Origin: a virus
IMG/VR virus record: IMGVR_UViG_3300044825_003138
Span: 1 to 47,187 of that record
Strand: one strand, 5' to 3'
Length of the DNA: 47,187 nucleotides
Shown: positions 1-47,187 of the stretch, piece by piece
Numbering within the stretch: position 1 is the stretch's first letter
How the letters are laid out: each line of letters starts with the position of its first letter
Notes under the pieces: generated by a model
What the model was told of the DNA's origin: nothing
Seen by the model: only the letters and a program-made list of their open reading frames with translations
Database searches by the model: none
Made by a program: the position numbers and the translations under genes

Positions 1-1
1 T

Positions 2-925
2 AAATCCAGTGCTGATATTAAGAACCCGGCTATCCGGGATGAGATGAACAACAACTGGTCGTCCGTTATTGCGCCGATTATCTTCGAAGGCGGTCGTTCT
101 ATCTGTCTGGGGACCCGCTTCCACCCCCTGGATATCCATAAAACCATGTTTATCCCTGCTAAAGGATGGAAACAGGTGACTCAGGAAGCTATTACATACG
201 ATAACAAGGGGGAACCCGTCAGTTACTGGCCTGAACAGTGGTCCGCTGACTATCTACTTGGTCAAAAAGAGCTAGACCCCGTGGCTTTTGCGTATCAGTA
301 CCAGCAACAGCCCGTGATGACCTCTGATTTGGTCGTTTCGCCCGATTTGCTCGTTAAAGGAGAGGTTGTTACTGAATTCGACAGCCTTGCAGTCGGTATT
401 GACCTCTCCGCGAGCAAAAATGAGACCAGCGATTACACGGCCTTCGTTTTAGGGGGTCGTTTAAAAGATAAATACTACATAATTGACGCTCATCAGTGTC
501 GTTCTATAGGAAACCTTGAAAAAATAGATCTTTTGTGCGATATGTTGCTTGAATGGGGCATTCTGACGCAACACGACGGGCAGTACATGCCTACGTACTC
601 TACGGTTACCCTCGTAGTTGAATCAGTGGCATATCAAGCCTCCCTTGCGGCGGATTTACGAAGAGTTTTGATAAACGACAGGGATTTAGGTAATTTACAT
701 ATCCACGAGGTCAAGGGATTTCGAGGGGACAAGATCGCGCGCTTCCGCGGAACTTTAGGTTTGCTAGAAAACAAGAAAATTACGTTCAATAAGTACCGGA
801 AGTTCGATGCTTTGTTCGATCAGCTGATCAACGTCGGTGCCACAGCGCATGATGATCTTTTAGACGCTTACACTTGGTTGATTACTTTCCTGCAGCGTCG
901 AGGGGAGTTTTCAATTGAGTACTGA
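2..925 (+). CDS. Terminase large subunit, C-terminal part (5' end outside window)
   Basis: This is the nuclease half of the packaging motor that cuts and translocates phage DNA into the prohead. The frame is open from the left edge, so the ATPase domain lies outside the window; the first in-frame ATG (position 44) is internal. Visible motifs are GTRFHPLD, matching the conserved segment before the linker, then an RNase H-like nuclease core with the first acid in VGIDLSAS, a second acidic segment in VVESVAYQ, and the third in DDLLDAYTW near the end. This acid order fits the terminase nuclease family. The next gene starts inside its last codons, so the two are translationally coupled. Confidence 0.93.
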   Translation, partial: KSSADIKNPAIRDEMNNNWSSVIAPIIFEGGRSICLGTRFHPLDIHKTMFIPAKGWKQVTQEAITYDNKGEPVSYWPEQWSADYLLGQKELDPVAFAYQYQQQPVMTSDLVVSPDLLVKGEVVTEFDSLAVGIDLSASKNETSDYTAFVLGGRLKDKYYIIDAHQCRSIGNLEKIDLLCDMLLEWGILTQHDGQYMPTYSTVTLVVESVAYQASLAADLRRVLINDRDLGNLHIHEVKGFRGDKIARFRGTLGLLENKKITFNKYRKFDALFDQLINVGATAHDDLLDAYTWLITFLQRRGEFSIEY

Positions 926-1862
926 TTCTGCCCCCGTGGAAAATACTACAGTGCAAAAAGTTCTCGGCCCAGCCGAGCCTGATATGACGGGCAAAAAAGT
1001 ATGGGTTGCTATAACGGCTCACAGTCCTTTAAGTCGTATAGACCCTTTAATTAACGTTGTTAGAGCTTATAACGCTTTTGTTTGCGATGTTTGCATACAC
1101 GTTTATATAGATTACGCCTCCCAAGCTTGCGTTGAGGACTTATTAAAAATCCTAGAAACAGTCTCAACTAAGACTGTTGAGATAAAAGTCGCTTCTCCTG
1201 AATATGAAAATTGGTACCTTACTTGGGCTCACAAAACTGATTTAGCTCTCGCTGTTTTTAACCGTGCTGCAGACTTTTATATCTACCAAGAGAACGATAT
1301 GGTTCTCCTTTGGGACAATTTTGTTTACTGGGCTCGCTGGAAGCCGCGTCTCGCTCAACTAGGTCTAGAGCCTGGTTTTGTTCGGTATGAAGTATTCGAG
1401 AATCAAAAAATAGCTTTTGATAATTACTATCCGTATTCTCTATCAAAAGAAACACCTAGTATCTGGGGATCTGTCGGGTTCACGGTACCCAAACTTTTAG
1501 TTGTTGATCGTGAAGTTCACTTTTTTGTTCAACTAGCTAATCCCTATTACGGGGCAATGATCCTCGATCAAAGTGATGCTGAAAGTTACATCCGTTCGGA
1601 CAGTTTTGATCCGGAGAAAAGCTACGCCAAGGTTGGGATCCGAAATTGGCCCATCGCGGACCGTAGTTCGTTGGGGTTGACGTTTGAAAGTGTTCCTTCA
1701 GGGTATGAGCACAGACGTTGCGTTCCTGTGCGAAAAGAAAACGGAATGTACAAATTACACTCCAATGGCTTAATCAGACACGATGATCTCAAATATTCTC
1801 CAAAGTTAAAAGAACTTCACGGAAGTTTGTTAGACTGTGATTATCTGTTGAGTCTGGTTTAA
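915..1862 (+). CDS. Putative GT-A type glycosyltransferase
   Basis: Protein of 315 residues starting at a TTG that overlaps the terminase stop, with a purine-rich AGGGGAG upstream. After a disordered N-terminus, residues 29-35 (KVWVAIT) start an alternating strand/helix pattern like a nucleotide-sugar fold. The acidic cluster YQENDMVLLWDN (E126, N127, D128) sits where GT-A enzymes carry the metal-binding DXD motif. I infer transfer of a sugar, perhaps to a virion protein or host surface glycan. The family is not certain, and a non-catalytic role is possible. Use of TTG rests on position and the Shine-Dalgarno-like sequence. Confidence 0.55.
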   Translation: MSTDSAPVENTTVQKVLGPAEPDMTGKKVWVAITAHSPLSRIDPLINVVRAYNAFVCDVCIHVYIDYASQACVEDLLKILETVSTKTVEIKVASPEYENWYLTWAHKTDLALAVFNRAADFYIYQENDMVLLWDNFVYWARWKPRLAQLGLEPGFVRYEVFENQKIAFDNYYPYSLSKETPSIWGSVGFTVPKLLVVDREVHFFVQLANPYYGAMILDQSDAESYIRSDSFDPEKSYAKVGIRNWPIADRSSLGLTFESVPSGYEHRRCVPVRKENGMYKLHSNGLIRHDDLKYSPKLKELHGSLLDCDYLLSLV

Positions 1863-1863
1863 A

Positions 1864-2013
1864 GTGGCTGGCGGAGGCGCTGCCTTTGTGACCGTCGGAT
1901 ACCAGCTCCAAGGAAGAATCTTGTATCAAACGCTCAGCAGAGGCGACGCTTACAGGCTCCGAAAGTTTATCGAGACTCACCGTGGAACGATTTTTTGGTT
2001 CAATCCTGCCTGA
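1864..2013 (+). CDS. Small hypothetical protein (49 aa)
   Basis: A GTG-started frame directly after the glycosyltransferase stop encodes 49 residues beginning VAGGGAAFVTVGYQ and ending GTIFWFNPA. It overlaps the next gene by 32 bases. Coding is plausible because the frame fills an otherwise empty gap in a densely packed operon and has a protein-like composition. No domain is recognised and there is no clear Shine-Dalgarno sequence. It could be a chance frame. Confidence 0.42.
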   Translation: MAGGGAAFVTVGYQLQGRILYQTLSRGDAYRLRKFIETHRGTIFWFNPA

Positions 2014-2242
2014 AAACGATGCTGTGCATCACCCTAAGCACTATACGCAAGGAGCTATCGAGTGCATTGATGCTTTGAAGGCTGCTTTAGGGGCGGAGGG
2101 GTTCAAAGCATATTGCCGCGGAGCCTGCCTAAAATACCTGTGGCGCACAGAGCATAAAAACGGGCTTGAAGATCTTGAAAAGTGTGCGTGGTATTTGAGC
2201 AAGTTAATCGAAGAGACGCGAGAATCGACTACACTACACTGA
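1982..2242 (+). CDS. DUF3310 family protein
   Basis: Protein of 86 residues carrying the DUF3310 signature: HHPKHYTQG followed by ECIDALKAALG, a central FKAYCRGACLKYLWR helix, and a C-terminal EDLEKCAWYLSKLIEE helix. This family is common in phages and often annotated as a nucleotide kinase-like protein, but no kinase motif is visible here. The GTG start at 1982 overlaps the small upstream frame; a start closer to the HHPKHY motif is possible. It probably acts in nucleotide metabolism during infection, by family association only. Confidence 0.82.
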   Translation: MERFFGSILPENDAVHHPKHYTQGAIECIDALKAALGAEGFKAYCRGACLKYLWRTEHKNGLEDLEKCAWYLSKLIEETRESTTLH

Positions 2243-2256
2243 GAACTTTTTTTATT

Positions 2257-2544
2257 ATGGATGTTCGAGCTTTTGGGGGATATTACGGCTTCAGTGCTTC
2301 CCTTCCTTACGCAAGCGGTTTTTTAGTTAACGCATCAGGAACTAACGTTAACTTTCCCGCATGCCGGGGAATTTATGTCGAAACTGCTAACAAGAGTCAG
2401 GATAAAACATTGGTTGTAACACTGGCTGACTCCCCAAATAGTCCTCTTACTTTTCAGCATATACGAACTGACGTTCACCTGCCTCTTTCAATTACCTCTA
2501 TTAGCGGAATTAGCACCATCGATCACGTTTACGTGCTCTACTAA
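2257..2544 (+). CDS. Small virion protein, spike-base-like
   Basis: Protein of 95 residues from ATG 2257 (an upstream in-frame extension to 2182 would overlap DUF3310 and is less likely). The pattern ACRGIYVETA, then KTLVVTLAD, then LTFQHI, and a terminal DHVYVLY resembles small beta proteins annotated as phage or gene-transfer-agent spike base proteins (RGLYVG...VTLA...VTF...IVALY). If so, it sits on the head or tail spike. The similarity is by eye and the call is tentative. Its stop overlaps the next start by one base. Confidence 0.5.
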   Translation: MDVRAFGGYYGFSASLPYASGFLVNASGTNVNFPACRGIYVETANKSQDKTLVVTLADSPNSPLTFQHIRTDVHLPLSITSISGISTIDHVYVLY

Positions 2545-2771
2545 TGGCTGAAATTGCTACCAAAAAAGATCCCGAAAAGTGGGCTCGCGCAAAAGCCCGA
2601 GCACGCAAGAAATTAGGCGGGCACAGCGCTCGTGCGATGCAGCTTGCGACTAAGTACTATAAAGAAGCGGGCGGACGTTACGAAGGTGCCAAATCTTCGT
2701 CTAATCGACTTTCTCGCTGGGGTAAAGAAGATTGGCAAACTCGTGAAGAGTATGAAGAGGAGTCTAAGTAA
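2544..2771 (+). CDS. DUF5872-like basic protein
   Basis: Protein of 75 residues, strongly basic at the N-terminus and acidic at the extreme C-terminus. The segment DPEKWARAKARARKKLGGHSAR followed within the chain by MQLATKYYKEAGG matches the small DUF5872 phage family. Function is unknown; the charge suggests nucleic acid binding or a packaged internal protein. It overlaps both neighbours by single bases (TAATG-type junctions), indicating one tightly coupled operon. Confidence 0.68.
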   Translation: MAEIATKKDPEKWARAKARARKKLGGHSARAMQLATKYYKEAGGRYEGAKSSSNRLSRWGKEDWQTREEYEEESK

Positions 2772-3025
2772 TGGCCTCAAGCTATAGCAGCTCGGACTTA
2801 GTTAAGCTTTTTTCTGGCGGTAAAGATAGTTTCCGAGAAGATGTTCTCGATGAGACTACTTCTGAAAAGCTACTTGATCAGCTTTATGCGGATTCTTCAG
2901 ATGGTATCGGACGTCTAGATTTATGGAGCCGCGTTTTGGATGCGACCAAGGATGATTTATTAAATCTTGCTTCAGCTTCGCGGAGGACTATATCGCCAAC
3001 GCAAACATCTGACTCTTATCTGTGA
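2771..3025 (+). CDS. Hypothetical protein (84 aa)
   Basis: ATG start overlapping the previous stop. The 84-residue acidic protein begins MASSYSSSDLVKLFSGG and has a helical centre with TSEKLLDQLYADSS and DLWSRVLDATKDDLLNLA. No family is recognised. Its place in the packaging operon suggests a minor virion or assembly role. Confidence 0.72.
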   Translation: MASSYSSSDLVKLFSGGKDSFREDVLDETTSEKLLDQLYADSSDGIGRLDLWSRVLDATKDDLLNLASASRRTISPTQTSDSYL

Positions 3026-3240
3026 TGGCGGATTTAGCTCGAGAAAAAGGACGAACTGAGCGGTATCTGCCTAAAGCTGCTTGGGCTTCCTTGTCCCGTT
3101 CGGAACGCCGGGCTACCGACGAGGCCAAAAAACGAGCCACGCGTGGCGATAAACCTGTAAATACGCAGGTACCTAATACCGCTAAAGCTCGCGAAGCTCG
3201 GCGCCGCGCATCTGAGTATATTAGAAGGAAGACATCCTGA
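3025..3240 (+). CDS. DUF6321-like small basic protein
   Basis: Protein of about 71 residues, ATG 3025 overlapping the previous stop (TGATG); a GTG three bases upstream is an alternative. The segment RYLPKAAWASLSRSERRATD, followed by a lysine/arginine-rich stretch with PVNTQVPNTAKAREARR, resembles the short phage family DUF6321 (LPKA.W.SLS...R..T...K). Very basic, so DNA contact or packaging into the head is possible. Function is unknown. Confidence 0.66.
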   Translation: MADLAREKGRTERYLPKAAWASLSRSERRATDEAKKRATRGDKPVNTQVPNTAKAREARRRASEYIRRKTS

Positions 3241-3244
3241 GGAC

Positions 3245-3562
3245 ATGCGCACTCCTTTTGGTCAAGCTGCGAACTTTTTTGGTCGTGCGTACGCTGATCA
3301 AGAAGAGGCTTCTTTAGCTCAAGATACTGAAGATAGTCGTTTTGATATATCCCCAGATTCTGATTTGAGGTTCGAGAATCCAAATATCGGTGCTGTCCCT
3401 CCTTCTTTAACTGGTCGTCCTTCGTCCGAAAGTTCCGCCAATAACTACGTTCGCGGTATGAAGGAATCTTTGCTGGAGACCGCTCGCGAGAAGCGTCGCC
3501 CTACCAACGGAAACCCTGCTTTCCGCGCCTCTGGCGGAGTTAACACCGCAGTTCAGCGCTAA
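3245..3562 (+). CDS. Hypothetical protein (105 aa)
   Basis: ATG start five bases after the previous stop with GAGGA just upstream. The 105-residue protein starts MRTPFGQAANFFGRAYADQEE and is mostly polar, with DSRFDISPDSDLRFENPN in the centre and a basic C-terminus. No family recognised. It closes the first run of coupled small genes before a hairpin and the GT17 gene. Confidence 0.7.
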   Translation: MRTPFGQAANFFGRAYADQEEASLAQDTEDSRFDISPDSDLRFENPNIGAVPPSLTGRPSSESSANNYVRGMKESLLETAREKRRPTNGNPAFRASGGVNTAVQR

Positions 3563-3567
3563 TATGC

Positions 3568-3587
3568 TGACAGCTTTCAGGCTGTCA
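3568..3587 (+). promoter_or_regulatory. Stem-loop abutting the GT17 start codon
   Basis: TGACAGC (3568-3574) and GCTGTCA (3581-3587) are perfect inverted copies around a six-base loop. The last paired base is the A of the ATG at 3587. No Shine-Dalgarno sequence precedes this ATG. The hairpin could hide the start, or act as a weak terminator or processing site, though no T-tract follows. The pairing is seen; the role is inferred. Confidence 0.5.
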
Positions 3588-4423
3588 TGCTGTTTGATTG
3601 TTTTTTGTATTTTGATGAAAAAGAGCTTCTTGAGCTGCGCATAGAACTTTTAAAAGATATTGTAGATGGTTTTATAATTACAGATGGTGACCGAACGTTT
3701 AAAGGCGATCCTAAGCCTTTTACGTGCGTTGACACCATCAGAGAACTTGGATTACCGGAGGAAAAGATTCAGGTCCTCCACGTGGAGCTTCCGACACCCG
3801 AGGATATTCCTAATCCCTGGGCTCGGGAGTATGCGCAACGCGATGCGCTTGGGGTGGGTATGCGGATGACACCCCCTGACTCGGTGTTTTTCTTTAGCGA
3901 CGTAGACGAAATCCCAAAACCGGAAGCTCTTCTTGAAGCTGTCGAACTGGCTAAGAAGAATCCTTCCCGTTGCGTGCGGCTCTCGATGCCGATGTTTTAC
4001 GGTCGCGCAGATTTACGCGTAGTCAATCCGGAGGGCAGTCCTTACGAAGCTCCGAATAATTGGACTTGCGGAACAGTTGTTTTACACGAGCATCTAGATC
4101 AAACCCCTTCCCAGATCCGTCGTAACCCTAATGACACCGTGGTGGGGAACTGCGATGCTGGCTGGCACTTTAGTTGGATGGGTGATGCTGCTCGCATGAA
4201 GCGAAAAATTGCTTCATTCTCTCATTGTTATGACGTTATACCTAATGCAGTAGCTCCTGCTGATAGTCAGGAAATGCTTGACTTTATCGATTCGTATCGG
4301 GCAAAAGCTGGTGCCACGGATCCCTTGGGTCGTACTGACCATATTTTGGAGCCTTATCCGCACGAACTTTTACCGGAAAAATTGTTTAAACTTGAGAGAG
4401 TTAAGCAGTATTTGTTGCCGTGA
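3587..4423 (+). CDS. Glycosyltransferase family 17 protein
   Basis: Protein of 278 residues closely matching the GT17 layout: MLFDCFLYFDEKELLELRIE at the N-terminus, then VDGFIITDGDRTFKGDPKPF, the acidic FFFSDVDEIP (D105 and D107, the likely metal-binding DXD), and a later CDAGWHFSWMGD segment. GT17 enzymes transfer N-acetylglucosamine in eukaryotes; bacterial and viral members are thought to modify glycans. It lies in the head-gene operon, so virion glycosylation is one possible role. Its stop overlaps the next GTG start. Confidence 0.82.
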   Translation: MLFDCFLYFDEKELLELRIELLKDIVDGFIITDGDRTFKGDPKPFTCVDTIRELGLPEEKIQVLHVELPTPEDIPNPWAREYAQRDALGVGMRMTPPDSVFFFSDVDEIPKPEALLEAVELAKKNPSRCVRLSMPMFYGRADLRVVNPEGSPYEAPNNWTCGTVVLHEHLDQTPSQIRRNPNDTVVGNCDAGWHFSWMGDAARMKRKIASFSHCYDVIPNAVAPADSQEMLDFIDSYRAKAGATDPLGRTDHILEPYPHELLPEKLFKLERVKQYLLP

Positions 4424-5073
4424 CTTCCGAGGTGCCGTCCGCTCAAACTGCGACTGCTGAGACGACAGAAACCCGTGTTCCCGGCATGCGTCAGCGTTTT
4501 GCCGGGTTGGGTTTGAAGAAAGCAGTTCAACGGGCAGGAACGACTCTTTCGAAACGAGAGGCGCAGGTAATTGCGAAGCAGAGCAATAAGTCCGTAGCCG
4601 AAGTTATGAGCGGCGCCGTTGATCAAGGCGTGGCTTTAGGTTCCAATCTTGTTAATAAATTCAATCGTGGGAAACTGGGTCCCAGTTTTTCAAACTCGCA
4701 GTATTTGTTAGGGGGGATGTTTAGGCCGCCGGCAACAACCGGTGTAGCTAAAGCTCTTCAGAACCTGCAACCTCTGCAAGGGGTCAGCATGCCTACAGGC
4801 AGTGTATACGCAGGAAGCACAGCTGTCACACGAGAAGGTCAGACCACTTTTAACCCGGTGGTCCTTCCGAAAGCTGTTTTAAAAGGAGCGATGATGAATA
4901 TCTCCGGGGATTTGGGGTACAGTGCGCCTACCCAAAGCGGAACTTCTGGGGAAGCTGCGGCCACGGCTGCGTCTACTACTCCATCCGCACCGGCTCAGGC
5001 CAAACGAACCACTGCTAAGCAAAAGGCTAAAAAAATGATTCAAAAACGACAGGCAAAGCGGTCGCAAAAATGA
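4420..5073 (+). CDS. Hypothetical basic virion-associated protein (217 aa)
   Basis: GTG start embedded in the stop of the GT17 gene (GTGA). The protein has a basic N-terminal half with VPGMRQRFAGLGLKKAVQRA, a middle PxxG-rich region, an alanine/threonine/serine linker and a very lysine-rich C-terminus (QKAKKMIQKRQAKRSQK). It lies directly before the portal gene. The composition suits an internal or head-assembly protein that contacts DNA. No family is recognised. Confidence 0.68.
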   Translation: MTSEVPSAQTATAETTETRVPGMRQRFAGLGLKKAVQRAGTTLSKREAQVIAKQSNKSVAEVMSGAVDQGVALGSNLVNKFNRGKLGPSFSNSQYLLGGMFRPPATTGVAKALQNLQPLQGVSMPTGSVYAGSTAVTREGQTTFNPVVLPKAVLKGAMMNISGDLGYSAPTQSGTSGEAAATAASTTPSAPAQAKRTTAKQKAKKMIQKRQAKRSQK

Positions 5074-5129
5074 AGACGGCGCTACTCGGGTTCTACCTTA
5101 TTTAAAGTTTCATAGGATTTATAAACGAC

Positions 5130-7364
5130 ATGGCGGCTGATACTCTGGGCGTTCGTCAGCGGTTCACTGAGATCCTAGAAGCTTCTAGGACTCAAGACCG
5201 CTCGCGCCAAGCCGCCACCATGGTTGTGCTTGGGCACATTCAGCAGATGACACTGCTGATGATTAAGAAAGGCTTGTTTTTCTACTGTGAACAGGATACA
5301 TACAGAGCTAGAACGCAGTTCCTTCAGGATCTTATTGATTTAAATAAACTTGATATCCGTTTTCCGGCGATTATTCGTAATTTCCTTATCGACGGCTGTG
5401 GGCTTTTCTATTTTCGACCAGACCCCAAACTTAAATATCAAATTTACTTTTTCACCAAAGATCAGTACCGGGTATATCACGATATTAACGGTAATATAGA
5501 AGAAGTTGTAATTATCTACAGCTACAAGGTTCGCAACACGACACTAGGTCTACCTTCCGATAGTTATGGGATGAACGAACGGTATGTTCGTATTTCCATT
5601 ACTAATGATCGTATTGATGAATTCGAAGCTAATACAGAACTTAGTTTCGAGTTAGAGCCAGGGGCTGTCCTTACTCCTAAAAACAGCCGCCCCAATACTC
5701 TGGGGTTTATTCCAGCTGTTGAAGTTTTAAACAAACCAAACAGCAGCGGCACAGAGGGCGAAGGTGAGTTTGAGCCCTTCATGGAGCAAATTGTGCTTCA
5801 TGATCAGATGATGCGCAACATTGCCAAGAACATCGAGTTCTTTGGTAATCCGACGCTCATCAGTTCGCGTCCACGTAGTGATCTGGTCGAAGCTGCGGAT
5901 GAAGGACGTACATTCCGACCGACTATCAGTAGCCAAAGTGGTTTCGCTGGTCGGGACACACCGTCGACTCGGGTGTCGGAGCCTTTCGGTTCTGGCTCCA
6001 CCCTGGGCGGCCTAAAAGTTCCTCGGGTTATTGCGAACATCGAACCCAATGACCGTGTGGGCTATATGACGCCCGACCCGGTTAACGGGGATATGAATCG
6101 TTACGCATTGTTGCTTCGTGAAGAAATTCGTACGGCATTAGGCGGTGTTGATGAGATTTCGATCTCAGCCGGTGCTACTGCAACAGAAATTAAAGGTTTG
6201 ATGGGTCGCGCTCAAGCGACTGCTTTGCGGAAAAATAAAAGCTTTTTGACGTACGGTTTTTGTCGTTTGTTGGAAATGATCATCTTCCACCAGGAAGAGA
6301 TCTTCCGTGAAAGCTTTATTGCGGTAACGGGGATGAAAGCCCCTAAACCTCCTAAAGAACAAACCGCGGAAACTGTTGAGAAATATCAAATTTCTCAAAA
6401 CAAGTTTGAAGCAAAAGTCGAAACAGAAATAAGGAAATCCTTAGAGAACAACGATGTTCCTTCCGGGGTTTATGGTCTGCCTCCTGACGGAAATCGTGAT
6501 GTTACTTACAGATTCCAGGGCGATGTTTATGAGGATACGGCGTATGACATTAACCAGAAGTCAATCGTCGTACGAAACCTCCAAGAACTCGGGGTAGACA
6601 GCGTCGAAGCACTTAAGTATCTGTTCCCCGATAAGACAGATGCTGAACGTGGTGAGATGTTGAAGGGATTCCCCTTCCGCATGATTCAACAAACGCAAGG
6701 CGCATTCCAGCAATTTTTAGTATTATTAAGTCAGATGTTGCAGACGCCACATCCCCTTGCGCCGAACCAACCCTTAGCGGCTGACCCTCGGCTAAACCTG
6801 ACCGGCCTGTTATACAGGACGTTCGATCACCTTGCGCAAGAACTGACTTACTCGGGCAGCTATGAGCCAGCAGATCCCAGCTTCGATCCCGAGCCCGGTC
6901 TCCCCGGCGGTAGCGGCCCCTCAGGCAGCACCCTCGGCGGATATGGGCTCAACAGCCTACCCGCAGTGGGTAGCCAATACCCAGGGGGTGCCTTCGGTGG
7001 CTATGCCCCAAATGCAGTCGCCGGCAACACCGGTTACGGCCCCTTCTACCAGCAACCAGTACAACCAGTCTCCGTCAGCCTCCTCCCCGTCCAACCCGTG
7101 GGAAGCAGCGATGGGCAGCCTGGAACGGGTGGTTTCTCGGATCTCCCCGTCCCCCAGCCAGGCACAACAGTATCCTCAGTACCAAATGGTGCCGCAGGAT
7201 ACTCAACAGTACAGTCAGAATTTACAGGCCCAACCCTGGCTGTACCAAGCGCCTACGGATCAGCAGATCTCGTACAACAGCGCGTATACAATCCCGACTT
7301 CCTATCCGACTTCTACGGAAGCGCAACCCGCTCAACTAAGCGAGGAAACAAGCGCCGTAGTTAA
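5130..7364 (+). CDS. Portal protein
   Basis: Protein of 744 residues from ATG 5130. It follows the terminase cluster and precedes scaffold and capsid genes, the usual position of the portal ring that gates DNA entry. The wing/stem region is recognisable: LIDGCGLFYFRPDP, TKDQYRVYHDINGN, and the long GDMNRYALLLREEIRTALGG-type helix followed by ATEIKGLMGRAQATALRKNK. The last 167 residues are rich in Pro, Gly, Ser and Gln, end in KRGNKRRS, and are encoded in the same DNA as the next gene's N-terminus. The fold call is by pattern and context, not by search. Confidence 0.85.
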   Translation: MAADTLGVRQRFTEILEASRTQDRSRQAATMVVLGHIQQMTLLMIKKGLFFYCEQDTYRARTQFLQDLIDLNKLDIRFPAIIRNFLIDGCGLFYFRPDPKLKYQIYFFTKDQYRVYHDINGNIEEVVIIYSYKVRNTTLGLPSDSYGMNERYVRISITNDRIDEFEANTELSFELEPGAVLTPKNSRPNTLGFIPAVEVLNKPNSSGTEGEGEFEPFMEQIVLHDQMMRNIAKNIEFFGNPTLISSRPRSDLVEAADEGRTFRPTISSQSGFAGRDTPSTRVSEPFGSGSTLGGLKVPRVIANIEPNDRVGYMTPDPVNGDMNRYALLLREEIRTALGGVDEISISAGATATEIKGLMGRAQATALRKNKSFLTYGFCRLLEMIIFHQEEIFRESFIAVTGMKAPKPPKEQTAETVEKYQISQNKFEAKVETEIRKSLENNDVPSGVYGLPPDGNRDVTYRFQGDVYEDTAYDINQKSIVVRNLQELGVDSVEALKYLFPDKTDAERGEMLKGFPFRMIQQTQGAFQQFLVLLSQMLQTPHPLAPNQPLAADPRLNLTGLLYRTFDHLAQELTYSGSYEPADPSFDPEPGLPGGSGPSGSTLGGYGLNSLPAVGSQYPGGAFGGYAPNAVAGNTGYGPFYQQPVQPVSVSLLPVQPVGSSDGQPGTGGFSDLPVPQPGTTVSSVPNGAAGYSTVQSEFTGPTLAVPSAYGSADLVQQRVYNPDFLSDFYGSATRSTKRGNKRRS

Positions 7365-7779
7365 CCACTTCGGTATTGAAGCCCCTGCGATTCTGAATGA
7401 GTACGCCGTTACTCTGGAAGATACGCTGATTCAGCAGAACGAAAACATGGAAGCCCTCGCTCTGCGAGCCGGCGCCATGGAGCACATTCTGACTGATCCC
7501 GATCAGCTGGCTGACTACACCAATCGTTTCTTCACGGAGGTCTACCCCGTGGATGACGAAATGGAGTATGGCTACAGTCAGCAGTACGAGCCTCAGTACG
7601 ATCAGTTCCCTGCTGTTCCCGCTTCCACCACCGGTGGCGCCCGCGGCGCGGATCCTGAGTCTCAGTGGAATGGTTTCACTCAGACCATGGATCAAAGCCC
7701 CGAGAACGCTTGGCGCTATCTGTCTCAAATGAGTCCAGAAGCTCTGCGTAGCAAGCTGTTGTTCCTGGACAACGCTTGA
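6862..7779 (+). CDS. Putative scaffolding/head assembly protein, overprinted on the portal 3' end
   Basis: Protein of 305 residues from ATG 6862, in the +1 frame relative to the portal. The first ~167 codons share DNA with the portal tail and encode a Pro/Gln/Ser/Ala-rich disordered chain. The unique part has helical acidic segments such as HFGIEAPAILNEYAVTLED and PEALRSKLLFLDNA. A disordered, acidic, helical protein between portal and capsid genes fits a scaffold. No protease or decoration motif is seen. A strong terminator follows. Confidence 0.68.
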   Translation: MSQQIPASIPSPVSPAVAAPQAAPSADMGSTAYPQWVANTQGVPSVAMPQMQSPATPVTAPSTSNQYNQSPSASSPSNPWEAAMGSLERVVSRISPSPSQAQQYPQYQMVPQDTQQYSQNLQAQPWLYQAPTDQQISYNSAYTIPTSYPTSTEAQPAQLSEETSAVVNHFGIEAPAILNEYAVTLEDTLIQQNENMEALALRAGAMEHILTDPDQLADYTNRFFTEVYPVDDEMEYGYSQQYEPQYDQFPAVPASTTGGARGADPESQWNGFTQTMDQSPENAWRYLSQMSPEALRSKLLFLDNA

Positions 7780-7808
7780 GCTAGTATCCTTTCGGAGGAT
7801 TCAAGGGG

Positions 7809-7836
7809 AACCCCGTCTGTTAGGCGGGGTTTTTTC
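7809..7836 (+). terminator. Rho-independent terminator after the scaffold gene
   Basis: AACCCCG (7809-7815) pairs with CGGGGTT (7825-7831) around a nine-base loop and runs into a T-rich stretch. It separates portal/scaffold transcription from the small genes before the capsid gene. Confidence 0.88.
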
Positions 7837-7869
7837 TTGTTAAACTACTTTTAGCTTTACCGTATAACT

Positions 7870-8076
7870 TTGGCTCCCTTCCGAAGCGAAGCTCAGCGCC
7901 GCAAATTCTATGCAATGAGCAAACGCGGTGAAATTTCTAAGGACAAAGTAAAAGAGTACGAAGAAGAAACTAAAGGAAATCTCCCTGAGCGGGTGAAGAA
8001 GAAAGAGAACATGGTTAAAGCCAAGCGTAAAGCGGAAAAATTCGCCAAAAAACGCGAGGAAACCCGTCGTGGCTAA
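7870..8076 (+). CDS. Conserved small basic phage protein (68 aa)
   Basis: TTG-started frame encoding MAPFRSEAQRRKFYAMSKRG followed by EISKDKVKEYEEETKGNLPE and a lysine-rich tail. The PF(R/K)S.AQRRK.Y pattern with the LPERV segment is widespread in tailed phages, usually near head genes, but has no assigned function that I can state. The extreme charge suggests a nucleic acid-binding or internal protein. Its end overlaps the following small gene. Confidence 0.75.
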   Translation: MAPFRSEAQRRKFYAMSKRGEISKDKVKEYEEETKGNLPERVKKKENMVKAKRKAEKFAKKREETRRG

Positions 8077-8245
8077 CTTGAACCGTCGGTCTAACGCCGC
8101 TTTGACTCCGAGTGAGTCTATTGCGGCGCTTCAATCTGAGTTAAACGCTCTCCGAGAGCTTTACGTCAGGGATATGGAGAACATCAGCGCAGATATGCAG
8201 ACACTCAGTAAAAAAGTCGAGTCTCAACCCGCCGCTGAAGGTTGA
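8069..8245 (+). CDS. Small coiled-coil protein (58 aa)
   Basis: GTG 8069 lies within the last codons of the previous gene and opens a 58-codon frame ending TGA 8243-8245. The protein contains LTPSESIAALQSELNALREL and a second helix with DMENISADMQTLSKKVES. The heptad-like spacing of leucine, isoleucine and methionine suggests a short coiled coil. The overlap of starts and stops and the filled gap support coding. Function is unknown. Confidence 0.65.
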   Translation: MANLNRRSNAALTPSESIAALQSELNALRELYVRDMENISADMQTLSKKVESQPAAEG

Positions 8246-8257
8246 ATTTAAAAGTTT

Positions 8258-8263
8258 TATAAT
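8258..8263 (+). promoter_or_regulatory. Candidate -10 element (TATAAT)
   Basis: A perfect TATAAT 24 bases before the ATG at 8287, inside an AT-rich patch following a stop codon. No good -35 hexamer is present at the normal distance. Similar isolated TATAAT boxes occur at 30048 and 39235, each about 20 bases before a start. Whether they are promoters is untested. Confidence 0.35.
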
Positions 8264-8286
8264 ATATGTAACTCCCAGGGGCCGTC

Positions 8287-9033
8287 ATGTACACGCCGTT
8301 AAGTAATTGGCGTTATGACAGCGGTTTCCACAGGATTCAGAGCGGGCCGGATCACGAAGGTTACCGTGTCGTCAGCTCCGGAATCGTCGATACGGGAGCA
8401 GATATCGGAATTATTGCGCCGGGGGCTCCTAATAGCGGACTCTGGTACAACACAGATGATTGGCGGGCGGTACCAAGCGCTGTTTCCGGTTATTGGACCA
8501 ATTATTCGGATGTTGACTACGCCCCTAGCGGCGCTTTAAGCAGTTACGTGGGGTATCGCCCGCTGGGCGTTTCGACGATCGCTAATGCAAAAGTTTCTAC
8601 GTCTTATGGACCTCAATTTGGGTTGAGGACCACCGGGCAATCTACGTATTTCAACGGTGTTGCACCGGCATCTCAAGCGTACACGCCATACAACACTCCC
8701 GATGAAAACACGGCAGCTCAGGGATATACCGGAGGGGGTGTAACTCACGGTCGGTATGAGGGAGGCATTCTCACGAATCCGACTAACGACACCTCAGGAT
8801 CCCGTGCCGCGTGGATCTACAACCCCCCTGTTTACTGCAAAACCTACACTGAAACGGTGCGCAGTACGGCTCCTGGTTTGATGTCCACGGCTCTTCGGTA
8901 CATATACCGCGGTAAAGCCGGAACGTATGTCTCCAACTTCGCGGCCATTTATCACCAGCTGCCCGAAGGTGTTAGGTCGATGGTGCGCACATATTCGCCT
9001 ACTGTTAATTCCAGTAACCAAAAGTCAATCTGA
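8287..9033 (+). CDS. Putative virion protein upstream of the capsid gene (248 aa)
   Basis: ATG 8287 preceded by CAGGGG. The 248-residue protein is rich in Gly, Ser, Thr, Tyr and Asn, with few charged residues and no long helices, as in beta-rich structural proteins. Segments include SGLWYNTDDWRAVPS and GGVTHGRYEGGILTNP. It lies alone between the small basic genes and a terminator, just before the major capsid gene. A head decoration or minor virion role is inferred; no family is recognised. Confidence 0.7.
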   Translation: MYTPLSNWRYDSGFHRIQSGPDHEGYRVVSSGIVDTGADIGIIAPGAPNSGLWYNTDDWRAVPSAVSGYWTNYSDVDYAPSGALSSYVGYRPLGVSTIANAKVSTSYGPQFGLRTTGQSTYFNGVAPASQAYTPYNTPDENTAAQGYTGGGVTHGRYEGGILTNPTNDTSGSRAAWIYNPPVYCKTYTETVRSTAPGLMSTALRYIYRGKAGTYVSNFAAIYHQLPEGVRSMVRTYSPTVNSSNQKSI

Positions 9034-9047
9034 CCGCTAAAAATGCG

Positions 9048-9076
9048 ACAAGCTGGTTTTGTTCAGCTTGTTTTCT
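9048..9076 (+). terminator. Rho-independent terminator before the capsid gene
   Basis: ACAAGCTG (9048-9055) pairs with CAGCTTGT (9064-9071) around an eight-base loop and is followed by TTTCT. It isolates the capsid gene transcript from upstream readthrough. Confidence 0.82.
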
Positions 9077-9114
9077 AGTTAAATTAAGTATGTAGTTCTT
9101 CGGAGGTTGACGCT

Positions 9115-11225
9115 TTGTTCGTCGACAATGATTTTCCGAAGCTGCTCGGTGCAGAGCTCTACCGTCCGCATCCTGCGTACGTTGTAGAGATGGCTGCAGA
9201 GCCGGTTGTAGTGCACGACTTGGACTCATGAGTCTAGAGTCCCTTTAGGTGAGAGCCTTTAGGTTAAACTCCGTGAATTGCTGGAAAGCCGGACCCGAAA
9301 GGGAGGCCAATCAGCAGCCAAGCCAATCAGAAATGGTTGGAAGGTTCAACGACTAACACTGCTCGAATGCTCTCTCGAAGCGACCGATCTTTTCTCAAGG
9401 GAGTTTGTGTGGGCGACGGATGCCTCAGGCATCAAGTCACATACCCAAACCTAGTGCTGTCGCACTCCAGGAAACAGTTTGAGTATCTCCGCTGGAAAGT
9501 GGGACGCTTAAATCGAATTTTTGGGATAAAACAGCCGATTAAGGAAAGAGACTTCACTAACCAAACAGGTACATTTCCTGGTTGTCAGTGGTGGTCTAAT
9601 CAACAAGAGCTGCTTCTTCCTTTATATAAGGAGCTTTATCCGCACGGTGTGAAGGTGTTAACACCTTCGTTCTTGCGTGATATCGGTTTAGAGGGTTTAG
9701 CTGTCCTTTATATGGATGACGGAAACCTTCAACTCCGTAAGCGAGGTAGATCCACGCAAACCGGAGAACCTTATATCAGGGAGCGCATTGTAGAGTTGGC
9801 TTTATACGTTCCTTATGACACAGCTTTATTTGTGTCTGACTGGATCGAGAGCTTAACCGGAGCGTCATTGACTCCTCGTGAGCCGATGAAAGCGAAGAGT
9901 CCCAATAAATGGAATCTTCGCGGTAACGGCACTCAAGCTCGTTTATTCGTAGAGGCTTTAAAACCATACGGATGCAAAGCCATGAGCTACAAATTCGACC
10001 TTCGCTACGACGCTCGAACTAATCGAGGCAAGTCAAAGTGGAGCGAGGCTGACCGCAACAAATTTGTTGTAGAAGCCGATAAGGTGACACGAGTGCGGAG
10101 CACCCAAACAGAGGTATTGCCTGCTGTGGGTGATGATATAGTCTACTCATCAACGTCCTTAAGTTGATGTTACGTGAGGATAAAGAGCCTCACGGTGCTT
10201 ACTAAAGCATTACAGGCAGCAAACAACCAGGCCAGACCGTTCAGCTCGATCGTTATCGTTTCTGGGGCAACCCCGGCTCTAAAGAGTCTCGGGAGCGCAC
10301 TGCTGAGCAGACCATCGGTACTGCCAACAGCCGGAATATCGTTAAGGACAAAGTGCTCGTGACCCTCCGCGAGTACACTGGTCCTGCTGACCCGAGTGAT
10401 CCCACTCAGCCGAGCACCTTTAAAATTGCTCGCGAGACCCTGATCACCGCTCAGCGTCTGCTGCTGGACACCGGTAACCTCACCGCTTTCCACCAGTCCA
10501 TCGGCTCCCTGACTCTGCTCGACGACTATCGTCGTTGGCGCGACCGGGTGTTCATCAACGAACTCCTGAAAGCTGTCTCCAAGGGTCAAGCCTCTGATAG
10601 CCAAGGTGGTTATTACTACCCCGGCGATCTGGCTGTCGGTAGCCTCACCTATGCCAACGCCGAGCAAGCCAAGTTCGACGTTAAGGACGACCTGCTGCGC
10701 GTGGTGAAGAGCCTGCGTAAGCGGAACACTCCTACCTACCAGGACGGTTTCTATCGCTGCGTTTGCGATCCTACCTTCCTGATGCACCTGCGCCAGAACA
10801 GCGACTTCCGCGAAGTTGCTCGTTACCCCGGCAACGGTCAGATCAACCCTCTCATGTCCTCGATGCAGCCTAACGCTGCCATCTACATGGGTCAGGGCTT
10901 CGGTCAAGCCACCTTCGTGGCGGGCGAGCCGATTATGCCCACGGGTTTTGTGTTCGAAGGCGTTCGCTTCTTCGAATCCACCAACATGCCTTCTCAGAGC
11001 CAGACTGCCACCATCGGTGGTACGTCGAAGTCTTATGAGAGCGCAATCGGTATGTTCTTCGGTCCCCAGAGTGTTGGCGTCGGCATCGGCGGTAACAATG
11101 CTCAGGTGCTCCTGAATAACAACGACGATTTCAGCCGTTTTATCATGATGATTTGGAGCCTGTACGCAGGTTTCGAACTCCTGAACGCTGACTTCGCGAC
11201 CATCGCCTACTCCTTTAACGCTTGA
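9115..11225 (+). CDS. Major capsid protein, split by a group I intron (exons ~9115-9221 and ~10208-11225)
   Basis: Exon 1 begins at TTG 9115, nine bases after GGAGG, and encodes 35 complete codons ending VVVHD. Exon 2 opens after an in-frame TAA at 10203, so translation of the mature product needs splicing. Joining 9221 to 10208 creates VHDFITGSKQPGQ and restores one 374-residue frame that continues QLDRYRFWGNPGSKE, a typical capsid sequence resembling the N4 gp56-type major capsid family. Codon third positions are strongly C-biased (also in the next gene), as expected for the most abundant virion proteins. The exact splice points are predicted by base pairing and frame, not proven. Confidence 0.88.
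9222..10207 (+). ncRNA. Group I self-splicing intron in the capsid gene
   Basis: Catalytic core elements are visible. P4: TGCTG (9279-9283) pairs with CAGCA (9312-9316). P7: GACTA (9351-9355, in the R element GGTTCAACGACTAA) pairs with TAGTC (10139-10143, in the S element GATATAGTC). P1: exon end GACTT pairs with GAGTC shortly inside the intron with a terminal U-G wobble, placing the 5' splice site after 9221. A GTGAGG/GCCTCAC hairpin lies near the 3' end, and the intron would end in G at 10207. The intron is about 986 nt and carries a homing endonuclege frame between R and S. Confidence 0.9.
9367..10167 (+). CDS. LAGLIDADG homing endonuclease encoded in the intron
   Basis: ATG 9367 is preferred; a TTG at 9337 would place the start inside the intron core. 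Two LAGLIDADG motifs are seen: FLKGVCVGDGCL near residues 9-20 (D17) and LEGLAVLYMDDGNL with acidic D117-D118. Such double-motif enzymes cut intron-less alleles so that the intron copies itself in. The C-terminus reads through the S element and P9 region of the ribozyme, so protein and RNA evolution are linked here. The last 20 or so codons overlap RNA core structure. Confidence 0.88.
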   Translation: MLSRSDRSFLKGVCVGDGCLRHQVTYPNLVLSHSRKQFEYLRWKVGRLNRIFGIKQPIKERDFTNQTGTFPGCQWWSNQQELLLPLYKELYPHGVKVLTPSFLRDIGLEGLAVLYMDDGNLQLRKRGRSTQTGEPYIRERIVELALYVPYDTALFVSDWIESLTGASLTPREPMKAKSPNKWNLRGNGTQARLFVEALKPYGCKAMSYKFDLRYDARTNRGKSKWSEADRNKFVVEADKVTRVRSTQTEVLPAVGDDIVYSSTSLS

Positions 11226-11239
11226 GGAGGTAACTAACG

Positions 11240-12115
11240 ATGGCCATCAACCCTAACCAGATCTCGGTTGCCAAGATTTATCCTGGTAACTACACCAACG
11301 TTCTTCGTTACTGGCACGAAGCGAAGTCCGTTGATTTCCTCAACGAAAACGGCACCAGCGAGACTCTCGCCAACCAACCCGTTGGCGGTCCTGTTGGCGT
11401 TATTTTCCGTCCCGGCTGGATTGCTCAGCAAGCTGTCGGTTACGTAGACCTGTCTTACCAGGCTCTGGGTTCCGTCAACCAGCTTGAGTATTACACCAAG
11501 CCTTACGGTTCCGGTCTGAACGGTGACAACGTCGCCTTCACCACCGGCAACGTGATCATCCCCTCTCCGGATTATCACAAGGACGTGCGTGCCGACATTG
11601 CTGACGGCATCACTGTTCCTTCCGGTGCTTACGTGTACCGCGTGGGTCTCCGTATCGACGGCGGCGACGTGGTGTCCAGCGGTGTGGGCGGCGGTTCCGC
11701 TACCCCCACCCTTGGTCTCGGTCCCGCACTGGGCGTAGGCCTCACCGCCACCCCTTCGGCCAGCGGTTTCTTCGCTACTGTTGTTGGTTCCAACAGCCGT
11801 ATCGAGAACGGTTCGTTCAACTCCAGCAACGCCTGGAATGATGCGAACATGCACGCCGTTACCTCCGCCACTACCTACAAGCTCTCCACCGTGGGCAACC
11901 TCGGCGGCGCAGCTGCTTCTGGTTTGGCTCAGGCTTCCGGTGTGTACGACCCCCGCGCCAAGACCGGCAAGCTGCTCGGCAAAGACAAAGCTCTGGCAAT
12001 CTGCGAAGTTTGCTGGCTTGTTCCCGACGAGCCGCCCAAGCGTTCCGACGTGGCACTCCAACCCGCCGGTGTTGTCGAATCTTCGATCTACACCAGCACC
12101 TCTCCTTCGGCCTGA
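11240..12115 (+). CDS. Second abundant head protein (291 aa)
   Basis: ATG 11240 follows a strong AGGAGG 15 bases after the capsid stop. The 291-residue protein is rich in Gly, Ser, Ala and Val with few charges, and ends SSIYTSTSPSA. Codon usage is as C-biased as the capsid gene and unlike the rest of the window, suggesting very high expression. It is most likely a capsid decoration or minor capsid protein; no family is recognised. A perfect UUCG-type terminator follows. Confidence 0.78.
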   Translation: MAINPNQISVAKIYPGNYTNVLRYWHEAKSVDFLNENGTSETLANQPVGGPVGVIFRPGWIAQQAVGYVDLSYQALGSVNQLEYYTKPYGSGLNGDNVAFTTGNVIIPSPDYHKDVRADIADGITVPSGAYVYRVGLRIDGGDVVSSGVGGGSATPTLGLGPALGVGLTATPSASGFFATVVGSNSRIENGSFNSSNAWNDANMHAVTSATTYKLSTVGNLGGAAASGLAQASGVYDPRAKTGKLLGKDKALAICEVCWLVPDEPPKRSDVALQPAGVVESSIYTSTSPSA

Positions 12116-12141
12116 TAAACTTAATCGGATGTCGACGGACG

Positions 12142-12168
12142 CCCCCTCTTCGGAGGGGGATTTTTTTT
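12142..12168 (+). terminator. UUCG-loop Rho-independent terminator
   Basis: CCCCCTC (12142-12148) and GAGGGGG (12153-12159) pair perfectly around TTCG, followed by A and eight T. This closes the capsid operon and faces the end of a converging reverse gene. Confidence 0.95.
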
Positions 12169-12667
12169 ACTTAATTCCTATTGATTTACGTAGCAATTCT
12201 TGTTTGATCTCCTCCAAACGATCTTCTGGGTTGATGCTGTATGTTTTTCCGGTTTCCACAAGATCTACCAAGGATCTGGCCCAGTTTTCTGGGTTGACGT
12301 AGTCCAACATCCCTGCTGTTCGTTTTAATGCTTCTGGGCCTGCCCCTGCTCCTGCGATACCTAGACTGCGGTATAGCTCACGCCGCGCTTGTGCCTCTGG
12401 AGTTTCCTGAGTTTTAGCTGCGTACCTAATCACAGCTGGTGCCACCGTGGCGATGTCGGCGGGAGGCAATGCGCTTGCGGCAAATCCAGTTCCGCCTACT
12501 GCGATGCCTCGCGCTGCCGCACGTCTGGGCGACATGCCGGCTTTTATGTTTGAACTTGTTTCGCCGATGACATTGAGCACATCGCCAGCAAAAGGAATTG
12601 CCTGCAGCAATCGTCTTGCGGGTGCCGGGATCTGAGATAAACCCGGTAAACGAAAGTTAAAAGGCAC
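12167..12667 (-). CDS. Hypothetical protein, reverse strand (166 aa)
   Basis: A single reverse gene between forward head genes. The 166-residue protein starts MPFNFRLPGLSQIPAPARRL, has an alanine/glycine-rich middle (AVGGTGFAASALPPADIATV) that could be amphipathic or weakly membrane-seeking, and a charged helical C-terminus with DLVETGKTYSINPEDRLEE. It shares a repeat-rich divergent region with the next forward gene. The isolated reverse orientation suggests a separately regulated or acquired gene. No family recognised. Confidence 0.7.
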   Translation of the reverse strand: MPFNFRLPGLSQIPAPARRLLQAIPFAGDVLNVIGETSSNIKAGMSPRRAAARGIAVGGTGFAASALPPADIATVAPAVIRYAAKTQETPEAQARRELYRSLGIAGAGAGPEALKRTAGMLDYVNPENWARSLVDLVETGKTYSINPEDRLEEIKQELLRKSIGIK

Positions 12668-12668
12668 C

Positions 12669-12728
12669 TACCTTAAGACCGTACACCTATTGCCAGTTTA
12701 AGGTAAGATACCGTTCAGATACTGTTCA
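12669..12728. promoter_or_regulatory. Divergent control region with inverted and tandem repeats
   Basis: Within the 65-base gap between a reverse and a forward gene, TACCTTAA (12669-12676) is inverted as TTAAGGTA (12698-12705), and GATACCGTTCA (12707-12717) is repeated in tandem as GATACTGTTCA (12718-12728), ending four bases before the ATG at 12733. The arrangement resembles operators for a dimeric regulator controlling both genes. The repeats are seen directly; the role is inferred. Confidence 0.6.
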
Positions 12729-12732
12729 CATA

Positions 12733-13167
12733 ATGACTGTGACTCAGGTTAAAGAGTTTACGTACACTCCTAATGGTGTTAAGATCGAAGTCGTTAGCAC
12801 GCATGACGATGGCGAGTACATGATGGTGCGTTCTATTACTACCGGTAAAGTTTTCTTTGCGCATCGGAATCAAGTTATCGAAGAAGTGCGTGAAGCTGAA
12901 CCCGAAGCTGCTCCTTCTAAACAACGGCGCGGACGTCAGTTAGTTAAACCTGAAGTGCCTGCATTTAATCGAGTCAACATCAACACAGCGCCTCCTCAGT
13001 TACTGACTCAGGTACTGAAAGGCGTGGGCATCAAAACAGCTACAGATATAAAAGAGTTGCAGCAGAGTATGCCTGGCGAACGTTTTACTAAGCTCGATCA
13101 GTTGAAGTCCATTAAAGGTATTAACTGGGATGAGGTTCTTGAGGATGGGAATGTGTATGTGGAATAA
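12733..13167 (+). CDS. Helix-hairpin-helix protein (ComEA-like C-terminal domain)
   Basis: Protein of 144 residues. The first ~50 residues form a small beta-like domain (IEVVSTHDDGEYMMVRSITT). After a basic linker, residues 80-130 read RVNINTAPPQLLTQVLKGVG then IKTATDIKELQ and LDQLKSIKGI, the tandem helix-hairpin-helix pattern of ComEA-type DNA-binding proteins. It could bind DNA at the portal/neck or in DNA handling. The last 47 bases overlap an antisense HNH gene. Confidence 0.75.
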   Translation: MTVTQVKEFTYTPNGVKIEVVSTHDDGEYMMVRSITTGKVFFAHRNQVIEEVREAEPEAAPSKQRRGRQLVKPEVPAFNRVNINTAPPQLLTQVLKGVGIKTATDIKELQQSMPGERFTKLDQLKSIKGINWDEVLEDGNVYVE

Positions 13168-13684
13168 AGTTTAAATACGCAAATTCGCCGAAATACTTAA
13201 GAGCCGCTTCGTTATATGCGATAGCGGCTTTTTCTTTTGTATCGAATCTCCCTAAGTTTATTATTTTACCGTCAACGTGTATGTGTGTTTTCCATTTTTG
13301 TCTATTTTTATCCCAGCAAACTCCTTTATAACCGGACGTATTATTTTTCTGTATTTTTTTATTTCTTTGATTTTGGTTGACCGTCGCTAATCTCAAATTT
13401 ACGGCTTTATTGTCTGTCGAATTTCTATTCGCGTGGTCTACATCAAGATGCTCGGGATCTTTGCCGGAATTTAAAAAGAAAATAACTCTAGAGTTTAAAT
13501 AAAGAATATTTCTGAATCTAACACTGTAGTTTTCGCGATTTCGATCTGAGACTTTCCATTTACACCCTGCTTCATCCCCCATTTTTGCTCTACCATTTAC
13601 AGTTCTTATCCAACGTAATCCGGTTTTCGAAGACGGATCTACCTGAAGGTATTCACCTATATCTTCCGGTATTCCGTGTCTCAT
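13121..13684 (-). CDS. HNH homing endonuclease with AP2-like domain
   Basis: Protein of 187 residues on the reverse strand. The HNH part shows HLDVDHANRNSTDNKAVNLR followed by LATVNQNQRNKK, with the usual D-H and N positions; the AP2-like DNA-binding part is NTSGYKGVCWDKNRQKW followed by GRFDTKEKAAIAYNEAALKYFG. These free-standing endonucleases spread by cutting related phage DNA. It is inserted antisense between two virion genes and overlaps the 3' end of the helix-hairpin-helix gene by 47 bases. Low GC compared with neighbours supports acquisition. Confidence 0.9.
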   Translation of the reverse strand: MRHGIPEDIGEYLQVDPSSKTGLRWIRTVNGRAKMGDEAGCKWKVSDRNRENYSVRFRNILYLNSRVIFFLNSGKDPEHLDVDHANRNSTDNKAVNLRLATVNQNQRNKKIQKNNTSGYKGVCWDKNRQKWKTHIHVDGKIINLGRFDTKEKAAIAYNEAALKYFGEFAYLNFIPHTHSHPQEPHPS

Positions 13685-13718
13685 TTACAATAAAAGCATA
13701 GCGGAGGCTTAGTGTAGC

Positions 13719-14339
13719 ATGGCTCAGTTAACGCAACAAGAGTTAGAACAACTTCAGAGTTACCTTGCTCAGCAGGGCGTTGTCTTTCAGCCTGACACTA
13801 CCGATGCTACTAAGAGAGAGGTAATCTACGCCGCGGTTAATCAGCTAACTAGAAATAGTGCCCAAGTATTTGGTTATAGATTAGATGATTTCAACTTTAG
13901 TCGGGTAGCTTATTTCTTAGGTTACAATTTAGCTACTGTGCCGGCTGGAGATTATGCCCGTTTAATGGAAGCTTGTAACAGCATTCCTAGTGAGTTTTAC
14001 TACGACAAGATAATCGAGCAATTAGAACGCTGTGCAGAAGCTGAGCGTTTAACAGAGCTGGCTACCGGCCGAGCAACGAGTCGTCAGGAAACTATTTTAG
14101 GTGACGTCAGCCGTTCTATTAATATTCAAGATAAAAGAGAAACTGCAAAAATATGGAGAGAGAATTTCTTATACGAGTGCGATAGGTTAGCTCATATGCT
14201 CTATATCCCGAATTATAGGGATCCTGTGACAGCGAGGTATCGTTTCGAACGCAGTGGTGGGGAATTTGTACAAGCTATTCCCGGACCTCCGGATGTGTCC
14301 CGTTCGGACCGTCTGTACTTTTACGCAAACTGGCGATAA
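13719..14339 (+). CDS. Putative head-tail connector or neck protein (206 aa)
   Basis: ATG 13719 with AGCGGAGG upstream. The 206-residue protein is helical, starting LTQQELEQLQSYLAQQGV and containing ETAKIWRENFLYECDRLAHM. Its position after portal/capsid genes and its helical N-terminus fit adaptor-type proteins, but no family signature is certain. Confidence 0.65.
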   Translation: MAQLTQQELEQLQSYLAQQGVVFQPDTTDATKREVIYAAVNQLTRNSAQVFGYRLDDFNFSRVAYFLGYNLATVPAGDYARLMEACNSIPSEFYYDKIIEQLERCAEAERLTELATGRATSRQETILGDVSRSINIQDKRETAKIWRENFLYECDRLAHMLYIPNYRDPVTARYRFERSGGEFVQAIPGPPDVSRSDRLYFYANWR

Positions 14340-14371
14340 ACGCTATATTTATTAAAGGCACAGGTAGCTGT

Positions 14372-16093
14372 ATGGCTGATTACGCAGAGGGTTTGCGGGT
14401 TCTCACTAATTTAGTTAGCAACCCGCAAATGCTGAGGCAGATCCAAAAGTTACCTGGGGAGATCTCCGGGCAAATTCAGGATGTTCTGCGTGGTTTCCAG
14501 GCAGCTGGCGGTAGCGGCGCTTTAGGTCCTGCTATTCAGAGACGATTACTGTTCCCAAATGCTCCCGCCCCTCGGCCCATTCCGACTAAAGCTGAGAAGG
14601 CTCTGCAACTCCCGTTGCCTCTTCGAACTCGTGAAGGCGTGCCGGTTTCTTCGCGCACTCCGCGGCCCACGGTCCGAAATCGCGAAACAATTCGTGCGGG
14701 TGCCCGCGAACGTGTCGCAGACATGCCTCGTGTGCGTTTACCCGGCGAAGCGCCAGGTCAATTGCACATTGAGTCAGCTCCTGAGCCTCAGTTTAATTAC
14801 AGAGGTGTCCACATCGCTCCGGAACCGGAGTTTGGTCCCGGTGCACGTCCGCTATCTCTGCGAGAGGCTGACGCCGATACTATGAGTCTGCTTCGCACTC
14901 TTGAACCGGGGACAGCCGCGACTCTTGCTCGATTAGCAGACGATATTTCGACTGAGTATAACGTTTCTGCCGGAGAAGCTCTTAAAAACATTACTGGTCC
15001 TAGGGGCACAGATTATCTGGCTTATTTAAATACGGTTCAGAAAGGCCCGAGCGGTTCGATGGTCCCTCCTGGGGGCGGCCGAGCACTTCCTCCTGGCGGC
15101 GGCGCAGTTCCTCCGGGCGGCGGCCCAGCCATGGGCGGCGGGGATCGCGGCGGCGCCTTAGTTCCGTCTCCTGCCGGTGGAGCCGGCCGTCCTTCTCCCG
15201 GCGTGGTCGATGACGTTATTGATCTCGAATATCGCCTCATTCGCGATTTACCTACCGGACAACGCGGCGGTGCTCTTGGTCGCATAACTGCTGACTTAGG
15301 TAAAGCGGTGCGCGAATCAGGTCTCACTCCCACGCAAATTAAAGCTTTGCTGGCTGGCGCCGGCGGTCTCGGCGTAGGCACGCTCATGGGCGTTATGGGG
15401 CGCGGTGATGAAACCGAGTCTGTCGTGCCTCTGACCGACGAACAGGCTTATCCCCGTCAAGGGACGGGTACTCCTTCTTCTCGTACGCCTGGAAGGATGC
15501 CCCCTTCAACCACCGGGCAGGCCGGCAGCGGTCAGGTTGTTATTACCCAGGACGGCGGCGATAGCGAATATCGGCAAGCACGCGCAAACGCATTACAAGC
15601 TGTTCGTCGCGGAGGTGGCGCAGCTCCTGGCGCTCCGCGCGCACCCATCGCTGCTCCTAGTCCTGATCCCAACGCACCGATCGCTAAGTATTATCAGCAA
15701 CGTCAAGACTACGTATCGCAGCCTGAGGTTCTCAACCAAATTATTCGGGATGTCTCCGCTCTTCCCGGCGTGGCCCCACAAACTCCTGTTTGGGCTGCGA
15801 AGAACCCCACTCTGGCTTATGAGATGCTTCAGCGAGCTAAAGCACGACCTGATTTATCTCAACAAATGCCCCAGCCAACCACTGTAGTGATCGGCTCCCA
15901 AATGGGCACTGATTCTGTCAAGAACGCAGCTGGGAATTCTGCATACGCAGCTGCCGCGGCGGATAAATCGGCCGGTGCTTCGGATATCGAGGACGCGACT
16001 CGTCCTCTTCTCCTCCCTAAAGCTAATTATGTACCCCTTGGTGGGCGATTTATTCCCTCGGGCGGTTCTATTCCCGCTGTTCCCTTCGCTTGA
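14372..16093 (+). CDS. Putative internal virion protein with low-complexity regions (573 aa)
   Basis: Long Pro/Gly/Arg/Ala-rich protein. The N-terminus is helical (LRVLTNLVSNPQMLRQIQKL), the middle has repeated PPGGG units (around 15060-15140), then a hydrophobic glycine-rich segment IKALLAGAGGLGVGTLMGVM that could insert in a membrane, and a disordered C-terminal third. A long flexible protein with one possible membrane helix suits a protein ejected with DNA, but this is inference. No enzyme motif is seen. Confidence 0.7.
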   Translation: MADYAEGLRVLTNLVSNPQMLRQIQKLPGEISGQIQDVLRGFQAAGGSGALGPAIQRRLLFPNAPAPRPIPTKAEKALQLPLPLRTREGVPVSSRTPRPTVRNRETIRAGARERVADMPRVRLPGEAPGQLHIESAPEPQFNYRGVHIAPEPEFGPGARPLSLREADADTMSLLRTLEPGTAATLARLADDISTEYNVSAGEALKNITGPRGTDYLAYLNTVQKGPSGSMVPPGGGRALPPGGGAVPPGGGPAMGGGDRGGALVPSPAGGAGRPSPGVVDDVIDLEYRLIRDLPTGQRGGALGRITADLGKAVRESGLTPTQIKALLAGAGGLGVGTLMGVMGRGDETESVVPLTDEQAYPRQGTGTPSSRTPGRMPPSTTGQAGSGQVVITQDGGDSEYRQARANALQAVRRGGGAAPGAPRAPIAAPSPDPNAPIAKYYQQRQDYVSQPEVLNQIIRDVSALPGVAPQTPVWAAKNPTLAYEMLQRAKARPDLSQQMPQPTTVVIGSQMGTDSVKNAAGNSAYAAAAADKSAGASDIEDATRPLLLPKANYVPLGGRFIPSGGSIPAVPFA

Positions 16094-16108
16094 TTGAGGA
16101 GAGAAAAA

Positions 16109-16546
16109 ATGTCTGCTGCCGACTTCTACCTTAACCCTCCTACCGTGAAGGGTTACGAGTTCCAAGCTCCTACGGGGATTAATTACGAGGGTTTTCGCCC
16201 TGATTTAGGTAATGTTCTCGACATTAACCTTCAGAATTTGGGAGAACCTTCCGCTCCAAGTCCCATGCAACCTGGAGCTCAGCCCGGTTGGGGTAAACAA
16301 CTAGGGGATTTCCTTGGCGGTGTAGGTAAGCTTGGCGCCGGGTTAGGTGCAGGCATAGCTGCTGCGCGTGGCGATATGCCGATGGCGGGCCAGCTTCTGT
16401 CGACTTATTTCCAGGATAAAACTGGCGATAAGGACGAAAGCGAAGAATCTTCGTTGGCTAAAGCCCTGCGTGATCTGAAAGAAGCCGGTTTAATCTCGTT
16501 TCAGTTAAACACAGGCGACAAAGATACTGACAAACTCATGATTTGA
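16109..16546 (+). CDS. Hypothetical virion protein (145 aa)
   Basis: ATG 16109 is chosen because GAGGAGAG sits just upstream; the frame continues five codons further to a TTG that lies within this Shine-Dalgarno sequence. The protein begins MSAADFYLNPPTVKGYEFQA, has a glycine/alanine-rich centre (LGGVGKLGAGLGAGIAAARG) and an acidic helical tail. It probably acts with the preceding internal protein. No family recognised. Confidence 0.72.
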   Translation: MSAADFYLNPPTVKGYEFQAPTGINYEGFRPDLGNVLDINLQNLGEPSAPSPMQPGAQPGWGKQLGDFLGGVGKLGAGLGAGIAAARGDMPMAGQLLSTYFQDKTGDKDESEESSLAKALRDLKEAGLISFQLNTGDKDTDKLMI

Positions 16547-16588
16547 GTTTAAGATCAGCACAATTATTCCGCACACCGAGCGCACCTA

Positions 16589-17143
16589 ATGGCCTCTACT
16601 TCTACAAACAAGCAACCCTGTCTTATCGACCGCCCTTTTTTAAGGGGCGCTCGGATCACTAGCGCGACAGGGACTTGCAACCCCACTAACCCAAATCTGA
16701 CTGATTTGATTCAGTTAGTTCGGGTAGGTGACCTTCCTTCTGAAGATGCCGCCCTGGTAGAGGATATCACCATTGTCAGCAACGAAGGCTATCCCGACAA
16801 CAGCGGTCGACGGTCTGTTGATCTTGGTCTTTATGTTTACGCACCTAACCAAGCCGCTCCTTCTACGTCAGCTGCGTTGATGGTTGGTCGTGTTGAGGTT
16901 GGTCTCAGCGGTTCGACTCGAGGTATTCCTCAGAGTGTGCAGCTATTTGCCTGTAACGCTCCCACCCCGCAAGTGGGCGATACTAACCTTCTCGCTCCCA
17001 TTCAAATCGGTAAATCCGAAGGCATTTACCTGGAGAAGGGGTACATTCTCGCTGTGGGATACATCGGTACCGGAAGTACAGCGGTATCTGGCGGTTTGAG
17101 TCCATCCGGTATTACTGTATTTGCTCAGGGAGGATTCTATTGA
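16589..17143 (+). CDS. Putative virion structural protein (184 aa)
   Basis: The 184-residue protein is beta-rich with little charge: LIQLVRVGDLPSEDAALVED, SVDLGLYVYAPNQAAPS and a terminal SGITVFAQGGFY. Its spacing (stop four bases before the next start) ties it to the following tail-type protein. The composition is typical of tail or fibre-base proteins. No named family is recognised. Confidence 0.7.
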   Translation: MASTSTNKQPCLIDRPFLRGARITSATGTCNPTNPNLTDLIQLVRVGDLPSEDAALVEDITIVSNEGYPDNSGRRSVDLGLYVYAPNQAAPSTSAALMVGRVEVGLSGSTRGIPQSVQLFACNAPTPQVGDTNLLAPIQIGKSEGIYLEKGYILAVGYIGTGSTAVSGGLSPSGITVFAQGGFY

Positions 17144-17146
17144 ACT

Positions 17147-18679
17147 GTGTCACGTAGACGCGGGTCAGACGATTTTAATTTCAAGCCTTTCAAGGCTACA
17201 AATCCTGCTGAGTTACCGAAGACAGTAAAGGGCTCCGACAACATCAAGGAGCTCAATTCTCCGTTACCGTTTAAACGTCGCTTTAGGCCAGCTTTAAATA
17301 CCAAAGATTTTAGTCTTACAAGCGAGTACGACTACGCATCGCTTTGGGTTCGTTGGCGCCGCGGATATGAGCTGAGTATGTACTCTCAGCAAGCGTACGG
17401 AGGTTTAACTTATTCGTTTAAGTATTTCGTATCCGGTACTCCTGGACTGGGTGTGTTTCTACCCGGTATGTGTTTCATGTATCCGACTACGCGGACGGAT
17501 ATGCGTATGCACATGGTTGGCATTCGCCCTCGGGATTCGTTTAATTTCCTGAACTTTGGTTATTCGATTGTTTCTGTAATAGATTACGACGCAAACACGT
17601 ATGCCGTGAAACTAAGCTCCGCTTTCGGGGCTCCCATTTCATTCTTTACTGGCGAAGTTTTATCTAATAGATTCAACGCAGACGGTACAGATAAACAGTA
17701 CGGATTTAACAACTACACGGTTACAGCCGTGGGCATTGATAATGTGCCTGTCACTCCGTCATATGCTCCTATATTTAATACTTTATTTTTATCTCATACA
17801 GATAAAACAAGCTGGGCTGTTGTTGATGAAAATACATTAGCCATTCCCGCCACTGGGCCTCCGGCGGTTGGAGAATATCTGACAACGGAGATGCGGTCTC
17901 AGTGTACCTGTTCCGACTTTTTAGCTCGCGAAAATTTTAATCTGTACGACGCGTCAATTCGCCGTAAATATCCGCGTACGCGCCCGCAAAACTTCGATCC
18001 TGGTTATTTCGACGCGGGTATTGACGGGTCGCCTCGTGTTGTGCCTTCGTCTGATAACCCCGGTTTTGTTAGAACATTTGGTTTTATTTATATTAATCAG
18101 ATATACAATATCCCTAGTTTTTCTGAAGCGACATACTCGGATCCTAACTTTTTCTATTACCAACCAAAGTGGTGTAAGCATATTTACGCCGCAATGTGGG
18201 ATCTCCAGCGCGCATACGATCAAGGCGTAGTCACCGGACCTTGGCTACCGCAACCAACTGACGAACCTTTGAACGAGTACTACAGAGAGTATTTCGAAAA
18301 AGAATTAGAGCGACAGACCACATTCCTGAAGCGTGAGAAAGATTTGGTCTGGTGGCAGCGATACAGCCCTGCTAAGGACGATATGCCGACGCACATGATG
18401 TACCCGGATATGTACAACATGATGACGAAGACGCTCAATGCCGGAGACTTATTGGGACCAAGCACTCTGCAGGGCGCAAGTTTCGAGATGTTTACGATCG
18501 ACGAGTTCAACCCTTTCGATCCCGCATCTTTTGTTGTCGGGACGTATGATGGCGGCACATATGCAAACGGTGTTCTGGTTAATCAACCTACAAACGTGTT
18601 TGATGGCGGTCAGTATTTGAATGGGGTTATAGTTCCTCCGGCTGGTTTCCCTTCTTTAATTAATGGTGGTGTTTATTAA
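17147..18679 (+). CDS. Putative tail structural protein with SWIM-like zinc motif (510 aa)
   Basis: GTG start just after the previous stop. The protein has a basic N-terminus, a long beta-rich body, and repeats DGGTYANGVLV / DGGQYLNGVIV at the C-terminus typical of fibre-associated proteins. Within it CTCSDF (C253, C255) and WCKHIYA (C343, H345) form a C-x-C...C-x-H pattern like the SWIM zinc finger, though with an unusually long 87-residue insert. Zinc binding is inferred. Position before a repeat fibre suggests a tail-tip or fibre-attachment part. Confidence 0.72.
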   Translation: MSRRRGSDDFNFKPFKATNPAELPKTVKGSDNIKELNSPLPFKRRFRPALNTKDFSLTSEYDYASLWVRWRRGYELSMYSQQAYGGLTYSFKYFVSGTPGLGVFLPGMCFMYPTTRTDMRMHMVGIRPRDSFNFLNFGYSIVSVIDYDANTYAVKLSSAFGAPISFFTGEVLSNRFNADGTDKQYGFNNYTVTAVGIDNVPVTPSYAPIFNTLFLSHTDKTSWAVVDENTLAIPATGPPAVGEYLTTEMRSQCTCSDFLARENFNLYDASIRRKYPRTRPQNFDPGYFDAGIDGSPRVVPSSDNPGFVRTFGFIYINQIYNIPSFSEATYSDPNFFYYQPKWCKHIYAAMWDLQRAYDQGVVTGPWLPQPTDEPLNEYYREYFEKELERQTTFLKREKDLVWWQRYSPAKDDMPTHMMYPDMYNMMTKTLNAGDLLGPSTLQGASFEMFTIDEFNPFDPASFVVGTYDGGTYANGVLVNQPTNVFDGGQYLNGVIVPPAGFPSLINGGVY

Positions 18680-19345
18680 GTGACTTCAACACCCGTTATT
18701 CTTCTCCTAAAACGATCAGGTCAGTCTTCTGATCGTCCTCAAACTAGCGTTGTTCAGAACGGCGAGCTTGCTATCGCCGTGGGCGCCGCAGATCCGGGTC
18801 TATATTTCGAAGACTCTGCCGGAAGCATCCGAAAAATCGGTCCTTCGCACTACGGAACAACTGCGCCTAATTCCACGCCTGTTGGTTTAGCCGGAAACTC
18901 CGTTGGTGAGCTGTGGGCAGATAGTTCTACAGGAAGTTATTACTTAAAAGTCTGGACTGGCGGCGCCTGGCAAAAGGTAGGTGCCGGCTTTGCGGATTCA
19001 GCTACTACCGCAACCACGGCAACTACAGCTACCTTTGCTACTCAGGCTTCTACAGCTACCCTTTCTTCTGGAACGATTCTGGCTTCGGGTGCTGTATTTT
19101 CCCGAACAGCAACTTTAGCTTCGGGAACAATTTTAGCTTCAGGTGCTTTATTTGCTAATACAGCAACTTTAGCTTCGGGAGCAATTTTAGCTTCTGGAGC
19201 CATTCAGAGTTCCACGGTGGTCTTAAGCGGACTCCCTAATCCCGTTCTAAATCCGTCCGGAACTCTGATTTATCAGGTTCAGCCGTCTGGTGTTTTCGCA
19301 GCCGGTCTGTATGTTCGAGCTACCGATACTTGGCTCCTTGTTTAA
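18680..19345 (+). CDS. Repeat-containing tail fibre protein (221 aa)
   Basis: GTG start immediately after the previous TAA. The N-terminal segment VVQNGELAIAVGAADPGLYF, then GSIRKIG, and YYLKVWTGGAWQKVG matches phage fibre adaptor domains that anchor to the tail. Next come three 18-residue TATLASGTILASGALF-type repeats and a C-terminal domain ending GLYVRATDTWLLV. The repeats probably form a triple-stranded rod. The stop overlaps the end of the converging Dps gene by four bases. Confidence 0.78.
   Translation: MTSTPVILLLKRSGQSSDRPQTSVVQNGELAIAVGAADPGLYFEDSAGSIRKIGPSHYGTTAPNSTPVGLAGNSVGELWADSSTGSYYLKVWTGGAWQKVGAGFADSATTATTATTATFATQASTATLSSGTILASGAVFSRTATLASGTILASGALFANTATLASGAILASGAIQSSTVVLSGLPNPVLNPSGTLIYQVQPSGVFAAGLYVRATDTWLLV
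19052..19213 (+). repeat. Three 54-bp tandem coding repeats
   Basis: Three consecutive 54-base units encode TATL(S/A)SG(T/A)ILASGA plus four variable residues. The period is a multiple of three, so copy number can change without breaking the frame and would alter fibre shaft length. Confidence 0.85.
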
Positions 19346-19881
19346 GGACGCAAAGTGCTCTTGAGGAACCACGAGGCCTTGAACATCATCCCTACGAGTT
19401 CCGCCAAGTAGTTCTCAATATCTGGAGCATCGACTTCCTTTGCAATCTTTTGCAGATCTTTGGAAGTCATTCCGCAGGTCTCTAAATTCTTCAGATAAAC
19501 AGTAAGTCCTTCACGGGTTTCATAAGCTTTTACATGTTTAAAGCCTTTGTAAGCGCTCAGTAAACCGCGCTCACACATAGGCATCAGAAAATCCATTGTG
19601 CGCACAAATTCGGCGATCTGGTCGAATTGCTCGATATGCGCTCCGTACTGTTCTTTCAGGAACTCATGAATCGGCAGAAACAGAGGACCTTCGACGTTCA
19701 GATGGAGTAAATGGCTTTGAACATAAAGTTGATGTAAATAAGAAGATAAAGACACCAGTCCAGAAATTAAATCCTCGACTGATGCCTTGTTCCCCTCGTC
19801 CCCCGTCTCCGGCTCTTCAAACATCTGCTCAGAAGCCTCTTGCGGCGCAGGCGTGGTGCTGAAAGAACCGGAGAACGTCAT
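19342..19881 (-). CDS. dps: Dps-family ferritin-like protein
   Basis: Protein of 179 residues. After a 30-residue acidic disordered N-terminus it shows the Dps ferroxidase pattern: H60 in LLHLNVEGPLF, H72 in PIHEFL, D87 and E91 in FDQIAEF. The spacings H-12-H-15-D-4-E equal those of E. coli Dps (H51, H63, D78, E82). The C-terminal KASWFLKSTL helix also fits. Dps dodecamers oxidise and store iron and protect DNA. The usual tryptophan after the first histidine is leucine here, and the DNA-binding lysine tail is absent, so iron/peroxide handling is more likely than DNA coating. Confidence 0.82.
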   Translation of the reverse strand: MTFSGSFSTTPAPQEASEQMFEEPETGDEGNKASVEDLISGLVSLSSYLHQLYVQSHLLHLNVEGPLFLPIHEFLKEQYGAHIEQFDQIAEFVRTMDFLMPMCERGLLSAYKGFKHVKAYETREGLTVYLKNLETCGMTSKDLQKIAKEVDAPDIENYLAELVGMMFKASWFLKSTLRP

Positions 19882-19891
19882 TTTTTCGTTA

Positions 19892-20158
19892 TCAGAAAGA
19901 GCAAGCAGCCGCAGTTGCGGGCTCTGCAGTTTCCACTTTAGCGGCGGATGAAGTCTTCAGGTACTCCTCGAGTGCGTTTTTATTCACGCGGTACAGAGAT
20001 TTGGCGCCATTAGGCTGCAAATTCACGAAGATTTGCTTGGGCCATCCGCCGGGTTGATTGGACTCAGTCAGAGCAATACGTTTGCGCACAAAACCTGAGC
20101 TGCAGTTCAGGAATTCAGCGGTTTCTGCGATTGTCAGAAGATTCTTGTCGTCAGGCAT
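19892..20158 (-). CDS. Excisionase-like HTH protein (88 aa)
   Basis: Protein of 88 residues with a MerR/AlpA-type winged HTH: LLTIAETAEFLNCSSGFVRK at residues 7-26, then WPKQIFVNLQPNGAKSLYRV and KNALEEYLK. This layout is typical of phage excisionases and small regulators. It lies upstream of dps on the reverse strand with 10 bases between, so both probably share a transcript. A role in excision is plausible only if a functional integrase exists; otherwise it may regulate its neighbours. Confidence 0.78.
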   Translation of the reverse strand: MPDDKNLLTIAETAEFLNCSSGFVRKRIALTESNQPGGWPKQIFVNLQPNGAKSLYRVNKNALEEYLKTSSAAKVETAEPATAAACSF

Positions 20159-20182
20159 GACGATATAGAAGATGAATTACAG

Positions 20183-20219
20183 AGGACACTATAGAGCTTT
20201 TTCTGCTCTGCGTAGTCCT
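20183..20219. promoter_or_regulatory. Nested inverted repeat in divergent gap
   Basis: AGGAC (20183-20187) pairs with GTCCT (20215-20219), and inside it AGAGC (20193-20197) pairs with GCTCT (20205-20209). It sits between the reverse HTH/dps pair and the next forward gene, in a 149-base non-coding gap, so an operator or leader structure is likely. No sigma-70 pair is clear. Confidence 0.45.
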
Positions 20220-20307
20220 GTGTGGAGGAGTTCATGTACTCTTAAGATTTCTGTTGAGCTGTGTGAAGCGTTGTAGTATTTACAATATTGTTAGATTCTG
20301 TGTCCAT

Positions 20308-20556
20308 ATGGCTATTCGTATCGCTGGGGAAATTTTTAAAAACTACAACGTCCCCAAACGAGACGTTCAGAGCGGTAAAGAATTCTCCGTGGCAGCCAAG
20401 GAAGGGGACACTGTGCGTTTAGTGCGCTTTGGTGATCCCAATATGGAGAACCGTAGTAACGAACCAGATCGACGCCGAGCTTTTCGTTCGCGTCATAGCT
20501 GTGACGAGAAGAAGAGCAAATTGACTCCGGGTTACTGGAGTTGTAAGTCATGGTGA
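20308..20556 (+). CDS. Conserved small phage protein (82 aa)
   Basis: ATG 20308 is chosen over an upstream in-frame start because the conserved part begins MAIRIAGEIFKNYNVPKR. The C-terminal FGDPNMENRSNEPDRRRAF, then RSRHSCD and GYWSCKSW, resembles a small protein common in marine phages (R.RHNC...YWSCK.W). The paired cysteines and histidine may bind metal. Function unknown, probably virion or assembly related. Confidence 0.8.
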   Translation: MAIRIAGEIFKNYNVPKRDVQSGKEFSVAAKEGDTVRLVRFGDPNMENRSNEPDRRRAFRSRHSCDEKKSKLTPGYWSCKSW

Positions 20557-20666
20557 GTACAATGTGTTTCCATTTTATTTATAGCGCATAACGAAAGCTT
20601 CTATTTTTCAAAATAATGTGATACGGAGATACTGGGAGTTAGACTCTGAGTATCGGCAGCCGGCAC

Positions 20667-20921
20667 ATGGCCTCCAAGCGTGATTCGGAGCACACAGGGA
20701 ACTTAGCCTGCGGTTTGACGCTAGAGGACGAGTTCGTACTTACACGCATTCGTACTAAAGCACACACACTACATAGTAAGGATCGCGATAATTATCTCTG
20801 GGATAAAGTGTTTAAGTTGATCTGCCGAGAGAGGGCGTATAAAACAGTAATGGCTGAAGTGGGCATCGCTGTGGATACAAACATGAAGTTATTTGATGAC
20901 GAAGAACTGAAAGAAAGTTGA
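20667..20921 (+). CDS. Hypothetical small protein (84 aa)
   Basis: ATG start after a 110-base gap in which I see no gene. The protein reads MASKRDSEHTGNLACGLTLE and later LWDKVFKLICRERAYKTVMA, helical and moderately charged. Related small proteins with a CRER...VM segment occur in cyanophages to my memory, without a known role. No domain assigned. Confidence 0.7.
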   Translation: MASKRDSEHTGNLACGLTLEDEFVLTRIRTKAHTLHSKDRDNYLWDKVFKLICRERAYKTVMAEVGIAVDTNMKLFDDEELKES

Positions 20922-20991
20922 GCAAAGATTAAACTAAAATCAACGGATCATATCCCTGCGATTTTCATCTTCTAGGCAAAAAATTCAAAAC

Positions 20992-22311
20992 ATGCCGTAC
21001 ACCACAGAGCAACTTAAGCAAATCGCTAGGCAAAAAGCCCGTGATTTTGGTGTTAATCCGGCTATTTTTGAGCGCCTTATAACTACAGAGTCTAGGTGGA
21101 ACCCCGCCGCTGTTAGTCCTGCCGGAGCGCAAGGACTGGGTCAGTTGATGCCTGCGACTGCTCGGGGCCTTGGTGTGTCTGATCCGTCAGACCCGGTTCA
21201 AAACATAACAGGAAGTGCTAGGTACCTCAGTCAGCAGTTAAAACGTTTTGGGTCATATCCCAAAGCTCTGGCTGCGTATAACGCAGGCCCCGGCAACGTG
21301 GAAAGATACGGGGGTATTCCGCCTTTTAAAGAGACGAGAAATTACGTAACCAAAATTTTAGGCGGGACCGCTGTTCCTACGGGGGGCATGATGGCTCCCC
21401 GCGGCCCAGCGCAAACTCCAGCCCCTGTTCCAGCTCCTGCTAATGCCGCGCAACGCATTCAACTTCCCCGATTCGACCTTCGCGGCGCTTTGAAAGGTCT
21501 GCTGCTGCGTTCAGCTGTCGAAGGTTTGGGGACACCAAACAGTGCAGCCGAAGCTATACAGCTCCAAAACCGTGCCGCTGAATTGGCGGATGCCGGCTAC
21601 GAGGATGAAGCGGATGTTCTGGAGTCGCAATCGATCAGCAAGCTAGCCGAATCGACGCAGCAAGTAGGTTTAGATCCATCCACATTAGCTAAAAACATCT
21701 TGGAGCTCAGGCAACAGCAAACGGCATACAACGCAGAGGTTTCCCGGATTGAACGAACACTCAACGACGTGGCCGTGAGTCAGACGGCGCAAGCTGCTGG
21801 TGTTAATACCCAGACAGGGGCTAAACCGGGTCAAGGTTTTGCTAAGACTGGCGGAGGTATTTCGTATCCGAATGCTGTTGTCACCTCTGCCGTCGATGCC
21901 ACGGGCGAACCTGGCTTGGATTTTGCGATCGAGGGAGGGGCTAACGCGATGTTTGCGACGCCTTTTAATGCTCAGGTTTTAAAAGTCGTTCGCGAACCTA
22001 ACGCCGCTAATCGAGGTCCAGGCGGCCGTGGGTACGGTAACTATGTTGAGCTTCGAGGTGTTACTCCTGAGGGTAAACCTTTCGATACCTTGATTGCTCA
22101 CTTTAACGAAATCAATCCGAATCTAAAGCCGGGTATGCGTTTAGCGGCGGGCACGCCTCTTGGTTTACAAGGGACTACAGGTCGCGCTACGGGTCCTCAC
22201 ATTTCTATGGACTTCTTTGATCCCGGAGCTTCTACAGCTAGCCCAGAAATCCTGCGGATAAGAGATATTGTTGCTGGTAGAATTAAGCGAGGCCAAGCAC
22301 CTTTCGGATAA
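20992..22311 (+). CDS. Virion lytic transglycosylase with degenerate M23-like domain (439 aa)
   Basis: Residues 1-125 form a soluble lytic transglycosylase domain: [10 protein letters not shown] with catalytic E33, [19 protein letters not shown], and [16 protein letters not shown]. It would open the peptidoglycan during DNA entry. Residues ~295-425 follow the LytM/M23 peptidase layout ([40 protein letters not shown]). However the first zinc histidine is E306 and the terminal HxH is H403-I-S405, so this domain has probably lost peptidase activity. The next gene starts at its stop. Confidence 0.87.
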
Positions 22312-22844
22312 TGGGTTTATTCGGTCCTAGTCCTGCTGAGCGTGCTCAAGCTTCGGTAAATACCGCACGCGATATTCAGAAGCGGACTATCGTTGCTTTA
22401 CGGCGTCAAAATCAGAGATTAAAAAAACGAGCGAATAAACAACAACAAGCTATAAGCAACCTGGCTCCGATGGGGCCTAAGGAGGCCACTACGCAACTTT
22501 CGCAAGATTTTTACAAGACGATCGGTGATATCGGCAGCCAGTACAGTCGACAATTAGCTCAATATGATCCGAATCTGCTCGCTTCACAATCAGCGAAACG
22601 GTTTGCAGGTATGTTGTCCTCGAGTTTAAGCGATTACACCAATCGGCTTAACCAAGCAAGTCAAGCTGGAAGTGCTCGGTTATATGCAGCGTTATCTGCA
22701 CCCATCACACAGTTCCAAAAAATAGCGGAAGATCCTGCTTTTAATAATCTGCTTAATCAGACGTTTATGTCCTACGCGAGTAATCCGCCTACAGTTACGA
22801 GCGACGTGGAATCCATGAAGCAATTATATACATACAATGTCTGA
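22311..22844 (+). CDS. Putative internal virion protein (177 aa)
   Basis: ATG overlaps the transglycosylase stop. The 177-residue helical protein begins [20 protein letters not shown] and has a basic coiled segment RRQNQRLKKRANKQQQAISN, then several Ser/Ala-rich amphipathic helices. Together with the transglycosylase it resembles the internal or ejection proteins of short-tailed phages. No family recognised. Confidence 0.7.
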   Translation: MGLFGPSPAERAQASVNTARDIQKRTIVALRRQNQRLKKRANKQQQAISNLAPMGPKEATTQLSQDFYKTIGDIGSQYSRQLAQYDPNLLASQSAKRFAGMLSSSLSDYTNRLNQASQAGSARLYAALSAPITQFQKIAEDPAFNNLLNQTFMSYASNPPTVTSDVESMKQLYTYNV

Positions 22845-23142
22845 CGACATAAAAGAATCAAAACACGAACGAAAGGTCAGGTTTCACAGCGAAGCTCCTT
22901 TTGCGAAACACGATTACCGCTATCGAAGCCGCGATGTTATTCGTATGGCCGGTAAGGTCTGGTCGGAAGGCCCGAGCGAACGGCGTCAACGCTTAGAGAG
23001 AGAAAGGCTCTCAGGTAAATCTAAATCCACCCCCGTGGGTCTCGGATTTGCTGAGCGAGATGCTTACGGCCCGAATGACAATTTCGGGACCGCACGTTTT
23101 CTCAGTAATATACGCGCCCCAGAGGACTATAGAATTCAATAA
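22837..23142 (+). CDS. Hypothetical protein (101 aa)
   Basis: Starts inside the end of the previous gene (8-base overlap). The highly charged protein contains HERKVRFHSEAPFAKHDYRY and ERRQRLERERLSGKSK. Its 3' end overlaps the converging methyltransferase-like gene by 41 bases. It is the last forward gene before a reverse island. No family recognised. Confidence 0.7.
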   Translation: MSDDIKESKHERKVRFHSEAPFAKHDYRYRSRDVIRMAGKVWSEGPSERRQRLERERLSGKSKSTPVGLGFAERDAYGPNDNFGTARFLSNIRAPEDYRIQ

Positions 23143-23680
23143 AGTCCCTGACTCTTTCTTCTGGTTTAGTTGATTCAGGCATATATAAGATAAATCCGTA
23201 ACATCGTGTGTTAGTTATTTTTGGAAGATCTGGCGTATCCAAGTGAAGCGCAGGTTTCTCCTTTAAAACACACATGGGAAGGTCTAAGCCGATCTTCTGC
23301 GTGGTTATTAATGCAACTTCTGTCGAGGTTAGAAAAATAATGGCTTCCTCGAAATTGTTTCTCAGATATTGCCGATAGCACTCCTCCAACCACACGCGTT
23401 GAGCTGACTTGACGAAACGCTTTTTTCTGCGGAAAACGCTGGAATCGGGCGGTTGTTCGTCGTAAGTCAGGCTGTCCCTGGGCGGATATAAATATACGTT
23501 TTTAGCTTCCCACTTTTGCCGAAGACCGTTATCTTCCGCAGTGAAATAACGATCTGCGTTTATTAAAGTGTTCGCGGATTTGCTGGAAGCCGGGTCTAAC
23601 TCGACGCGGCCTCCGAAAAACGCAGATGTGATTCCGATTACGTCTGGCGGAGAGACGAAATCAGTCGCGACTTGCGGCAT
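23102..23680 (-). CDS. Phage Dam-like adenine methyltransferase fold, catalytic motif altered
   Basis: Protein of 192 residues matching the layout of phage N6-adenine methyltransferases: DFVSPPDVIGI, then GRVELDPASSKSANT (residues 25-38), TAEDNGLRQKW, and a motif IV position reading NVYLYPPRDS. The usual (D/N)PP(Y/F) at that place is YPPRD (65-69), lacking the catalytic D/N and the aromatic base-stacking residue. It may be inactive or have another role. It is the last gene of the reverse island. Confidence 0.68.
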   Translation of the reverse strand: MPQVATDFVSPPDVIGITSAFFGGRVELDPASSKSANTLINADRYFTAEDNGLRQKWEAKNVYLYPPRDSLTYDEQPPDSSVFRRKKRFVKSAQRVWLEECYRQYLRNNFEEAIIFLTSTEVALITTQKIGLDLPMCVLKEKPALHLDTPDLPKITNTRCYGFILYMPESTKPEERVRDFIEFYSPLGRVYY

Positions 23681-24083
23681 CAGCGATCCCGTCGAGTCGA
23701 GAATTTGCTTCGTCTAAATCGATCACGTGGGCACTTATCCCGTATCGAGAGGCTAAGAGGACCAAAGCTTTATCCTCTTTACTCCCTACTTTCTGAACAA
23801 GACCGATAGCTTCCGATAAAAACTTTGCTGTATCCGCGTCACACATTTCTTCTGCTAACGCCATATCCGTTTTTAAGTCCGCTACTGTCATGTACACGCT
23901 TTGATCTGGCTTAGCGGGATTGAAGCACAGAGCTCCTGCGCCGGATGCCTTCCGAAATTCTTGGTACAGGGTCACGATGTCCCCTGTTATCATTTTGGCC
24001 GTATTAAGACCGATACGGTTCTTTACTTCTGACTTACCGAACAGATCTTTAGCAAGTTTGTCGCGTTCTTTGGAGTTAGCCAT
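23661..24083 (-). CDS. Hypothetical protein (140 aa)
   Basis: Start ATG at 24083 is chosen because the upstream extension of the frame is antisense-like and overlaps the next gene fully. The 140-residue helical protein begins MANSKERDKLAKDLFGKSEV and contains VYMTVADLKTDMALAEEMCD. It overlaps the methyltransferase-like gene start by 20 bases and is itself overlapped by the upstream gene's stop by 8 bases. No family recognised. Confidence 0.72.
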   Translation of the reverse strand: MANSKERDKLAKDLFGKSEVKNRIGLNTAKMITGDIVTLYQEFRKASGAGALCFNPAKPDQSVYMTVADLKTDMALAEEMCDADTAKFLSEAIGLVQKVGSKEDKALVLLASRYGISAHVIDLDEANSRLDGIADAASRD

Positions 24084-24411
24084 TTTGATAGTTGGTGAAG
24101 TTCTGCCACGCTGATTCCAAGACTTTAGTCGCATCAAAGAGGAATGCGGAGGTATTGGTTTCCGCCGGGTCAAGCTTGCAGTAATGACGGCCTTCAACCA
24201 AACCAGCAGTACCGCCGCTCGCAATGCCAGTATGAATAAGTTTATCGATAACCACAGGAGCGACGTTGAGCCTCGAAGCAATAGCTTTTTTACTAACAAA
24301 CGCCGTGGTGACCTTGTTTGCTTTTGCATTTGAAATAATTTGAAGACTGGTGTCGATGTTGGTGAGGACTTCAATCAGTTTTTTAAGATCTTTTGTGATG
24401 TCGAGAGTCAT
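24076..24411 (-). CDS. HTH DNA-binding protein (111 aa)
   Basis: ATG 24411. After a helical N-terminus (DLKKLIEVLTNIDTSLQIIS) residues 47-70 read AFVSKKAIASRLNVAPVVID then KLIHTG, a clear helix-turn-helix, followed by a wing-like LVEGRHYCKLDP and LFDATKVLE. This layout is like excisionase/regulator domains of phages and plasmids. It probably binds DNA, perhaps at the inverted repeats just upstream (24471-24497). Stop overlaps the next start by 8 bases. Confidence 0.7.
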   Translation of the reverse strand: MTLDITKDLKKLIEVLTNIDTSLQIISNAKANKVTTAFVSKKAIASRLNVAPVVIDKLIHTGIASGGTAGLVEGRHYCKLDPAETNTSAFLFDATKVLESAWQNFTNYQNG

Positions 24412-24439
24412 GGGAAATGGTAGGGAGGCCGCCCCATCA

Positions 24440-24497
24440 CCGGGTACCCGGCAATGCGGTTCGTTTACAAGTCGTAGGAAACGACAAAAACTACGAC
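24440..24497. promoter_or_regulatory. Palindrome and inverted repeats upstream of the HTH gene
   Basis: CCGGGTACCCGG (24440-24451) is a perfect 12-base palindrome. GTCGTAG (24471-24477) is inverted as CTACGAC (24491-24497), while GTCGT can also pair with ACGAC at 24481-24485, giving two alternative hairpins. All lie in the 140-base gap upstream (reverse strand) of the HTH gene. An operator or attenuator is inferred. Confidence 0.5.
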
Positions 24498-24551
24498 TAC
24501 CTCCCAAGATACTGCGTAAGGGCCGTTCTTACCAGACGCAGCGAGTTGAGT

Positions 24552-24977
24552 CTAAGGTAGTCTCATCCATTCTGCATTAGATAAATCTTCTACAAATTTT
24601 AATTTGTTGTTAAATCCGCTTCTGACCCTTTGTCTTATGTCGGACGCCTCAAAGCGTGATCTGTGGTGATAAGGATTTACGCATCCGATAGTTCCGCAAG
24701 TTCGTTTCAGAGTGTTGTTACCGATATCAGCTTTAAAGAAAGCGTAATAAACATTTGCGATTTTTAATCTCTTACCTTCTAATCTCAAATGCGTAAACGA
24801 TGATTTCCAACACTCGTAAAGGTCTTGATTCTGAAGAGTCAGTTGAGTGAGAACAGCTCTCAATTCAGGTTTTATGTCATCTAGACACGGAAATACCGGA
24901 TCTAGATCAATTTCTTTAAGACAGTCTTGGCAAACTGTATCAGTCTTTTTGTGAGACTCATTTTTTATGCAGATCAC
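24552..24977 (-). CDS. HNH-like zinc protein with CVNPYH motif, copy A (141 aa)
   Basis: GTG start overlapping the previous stop (GTGA). An N-terminal CQDCLKEI pair of cysteines, a helical middle, and CGTIGCVNPYHHRSRFEASD near residue 95-115. The C....CVNP.H pattern resembles the zinc/His part of HNH-type nucleases in phages. No complete D-H motif is clear, so the nuclease call is tentative. A related protein is encoded at 25617-26276 in the same island. Confidence 0.6.
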   Translation of the reverse strand: MICIKNESHKKTDTVCQDCLKEIDLDPVFPCLDDIKPELRAVLTQLTLQNQDLYECWKSSFTHLRLEGKRLKIANVYYAFFKADIGNNTLKRTCGTIGCVNPYHHRSRFEASDIRQRVRSGFNNKLKFVEDLSNAEWMRLP

Positions 24978-25402
24978 AGCAGGCTTTCAAGCTGAGTAAC
25001 GAAATCATCAGGCTCTTCGATCAACAGTTCAATGAGTTTTTCCACGGTTTTACGAATATCTTTTTCTGACGTTTCGGTTGCTTTGCTTTCGTTCAGCATC
25101 AACCAGTACTTATGGGCGTTAAGAAGATAAAGGTGTGTCTGTTTCGCCCGCAGAGCTTGCGTTTTCCAGCGATCAAACTCAAAACTGCTGTTGTGCCGAC
25201 TGCTTCCAGTTTTTAGCTCCAGCTCGCGAATCTCGATTTGAAGCTCGATATCGCGGATTGTGTACTCCGTAGATGAAATCTTAGCTTTGCACTCTTCGAT
25301 AGATTCAGGTTGTTTGTTATCGGAGTAGATCCAGGCAGGGAGATTCTCGATAACGTATTTAGCGTCCCAGAGGCTGGGCTTAGTAGGCGTAGCAGTGGTC
25401 AT
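24974..25402 (-). CDS. Hypothetical coiled-coil protein (142 aa)
   Basis: ATG 25402 overlaps the upstream stop (ATGA). The 142-residue protein contains SLWDAKYVIENLPAWIYS and then a long coiled-coil-like helix (IRDIELQIEIRELELKT, WKTQALRAKQTHLYLLNA). Acidic C-terminus. Probably oligomeric; no family recognised. Confidence 0.7.
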   Translation of the reverse strand: MTTATPTKPSLWDAKYVIENLPAWIYSDNKQPESIEECKAKISSTEYTIRDIELQIEIRELELKTGSSRHNSSFEFDRWKTQALRAKQTHLYLLNAHKYWLMLNESKATETSEKDIRKTVEKLIELLIEEPDDFVTQLESLL

Positions 25403-25731
25403 AATTCTAAAATTTGCTTAATCAGAGTGTTGAAACGGCCGTTGACGCAATACAGCACGTGGTGTTCAAATGAAATTTTGATGACCAAATCGTACTTAAT
25501 GAGTCGATTTAAATCTCGTAAGATTTTGAGTTTAGAAGCTCCGAGATTTCCGATTAGGTCTGCTGTAGACAACGGTTGGTCTGATGCTAGCAGACCGATT
25601 AAAGCTCCGTAATGCCTTATGCAAGCACAGATTTTTTTATATTCGTGATCGTTCGAAGCGAAAAGTCCCTGTTGTATTTCGATTTCAGCATTTCCTGAAT
25701 GGTTTTGTTTCGTATCTTGCGGGCCACCCAT
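25399..25731 (-). CDS. Winged-helix-like protein (110 aa)
   Basis: ATG 25731. The C-terminal ~75 residues (HYGALIGLLASDQPLSTADL, then GNLGASKLKILRDLNRLIKY and VIKISFEHHVLYCVNG) read as a winged-helix DNA-binding domain. The first 38 codons overlap the 3' end of the upstream gene by 115 bases in another frame; no alternative start inside the frame is obvious. It is probably a regulator of this island. Confidence 0.6.
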   Translation of the reverse strand: MGGPQDTKQNHSGNAEIEIQQGLFASNDHEYKKICACIRHYGALIGLLASDQPLSTADLIGNLGASKLKILRDLNRLIKYDLVIKISFEHHVLYCVNGRFNTLIKQILEL

Positions 25732-26276
25732 GTTTTGACGTCCTCTCGCATTTCAGGTGTGACTTTAGTAGCTGGGCTTGCGGTCAGCATCATGTGATAC
25801 GGATTAACACATTCTGGATCTCCGCAGGTTGTCAGAATTTTATCGGCGTCAGAAAGAGCGACGTTGTGGAATTTGGCATACACGAATCGCCTCGGTCTCA
25901 TAATTGTCTTATCTGTAGAATCGACAAGACGGGCAAAGGTACAAGGCAGATAAATGTGCTGATCGGGCGTCAAGGCCAACCGGTTCTGCTTGAACCAGAC
26001 GGCGACCTTATCCGATGGGCTACGGGCGGCCCGCAGCTCCTCTAGGCAGATCGGACAGGCATAGACCCCGAGGACGGGATGGGACCGCTCTAGATCGCTT
26101 GTCGCCACGTGGATGGTTTCGTGGCGGCCGCATTTGCAGTCCAGACTCGAGACATCGCCGCGCTCGACGACTTGGAATGAGTCCAAGGTGTAGAGCTTTG
26201 AGATTGGGCCTTCGGAGGGCTCAACCGGCGTTTGGACCAGTAAGCCCAGCACTGAGACCAGTATGGGGTTGAACAT
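25617..26276 (-). CDS. HNH-like zinc protein with CVNPYH motif, copy B (219 aa)
   Basis: Start ATG 26276 preferred; an in-frame TTG-type extension reaches 26318. Residues include LDCKCGRHETIHVA and YACPICLEEL (paired cysteines), then TTCGDPECVNPYHMMLTASP, the same zinc motif as the 24552-24977 protein, and a C-terminal HTH-like IQEMLKSKYNRDFSLRTITN. It is the first gene of the reverse island. Nuclease or DNA-binding regulator are both possible. Confidence 0.62.
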   Translation of the reverse strand: MFNPILVSVLGLLVQTPVEPSEGPISKLYTLDSFQVVERGDVSSLDCKCGRHETIHVATSDLERSHPVLGVYACPICLEELRAARSPSDKVAVWFKQNRLALTPDQHIYLPCTFARLVDSTDKTIMRPRRFVYAKFHNVALSDADKILTTCGDPECVNPYHMMLTASPATKVTPEMREDVKTWVARKIRNKTIQEMLKSKYNRDFSLRTITNIKKSVLA

Positions 26277-26636
26277 AGACGTACACCAAGTTGCACGGTG
26301 TTCACCCAAGGATAGCACGGTTAACCTTGACCCTTCTAATTACTTTTTCTCTTAAGAGGGCTACTTAACGCAACTTGCCTGTCGCACTTGAGTCTCGGCT
26401 TAGCGGCTTAGTTACGTTATTTAATTAGGGTGTCGGTCGCGTACGCATACTATTACCTAATTTAATTTTAAATATATTTATAAATCTCCGCAGACACGCA
26501 ATTCACGTTATATCGACCTCCCTAAAAACTTTTTTTCCGGTCAGTCGAGCACGAATCCAGCGTGGGTTCCGGTGTTTTTGGTAATTCTTAAGGTTGTCTG
26601 TTAATATTTGTGCATAACACACCTTAGGTGTTCCCT
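26277..26636. promoter_or_regulatory. Divergent intergenic control region (360 bp)
   Basis: Between a reverse operon and a forward gene. Visible: perfect palindrome CTCTTAAGAG (26349-26358), tandem CGGCTTAG CGGCTTAG (26396-26411), and a very AT-rich tract around 26458-26487. No convincing ORF is seen on either strand. It probably holds the promoters of both directions and binding sites for the nearby HTH proteins; an origin role cannot be excluded. Confidence 0.55.
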
Positions 26637-26801
26637 GTGACGACTCTGACTGACCTGCCTTCTCCTGCGAACGAGAGCCCTGATGCCGAATTTTGGGCTG
26701 AGTGCCGTCGACGTGCTCTAGAATGGAACATACCCGCCTGGCAGCTCGCTGAGGAAGGTTTTCAGCACCCTGCCCTTGACGCGCGCACACGTAGGGGGTA
26801 G
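26637..26801 (+). CDS. Small hypothetical protein (54 aa)
   Basis: GTG start; the frame encodes VTTLTDLPSPANESPDAEFW, then AECRRRALEWNIPAWQLAEE and a short basic end. The composition is protein-like, with a compact Trp-rich helix, and the frame lies just before the HTH gene in the same direction. An antisense frame of similar length covers it but has poor composition. Moderate confidence; no family. Confidence 0.5.
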   Translation: MTTLTDLPSPANESPDAEFWAECRRRALEWNIPAWQLAEEGFQHPALDARTRRG

Positions 26802-26833
26802 GATTCACATTCACATCAACTTAAATTTTTAAA

Positions 26834-27196
26834 ATGTCAGAGACCCTGACCGAAGCTCAGCGCGAGTATCGATTCCAACAGCTTTATGAGATGTATATGG
26901 AGGGCAAGTCGTACCGTGAACTGGCCGCCCTCTTTAAAATCAGCGCTGAACGTGTTCGCCAGATTTTACATTCGGGCGTTAATGACACTCAGTTAAAAGA
27001 ACTGCGTCGCCGAATCGATAACCGGTGTATGAACACCTGGAGGGCAAAAGAAGTTTGTAACTTGCTGGACGCAGGTCACAGCTGCCGCAAGGTTTCTGAG
27101 ATTTTGAATATCTCGATCTCGGCTGTTAAACGTGTTTCGGCTCGGCATAGGAAAAACGCACCAGTTCGCCTTACACCGGGAGTAAAATCAATTTAA
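26834..27196 (+). CDS. Double-HTH, sigma region 4-like regulator (120 aa)
   Basis: Two helix-turn-helix segments: residues 17-45 (LYEMYMEGKSYRELAALFKI then SAERVRQIL), very like sigma factor region 4, and residues 73-104 (VCNLLDAGHSCRKVSEILNI then SISAVKRVSARH). No region 2 is present, so it is not a full sigma factor. It could bind the -35 region or operators in the adjacent control region and redirect host RNA polymerase. First sizeable gene of the forward fibre operon. Confidence 0.75.
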   Translation: MSETLTEAQREYRFQQLYEMYMEGKSYRELAALFKISAERVRQILHSGVNDTQLKELRRRIDNRCMNTWRAKEVCNLLDAGHSCRKVSEILNISISAVKRVSARHRKNAPVRLTPGVKSI

Positions 27197-27260
27197 TATC
27201 CGATCTTAGTCCTTGCAGGATGTAGAATCGAGATTAGGAGGCTAGATGTAAACTTTCTCG

Positions 27261-28184
27261 ATGACCCTAGCTCCTTGCCCCACTCACGGAAGTACATATC
27301 GCGCTCTGCATGAGCATAACTTCCGCGGCATCGTGGAGGTCATCGACGATCTTTTCCTTACTATCTCTGGAGTCGTGGGAACAACTAGCTACTCCAGGTG
27401 CGCCGTAGGATACCCTTGGAATTTCGAGGGTATTGTACGTGCGCTAGAAGATCTTAACACTACTATAAGCGGTATTCAAGGCGGAGGTACGAATATCGCC
27501 GCTGGTTCTGGTATTTACACAACTACTAGCGGTGACGTCACTCTTATTAACAGCGCTATTGTTGGCGGTTCTGGTGTTTATATCACTTATAGCGGCAGTT
27601 ATGTAGAAGTTAACGCCAGTGTTACGGCAGCTTCTGGCATCATTTATACCGCTGGTTCGGGTCTTTATCTTTCTGATGGCGGCACTCGCCTGAACTTAGG
27701 TGCTTACGGAGAGGGATCTACTTCTGTCACTTACAACGGCAATCAAGTAGCCATCAGCGGCGCTGCTGGCGGAGCTTCTGCTGTCACGGTCTCCGGCTCT
27801 CCTGAGGCGGGGTACAAGGCCGGTCAGCTCTGGTTTGACACTAATCAGGGTCGTTTGTTCGTCTATGCCAGCGGCAACGGTGTCGCGTCGCCCGCGTGGT
27901 ATCAGACCAATTCTGATTCTGTTGTTCTCAAAGGGGATCTTCCGCCTTCTGGCACTGGACTTAATGCGCCTGTTCGGGACGGAAGCCTCTGGTTTAGCAC
28001 TCTAGTAGGTAATTTGTTTGTATATGATGCAACTACGAGCGGATGGTATGAAACAGGACCTTCCAGAACTTTTGCATACGGTCCCACTGAGCCTGCCGCT
28101 ACAAGCGCTCCAGGAGCAGGTTGGTATGACACGGCTAATCAACATATTCGAGTTTGGACTGGCACAGGCTGGGTTCAGGCTTAG
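27261..28184 (+). CDS. Tail fibre protein (307 aa)
   Basis: ATG 27261 is the only start after an in-frame TAA at 27249. AGGAGG at 27237-27242 lies far upstream and directly precedes ATGTAA, a two-codon frame. The protein has an N-terminal HNFRGIVEVIDDLFLTISGV / WNFEGIVRALEDLNTTISGI duplication, then a Gly/Ser/Thr-rich beta shaft, then repeated GQLWFDTNQGRLFVY / GSLWFSTLVGNLFVY / GWYDTANQHIRVWTG units. The C-terminal units resemble fibre domains seen at 18680-19345. Confidence 0.77.
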   Translation: MTLAPCPTHGSTYRALHEHNFRGIVEVIDDLFLTISGVVGTTSYSRCAVGYPWNFEGIVRALEDLNTTISGIQGGGTNIAAGSGIYTTTSGDVTLINSAIVGGSGVYITYSGSYVEVNASVTAASGIIYTAGSGLYLSDGGTRLNLGAYGEGSTSVTYNGNQVAISGAAGGASAVTVSGSPEAGYKAGQLWFDTNQGRLFVYASGNGVASPAWYQTNSDSVVLKGDLPPSGTGLNAPVRDGSLWFSTLVGNLFVYDATTSGWYETGPSRTFAYGPTEPAATSAPGAGWYDTANQHIRVWTGTGWVQA

Positions 28185-28209
28185 TATCTGAGCGCTCCGT
28201 CTTTCGGTC

Positions 28210-28338
28210 ATGGCCAAACCCAAATCCAACGTTCAGAAAATCGAGCGCAAGCCTAAAACCACTTCCTTAGGACACAGCGTTTTATCGCGTCCTCGTCGAC
28301 GCGGAAAAAAGCGTTATAGGGGCCAAGGTCGCGGCTAA
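28210..28338 (+). CDS. Very small basic protein (42 aa)
   Basis: ATG 28210 to TAA 28336-28338 encodes MAKPKSNVQKIERKPKTTSL, then GHSVLSRPRRRGKKRYRGQG and RG. Short Lys/Arg-rich proteins ending in a YRGQG(K/R) motif recur in cyanophages and related phages. It probably binds nucleic acid or is packaged. Function unknown. Confidence 0.75.
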   Translation: MAKPKSNVQKIERKPKTTSLGHSVLSRPRRRGKKRYRGQGRG

Positions 28339-28362
28339 TATTTAGTTAAACCACGTACTTAA

Positions 28363-28746
28363 ATGGCTATCGTTTCTTTTATTGCTTCTAGTTCTATATC
28401 TGCCGGAGACGCAGTTTATTTGACTGCGTCTGGGTTTGTACAGAAAGCTATCGCCACGAATCAGCAGCAAGCCTCCGTTGCCGGCGTGGCTGTTGACACA
28501 GTCTCGTCCGGTTCTCTCGTTCGCGTTAATCCGGATTCTGTTTACACAGCTTTTACTTCACTTACCCCAGGAGAGTTAAGGTATTTATCTATCGCAACTT
28601 CTGGCGCCCTTGTTGATTATGCGACCTGGCAGACTCAGCTCAACGCTTTGTCTGCCTCCGGCGCATTTTTAACCACAGTTGGACGTTCTTTAACTTCCAC
28701 AAACATGGATGTTGAGATATCCAAACCCTTGTACATCACAAAATAG
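28363..28746 (+). CDS. Virion decoration/fibre-associated protein, DUF2190-like (127 aa)
   Basis: A beta-rich 127-residue protein: ISAGDAVYLTASGFVQKAIA, VAGVAVDTVSSGSLVRV, and GELRYLSIATSGALVDYA. The GDAVYL...G...A...VAGVA pattern resembles DUF2190-type phage beta proteins. The gene at 29542-30045 has the same layout, so the two may be paralogues. Its last 11 bases overlap the antisense integrase remnant. Confidence 0.65.
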   Translation: MAIVSFIASSSISAGDAVYLTASGFVQKAIATNQQQASVAGVAVDTVSSGSLVRVNPDSVYTAFTSLTPGELRYLSIATSGALVDYATWQTQLNALSASGAFLTTVGRSLTSTNMDVEISKPLYITK

Positions 28747-28987
28747 GCATTTCATAATCTTGCGTTACGTTTACGTAATGCTTCCATATTACTTCTGAAC
28801 TATTTCCTGCCCATTTTGCCGCTTGTGCGACGGGGATTCCTTCCTCTAGCCAGCGGCTTATTGCTGTGTGCCGCAGAGTAGGCACTGTTGTATCCTGAAG
28901 TAGCTGAACGCCATATACTACACCTTTTTTCTTTGGTCCGTCTGGTTTGCCGGCCGTGTGCCGGGGTTCGTAAGCCAGAAAATTGCT
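28736..28987 (-). pseudogene. C-terminal fragment of a tyrosine integrase
   Basis: An open reverse frame of 83 codons after an in-frame TAA (28988-28990), with no usable start. It encodes YEPRHTAGKPDGPKKKG, then VPTLRHTAISRWLEEGIPVA and WAGNSSEVIWKHYVNV. LRHT.IS is the box II motif, W/G-rich WAGNSS the second conserved box, and the Y in KHYVN the catalytic tyrosine of lambda-type recombinases. The N-terminal domain and first catalytic arginine box are missing. The frame is intact, so truncation may be recent. Confidence 0.82.
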
Positions 28988-29020
28988 TTATACTTAGAGC
29001 ACTGCAGTTGACTGCTGAAC

Positions 29021-29539
29021 GTGTTTGTTTTAGACGGAAAACCTCTTGCCCTAGATGTTCCGTTTGAAGCGAACGGAACTCTTTATCCCGCTAACTGGCT
29101 TCGTTTAGCTACTCCAGACGAACGAGCTGCTATAGGGATTACAGAAGAACCTGATCCTCCTTATTATGATCAGCGTTTCTATTGGGGATATACCGCGAGC
29201 GGGACTTTAATTCCCAAAGATCATGGTGTTTTGGTGTCTGGCTGGGTTGATCAAACTCGTCAAACAGCTAATACTATTCTCTTCCCGACTGACTGGATGG
29301 TTGTTAGGGAAGTTGATAACGGCGTTCCGATGTCGAGCGGAGTTAAAGCTTGGCGTCAGGAAACGCGAGAAGCTTGCGAGGTAAAGGTCTACATAATCCG
29401 AGACACTGATACCACTGATGAATTAGCTAGCTACATAACCGGACCCCTTTACCCGGTGTGGCCGCCGCTAGACCCCCCTACTCCGGTCGATCCTTCTGGC
29501 GTTAGTCCGTCTGGTGTTACTCCCTCTGGAGTTGTGTGA
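29021..29539 (+). CDS. Hypothetical virion protein (172 aa)
   Basis: GTG start. The protein opens FVLDGKPLALDVPFEANGTL and YPANWLRLATPDERAAIG, a pattern I associate with small phage tail or fibre-base proteins, and ends in a PSGVSPSGVTPSGVV repeat. Beta-rich with aromatic residues. A TATACT box lies about 27 bases upstream (28989-28994), overlapping the end of the integrase remnant. Confidence 0.72.
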   Translation: MFVLDGKPLALDVPFEANGTLYPANWLRLATPDERAAIGITEEPDPPYYDQRFYWGYTASGTLIPKDHGVLVSGWVDQTRQTANTILFPTDWMVVREVDNGVPMSSGVKAWRQETREACEVKVYIIRDTDTTDELASYITGPLYPVWPPLDPPTPVDPSGVSPSGVTPSGVV

Positions 29540-29541
29540 TC

Positions 29542-30045
29542 ATGACGAATCGCGCCATTTTCAATCGGCAATACACCGATTACACCCCTGGCGGTCAACA
29601 AGTTTGGCTTGTCAACGGGGCTGGAGTTACAACCACTCCTGTAACTACACAAACTTACACAGCCGGAGAAACCTTAATTCAAGGTCAGGCTGTTTATGTA
29701 AGCGGAGCTTACGCCTTGTCCGCCGTGGCAAGCAGCGGGATTGATGCTACTCGATACAACCCCATTGGTATTACAGCCGCCGGAGCTGCTACGTCGGCTT
29801 CTGTCTCAGTGATTGTTGATGATGTTGCAGTTATTGGACCTGCCAATGTCACTGATGGTAGTCCCTTAATGCCGGGTCAGTATTATTACTTATCTAAGTA
29901 CACAGGGCAGATTACTGCTTATTCCACTGTGTCCGGAACTGTGACTGCTTCAGGCGGATATGCCGCTCTTGTTTCAATGGGTCAAGCTCTTAGTCCGACT
30001 GAGCTCCAAATTGAAATTGAAGCCCCCGTTGTTCTTTACGACTGA
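29542..30045 (+). CDS. Virion decoration/fibre-associated protein (167 aa)
   Basis: ATG 29542 (a GTG two codons upstream overlaps the previous stop). Beta-rich: TAGETLIQGQAVYVSGAYAL, YNPIGITAAGAATSASVSVI, MPGQYYYLSKYTGQ. It shares its layout with the protein at 28363-28746 (input value, refresh value, elapsed phrase V..V..G..A). Likely a trimeric or beta-barrel virion accessory protein. Confidence 0.68.
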   Translation: MTNRAIFNRQYTDYTPGGQQVWLVNGAGVTTTPVTTQTYTAGETLIQGQAVYVSGAYALSAVASSGIDATRYNPIGITAAGAATSASVSVIVDDVAVIGPANVTDGSPLMPGQYYYLSKYTGQITAYSTVSGTVTASGGYAALVSMGQALSPTELQIEIEAPVVLYD

Positions 30046-30047
30046 CG

Positions 30048-30053
30048 TATAAT
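30048..30053 (+). promoter_or_regulatory. Candidate -10 element (TATAAT)
   Basis: Perfect TATAAT immediately after the previous gene's stop and 20 bases before ATG 30074. No -35 element at normal spacing. Same arrangement as at 8258 and 39235. Confidence 0.35.
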
Positions 30054-30073
30054 TACCTTATAGGTGTGATCCG

Positions 30074-30886
30074 ATGGCAACTCGTAAACCTCTAGTTGTA
30101 ATTAGCGGTCTCACTTCCGAGTTACCGCCTGGTGATCTAGTACCAGGTATTGATACTACTGCTCAAGCTTCGGGCAACGCAGCTTTAGTTGTCGCTTCGA
30201 ATGCGTTAGCGAGCGGCAATTTAGGGATTTCAAATGCCGCGACTGCTCTCGCATCAGGCAATTCTGCTCTGATCGTCGGTGCGAATGCGCTGGCTTCCGG
30301 CAACTTAGCTTTAACTAACGCAGCAACTGCCCTATCTTCTGGTAATGCTGCTTTAGTTGTCGGCAGCACAGCTCTTGCATCCGGTAACGCTGCGTTAGTT
30401 AACTCAGCAACAGCTTTAGCTTCCGGAAACGCTGCTCTGAGTGTTGGAGCTACTGCACTTGCTTCTGGCAATGCAGCTCTAGGATCTTTAGCGAATAAAT
30501 ACGATAAAACCGGCGGTCCGATTAGCGGTCCTGTTGTTGTCCAATCTCAATCGATTGGATCTCCTACAACTATTCAGGCTTCTGGCGTCATTATTTTAAA
30601 CTTCGGTGCCGGTAATAACTTTGAGGTCACGCTCACTAGCGGCACTCAAACGTTAGCTTCCCCCGCCAACGCCAGCGGCGGTCAAACAGGCACAATTATC
30701 GTTCGTCAAAACAATACCGGATCTCGCTTGCTGACTTATAGCGGCGCCTGGTCTTTCCAGAGTAATACTGCGCCTACGCTAACGACTACCGCAAGCGGCG
30801 TGGATCTACTTGCGTATTACGTTGTTAATCCAAACCGTATTAATACGGTAGCTACCTTAAACTACGGCTCTGGTACTGTCGCCTGA
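30074..30886 (+). CDS. Repeat-rich tail fibre protein (270 aa)
   Basis: Residues 30-138 are about eight copies of a 14-residue unit ALASGNAALVVGST, which would form an extended or coiled fibre shaft. The C-terminal third is a beta domain (GTQTLASPANASGGQTGTI and GSRLLTYSGAWSFQ). The neighbouring LamG protein follows after ten bases. Likely a shaft that carries a receptor-binding partner. Confidence 0.78.
   Translation: MATRKPLVVISGLTSELPPGDLVPGIDTTAQASGNAALVVASNALASGNLGISNAATALASGNSALIVGANALASGNLALTNAATALSSGNAALVVGSTALASGNAALVNSATALASGNAALSVGATALASGNAALGSLANKYDKTGGPISGPVVVQSQSIGSPTTIQASGVIILNFGAGNNFEVTLTSGTQTLASPANASGGQTGTIIVRQNNTGSRLLTYSGAWSFQSNTAPTLTTTASGVDLLAYYVVNPNRINTVATLNYGSGTVA
30161..30487 (+). 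repeat. About eight imperfect 42-bp coding repeats
   Basis: A 42-base unit encoding ALASGNAALxVxxx is repeated with synonymous and conservative changes. Codons differ between copies, so the array is old or under selection against recombination. Not CRISPR: there are no spacers. Confidence 0.85.
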
Positions 30887-30895
30887 GGATAAAAA

Positions 30896-33304
30896 ATGAG
30901 CGGTTTAGTCGGTAATCCCTTCCTGCTTGCATCTGCAGCCGGAGGTGCTACAGGATATCAGATTGAACGCTCATTGCGATTCAACAGTAGTGACAGTGCC
31001 TACTTGTCCCGCACCCCCGCATCAGCCGGCAACCGCAAGACGTGGACCTGGGCGGGGTGGGTGAAGCGTTGCAAGTTGGGGACGTACCAGACAATTATTT
31101 CCGCTGGCAACAGCTCTCCGTCTCAACGCGGTGGCATCAGATTTCCCACAGGAGACACCTTAGAAATCACTGAAGATTCTTCCGGCTACACCTTAGCTAC
31201 TACTCAGGTGTTCCGCGACGTTTCTGCTTGGTATCATCTTGTTGTTGCATTTGATTCTACGCAAGCCACATCGTCAAATCGAATTAAGCTGTACGTCAAC
31301 GGAACGCAGGTTTCTACGTTTTCAACTGCGACATACCCATCCCAAAACTTTGACTCGGTTTTCAGCACCACCGATCCACACCGCATAGGTGAGTTGTCCT
31401 ATGCAGGCAATATTTATGAGCTTGATGCATATCTTGCCGATCTGCACTTCTGCGATGGCACCGCTTACGACGCATCGGCATTTGGGGAGTTCGATGCCAA
31501 CGGTATCTGGCAACCTAAAAAGTTTGCTGGTGTCTACGGCTCGCAAGGCTGGAAACTCGACTTCAGCGATAACTCCGCCGCCACTGCCACCACGCTGGGT
31601 AAAGACAGCTCCGGTAACGGCAACAACTGGACGCCCAACAACCTATCCGTCACCGCTGGTGCAGGCAACGACAGCCTCGTAGACGTTCCCACCAACGGCA
31701 GCGAGGTTGATACGGGAAGTGGGGGGCAGGTGCGGGGGAATTACGCGACATTGAATCCACTGACTGCTGCATCGGGATTCACCATCAGCAATGGCAACCT
31801 TGAGATCAGCAGCACATCGACATCGGTTCCAGTTGTTCTCGGAAGCATTGCTGTCAACTCAGGCAAGTGGTACTGGGAAATAACGCTGGGCAGGGCTGAC
31901 GCATACGCGGGCGCCGCTACTACAACATCAAGGTCTGCAGTTGCTTATCTCGGCGCGGTCTCCGGTCAGTTCATCTATAACACTGCAAGCCCTTCATCTT
32001 CATGGGTCAACGGTAACAGTTATAACTATTCAACGGCATCGACTTGCGTTGCGGGGGATGTCATTGGCGTCGCTCTCAACTTTGATGCCAACACAATCAC
32101 GTTCTACAAGAACGGCGTTAGCCAGGGAACATTCAGTAGCAACGTGCTGGGCACTGACACTTGGGCTCCTGCGTTCAAATCAAACACTCAAGGAGCTTCG
32201 GAAACTTTCAACTTCGGCGCCCGCCCCTTCGCCTACACCGCCCCCAGCGGCTTCAAGGCGCTCTGCACGGCAAACCTACCCGCCCCAGTAGTCACGAAGC
32301 CTTCCACGGTGATGGACGTGAAGCTCTACACGGGTAATGGCAGTACTCAGACGATCTCAGGATTTGGGTTTAGCCCTGATTTCGTCTGGCTTAAAAACCG
32401 CAGTGCTGGTGACTATCACCGACTTAATGACATCATCCGTGGCGCTAATCGTCACCTGTTCAGCAATACAACAGATGCAGAGGTGGTCAACGATGCCAAC
32501 GGGTATCTAAGTGCTTTCACTTCTGACGGTTTTTCGCTTACATCCGGAACGGGTGTTAATGCTTCAGGTAATTCCTACGTCGCCTGGTGCTGGGACGCCG
32601 GCAGCTCCACTGTCACGAACACACAAGGCTCCATCACTAGTCAGGTGAGGGCTAATGCCAGTGCTGGGTTCTCGATTGTTACATATACGGGGACAGGAGC
32701 AAATGCGACTGTCGGGCATGGGTTAGGCGTTGCCCCGAGCATGGTGATTGTCAAGCGCCGCAATACAACCGATAACTGGCAAGTTCGTCACACCTCTATT
32801 GCGGCTGCCAACAGCATTCAACTGAACCTTACAAATGCTGCAGCCTCTGCAACAACAGTTTGGAATAGTACGACACCTAGTTCCACTGTTTTTAGCGTTG
32901 GAACCGACGCTACAGTTAATGCAAGCGGTGGCACTTACGTTGCTTACTGCTTCGCCCCAGTAGCCGGTTACAGCGCGTTTGGCAGCTACACCGGCAATGG
33001 CAGCGCAGATGGGTCGTTTGTTTACACCGGGTTCAGGCCGAGGTGGGTGATGATTAAAGCTACAGGAGCGGTCTCTGGTGGTTGGGTAATATGGGATACG
33101 GCTCGATCAGTTTATAACACAACTTATAATTATCTTTTTGCACATAACGGTAATTCCGAAGGAACTGCAACATCTCTTAATATGGACATAGTGAGCAATG
33201 GTTTTAAACTAAGGGGCGTTGATTCATGGGATAATAGTAATGCTGAAACTTATATTTACGCCGCCTTTGCCGAATCACCCTTCCAATACGCCCGCGCCCG
33301 CTAG
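30896..33304 (+). CDS. Large fibre/receptor-binding protein with LamG, SPRY-like and DUF7483-like regions (802 aa)
   Basis: ATG after AGGATAAAAA. Residues ~25-200 form a LamG/concanavalin-like domain (KTWTWAGWVKRCKLG, WYHLVVAFDST, LYVNGTQV). Residues ~300-455 resemble a B30.2/SPRY domain (GKWYWEITLG, VIGVALNFDANTITFYKNGV). The rest repeats FSPDFVWLKNRS...D, SMVIVKRRNTTDNWQV and FRPRWVMIKAT units, similar to the DUF7483 repeats of marine phage fibres. These are carbohydrate-binding folds, so host surface recognition is likely. Richer in GC and C-ending codons than the neighbouring fibres, suggesting module exchange. Confidence 0.8.
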   Translation: MSGLVGNPFLLASAAGGATGYQIERSLRFNSSDSAYLSRTPASAGNRKTWTWAGWVKRCKLGTYQTIISAGNSSPSQRGGIRFPTGDTLEITEDSSGYTLATTQVFRDVSAWYHLVVAFDSTQATSSNRIKLYVNGTQVSTFSTATYPSQNFDSVFSTTDPHRIGELSYAGNIYELDAYLADLHFCDGTAYDASAFGEFDANGIWQPKKFAGVYGSQGWKLDFSDNSAATATTLGKDSSGNGNNWTPNNLSVTAGAGNDSLVDVPTNGSEVDTGSGGQVRGNYATLNPLTAASGFTISNGNLEISSTSTSVPVVLGSIAVNSGKWYWEITLGRADAYAGAATTTSRSAVAYLGAVSGQFIYNTASPSSSWVNGNSYNYSTASTCVAGDVIGVALNFDANTITFYKNGVSQGTFSSNVLGTDTWAPAFKSNTQGASETFNFGARPFAYTAPSGFKALCTANLPAPVVTKPSTVMDVKLYTGNGSTQTISGFGFSPDFVWLKNRSAGDYHRLNDIIRGANRHLFSNTTDAEVVNDANGYLSAFTSDGFSLTSGTGVNASGNSYVAWCWDAGSSTVTNTQGSITSQVRANASAGFSIVTYTGTGANATVGHGLGVAPSMVIVKRRNTTDNWQVRHTSIAAANSIQLNLTNAAASATTVWNSTTPSSTVFSVGTDATVNASGGTYVAYCFAPVAGYSAFGSYTGNGSADGSFVYTGFRPRWVMIKATGAVSGGWVIWDTARSVYNTTYNYLFAHNGNSEGTATSLNMDIVSNGFKLRGVDSWDNSNAETYIYAAFAESPFQYARAR

Positions 33305-33306
33305 TA

Positions 33307-33846
33307 GTGAACAGTAAAATAATTGTTACTACTGCATCTTCTGCCTTGCCCGCAGCAACTGACCTGCCGTCTACTGAAGAGCTTCACGAGCTTTTTGAGT
33401 ATCGGGACGGAGCCCTGTACTGGAAGACAACGAAAAGCGGAATGGCAAAAGCCGGGTCACAAGCCGGTTGTGTCAACGGGCGCGGCTACCTAGTCGTCGG
33501 GATCAATTTCAAAAAGTACCTAGTGCATCGCATCATCTGGGCTATGCACGGAAACGATCCGGCGGTGATGCTCGACCACATCAACGGTGACACGGCAGAC
33601 AACCGTATAGAAAACCTTCGTGCAGCCACCTACGAATCGAATAACTGCAACGCTCGGCTGTCCAAGCGGAATACCTCCGGCTACAAGGGTGTTTCCTGGA
33701 ACAGCACCGCTAAGAAGTGGTTTGGCACCGTCCAGTACCAGCACAAGATCTACAAAACTCCCGCTTTTGATTGCAAGCACAAGTGTGCAGAAGCGGTGAA
33801 AACGTTACGTTGTGAGTTACACGGGGACTTCACACGACATGCTTAA
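33307..33846 (+). CDS. HNH homing endonuclease with AP2-like domain
   Basis: GTG start two bases after the fibre stop. The N-terminal LHELFEYRDGALYWK, then HRIIWAMHGNDPAVMLDHIN and NRIENLRAATYESNNCNAR give the HNH motif, and NTSGYKGVSWNSTAKKW the AP2-like part. It is related in layout to the genes at 13121-13684 and 35678-36205. Placed right behind a fibre gene, it may promote inheritance of that fibre allele. Confidence 0.88.
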   Translation: MNSKIIVTTASSALPAATDLPSTEELHELFEYRDGALYWKTTKSGMAKAGSQAGCVNGRGYLVVGINFKKYLVHRIIWAMHGNDPAVMLDHINGDTADNRIENLRAATYESNNCNARLSKRNTSGYKGVSWNSTAKKWFGTVQYQHKIYKTPAFDCKHKCAEAVKTLRCELHGDFTRHA

Positions 33847-33872
33847 TCAACTCGCCCCACAAGGGAACACGC

Positions 33873-34757
33873 CTAGGGCCCTTTTAATTTATTAAACAGA
33901 TCTGTTGTTTGCTGCTGCCATATAAATTTCCAGTGTTTCCAGAATTTTTGACATAATTCCTGGGTTTCTGTGTACTTATCCGTTTGTTCAATTTGTTGCA
34001 GCGTTTCGACCGCAGCTTCCCACGTATCCTCACAGACGAACGGCAACGTGGGCTCACCCAGGAACACACCCTGCCAGTAAGACGGATGCAGATGCCAGTA
34101 TCCGGTGTTTCTCACGCAGACTGGGACTGATCCCGCTTCAAGCGCTTCGTATAATCTAAATGAATCCATACTATCCTGTCCTGGAGGGCATAGAACATAT
34201 TTAGAACTCTGCAGTAACTTTGTGTACTCTTTAGTTTGCAAACCGTCCACAGCTCCGAAACCGCTGCATGTGTGAACCTTATTAGGCGTTAAAACATCGA
34301 GTTTTTCTATTATATTTTTTCGTTCGCCGTGAAGGGTTCCTGCAAACGACCAGAGCAGATCCTTTGAAGGTTGATTTTGTAAGTTTTTAACTAAGCCTAT
34401 TTTATAACCTAAGCCGAATACGTTAACTCGCGGATGACCTAGAAGCATCGGATTTATATAGTTACGCATCAGCCCCACGCATTGCGGGTCGTGGATCCAT
34501 TCGCAAGAATCCCTTAAATTCTCGTCGCTAAGCAGCACAATCGCATATTTCTTTTGATTTGTTCTTAAACGATCTAAAACGCTACGATACGGAACTGCAT
34601 GGTTACAAATTAACACCGTATTTTCATCTGTCTTTATTTGATCTGCTTCAAACTCAACTTCTATGTAATCCTGAACCTGACTAAATAGAAACCTAAGCCA
34701 GTCAACCTCCCACAATGAGCTGTCCTTAGTGAGCCATTGCACTCGGGGGCGGTTCAT
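33873..34757 (-). CDS. Exostosin-like glycosyltransferase
   Basis: Start ATG 34757 gives 294 residues; an upstream extension to 34850 would overlap speD. The C-terminal SSKYVLCPPGQDSMDSFRLY then EALEAGSVPVCVRNTGYWHL is the exostosin/GT47 pattern (S.F.LCP.G...S.R..EA...G.VPV). The N-terminal part contains GLGYKIGLVK and LLWSFAGTLHGERK, also typical. It probably transfers a sugar to a glycan, and is the third glycosyltransferase in the window. Lies antisense beside the fibre cluster; an AGGGCCCT palindrome overlaps its end. Confidence 0.78.
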   Translation of the reverse strand: MNRPRVQWLTKDSSLWEVDWLRFLFSQVQDYIEVEFEADQIKTDENTVLICNHAVPYRSVLDRLRTNQKKYAIVLLSDENLRDSCEWIHDPQCVGLMRNYINPMLLGHPRVNVFGLGYKIGLVKNLQNQPSKDLLWSFAGTLHGERKNIIEKLDVLTPNKVHTCSGFGAVDGLQTKEYTKLLQSSKYVLCPPGQDSMDSFRLYEALEAGSVPVCVRNTGYWHLHPSYWQGVFLGEPTLPFVCEDTWEAAVETLQQIEQTDKYTETQELCQKFWKHWKFIWQQQTTDLFNKLKGP

Positions 34758-34836
34758 GACCTTTTGTGAGCAGGTAAGGACTGTAGCTGTTGTTTCGGGA
34801 AACCGCACTACAATTGAAACAGTTTGGGTGCGTTTG

Positions 34837-35196
34837 ATGGGCAGCGGCAAGCATTGTGTTCTGGAGCTTTACCGCGCCTCTGCGCAAAAACTTAACGACG
34901 AAGCTTTCATTCGCGATGCTTTGGCTGAGGCCGCCCGCGTGTCTCACGCGACTTTAATTGATATCCGAACCCATCCGTTCACCCCTCAGGGTGTCACCGG
35001 TTTTGCTTTACTCGCCGAGTCTCATATTTCGATCCACACGTGGCCCGAGCACGGATACGCCGCCGTCGATGTGTTTACTTGCGGTGAGAGAACGGATCCT
35101 GAGCTGGCTTGCTTGTTTTTGGCTGAAACTTTTGAAGCAGCCTCTAAGCACATTCTCACTCTTGATCGATATTTGCCCGATTTAATTCAAGTTTGA
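34837..35196 (+). CDS. speD: S-adenosylmethionine decarboxylase proenzyme
   Basis: Protein of 119 residues from ATG 34837, the usual length of the bacterial small-type enzyme. LLAESHISIHTWPEHGYAA holds the self-cleavage site E61-S62, where S62 becomes the pyruvoyl cofactor, and H63 and the later VDVFTCGERTDPE with C are conserved. The enzyme makes decarboxylated S-adenosylmethionine for spermidine synthesis. speD is a known cyanophage auxiliary gene. The gene starts 80 bases from the diverging glycosyltransferase start. Confidence 0.93.
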   Translation: MGSGKHCVLELYRASAQKLNDEAFIRDALAEAARVSHATLIDIRTHPFTPQGVTGFALLAESHISIHTWPEHGYAAVDVFTCGERTDPELACLFLAETFEAASKHILTLDRYLPDLIQV

Positions 35197-35240
35197 CGCT
35201 GTATCTCTAGCTAAACTTGTTTTGAGCCGCACTCACGTCT

Positions 35241-35606
35241 GTGAGCGAACGGGATCTTCTTTTTGATCTTTCTTGTCTGCAGAAACGATTTGCTAAAAAA
35301 AGATTCCGACAACAAATTTTTGAAGATTGGAGGTGTTGTGCCTACTGTTATAGAGAAAAGCCTACCACTTTAGATCATGTAATACCCAAAGCATTAGGAG
35401 GTTCTACGATAAGAAAAAATTTAGTAGCAGCCTGTGCGGACTGCAACCTTCAAAAGTCTAGTGAAAATTGGTGCGTTTGGTACAGATCACAAAACTTTTG
35501 GACTCAGGAAAGAGAGGATCGTATTCTCCATTGGGTTAACCAATCAGAGTCTGATCCTCTTTCTTTAGTCCCTATCTGCCGGAAAATTTTCCCCGCGACC
35601 GCTTAA
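35241..35606 (+). CDS. HNH endonuclease (121 aa)
   Basis: GTG start. CAYCYREKPTTLDHVIPKAL then GGSTIRKNLVAACADCNLQK shows the classic CxxC...DH...GG...NL..AC..CN..K HNH zinc-finger layout. This type occurs as free-standing phage nucleases and in restriction or packaging-linked enzymes. Next to speD, so it may be a homing element. The catalytic His (in LDHV) is present. Confidence 0.9.
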   Translation: MSERDLLFDLSCLQKRFAKKRFRQQIFEDWRCCAYCYREKPTTLDHVIPKALGGSTIRKNLVAACADCNLQKSSENWCVWYRSQNFWTQEREDRILHWVNQSESDPLSLVPICRKIFPATA

Positions 35607-35677
35607 GTAAGCAAGCATTCTTTGCAGTCACAGGAGATAGCGTCTAAATTGTTAAGAGGTTTGCCTATTTTATCTAA

Positions 35678-36205
35678 TTAAAACTCCAGGATCTTGTCAT
35701 TGTAGATGCGAGCAGCCTCAATTTTGCAAGTGTATAACCCGAGAGAGTAACGGCTGCCCCTATGTCTGACGGACACTCTCCATTTTTCAGCCTGTTTATG
35801 CCAATATACTCCTACTGCTCCGCTGACGTTGTCTGTACGTTTTCCTCTATTTTGCGCTTGAAGTAAGCTATCTCCTAGCCTTAGATTCCACCCATTGTTA
35901 TTTAAAGGGTTCCTATCTTTGTGATCGACTAAAGCCTTTTTTGGATCAGTTTTGTAGATCATAAAATATATGATCCTCGAAACATAATACTGCGTTCCGT
36001 CGACGCGCACTCGCCAGTCAAGCCGATCTTTTTTAGTTGAATGGACGTATAACTTTCCAGCATCATCTCCTGTTGTTATCTTTACTTTTCCGTTAACTCG
36101 CCACAGAAGTCCAGACTTGATACCGTACTGAGACGGCTTAATCGGAACTACTTCTAATAGTTCATTTAACCGCTCAAGCGGCGGCAGTGGCTTAAACTTA
36201 GACAT
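35678..36205 (-). CDS. HNH homing endonuclease with AP2-like domain
   Basis: Start ATG 36205 gives 175 residues; an upstream in-frame part is unlikely. KKALVDHKDRNPLNNNGWNL then RLGDSLLQAQNRGK carries the HNH motif, and NVSGAVGVYWHKQAEKWRVS the AP2-like DNA-binding part. It shares its architecture with two other genes here. It is preceded on its strand by the membrane protein cluster. Confidence 0.88.
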   Translation of the reverse strand: MSKFKPLPPLERLNELLEVVPIKPSQYGIKSGLLWRVNGKVKITTGDDAGKLYVHSTKKDRLDWRVRVDGTQYYVSRIIYFMIYKTDPKKALVDHKDRNPLNNNGWNLRLGDSLLQAQNRGKRTDNVSGAVGVYWHKQAEKWRVSVRHRGSRYSLGLYTCKIEAARIYNDKILEF

Positions 36206-36291
36206 CGGCCTGGTGTCGCAGGTTGATCGGCCTCGGGAGCTGACACTCGCCGAGGCCAACCAATATAGCGGGCTTTCACCACTGCGGATGG

Positions 36292-36468
36292 TTATTTTTT
36301 AGCTAATTTGCTTATAAAACCAGCTAATATCTCAACAATTCTGTAGTACTTAGCTAGCGCTTCATCATCTTTGGGCGTGCTTGTCATATTCACAATCAAC
36401 AGCGCCACCGCGTGGACCGCGATTAAAATCTCCACTAGATTTTTGGCATTTTCCAGAAGATTGTCCAT
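36292..36468 (-). CDS. Small membrane protein, possible holin (58 aa)
   Basis: ATG 36468 to TAA 36292-36294, 58 codons. MDNLLENAKNLVEILIAVHA then VALLIVNMT gives one membrane helix (residues 12-27), followed by TPKDDEALAKYYRIVEILAG and FISKLAKK, a second amphipathic helix with a basic tail. Small proteins like this are annotated as holins in cyanophages. Position close to the endolysin supports a lysis role, but orientation is opposite. Confidence 0.72.
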   Translation of the reverse strand: MDNLLENAKNLVEILIAVHAVALLIVNMTSTPKDDEALAKYYRIVEILAGFISKLAKK

Positions 36469-36496
36469 GGTAAAAGAGTTTCTTTTTTTAGTGTAC

Positions 36497-36811
36497 TCAC
36501 TCTTTTAGATGAGTACTGCGGATACCCGTTTCGCCTCCTAATAACTGCTGGGCTTTAGAGCCGTCTGGAGGTAATTCGTAATATTCGCTCTTTGGTTTCT
36601 CCGCTCTTTCCCAGTCTTTGTGCAATTGCTCTATTTGTCTGTCGACATCCGCTAATGCCGATTCAATTCGCCACAGTACCCAATCGTGTTTGCAGTATAT
36701 TAGTATTATTCGTACGATCTTATTATGCCTTAAACCTTTAAAACGTTCTGTTAATGCCTTAGTTATTTCGTAGCAAATTGCTAGCCAAAAGTTGTAGTTA
36801 GTTTTTTTCAT
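36497..36811 (-). CDS. Hypothetical lysis-region protein (104 aa)
   Basis: The 104-residue basic protein starts MKKTNYNFWLAICYEITKAL, with KIVRIILIYCKHDWVLWRIE in the middle and a charged helix DVDRQIEQLHKDWERAEKPK. It overlaps the upstream gene by 14 bases. The N-terminus is weakly hydrophobic. No family recognised; may act with its membrane-protein neighbours. Confidence 0.68.
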   Translation of the reverse strand: MKKTNYNFWLAICYEITKALTERFKGLRHNKIVRIILIYCKHDWVLWRIESALADVDRQIEQLHKDWERAEKPKSEYYELPPDGSKAQQLLGGETGIRSTHLKE

Positions 36812-37067
36812 TGATCCTGCTCAGTATTAACTGATCTAACTTATCGTTAATATGATTCAGACGATCTCGAATATCTAATAATCCTGCATTTAATTCGGAT
36901 TTCATGGCATATATAGCCGGGATTTCTCCGACCTTATTTTCGACATCCTCTAGTCGTTTTTTTATCGAGTTGAAACGATCGTTAATGACACTCTGCCGTT
37001 GTTGGTGCGACCATGTAAAAAAACCAAGCACCGTTGCCGCAGCCGCGACTAAAGCTTCCGGACCCAT
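36798..37067 (-). CDS. Membrane-anchored coiled-coil protein, spanin- or holin-like (89 aa)
   Basis: Residues 4-20 (EALVAAAATVLGFFTW) are one transmembrane helix close to the N-terminus. The rest is a long coiled coil: INDRFNSIKKRLEDVENKVG and LLDIRDRLNHINDKLDQLIL. This resembles phage lysis accessory proteins such as i-spanins or DUF1515/2746-type holin-like proteins. Overlaps the next gene by 14 bases. Confidence 0.72.
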   Translation of the reverse strand: MGPEALVAAAATVLGFFTWSHQQRQSVINDRFNSIKKRLEDVENKVGEIPAIYAMKSELNAGLLDIRDRLNHINDKLDQLILSRINEKN

Positions 37068-37158
37068 CTACTTGGTTTAACTATTTAAATTTTAAAGGTC
37101 GGCACTCTCGTTACATGCTTAAATTTCTACTAAACTGTGTGTAAACGGCGGACAGATC

Positions 37159-37596
37159 GTGTCTCAGTTCACTAAGAACCTTGAGCTAAATACTGTAGTC
37201 AATAGCGGTCTGACCGACGCCTCGCGCCGTACAGGATCGACGCATTTCGATCAGCGCCGTATCCTCGACGCCAGCGGCGTGGTTGTCGTTGATTCTTCCA
37301 GCCGTACATACGCTGCTGATGGTTCTTACGGGATATCTGATTATTACCCTCTGACCGTAAACGCTACCGGTATTCTGCAGGTTGACATTCGAGATCAGAA
37401 CAGCTGCGGTGATGTCATTATTTTGGATTCGAGCGGGGAAGAAGTGATGACTGCTTCTCCCTCCAAGTTCAGCAGCCGGAACAGTACTGTTACACAGCAG
37501 CGAATTGCCAGCAGCGGTTCTTATTACGCTTATATTCAGTTGAAAGGCCGTTCCGGTTCTGAGTATCGGATCGGCATTGATGTTCAGGTCCAGTGA
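37159..37596 (+). CDS. Putative virion protein with PPC-like domain (145 aa)
   Basis: GTG start. YYPLTVNATGILQVDIRDQN, CGDVIILDSSGEEVMTASP and SGSYYAYIQLKGRSGSEYRI form a jelly-roll-like beta domain resembling pre-peptidase C-terminal domains. Its stop overlaps the endolysin start, so the two are coupled. Probably virion or host-surface associated; enzymatic function is not indicated. Confidence 0.68.
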   Translation: MSQFTKNLELNTVVNSGLTDASRRTGSTHFDQRRILDASGVVVVDSSSRTYAADGSYGISDYYPLTVNATGILQVDIRDQNSCGDVIILDSSGEEVMTASPSKFSSRNSTVTQQRIASSGSYYAYIQLKGRSGSEYRIGIDVQVQ

Positions 37597-38831
37597 ACGT
37601 TTCCGCCAAAGGTCTTGATTTAATCAAGCGTTTTGAGGGTTGTGAGCTAACTTCTTATCAAGATATTGGCGGCGTCTGGACAATTGGCTGGGGTACGACT
37701 GGTCCTCACGTCGGCCCTAAACTAATAATCACTCAAGCCCAAGCCGACACGTGGCTTCAGGAGAGTGTCAACAAGTTTGCTGACGGCGTCCATAACCTTC
37801 TTAGGGTTTCGGTCAATCAAAATCAATTTGATGCTCTGGTCAGCTTTTCGTACAACGTAGGTATAGGAGCTTTCAAAGGGTCTACCCTTTTACGTTTACT
37901 GAATGACGGTGCTGAGGCATCTGTTGTCGCATCTAAGTTTCTCCGTTGGACGAAAGTCGACGGAAAGATTATCGAAGGCTTAAAAAATCGCCGAGAAGCT
38001 GAGCGCGAGCTATTTTTAACCAAGGTTTTGCATCCGCTCTTGTCTGCTTCTATTCTTGCCCAGCGGGACACCTGGCTAAAGCGGGAGCCCAAGCAAGCCT
38101 CTGACCTGGCGGCCGAACAAAAGCTTTTCGTCCCTAAGGGCTCAGCACACCGCTGGCAGGCCATCACGATGGTTCCCGGCGAGAAGCACTACAAGCTGAC
38201 TCTGGAGGCGCAGCCTGACCGCTCGTGGTGGATGTGGCCCAATGATTTCAAGATCATTAATGACCCCGCTCCAGTCGAAGACGAGACGGTAACTCACCCT
38301 CAGCCCTTAGTTCTTTCGGTTCCCTATTACAGCCAGCGAGATAACCAAACAGATCCCATGCGCACTTGCTTTTCCAGCAGTTGCGCCATGCTTTTAAAAT
38401 TCCTCAAACCCAACAGTATCTCCGGAGACGATCAGTACATTAAAACTGTATATAAGTATGGAGATACAACGTCTGCTGCCGCTCAGCTTTCTGCGCTCTC
38501 TTCTTACGGGTTAAAAGCTGAGTTTTGTCAGGACTTCGGTTGGAGTGATATCGACTCCCAGTTGGTGCGCGGTATCCCTGTTCCTATTGGTATTCTTCAT
38601 CACGGACCTGTCAGCGCTCCTACAGGCGGTGGTCACTGGATCGTGATTGTCGGTCGCAACGAGGACAATACAAGGTACGTTGTGAACGATCCCTTCGGCG
38701 AGTTAGACCTTGTTAACGGCGGTTACGTTTCCACCAACGGCAAAGGGCTGCTTTACTCTAAGAAGAACCTAGGCCCCCGCTTCCTCGTGGAAGGCCCTGG
38801 GAGCGGCTGGGCTATTCGAGCTTTCAAATGA
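37593..38831 (+). CDS. Bifunctional endolysin: GH24 lysozyme plus C39-like peptidase (412 aa)
   Basis: GTG start overlapping the previous stop. Residues 1-150 are a T4-type lysozyme: KRFEGCELTSYQDIGGVWTI gives the E15, D24, T30 triad, followed by FDALVSFSYNVGIGAFKGST. A middle linker domain (~155-230, PKGSAHRWQAITMVPGEKHY) precedes a papain-like C39-type domain (~240-400) with C259 in RTCFSSSCAMLL, H348 in GGGHWIVIVG and N365-D366 in YVVNDPFG. It would cut both glycan and peptide bonds of peptidoglycan. The joint domain layout is unusual for an endolysin. Confidence 0.88.
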   Translation: MNVSAKGLDLIKRFEGCELTSYQDIGGVWTIGWGTTGPHVGPKLIITQAQADTWLQESVNKFADGVHNLLRVSVNQNQFDALVSFSYNVGIGAFKGSTLLRLLNDGAEASVVASKFLRWTKVDGKIIEGLKNRREAERELFLTKVLHPLLSASILAQRDTWLKREPKQASDLAAEQKLFVPKGSAHRWQAITMVPGEKHYKLTLEAQPDRSWWMWPNDFKIINDPAPVEDETVTHPQPLVLSVPYYSQRDNQTDPMRTCFSSSCAMLLKFLKPNSISGDDQYIKTVYKYGDTTSAAAQLSALSSYGLKAEFCQDFGWSDIDSQLVRGIPVPIGILHHGPVSAPTGGGHWIVIVGRNEDNTRYVVNDPFGELDLVNGGYVSTNGKGLLYSKKNLGPRFLVEGPGSGWAIRAFK

Positions 38832-39013
38832 ATTCACTTGATTGGGATAACATCGCACGTTGCGCAGATCTGCGTGCTTCTGCCAAAACCTTTAGCTGGG
38901 ATGAAGAAGAGTCTCCCCTCGGAGATTTGATAACCAGAGAAATGGCTCGAATGTTAAGCTACAGAGCCGCCCTTATCGCCAACATGTTGGAGTGTTGGTT
39001 TCAGCCGCTATGA
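38828..39013 (+). CDS. Hypothetical protein (61 aa)
   Basis: ATGA overlap with the endolysin stop. MNSLDWDNIARCADLRASAK, then FSWDEEESPLGDLITREMAR and a weakly hydrophobic end. Overlaps the following gene by four bases. No family recognised. Confidence 0.7.
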   Translation: MNSLDWDNIARCADLRASAKTFSWDEEESPLGDLITREMARMLSYRAALIANMLECWFQPL

Positions 39014-39228
39014 CTTTCGAGGGATTCGATTGGCAAGGAGTTTTAGATAATTGGGACGTTAAAGCTGAGCAGCGTAAAGCTGACTTTATGGAGTTTTTAT
39101 ACGATATGTATGAGCCTGAGAACGGTTTGTACACAGGTTTATGGCAGCGGTTTAAAGACGATATTGCTTGCGGTATGCGCGACAAATTCTTTGAGGACAA
39201 GTTAACGATAGAAACTTCGGACTCCTGA
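39010..39228 (+). CDS. Hypothetical protein (72 aa)
   Basis: ATG 39010 is chosen because it overlaps the previous stop as ATGA; an upstream in-frame TTG is less likely. The acidic, aromatic protein contains FEGFDWQGVLDNWDVKAEQR and LYTGLWQRFKDDIACGMRDK. No family recognised. Confidence 0.7.
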   Translation: MTFEGFDWQGVLDNWDVKAEQRKADFMEFLYDMYEPENGLYTGLWQRFKDDIACGMRDKFFEDKLTIETSDS

Positions 39229-39234
39229 GCCTCT

Positions 39235-39240
39235 TATAAT
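39235..39240 (+). promoter_or_regulatory. Candidate -10 element (TATAAT)
   Basis: Perfect TATAAT 20 bases before the ATG at 39261 and just after the previous stop, without a recognisable -35 box. Confidence 0.35.
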
Positions 39241-39260
39241 TTAGATGTGCTGAGGTTGGT

Positions 39261-39482
39261 ATGTCCCGCGATTACGACAGGGAGTATGACACCTACCACG
39301 CGACCGAAGCGCAAAAAAAACGTCGTGCGGCTCGTAATAAAGCTCGCCGGATGATGGAGAAAAACGGCCGTGTCTCAAAAGGAGACGGCAAAGAAGTTGA
39401 CCATAAGAACAAAAACCCGTTAGATAATTCACCTGATAATCTTAGAATTAGGAGTAAGACTGCGAATCGGCGAGATCAGTAA
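39261..39482 (+). CDS. Mini HNH-type protein (73 aa)
   Basis: The 73-residue basic protein has KGDGKEVDHKNKNPLDNSPD then NLRIRSKTANRRDQ. The VDHKNPLDN...NLR motif is the HNH core, without zinc cysteines. These very small phage proteins are common next to virion genes and may be nicking nucleases or packaging accessories. Its stop overlaps the next ATG by one base. Confidence 0.8.
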   Translation: MSRDYDREYDTYHATEAQKKRRAARNKARRMMEKNGRVSKGDGKEVDHKNKNPLDNSPDNLRIRSKTANRRDQ

Positions 39483-39979
39483 TGGCGATTGTTCCAGGAA
39501 CCGGCACAGGTAAGCAGCCCGAGGCTATGCCTCAGATGCAGTTTCCCCCTGGCTTGCTTGGTTACAATCGAGAACCTGATTTAAGCCTCCGCCGCGTTAC
39601 GACGCTGGATGTTCCGACCCGCGTGGCAGCTCAGCTTGAGCACGATCGAGGTGTTTACATTAGACCCCCCGTGCAGGCTGTTGAGTATTCGCCCGGTAAT
39701 ATCAAAACCAGCCACTACCCAACTGGTGCAGCTGGGTACAACCCGCGTGCCATCGCTGCTCCTGATAGTGCTGACGATATGAGCCAGGCACAGTACATGA
39801 TGTCTCTGGCTCAGAATAAACCCGAGGAGAGGCTACGCATGCAGCAAGAGCTCCTGCTTTTAGCCAAGCAAAACTTCCTTAACACTCGGGCTGTGCCTAC
39901 TGATTACGCTTTAAATACACACAACACGGTTAACAATTTGATGTCTTTAGCTAAGGTTAAAAAGCAAGGTAACGTCTGA
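39482..39979 (+). CDS. Hypothetical protein (165 aa)
   Basis: Begins MAIVPGTGTGKQPEAMPQMQ with Pro-rich and Tyr-rich middle (YSPGNIKTSHYPTGAAGYNP) and a helical C-terminus (LRMQQELLLLAKQNFLNTRA). Overlaps both neighbours by single bases. A virion or assembly role is plausible; no family recognised. Confidence 0.7.
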   Translation: MAIVPGTGTGKQPEAMPQMQFPPGLLGYNREPDLSLRRVTTLDVPTRVAAQLEHDRGVYIRPPVQAVEYSPGNIKTSHYPTGAAGYNPRAIAAPDSADDMSQAQYMMSLAQNKPEERLRMQQELLLLAKQNFLNTRAVPTDYALNTHNTVNNLMSLAKVKKQGNV

Positions 39980-40113
39980 TGTATCACTCAAACGATTTTC
40001 CGATTAGGATGGCCGGGCAGCGCCTGAACCTCGATGCGGTGCGCTTAGCGGGCACGACGCCCTCTGAGATCACTCGCCGTCTTCGGTATCAGGAAGCTTT
40101 CCCTAAATCCTGA
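39979..40113 (+). CDS. Very small hypothetical protein (44 aa)
   Basis: ATG overlaps the previous stop (TGATG) and the frame runs 44 codons to TGA 40111-40113: MYHSNDFPIRMAGQRLNLDA then VRLAGTTPSEITRRLRYQEA. The tight coupling and helical end support coding. Function unknown. Confidence 0.62.
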   Translation: MYHSNDFPIRMAGQRLNLDAVRLAGTTPSEITRRLRYQEAFPKS

Positions 40114-40122
40114 TCTTTCCGC

Positions 40123-40845
40123 GTGGATCCTAAATTCAGGGTGGATGTGCTGAATCAAACAGTGCATCCGCAAACTCTCGTTTGGTTTGCCCTTCATCAA
40201 GATTATTCAGAGACTTACGTTTTTATCGAGGATCCTCCGAACGAGTCTAGAGCTGGCGAAGTCATCACAAAGCGGTTGCTCGCAGGTGAACGCGGGCATT
40301 ACGGTCCGCTAGAGCATCCATCCATCACATTCAGCTGCGGGTTTTTTCCTCACTCCGTGATGCAGCAGGCGCGCACGCACCGCGTGGCCGTGTCGTTTGA
40401 TGTTCAGTCCATGCGCTATACGGGCAATCGTATCTGCCAGGCTGCGGATGGTTTGGTTGATCTGGAAGACGTTTTTTATTTGCGCCCTGTAGGTACTTAT
40501 TCCGACCGCCAAGGAAAAAAATATACCTACACCGAGGAGCACCGCAGCGAAGATCTAGTTATCTGTAAAGCCGCTGCTCAGCGTTATTGCCATATGGTTC
40601 GCTATCTGGGGCACGCGGAAGAGCACGCGCGAGGCATTCTGCCCTTTGATTTCCGGCAGCACTTTGTCGTTACGTTCAGCATGCGCTCCTTCCTTCACTT
40701 CATGGATCTGCGCAGCAAGCTCGATGCTCAGGAAGAGATTCGCAATCTATGCGATCTGATGTGGCCGCACTTCACCGCGTGGGCACCTGAAATCGCAGCC
40801 TGGTACGAAAAGTCTCGCTTGCATAAAGCGCGGTTAGCTCCTTAA
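40123..40845 (+). CDS. thyX: Flavin-dependent thymidylate synthase
   Basis: GTG start. The protein of 240 residues carries the ThyX signature RTHRVAVSFDVQSMRY (from R84; R-H-R...S family motif), the preceding HPSITFSCGFFPHSVMQQAR, and the C-terminal LDAQEEIRNLCDLM. ThyX makes dTMP from dUMP using FAD and NADPH, supplying thymidine for phage DNA. It is a standard cyanophage auxiliary gene. The first histidine-arginine pair is RTHR rather than the most common RHR. Confidence 0.93.
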   Translation: MDPKFRVDVLNQTVHPQTLVWFALHQDYSETYVFIEDPPNESRAGEVITKRLLAGERGHYGPLEHPSITFSCGFFPHSVMQQARTHRVAVSFDVQSMRYTGNRICQAADGLVDLEDVFYLRPVGTYSDRQGKKYTYTEEHRSEDLVICKAAAQRYCHMVRYLGHAEEHARGILPFDFRQHFVVTFSMRSFLHFMDLRSKLDAQEEIRNLCDLMWPHFTAWAPEIAAWYEKSRLHKARLAP

Positions 40846-40856
40846 AGCGAAAGCCG

Positions 40857-40885
40857 GGGTTTATGGCCCCAGCTTCTTCGCCTTC
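40857..40885. terminator. Convergent terminator hairpin
   Basis: GCCGGGG and GGCCCCAGC form an imperfect GC stem around TTTAT between the thyX stop and the end of the reverse replication genes, with T-rich flanks on both sides. It probably ends transcription from both directions. Confidence 0.6.
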
Positions 40886-40898
40886 GCGCGTTCTTTAA

Positions 40899-41492
40899 CT
40901 ATAGCAGTTTTGTCCAGGGATCTACGGATTCTTGGGCATTTTCTTTTTTGGGAACCATCGGCGCTTGCGGCTTAGGCATTGCGGGCATCTGCATGAGGAT
41001 GCTCTGCATTGTCGCCACCTGTTGCTTGAGAGTCGTGTTTTCGGCGACTAGAGCTTCGGCTTGGTTGCGTGCCCACGCTGTGGCGTTAGCTGTGAGTTGA
41101 TCTAGGACGTTCTCCGGGTGCGGAAACTTGTAAAACGTACCCGCCTCTGTCGAGACCTTTTGTCCCCCTTGGTTTTCGGCCAGGGATTCCAGAAAGGTTT
41201 CGATCCGCTCTAGGTCTACGCCTGTTTCGAAAGCAAGCTCTTGGGGAACCAGCATCCCCATGTTCTTTGTGTAGAGAGCTGTAAATTTCTGAGCGACTCT
41301 TAAGCTTTCCGCTCGATCTTCTTTTTGTTTCCTTGTTAACTCGCTTGCTGATGCGGCTCCGGCCAGCAACCCACCCGCAGCGGCAATCGCCGTGGACAGG
41401 TGGGCAGGCTGAACGAGAGCAACGGTGAAGGTCAGCACACCGCCGAACAGCAAGGTTGCGCCGTTAAGCAGACTCGACGGGGATTTGATCAT
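40899..41492 (-). CDS. Membrane protein with cytoplasmic coiled region (197 aa)
   Basis: ATG 41492 is preferred; a GTG at 41522 would extend it by ten residues into the primase gene. N-terminal segments SLLNGATLLFGGVLTFTVAL and ALVQ...STAIAAAGGLLAGAAS give two membrane helices. The rest is cytoplasmic-like, with VAENTTLKQQVATMQSILMQ and a proline-rich MPAMPKPQAPMVPKK. It overlaps the primase 3' end, so the two are coupled. Could anchor replication to membranes; this is inference. Confidence 0.65.
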   Translation of the reverse strand: MIKSPSSLLNGATLLFGGVLTFTVALVQPAHLSTAIAAAGGLLAGAASASELTRKQKEDRAESLRVAQKFTALYTKNMGMLVPQELAFETGVDLERIETFLESLAENQGGQKVSTEAGTFYKFPHPENVLDQLTANATAWARNQAEALVAENTTLKQQVATMQSILMQMPAMPKPQAPMVPKKENAQESVDPWTKLL

Positions 41493-44232
41493 GAGCTTCG
41501 AAGGCCGGTTTCCAGAGAGCACTGTCAGGGTTAGAAGCCCACTCGACCGGAGACGGTAAGCGGTTTGAACCGGCCGCCGCTCGATCGGTCGAGGGGTCGT
41601 ACGGCTTCAATCGTAGTCCGGTGAATACGGCTTTGCCATTCACAAACTTAGGCCCAACACCCTCGACCTTGAGCACGTTCCTAATGGTTTCTTTCAATCG
41701 GTCAACGAAGCGAGGTTTTGCTGAGTGCTTGTATCCGTTTGATTTGCAGAAATTGACGTAGCTCGCATACAATTCTGTGTATGCGTTTTTAACGAACATA
41801 CCCTTCTCAGCCTCGTCCGTGTTGGGTCTGAAAGCACCAGCTCCGATCAACCCGTGGCTATTAGGTGCGTACATCGTGCACTCCGCTAGCCAAGCCACAT
41901 ACGGATTGTTGAAGATCAGCGCTTCGAGGTTGGTCGCGTTGAGCGAAGGAACGTGCTTAACGGGGTTAGCCAGCACGTCGCGCATTTCATCGAAGGGCAT
42001 ATCGAGAGCCCAGGAGACCACACCGCTCAGCTCGGGGACAAGGTCGCCCTCCAATCGATCTGCGTATACGTTCAGAAGGTCGCGCCGCTGGGACGCCGGT
42101 ACGACCTTGTCCATAATGATCGTTAGGCGGCGACGCTCTAGACCGCTGCTGATGTCCGAGGAGCTGATATGCTCGTTAGATGCGATACAGACCAGTACTT
42201 CTGGCTTGAAGTTAATTACTTCTTTACCATATTTACGCTCAGCTCTCAGCGTATCTGATGCGGACGTAATCTTTTTTAGAACATCTAAGCGTTTGTTAAA
42301 GTTAGCCTCGTCTGTAAGTAGCAGAAGTTTCTTGCCAATTAGGTTGTAGCATTCAAACTTATTTGTTTCGATCGTTTCCAGGTTACTGGTGTGAGTACCG
42401 GAGAACCCAGCTAGTGCAATCAACAGCTGCTGCATTGTTGATTTACCTGTTCCACCAGGACCGACGAGGTGGAGGAAACGCTCCCCCGTGGTGTACCCCG
42501 TCAGAAGCGCACGGCAAAACGCCCGAATGATGATCTTCTTGTCCCGCCCGATGCACGAGTCCAACCACGCGTGGAAGTTTGGACACTGAGCGGCTTTGTC
42601 GTACGGAAACGCGAGCTTGCTGCGTAGATAGAGCTCTTTCTGGCTGCCCTCCTGGAACCCCATCGAGTTCCCGTCTAGGACACCGTTTTTGAAGGGGATC
42701 TGCCCTTTGCTGCTGCTCCAGATGGACACCCGTCCACCGTTCACAGATTTAAGCAGTTTGCCTTTGAGGATCTGGAAAACCGAGCTAACGGTCGATGCGC
42801 TGTAGCGAGGCATCACACCCGCAGCTACAAATGTATCTAGTGTTTTTATAATCCTTCGTTTGATGTGCTGTTCGTCTTGTACGTACCAGATACCTTCGTC
42901 TACGTCGTATGTGAAGAACTCATCCAAAGAGGAGTCAAACAGAAATTCATTACCGTAATTATTGACGATGATATCTGCGACATCGTTCTCAGAAAATTGA
43001 CGGTTTCCCTGCTGCAGCTGGACCAGCTGAGCCGGAGTCGACGGCGTGGAGGCCATGGGATCGGGGGGTGTAGATGTTGATGTTGGTGTTGCTGCCGGTT
43101 TCGTATCCATCTCTCGAACTAAATCGTCGAAAGTGAGTACGGAGTTGGCTGGCTTTGGTTTTTTCGACGCGATTTCTGTACGTACATTGTCCGTACACTT
43201 TGCTTCGAAAATTTCTCTGTGAGTGCTCTTAAGTCTCTTCCAGGCAGCTAAAGACCCATCGTCTGACGCCATGACCACAGCGGGCTGCAGCGTTTCAGGA
43301 TCTGTGATGCTGTTCAGGATCCGGTTGAATTTGCCATCCAGCACAGGGTCGTATTCGTAGACATTCTCGAACACCCGGTGTGCGGTTGTCAAGGGCTGTT
43401 CGCGTGTCGCAATGCCTTGAGCGTTCAGCCAGTTGCTCCAGCCGATGATTTCCTTGAGGGCAATCGCCAGCGCAAAGGAGCGGTCTTCAACTTCTTCGCC
43501 ATCCAGCATTGACCGGACTGTGCTGCTGACCAGGCGTTCGAGGTCAACCCCCTCCGGCGATTGCTGCGTGTTTAAGTGCTGCTCCGCATCCCGTACCGCC
43601 TCTTCCGGAGGAGGCAGCGTGGCATATACAGCGTATGCCTCATCAATCTTAGATGCCGGTATGAATTTATCTGTGACTACCAGTAAGCTAGAAGTTCCTT
43701 TTCCGCCGTAAAATAAATTGACGGCTTGGGTAGCACGCCTGTCCGATCCTGGTATTTGTTGCGCAATGTGCCTGGTAAACCATTGGTAGAACCCGGCGTC
43801 GATGATTGGTTTCTCTAAACCGAACACCAAACGAAACCTAGGCCAAGTCTCTGTGTGAGACGGAGACAGGTAGGCGAGACTCAGATATTTATTACAGATG
43901 TTTAATTCTAGTGCCTGAGCTACGTCCAGTTCTTGCTTTTGTATCTTGTTGCCGTCTTTATCTTTTCCATCTGCTTGGTTGTCGATGTCAATGATGATTA
44001 AACCGGCTTTGATTGCACCGGTATTGCCCTCGCGTCTTCGCCCATCGACGAGGTGCCAGGCACATAAGCCAGCTTGCTGCGTGGTGACAGCATCAGCTAG
44101 TGCCGCGATGTCCTTTTCTTGAGGAAGCCAGTTGTTGTTGAAAGCGGCGAAGTTGCCCCCCGCCGCGATCTTGCCCGTCGCAGGGTTGACGTACTCAGAG
44201 ACTGCGTAGTTGATTGAGAAGAAAAAGTCCAT
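41464..44232 (-). CDS. Primase-helicase (AEP/PrimPol-like plus D5-type SF3 helicase), 922 aa
   Basis: N-terminal ~280 residues resemble an archaeo-eukaryotic primase domain (GAIKAGLIIIDIDNQ with the acidic hhDhD motif, then SLAYLSPSHTETWPRFRLVF). The C-terminal part has a D5-type N-terminal region and an SF3 helicase: Walker A GPGGTGKST near residue 590, then KKLLLLTDEANF, and the sensor IASNEHISSSD. Such proteins prime and unwind DNA in phage and plasmid replication. A proline/threonine linker (PAATPTSTSTPPDP) joins the halves. It anchors the replication module. Confidence 0.88.
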   Translation of the reverse strand: MDFFFSINYAVSEYVNPATGKIAAGGNFAAFNNNWLPQEKDIAALADAVTTQQAGLCAWHLVDGRRREGNTGAIKAGLIIIDIDNQADGKDKDGNKIQKQELDVAQALELNICNKYLSLAYLSPSHTETWPRFRLVFGLEKPIIDAGFYQWFTRHIAQQIPGSDRRATQAVNLFYGGKGTSSLLVVTDKFIPASKIDEAYAVYATLPPPEEAVRDAEQHLNTQQSPEGVDLERLVSSTVRSMLDGEEVEDRSFALAIALKEIIGWSNWLNAQGIATREQPLTTAHRVFENVYEYDPVLDGKFNRILNSITDPETLQPAVVMASDDGSLAAWKRLKSTHREIFEAKCTDNVRTEIASKKPKPANSVLTFDDLVREMDTKPAATPTSTSTPPDPMASTPSTPAQLVQLQQGNRQFSENDVADIIVNNYGNEFLFDSSLDEFFTYDVDEGIWYVQDEQHIKRRIIKTLDTFVAAGVMPRYSASTVSSVFQILKGKLLKSVNGGRVSIWSSSKGQIPFKNGVLDGNSMGFQEGSQKELYLRSKLAFPYDKAAQCPNFHAWLDSCIGRDKKIIIRAFCRALLTGYTTGERFLHLVGPGGTGKSTMQQLLIALAGFSGTHTSNLETIETNKFECYNLIGKKLLLLTDEANFNKRLDVLKKITSASDTLRAERKYGKEVINFKPEVLVCIASNEHISSSDISSGLERRRLTIIMDKVVPASQRRDLLNVYADRLEGDLVPELSGVVSWALDMPFDEMRDVLANPVKHVPSLNATNLEALIFNNPYVAWLAECTMYAPNSHGLIGAGAFRPNTDEAEKGMFVKNAYTELYASYVNFCKSNGYKHSAKPRFVDRLKETIRNVLKVEGVGPKFVNGKAVFTGLRLKPYDPSTDRAAAGSNRLPSPVEWASNPDSALWKPAFEAHDQIPVESA

Positions 44233-44305
44233 GGTCTCCTGACGTCAGGTCATTCTGCCACGAAACCCCTTGCGGCGCAGTGGAAGGCGCCCTTAAGAAG
44301 GTGTT

Positions 44306-45082
44306 TCACTTATTGGCAGATTCATAAAATTGCCGCAAAACCTGCAGCCATTGTTCAACGTGTTTTTCGACTTGTGCTCTACTAAAAGTGAAAACTTGAA
44401 CGGGGTACTCTGGCAGTGGAGTCGATACGATTATCTGGGTCTTGTCTATTTTTATGTCTAGACAAGTTTCCGCTGCCAGTGTGTAAGCAGCCAATTGTAG
44501 CTGCGTTTTCTTTAATTTAAAGACTCCGCTTATTAAGGATTTTTTGACGTTATCTGGAAGGTTATCTTTTGCTTTTGGGAAGTTAGCCGAGTAGGGACCT
44601 ACTGAAGTTTTGAAGTCGCCGAGAATAATTTCTCCATTTACATCTCTGTAAATGATGTCACAGCAACCGGCATATCCGTGACCTGTATTTTCGTCGTAGT
44701 AATGTATCCTGCCGATACCGTCTTCTCCGACATACCGAGACCACTGAGGTTGGTTGTACGGCTTTTCACTCCATAAAACGGTTCCTTCGTCCAGAAGTTC
44801 ATCTAATTTTTCCGGCATACCTTTCCAGTATGCGAGAACATCATCCGCAGGGTGTACAGCTAGCCCTCTGATGTAGTTCTCTACAGCGTTGTGGATGAAG
44901 GAACCTCGCGCAGCAGCGTTTTCTAGCGCACCAGGATTCATCAGATTCCAGTGCGCTAGTTTTTTACGCGTTTCCTCCGTCTGCGTGGCCGATAGGACAC
45001 TTGTAACGGATGGGAGAGGTTTGGGTACTCCTGCGCAGTTGTAGTGCCTCAGGCCGTTTAGCGTAACTCTGGTTTGGGACAC
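44306..45082 (-). CDS. PD-(D/E)XK exonuclease, Cas4/RecB-like (258 aa)
   Basis: GTG start. H64 in GSFIHNAVENY, E106 in VLWSEKP, D142 in GYAGCCDIIYRD, and D156-x-K158 in IILGDFKTS give the RecB-family nuclease motif order, with LQLAAYTLAAE after it. Such enzymes resect DNA during recombination or degrade host DNA. The pair of cysteines C140-C141 might be incidental. The gene lies directly upstream of the primase-helicase on the same strand. Confidence 0.87.
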   Translation of the reverse strand: MSQTRVTLNGLRHYNCAGVPKPLPSVTSVLSATQTEETRKKLAHWNLMNPGALENAAARGSFIHNAVENYIRGLAVHPADDVLAYWKGMPEKLDELLDEGTVLWSEKPYNQPQWSRYVGEDGIGRIHYYDENTGHGYAGCCDIIYRDVNGEIILGDFKTSVGPYSANFPKAKDNLPDNVKKSLISGVFKLKKTQLQLAAYTLAAETCLDIKIDKTQIIVSTPLPEYPVQVFTFSRAQVEKHVEQWLQVLRQFYESANK

Positions 45083-45120
45083 ATTTTTGTGTCGATTAAC
45101 CTTTAGTTTACTATTTGATT

Positions 45121-45486
45121 TTAGAACGACATCTGAAACGGTCGAGAGTCTGTATCTTCGTCATCGTCATCGTCTTCATTCTGGTCCTGCTCAGTGCTTT
45201 CGTCTTCATCGGAATCCAAAAAGAATTCAGATTTTTGGTAATTAAAATCCCTGTTATGGCTGCTCAGCTCTTCGGCGAGGCAAAGACCTGCGCAATAAGA
45301 GTCGGTAATAATCTCCGCGCACTCGGAGGCAGATCTAGCGGTTCCCTCAGGTGAGACGCACTCCTGGAGGAGTTGTTCTGATACCAATAGGGCTGTAATT
45401 TTTTCGAGAAGTGTATTTGTTTTTGTGAGTTGATCCAGAACATCTCGTTGAAATTTGTCGAACTTTTGGCGGCGAGTCATTGTCAT
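45121..45486 (-). CDS. Acidic-tailed hypothetical protein (121 aa)
   Basis: ATG 45486 overlaps the previous stop (ATGA); a second ATG two codons on is an alternative. The N-terminus is a helical FDKFQRDVLDQLTKTNTLLE domain, and the C-terminal 36 residues are almost all D/E, ending RPFQMSF. An acidic tail ending in an aromatic residue is a feature of SSB and T7 gp2.5, which bind partners through it. No OB-fold is visible, so it is at most an analogue. Lies in the replication module. Confidence 0.65.
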   Translation of the reverse strand: MTMTRRQKFDKFQRDVLDQLTKTNTLLEKITALLVSEQLLQECVSPEGTARSASECAEIITDSYCAGLCLAEELSSHNRDFNYQKSEFFLDSDEDESTEQDQNEDDDDDEDTDSRPFQMSF

Positions 45487-46025
45487 GTTAAAGAGGGCAG
45501 AGGGTCGACACGGTCCCAGTCCAGACCAAAGGTTATCTGAGTTCCGTCGTGCCACTGCTCAGGGCGTTGGAAGACAAACCAGCAGCTGGTGACGGAATCC
45601 CGCGTGGAACCGATGGCTCGGAATTTAGGACGTGGATTGAGAACAATCATATTGCTGATCTTGTTTGCTAACAGAAAGCTTTTACGTTTGGCTACTGGTT
45701 CTATGAACGACAGCCTGTCTAGAACGGCTATACCTTGTGTTGCAATCTGAATACCGTATTCAAGTATATACTCTGTGTAGTCTCCTAAACCTGTTGTTGC
45801 TGCTATGACCCAATCAAACTTTTTTTCTTTCTGGCCGACCCACCAGACAGGATCCATTAGGTTTGTTTCGTCCTTGTTCTCGACGACGTTAAAGTTGTGA
45901 CGTCTGAGCTGGTCGCTCAATATCGACAGCGGATCGAATGGGACTAGAACTGAGCCTGTGATGAAACTGTGCTTTATCAACGCGTGGGTGACGCCGTTTG
46001 GGAGCTGATAGAAGGAGTCTGCCAT
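45483..46025 (-). CDS. Methyltransferase-like protein lacking the catalytic NPPY motif (180 aa)
   Basis: Reads like phage DNA methyltransferase-fold proteins: FDWVIAATTGLGDYTEYILE where NPP(F/Y) should follow the strand, then GIAVLDRLSFIEPVAKRKSF, MIVLNPRPKFRAIGSTRDSV and a WFVFQRP strand. The catalytic segment is replaced by AATTG (residues 75-79). It may be a structural or regulatory relative. Sits upstream of the acidic-tailed protein, and divergent from the NblA-like gene. Confidence 0.55.
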   Translation of the reverse strand: MADSFYQLPNGVTHALIKHSFITGSVLVPFDPLSILSDQLRRHNFNVVENKDETNLMDPVWWVGQKEKKFDWVIAATTGLGDYTEYILEYGIQIATQGIAVLDRLSFIEPVAKRKSFLLANKISNMIVLNPRPKFRAIGSTRDSVTSCWFVFQRPEQWHDGTQITFGLDWDRVDPLPSLT

Positions 46026-46117
46026 TGGTCTGGGTTTCGAGCTGTCAGAGTTTAACCAAAATTTCCGGTCTATCCGGTAAATGCTGCCTATTATGACGTC
46101 AGTGCATTCTGTAGATT

Positions 46118-46366
46118 ATGTTAAATCTGGAATGGCTTAATACAGAGCAGGAGTTTTTACACAAACGAGTTTGCGAAGATTTCGCCAAGCTTGATCGAGA
46201 GCAAATGAAAGTGGTTTTTGAATCTGTGCATAAACAGTATTTAGTTAGGAACAGTTTATTCTCTCGTCTAGTTTCTTGGTGCGCAAGGAATGGGGTTATT
46301 CTTCCTGCTTTTGATGAGTTGCTCTCTCCAAAAGAGGTTGCGCACCCGACCCTCTTAGAAGAATAA
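46118..46366 (+). CDS. nblA: NblA-like phycobilisome degradation protein (82 aa)
   Basis: The N-terminal ~55 residues follow the NblA family: TEQEFLHKRVCEDFAKLDRE then QMKVVFESVHKQYLVRNSLF, with the EQEF, L-REQ, and (Y/H)KQ(Y/L)-VR elements in the same order and spacing as cyanobacterial NblA. Here a 25-30 residue C-terminal extension (ARNGVILPAFDELL) is added. NblA binds phycobilisomes and guides their proteolysis. It is a single forward gene among reverse replication genes, with a terminator of its own. Confidence is limited because the family is short. Confidence 0.6.
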   Translation: MLNLEWLNTEQEFLHKRVCEDFAKLDREQMKVVFESVHKQYLVRNSLFSRLVSWCARNGVILPAFDELLSPKEVAHPTLLEE

Positions 46367-46371
46367 AAAAA

Positions 46372-46389
46372 AGCGGCCGTTAGACCGCT
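46372..46389. terminator. Hairpin between the NblA-like gene and the reverse replication gene
   Basis: AGCGG (46372-46376) pairs with CCGCT (46385-46389). Reverse-strand reading gives the hairpin followed by a run of T (8 in a row), ideal for ending the right-hand reverse gene; the forward side has CTTT only. Confidence 0.7.
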
Positions 46390-46416
46390 CTTTACCTTGG
46401 CTCAGATAACTCTAGC

Positions 46417-47187
46417 TTAAAAATCGATCCCCAGAGCTTTGGCTTGCTCTGCGGTTAGCTCGATTGGTTTTTTTGCTTTGGCGCTAGGCGGCTCATTTTC
46501 GACTTTTTCTTCTGCTTCCGCAGATTTCAAAGCCTTCGCTGGCGCCGCGCTAGCGAATGAGCGCTCTGGAGGGGTTCCTCTCTCAGCGGCGAATCGAGCT
46601 TTGATCTCGGTGTGATCCGCCCCCAGGGGTAGTTCCACTAAATCGGAGCCAGGGATATGGGACTTCAATGCGGATGCGCATAGATTCCCTCCCTTATCGA
46701 CAAGCCAGCTGTTGATATCCTCAATCAACTTTGTTTCTTCATCATTTGATGGCGGTCGATCCGAGAATTCGAGAGCGTTGAAGTTGATTTTCGCGCCGTC
46801 AGCACCGGTCATGGGATCGCGCTCATTGAAGCTGCGAGTCACGAATTTCGTCGTGGTAATGACTGATGCGCAGTTAATTCGATTGTTGTAGAGAGTTTGG
46901 AAATAACTAATGAAGTTCTTTTGCGAAGATTTACCCGAAATCATTGAGGTCGTGACGCAACGGGGCGGAAGCAACCTGTGATTTGGGCTCACTCCGATGT
47001 ATGCGATGCGCAAGAATTCTTCTTGATTGCGCATACCGAGGTTGCCAAAGTACGGAGTGAATCCGACTAAAACAAACTCGATTGGAATACCGTTGTCGTT
47101 TCGATCGACAATGGCAGAATCCGGGTCGACGTCGGACTTCCAGCGTCGGGCTTGGAGATCAATACGAAGTGTGTGCGGCGGTACGTT
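46417..47187 (-). CDS. Hypothetical replication-module protein, N-terminus outside window
   Basis: The frame is open to the right edge, extending the first visible ATG (47034) by at least 51 codons, so the start is outside. The body includes IPIEFVLVGFTPYFGNLG and LRIAYIGVSPNHRLLPPRCV, a globular mixed-fold domain; the C-terminus is a charged Ala/Lys/Glu linker ending in a conserved-looking AEQAKALGIDF peptide. A single-stranded DNA-binding or recombination role would suit the location but no motif proves it. Confidence 0.7.
   Translation of the reverse strand, partial: NVPPHTLRIDLQARRWKSDVDPDSAIVDRNDNGIPIEFVLVGFTPYFGNLGMRNQEEFLRIAYIGVSPNHRLLPPRCVTTSMISGKSSQKNFISYFQTLYNNRINCASVITTTKFVTRSFNERDPMTGADGAKINFNALEFSDRPPSNDEETKLIEDINSWLVDKGGNLCASALKSHIPGSDLVELPLGADHTEIKARFAAERGTPPERSFASAAPAKALKSAEAEEKVENEPPSAKAKKPIELTAEQAKALGIDF

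Follow-up and report, generated by a model that had tools for sequence, protein, structure and literature searches.

A gene in the window, NblA-A, is conserved, is under selection and keeps a fixed place in a phage lineage; by profile comparison its product is a divergent homolog of NblA, and the homology is statistically supported. The window is the whole stretch of DNA analyzed here, the 47,187 bases of virus record IMGVR_UViG_3300044825_003138, in which the NblA-A open reading frame, 46118-46366(+), starts with ATG and encodes 82 aa. We think it probable that the protein is a phage adaptor that would bring about dismantling of the phycobilisome by steering the host's phycobiliproteins to the ClpC protease. 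The same virus appears, from profile matches, to carry a second and different NblA-like gene, NblA-B. The features referred to below are as follows.

20667..20921, forward strand: NblA-B, second NblA-like gene, 84 aa, a separate family (PF04485, E 0.0027 in the record)
41464..44232, reverse strand: D5-type primase/helicase, reverse replication module (phrog_1156, E 9.2e-43; DUF5906, D5_N)
44306..45082, reverse strand: exonuclease-like gene, reverse replication module (phrog_298, E 1e-23)
45483..46025, reverse strand: diverging neighbor that in part resembles a DNA methyltransferase family (phrog_799, E 2.8e-6, residues 95-158); in 42/44 loci
46026..46117, no strand: intergenic region from which NblA-A and the reverse gene 45483-46025 diverge, partly conserved in relatives L010 and L017
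46118..46366, forward strand: NblA-A, divergent NblA-like gene (Pfam, 44 viral loci, hhalign, pS/pN)
46145..46273, forward strand: NblA core (residues 10-52 of NblA-A; positions 5-47 of the 50 in Pfam NblA)
46274..46366, forward strand: C-terminal part of NblA-A, residues 53-82 and stop codon (W54-C55, L62-P63 and L68 in 25/25)
46368..46393, reverse strand: terminator-like hairpin with a long T-run on the minus strand (scan and folding)
46417..47187, reverse strand: converging neighbor, open at the window's end; in 44/44 loci; no Pfam match at E 0.01

The sequence-only reading had proposed NblA from a pattern of residues, and every part of that pattern (E10-Q11-E12-F13, R27-E28-Q29 and K39-Q40-Y41-L42-V43-R44) is present in the open reading frame. 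Profile searches bear the identification out. The Pfam NblA model (PF04485) matches the protein at E 8.8e-5 with 23.3 bits, so that the HMM check proposed by the same reading returned the expected family and fell short of its curated cut-off of 25 bits; a search restricted to the window's record gave E 4.3e-6 and 23.5 bits. NblA is matched by 15/16 members of the NblA-A family, the next Pfam family by 3/16, and two distant members, in G316 and G319, reach 25.4 bits each, over the cut-off. Searched against 177,635 PDB sequences, the family profile placed an NblA crystal structure on top (3cs5, E 0.017). Profile-profile alignment by hhalign to 17 reference NblAs (16 of 28 parsed cyanobacterial sequences, together with that of phage Ma-LMM01) gave E 1.4e-5 and a probability of 80 over 47 ungapped columns; the score of 30.5 was reached by 0/200 column shuffles (maximum 20.8), and the reversed profile scored 12.3. 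Searches outside these profiles returned less: phmmer with the single protein found no NblA in the PDB, tblastn against phages gave chance-level matches only (for NblA-A, for a distant member of its family and for NblA-B), and the PHROGs search found no NblA, its best match (E 0.055) being to a family of unknown function.

Relatives of NblA-A were found at 44 distinct loci in viral contigs, in two overlapping scans (13 and 43 loci). They encode 16 distinct proteins including that of the window, to which the other 15 are 57-90% identical; all 16 begin with MLNLEW and share the M1 start. Against a relative with 90% identity (L010), pS is 0.713 and pN 0.059, values that we quote because dS was saturated in 5/9 of the window's comparisons for this gene. 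The selection ratios that could be computed range from 0.027 to 0.23 across relatives, and one relative (L001) differs by no amino acid change at all. Three neighboring genes compared between the window and L010 have pN values of 0.002, 0.017 and 0.022, so NblA-A changes faster than they do; among them, the diverging neighbor 45483-46025(-) evolves unusually slowly (pN 0.002 at pS 0.380). NblA-A is a real coding gene under strong purifying selection, not a chance open reading frame.

The two ends of the protein have fared differently. In the 25 aligned phage sequences E10, Q11, F13, H15, K24, L47 and F48 are invariant, and with E10 and Q11 the N-terminal L-x-x-E-Q (LTMEQ-type) motif is retained; toward the C-terminus W54, C55, L62, P63 and L68 are likewise found in 25/25. 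We take the two C-terminal phycobilisome-binding residues of NblA to be L51 and K53 of Anabaena NblA. This pair is not found as such in NblA-A, where L51 is present in 24/25 sequences and K53 in 1/25; in the 17 reference NblAs it is K53 that is invariant, and position 51 varies. The region of residue 53 is aligned ungapped by hhalign, and with a two-residue gap by MAFFT, which pairs the phage W54 with the reference tryptophan; the reference lysine is missing from NblA-A in both. Published work describes an N-terminal NblA motif that binds ClpC and a C-terminal motif that binds phycobiliproteins (PMC4103541), and names the N-terminal LTMEQ motif together with two C-terminal residues (PMC5083919).

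The phage proteins are also longer. The 16 distinct members span 81-92 aa, outside the usual 60 or so, versus 56-66 aa in 28 parsed cyanobacterial NblAs, a range that leans toward typical NblAs because 10 of the 38 cyanobacterial loci tried gave no NblA by our motif rule; longer cyanobacterial open frames did come up in a phylum-wide search of 146 genomes, because those frames were run from stop to stop. The earlier remark that a C-terminal extension is unusual for NblA thus agrees with the lengths, and with the conservation of W54-C55 and L62-P63 within the added part. Since the N-terminal motif is kept, K53 is missing and the proteins are longer, the alignments indicate an adaptor whose N-terminal end is conserved and whose C-terminal end is remodeled and extended (WC...LP...ELL). 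A different target or regulation, also raised in that remark, is plausible because the extension is conserved and a lysine invariant in the references is absent. The AF2 single-chain model, with a mean pLDDT of only 65.5, predicts helices at 4-22 and 27-58, as expected for a helix-loop-helix protein; with this low-confidence model Foldseek returned one chance-level match and VIA none with Z 2 or more.

A loose PF04485 search of the window's record pointed to a second place, 20715-20852(+) (E 0.0027), inside the gene that we call NblA-B; a transglycosylase/M23 gene lies downstream of it, on that strand too. Its relatives occupy 55 loci in viral contigs. The Pfam scan of the window's own NblA-B gave NblA at E 0.062; 23/26 aligned members match NblA (best E 0.0012), and every other Pfam family is matched by one member. 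Aligned to the reference NblAs by hhalign, the family gave E 1.5e-5, with a score that 0/200 shuffles reached. The case is weaker than that for NblA-A, because in the PDB profile search the NblA structure 1ojh ranks third, at E 1.1, behind two unrelated proteins. Helices are predicted at 19-34 and 38-65, and the motifs are L-T-L-E-D-E-F and E-R-A. The two families share a genome and a likeness to NblA, and they differ in family, motifs and genome place: NblA-A diverges from the replication module, NblA-B shares its strand with the structural genes, and hhalign found no match between their profiles (E 0.029, probability 1.7). Of 23 NblA-B-bearing records examined, most of them picked from the 55 by length and two of them known beforehand to carry NblA-A, 13 also carry NblA-A, a count that leaves out weak NblA-A matches with an internal stop, in G327 (E 0.006) and as a second match in G311 (E 0.011). 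All 7 of the 55 records that are at least 75 kb long carry both genes, and the shorter records may be fragments.

Both genes flanking NblA-A, 45483-46025(-) and 46417-47187(-), lie on the opposite strand, as the sequence-only reading had noted for the window, and this holds across the relatives. The upstream neighbor is on the opposite strand in 42/44 loci; in L032 and L038, the two exceptions, the contig starts 52 and 60 bases ahead of NblA-A. For the downstream neighbor the count is 44/44. Another 12 loci, including two from records that the 44 already cover, show the opposite-strand neighbor in 12/12 cases upstream and 11/12 downstream, with the one miss at a contig end; place and orientation are the same down to 43-58% identity. 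A Pfam search at E 0.01 with the product of 45483-46025(-) gave no match. In a more distant relative (L033) a minus-strand open reading frame of 117 aa, 8248-8601(-), overlaps the 3' end of NblA-A, and its product resembles a regulator that combines a zinc ribbon of the NrdR type with a helix-turn-helix.

The gene had also been credited with a terminator of its own, and this part of the description fares poorly. A terminator scan of the region found three sites where 2.3 were expected by chance, so that the count alone shows nothing. At the hairpin after the gene it lists two overlapping sites. The stronger, 46393-46368(-), has 11 pairs and a long T-run and lies just past the end of 46417-47187(-); the weaker, 46372-46389(+), has 5 pairs. 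Folded on the plus strand, 46350-46430 does not surpass shuffles (z -0.20), and in 6/6 sequences folded (the window and five relatives) the hairpin is kept with its A-run toward nblA, which puts the T-run on the minus strand. Because of where the T-run lies, the hairpin is best read as suiting the reverse gene 46417-47187 rather than NblA-A. A scan of 45400-47187 that covered promoters of the sigma-70 type returned 0 sites.

We also searched cyanobacterial genomes for NblA. None of eight Synechococcus/Cyanobium genomes has an NblA over the Pfam cut-off (one chance-level match, E 0.56), four other cyanobacteria in the same search gave clear matches, and across the phylum 58/146 genomes have one over the cut-off. 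Synechococcus CS-601 is described as having neither nblA nor nblB (PMC6337551). Absence at the Pfam level need not mean that the function is absent, because picocyanobacterial nblA genes are spoken of elsewhere (PMC9602691). The profile of NblA-A gave six pattern matches in a first scan of genome contigs, and no relative was confirmed; in 151 Cyanobium-family genomes it gave matches at E up to 1 in 15 genomes (best 0.06), which we read as chance, the two best containing internal stops and some others none. The NblA-B profile matched 2 of the 151 genomes (best 0.12), again read as chance.

In the reading that we favor, NblA-A would act as a small helix-loop-helix adaptor that binds host phycobiliproteins and, docking on ClpC, delivers them to the ClpC-type Clp protease. 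The phycobilisome would thus be dismantled during infection, with breakdown and bleaching as the presumed result, which would free amino acids and lower excess light absorption. The WC...LP...ELL extension and the absent lysine probably alter the contact with phycobiliproteins. Since the genome carries two separate NblA-like families, we conjecture that NblA-A and NblA-B probably act as partners, or else differ in their timing or in the antenna parts on which they act. A pair of genes of this kind brings to mind the heterodimer that NblA1 and NblA2 of Synechocystis reportedly form. Tentatively, and with much more doubt than belief, one may go further and see in the pair a two-component kit for antenna demolition, working as a heterodimer or on different phycobiliproteins at different times in picocyanobacteria that lack a canonical NblA, the virus supplying a degradation pathway absent in this form from the host. 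Phycobilisomes may make up as much as half of cyanobacterial soluble protein (PMC4103541), and phage nblA is reported to be expressed in infection and to cause loss of phycobilin when expressed in cyanobacteria (PMC9602691).

Other functions could be given to the same fold. The C-terminus might have been retargeted, with the fold and ClpC docking kept and some host protein that is not a phycobiliprotein sent to the Clp protease. An invariant N-terminal motif next to a C-terminal lysine missing in 24/25 sequences and a new conserved extension would suit such a change; the retention of L51 in 24/25 speaks against it, as do the published phage NblAs tested so far, which act on phycobilisomes (PMC9602691), and we regard it as unlikely. 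The missing lysine and retained N-terminal motif would also suit a dominant-negative form, an anti-adaptor that, by occupying either ClpC or the phycobilisome or by pairing with host NblA, blocks breakdown so that the antenna keeps working in infection. That is harder still to credit, given that the eight Synechococcus/Cyanobium genomes offer no Pfam-level NblA to block and that other phage NblAs give pigment loss, not protection (PMC9602691).

There is also the question of whether the gene is an NblA at all, or one recently acquired. An unrelated small helical phage protein, such as one that regulates the divergent replication module, could by chance resemble NblA, and the sub-threshold Pfam score, the lack of a Foldseek match, the empty single-sequence searches and the adjoining replication genes are what such a protein would give. 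It would not be expected to outscore every one of 200 shuffles, nor to yield NblA as the one Pfam family matched by most members and as the top structure in the PDB profile search; coincidence is accordingly a very improbable source of the likeness. The sequence-only reading had likened the gene to morons. A moron in our sense would be a host gene recently acquired, with its own promoter and terminator, in some of these phages only. The strand opposite to the neighbors and the weak plus-strand terminator site go with that view, and the one sign in its favor by our assessment is the lower G+C, 0.411 for NblA-A (GC3 0.390) versus 0.490 for the window, and lower also than in the neighbors compared. 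Synteny largely contradicts it: an opposite orientation that is fixed across relatives fits a moron poorly, and the stronger terminator sits on the other strand. Nor was presence found to be patchy, all 7 NblA-B-bearing records of at least 75 kb carrying the gene and the 44 loci having it in the same place, although these 44 were found through NblA-A itself. With no close cellular homolog confirmed in genome contigs, the moron reading is probably wrong, and we give it next to no credence. A putative adaptor for phycobilisome breakdown remains our preferred reading of NblA-A.

Phage nblA is well known (PMC4103541; PMC5083919; PMC9602691). For the group of phage S-EIV1, Table 2 of a 2017 survey gives only hli and ptoX as photosynthesis genes and no nblA (PMC5332604). 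Neither a phage with two NblA-like genes nor an NblA from an S-EIV1-related lineage turned up in a literature search whose coverage was partial and which leaves absence unproven. What was already known is thus phage NblA as such; in the literature searched we did not meet it in an extended form with two genes, and NblA-B is the main surprise. If the favored reading is true, a widespread S-EIV1-related phage lineage carries two antenna-degradation adaptors, and the conserved extension and missing lysine offer a natural variant series for how NblA chooses its target.

The virus has a relative among the phages of freshwater cyanobacteria: the nearest isolate found is S-EIV1, which infects Synechococcus. 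It provides the one match among 50,697 phage records to a 744-aa protein of the window (5130-7364), at 45.6% identity, and megablast of 22300-47187, about half of the window, against phages gave no match. The window also encodes a ferritin-like/Dps protein, 19342-19881(-), an S-adenosylmethionine decarboxylase, 34729-35196(+), and ThyX, 40123-40845(+); of these, the first two have matches in S-EIV1, where a FAD-dependent thymidylate synthase is annotated as well. The NblA-A profile found no match in S-EIV1, a distant relative. A hypothetical protein of that phage, AHV82245.1 (L191:894-1223, KJ410740 near 73893-74222), is NblA-like by profile, with a weak Pfam match of 16.2 bits and an hhalign E of 4.4e-5 to NblA (0/60 shuffles), and it resembles neither NblA-A nor NblA-B above shuffles.

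The marine cyanophage S-SCSM1 and the phage S-TIM5 are stated to carry nblA (PMC9602691). Pfam NblA has no match in either, nor in Syn5, chosen for comparison as a marine podovirus. ORF237 of S-SCSM1, phage-borne like NblA-A and annotated nblA, is a protein of 54 aa that does not rise above shuffles against the reference NblAs or against either of our families; NblA-A and NblA-B thus stand nearer to canonical NblA than it does. The freshwater phages Ma-LMM01 and PaV-LD also carry NblA, which clears the Pfam cut-off comfortably at 52.0 and 45.4 bits; in the Ma-LMM01 protein the extra length is N-terminal, before the core, whereas in NblA-A it is C-terminal. With the cyanobacterial NblA family (PF04485) NblA-A shares some 47 ungapped columns, the L-x-x-E-Q motif and, by its low-confidence model, a predicted helix-loop-helix; it differs in being longer, with the WC...LP...ELL extension, in lacking K53 in 24 of 25 sequences and in scoring below the Pfam cut-off.
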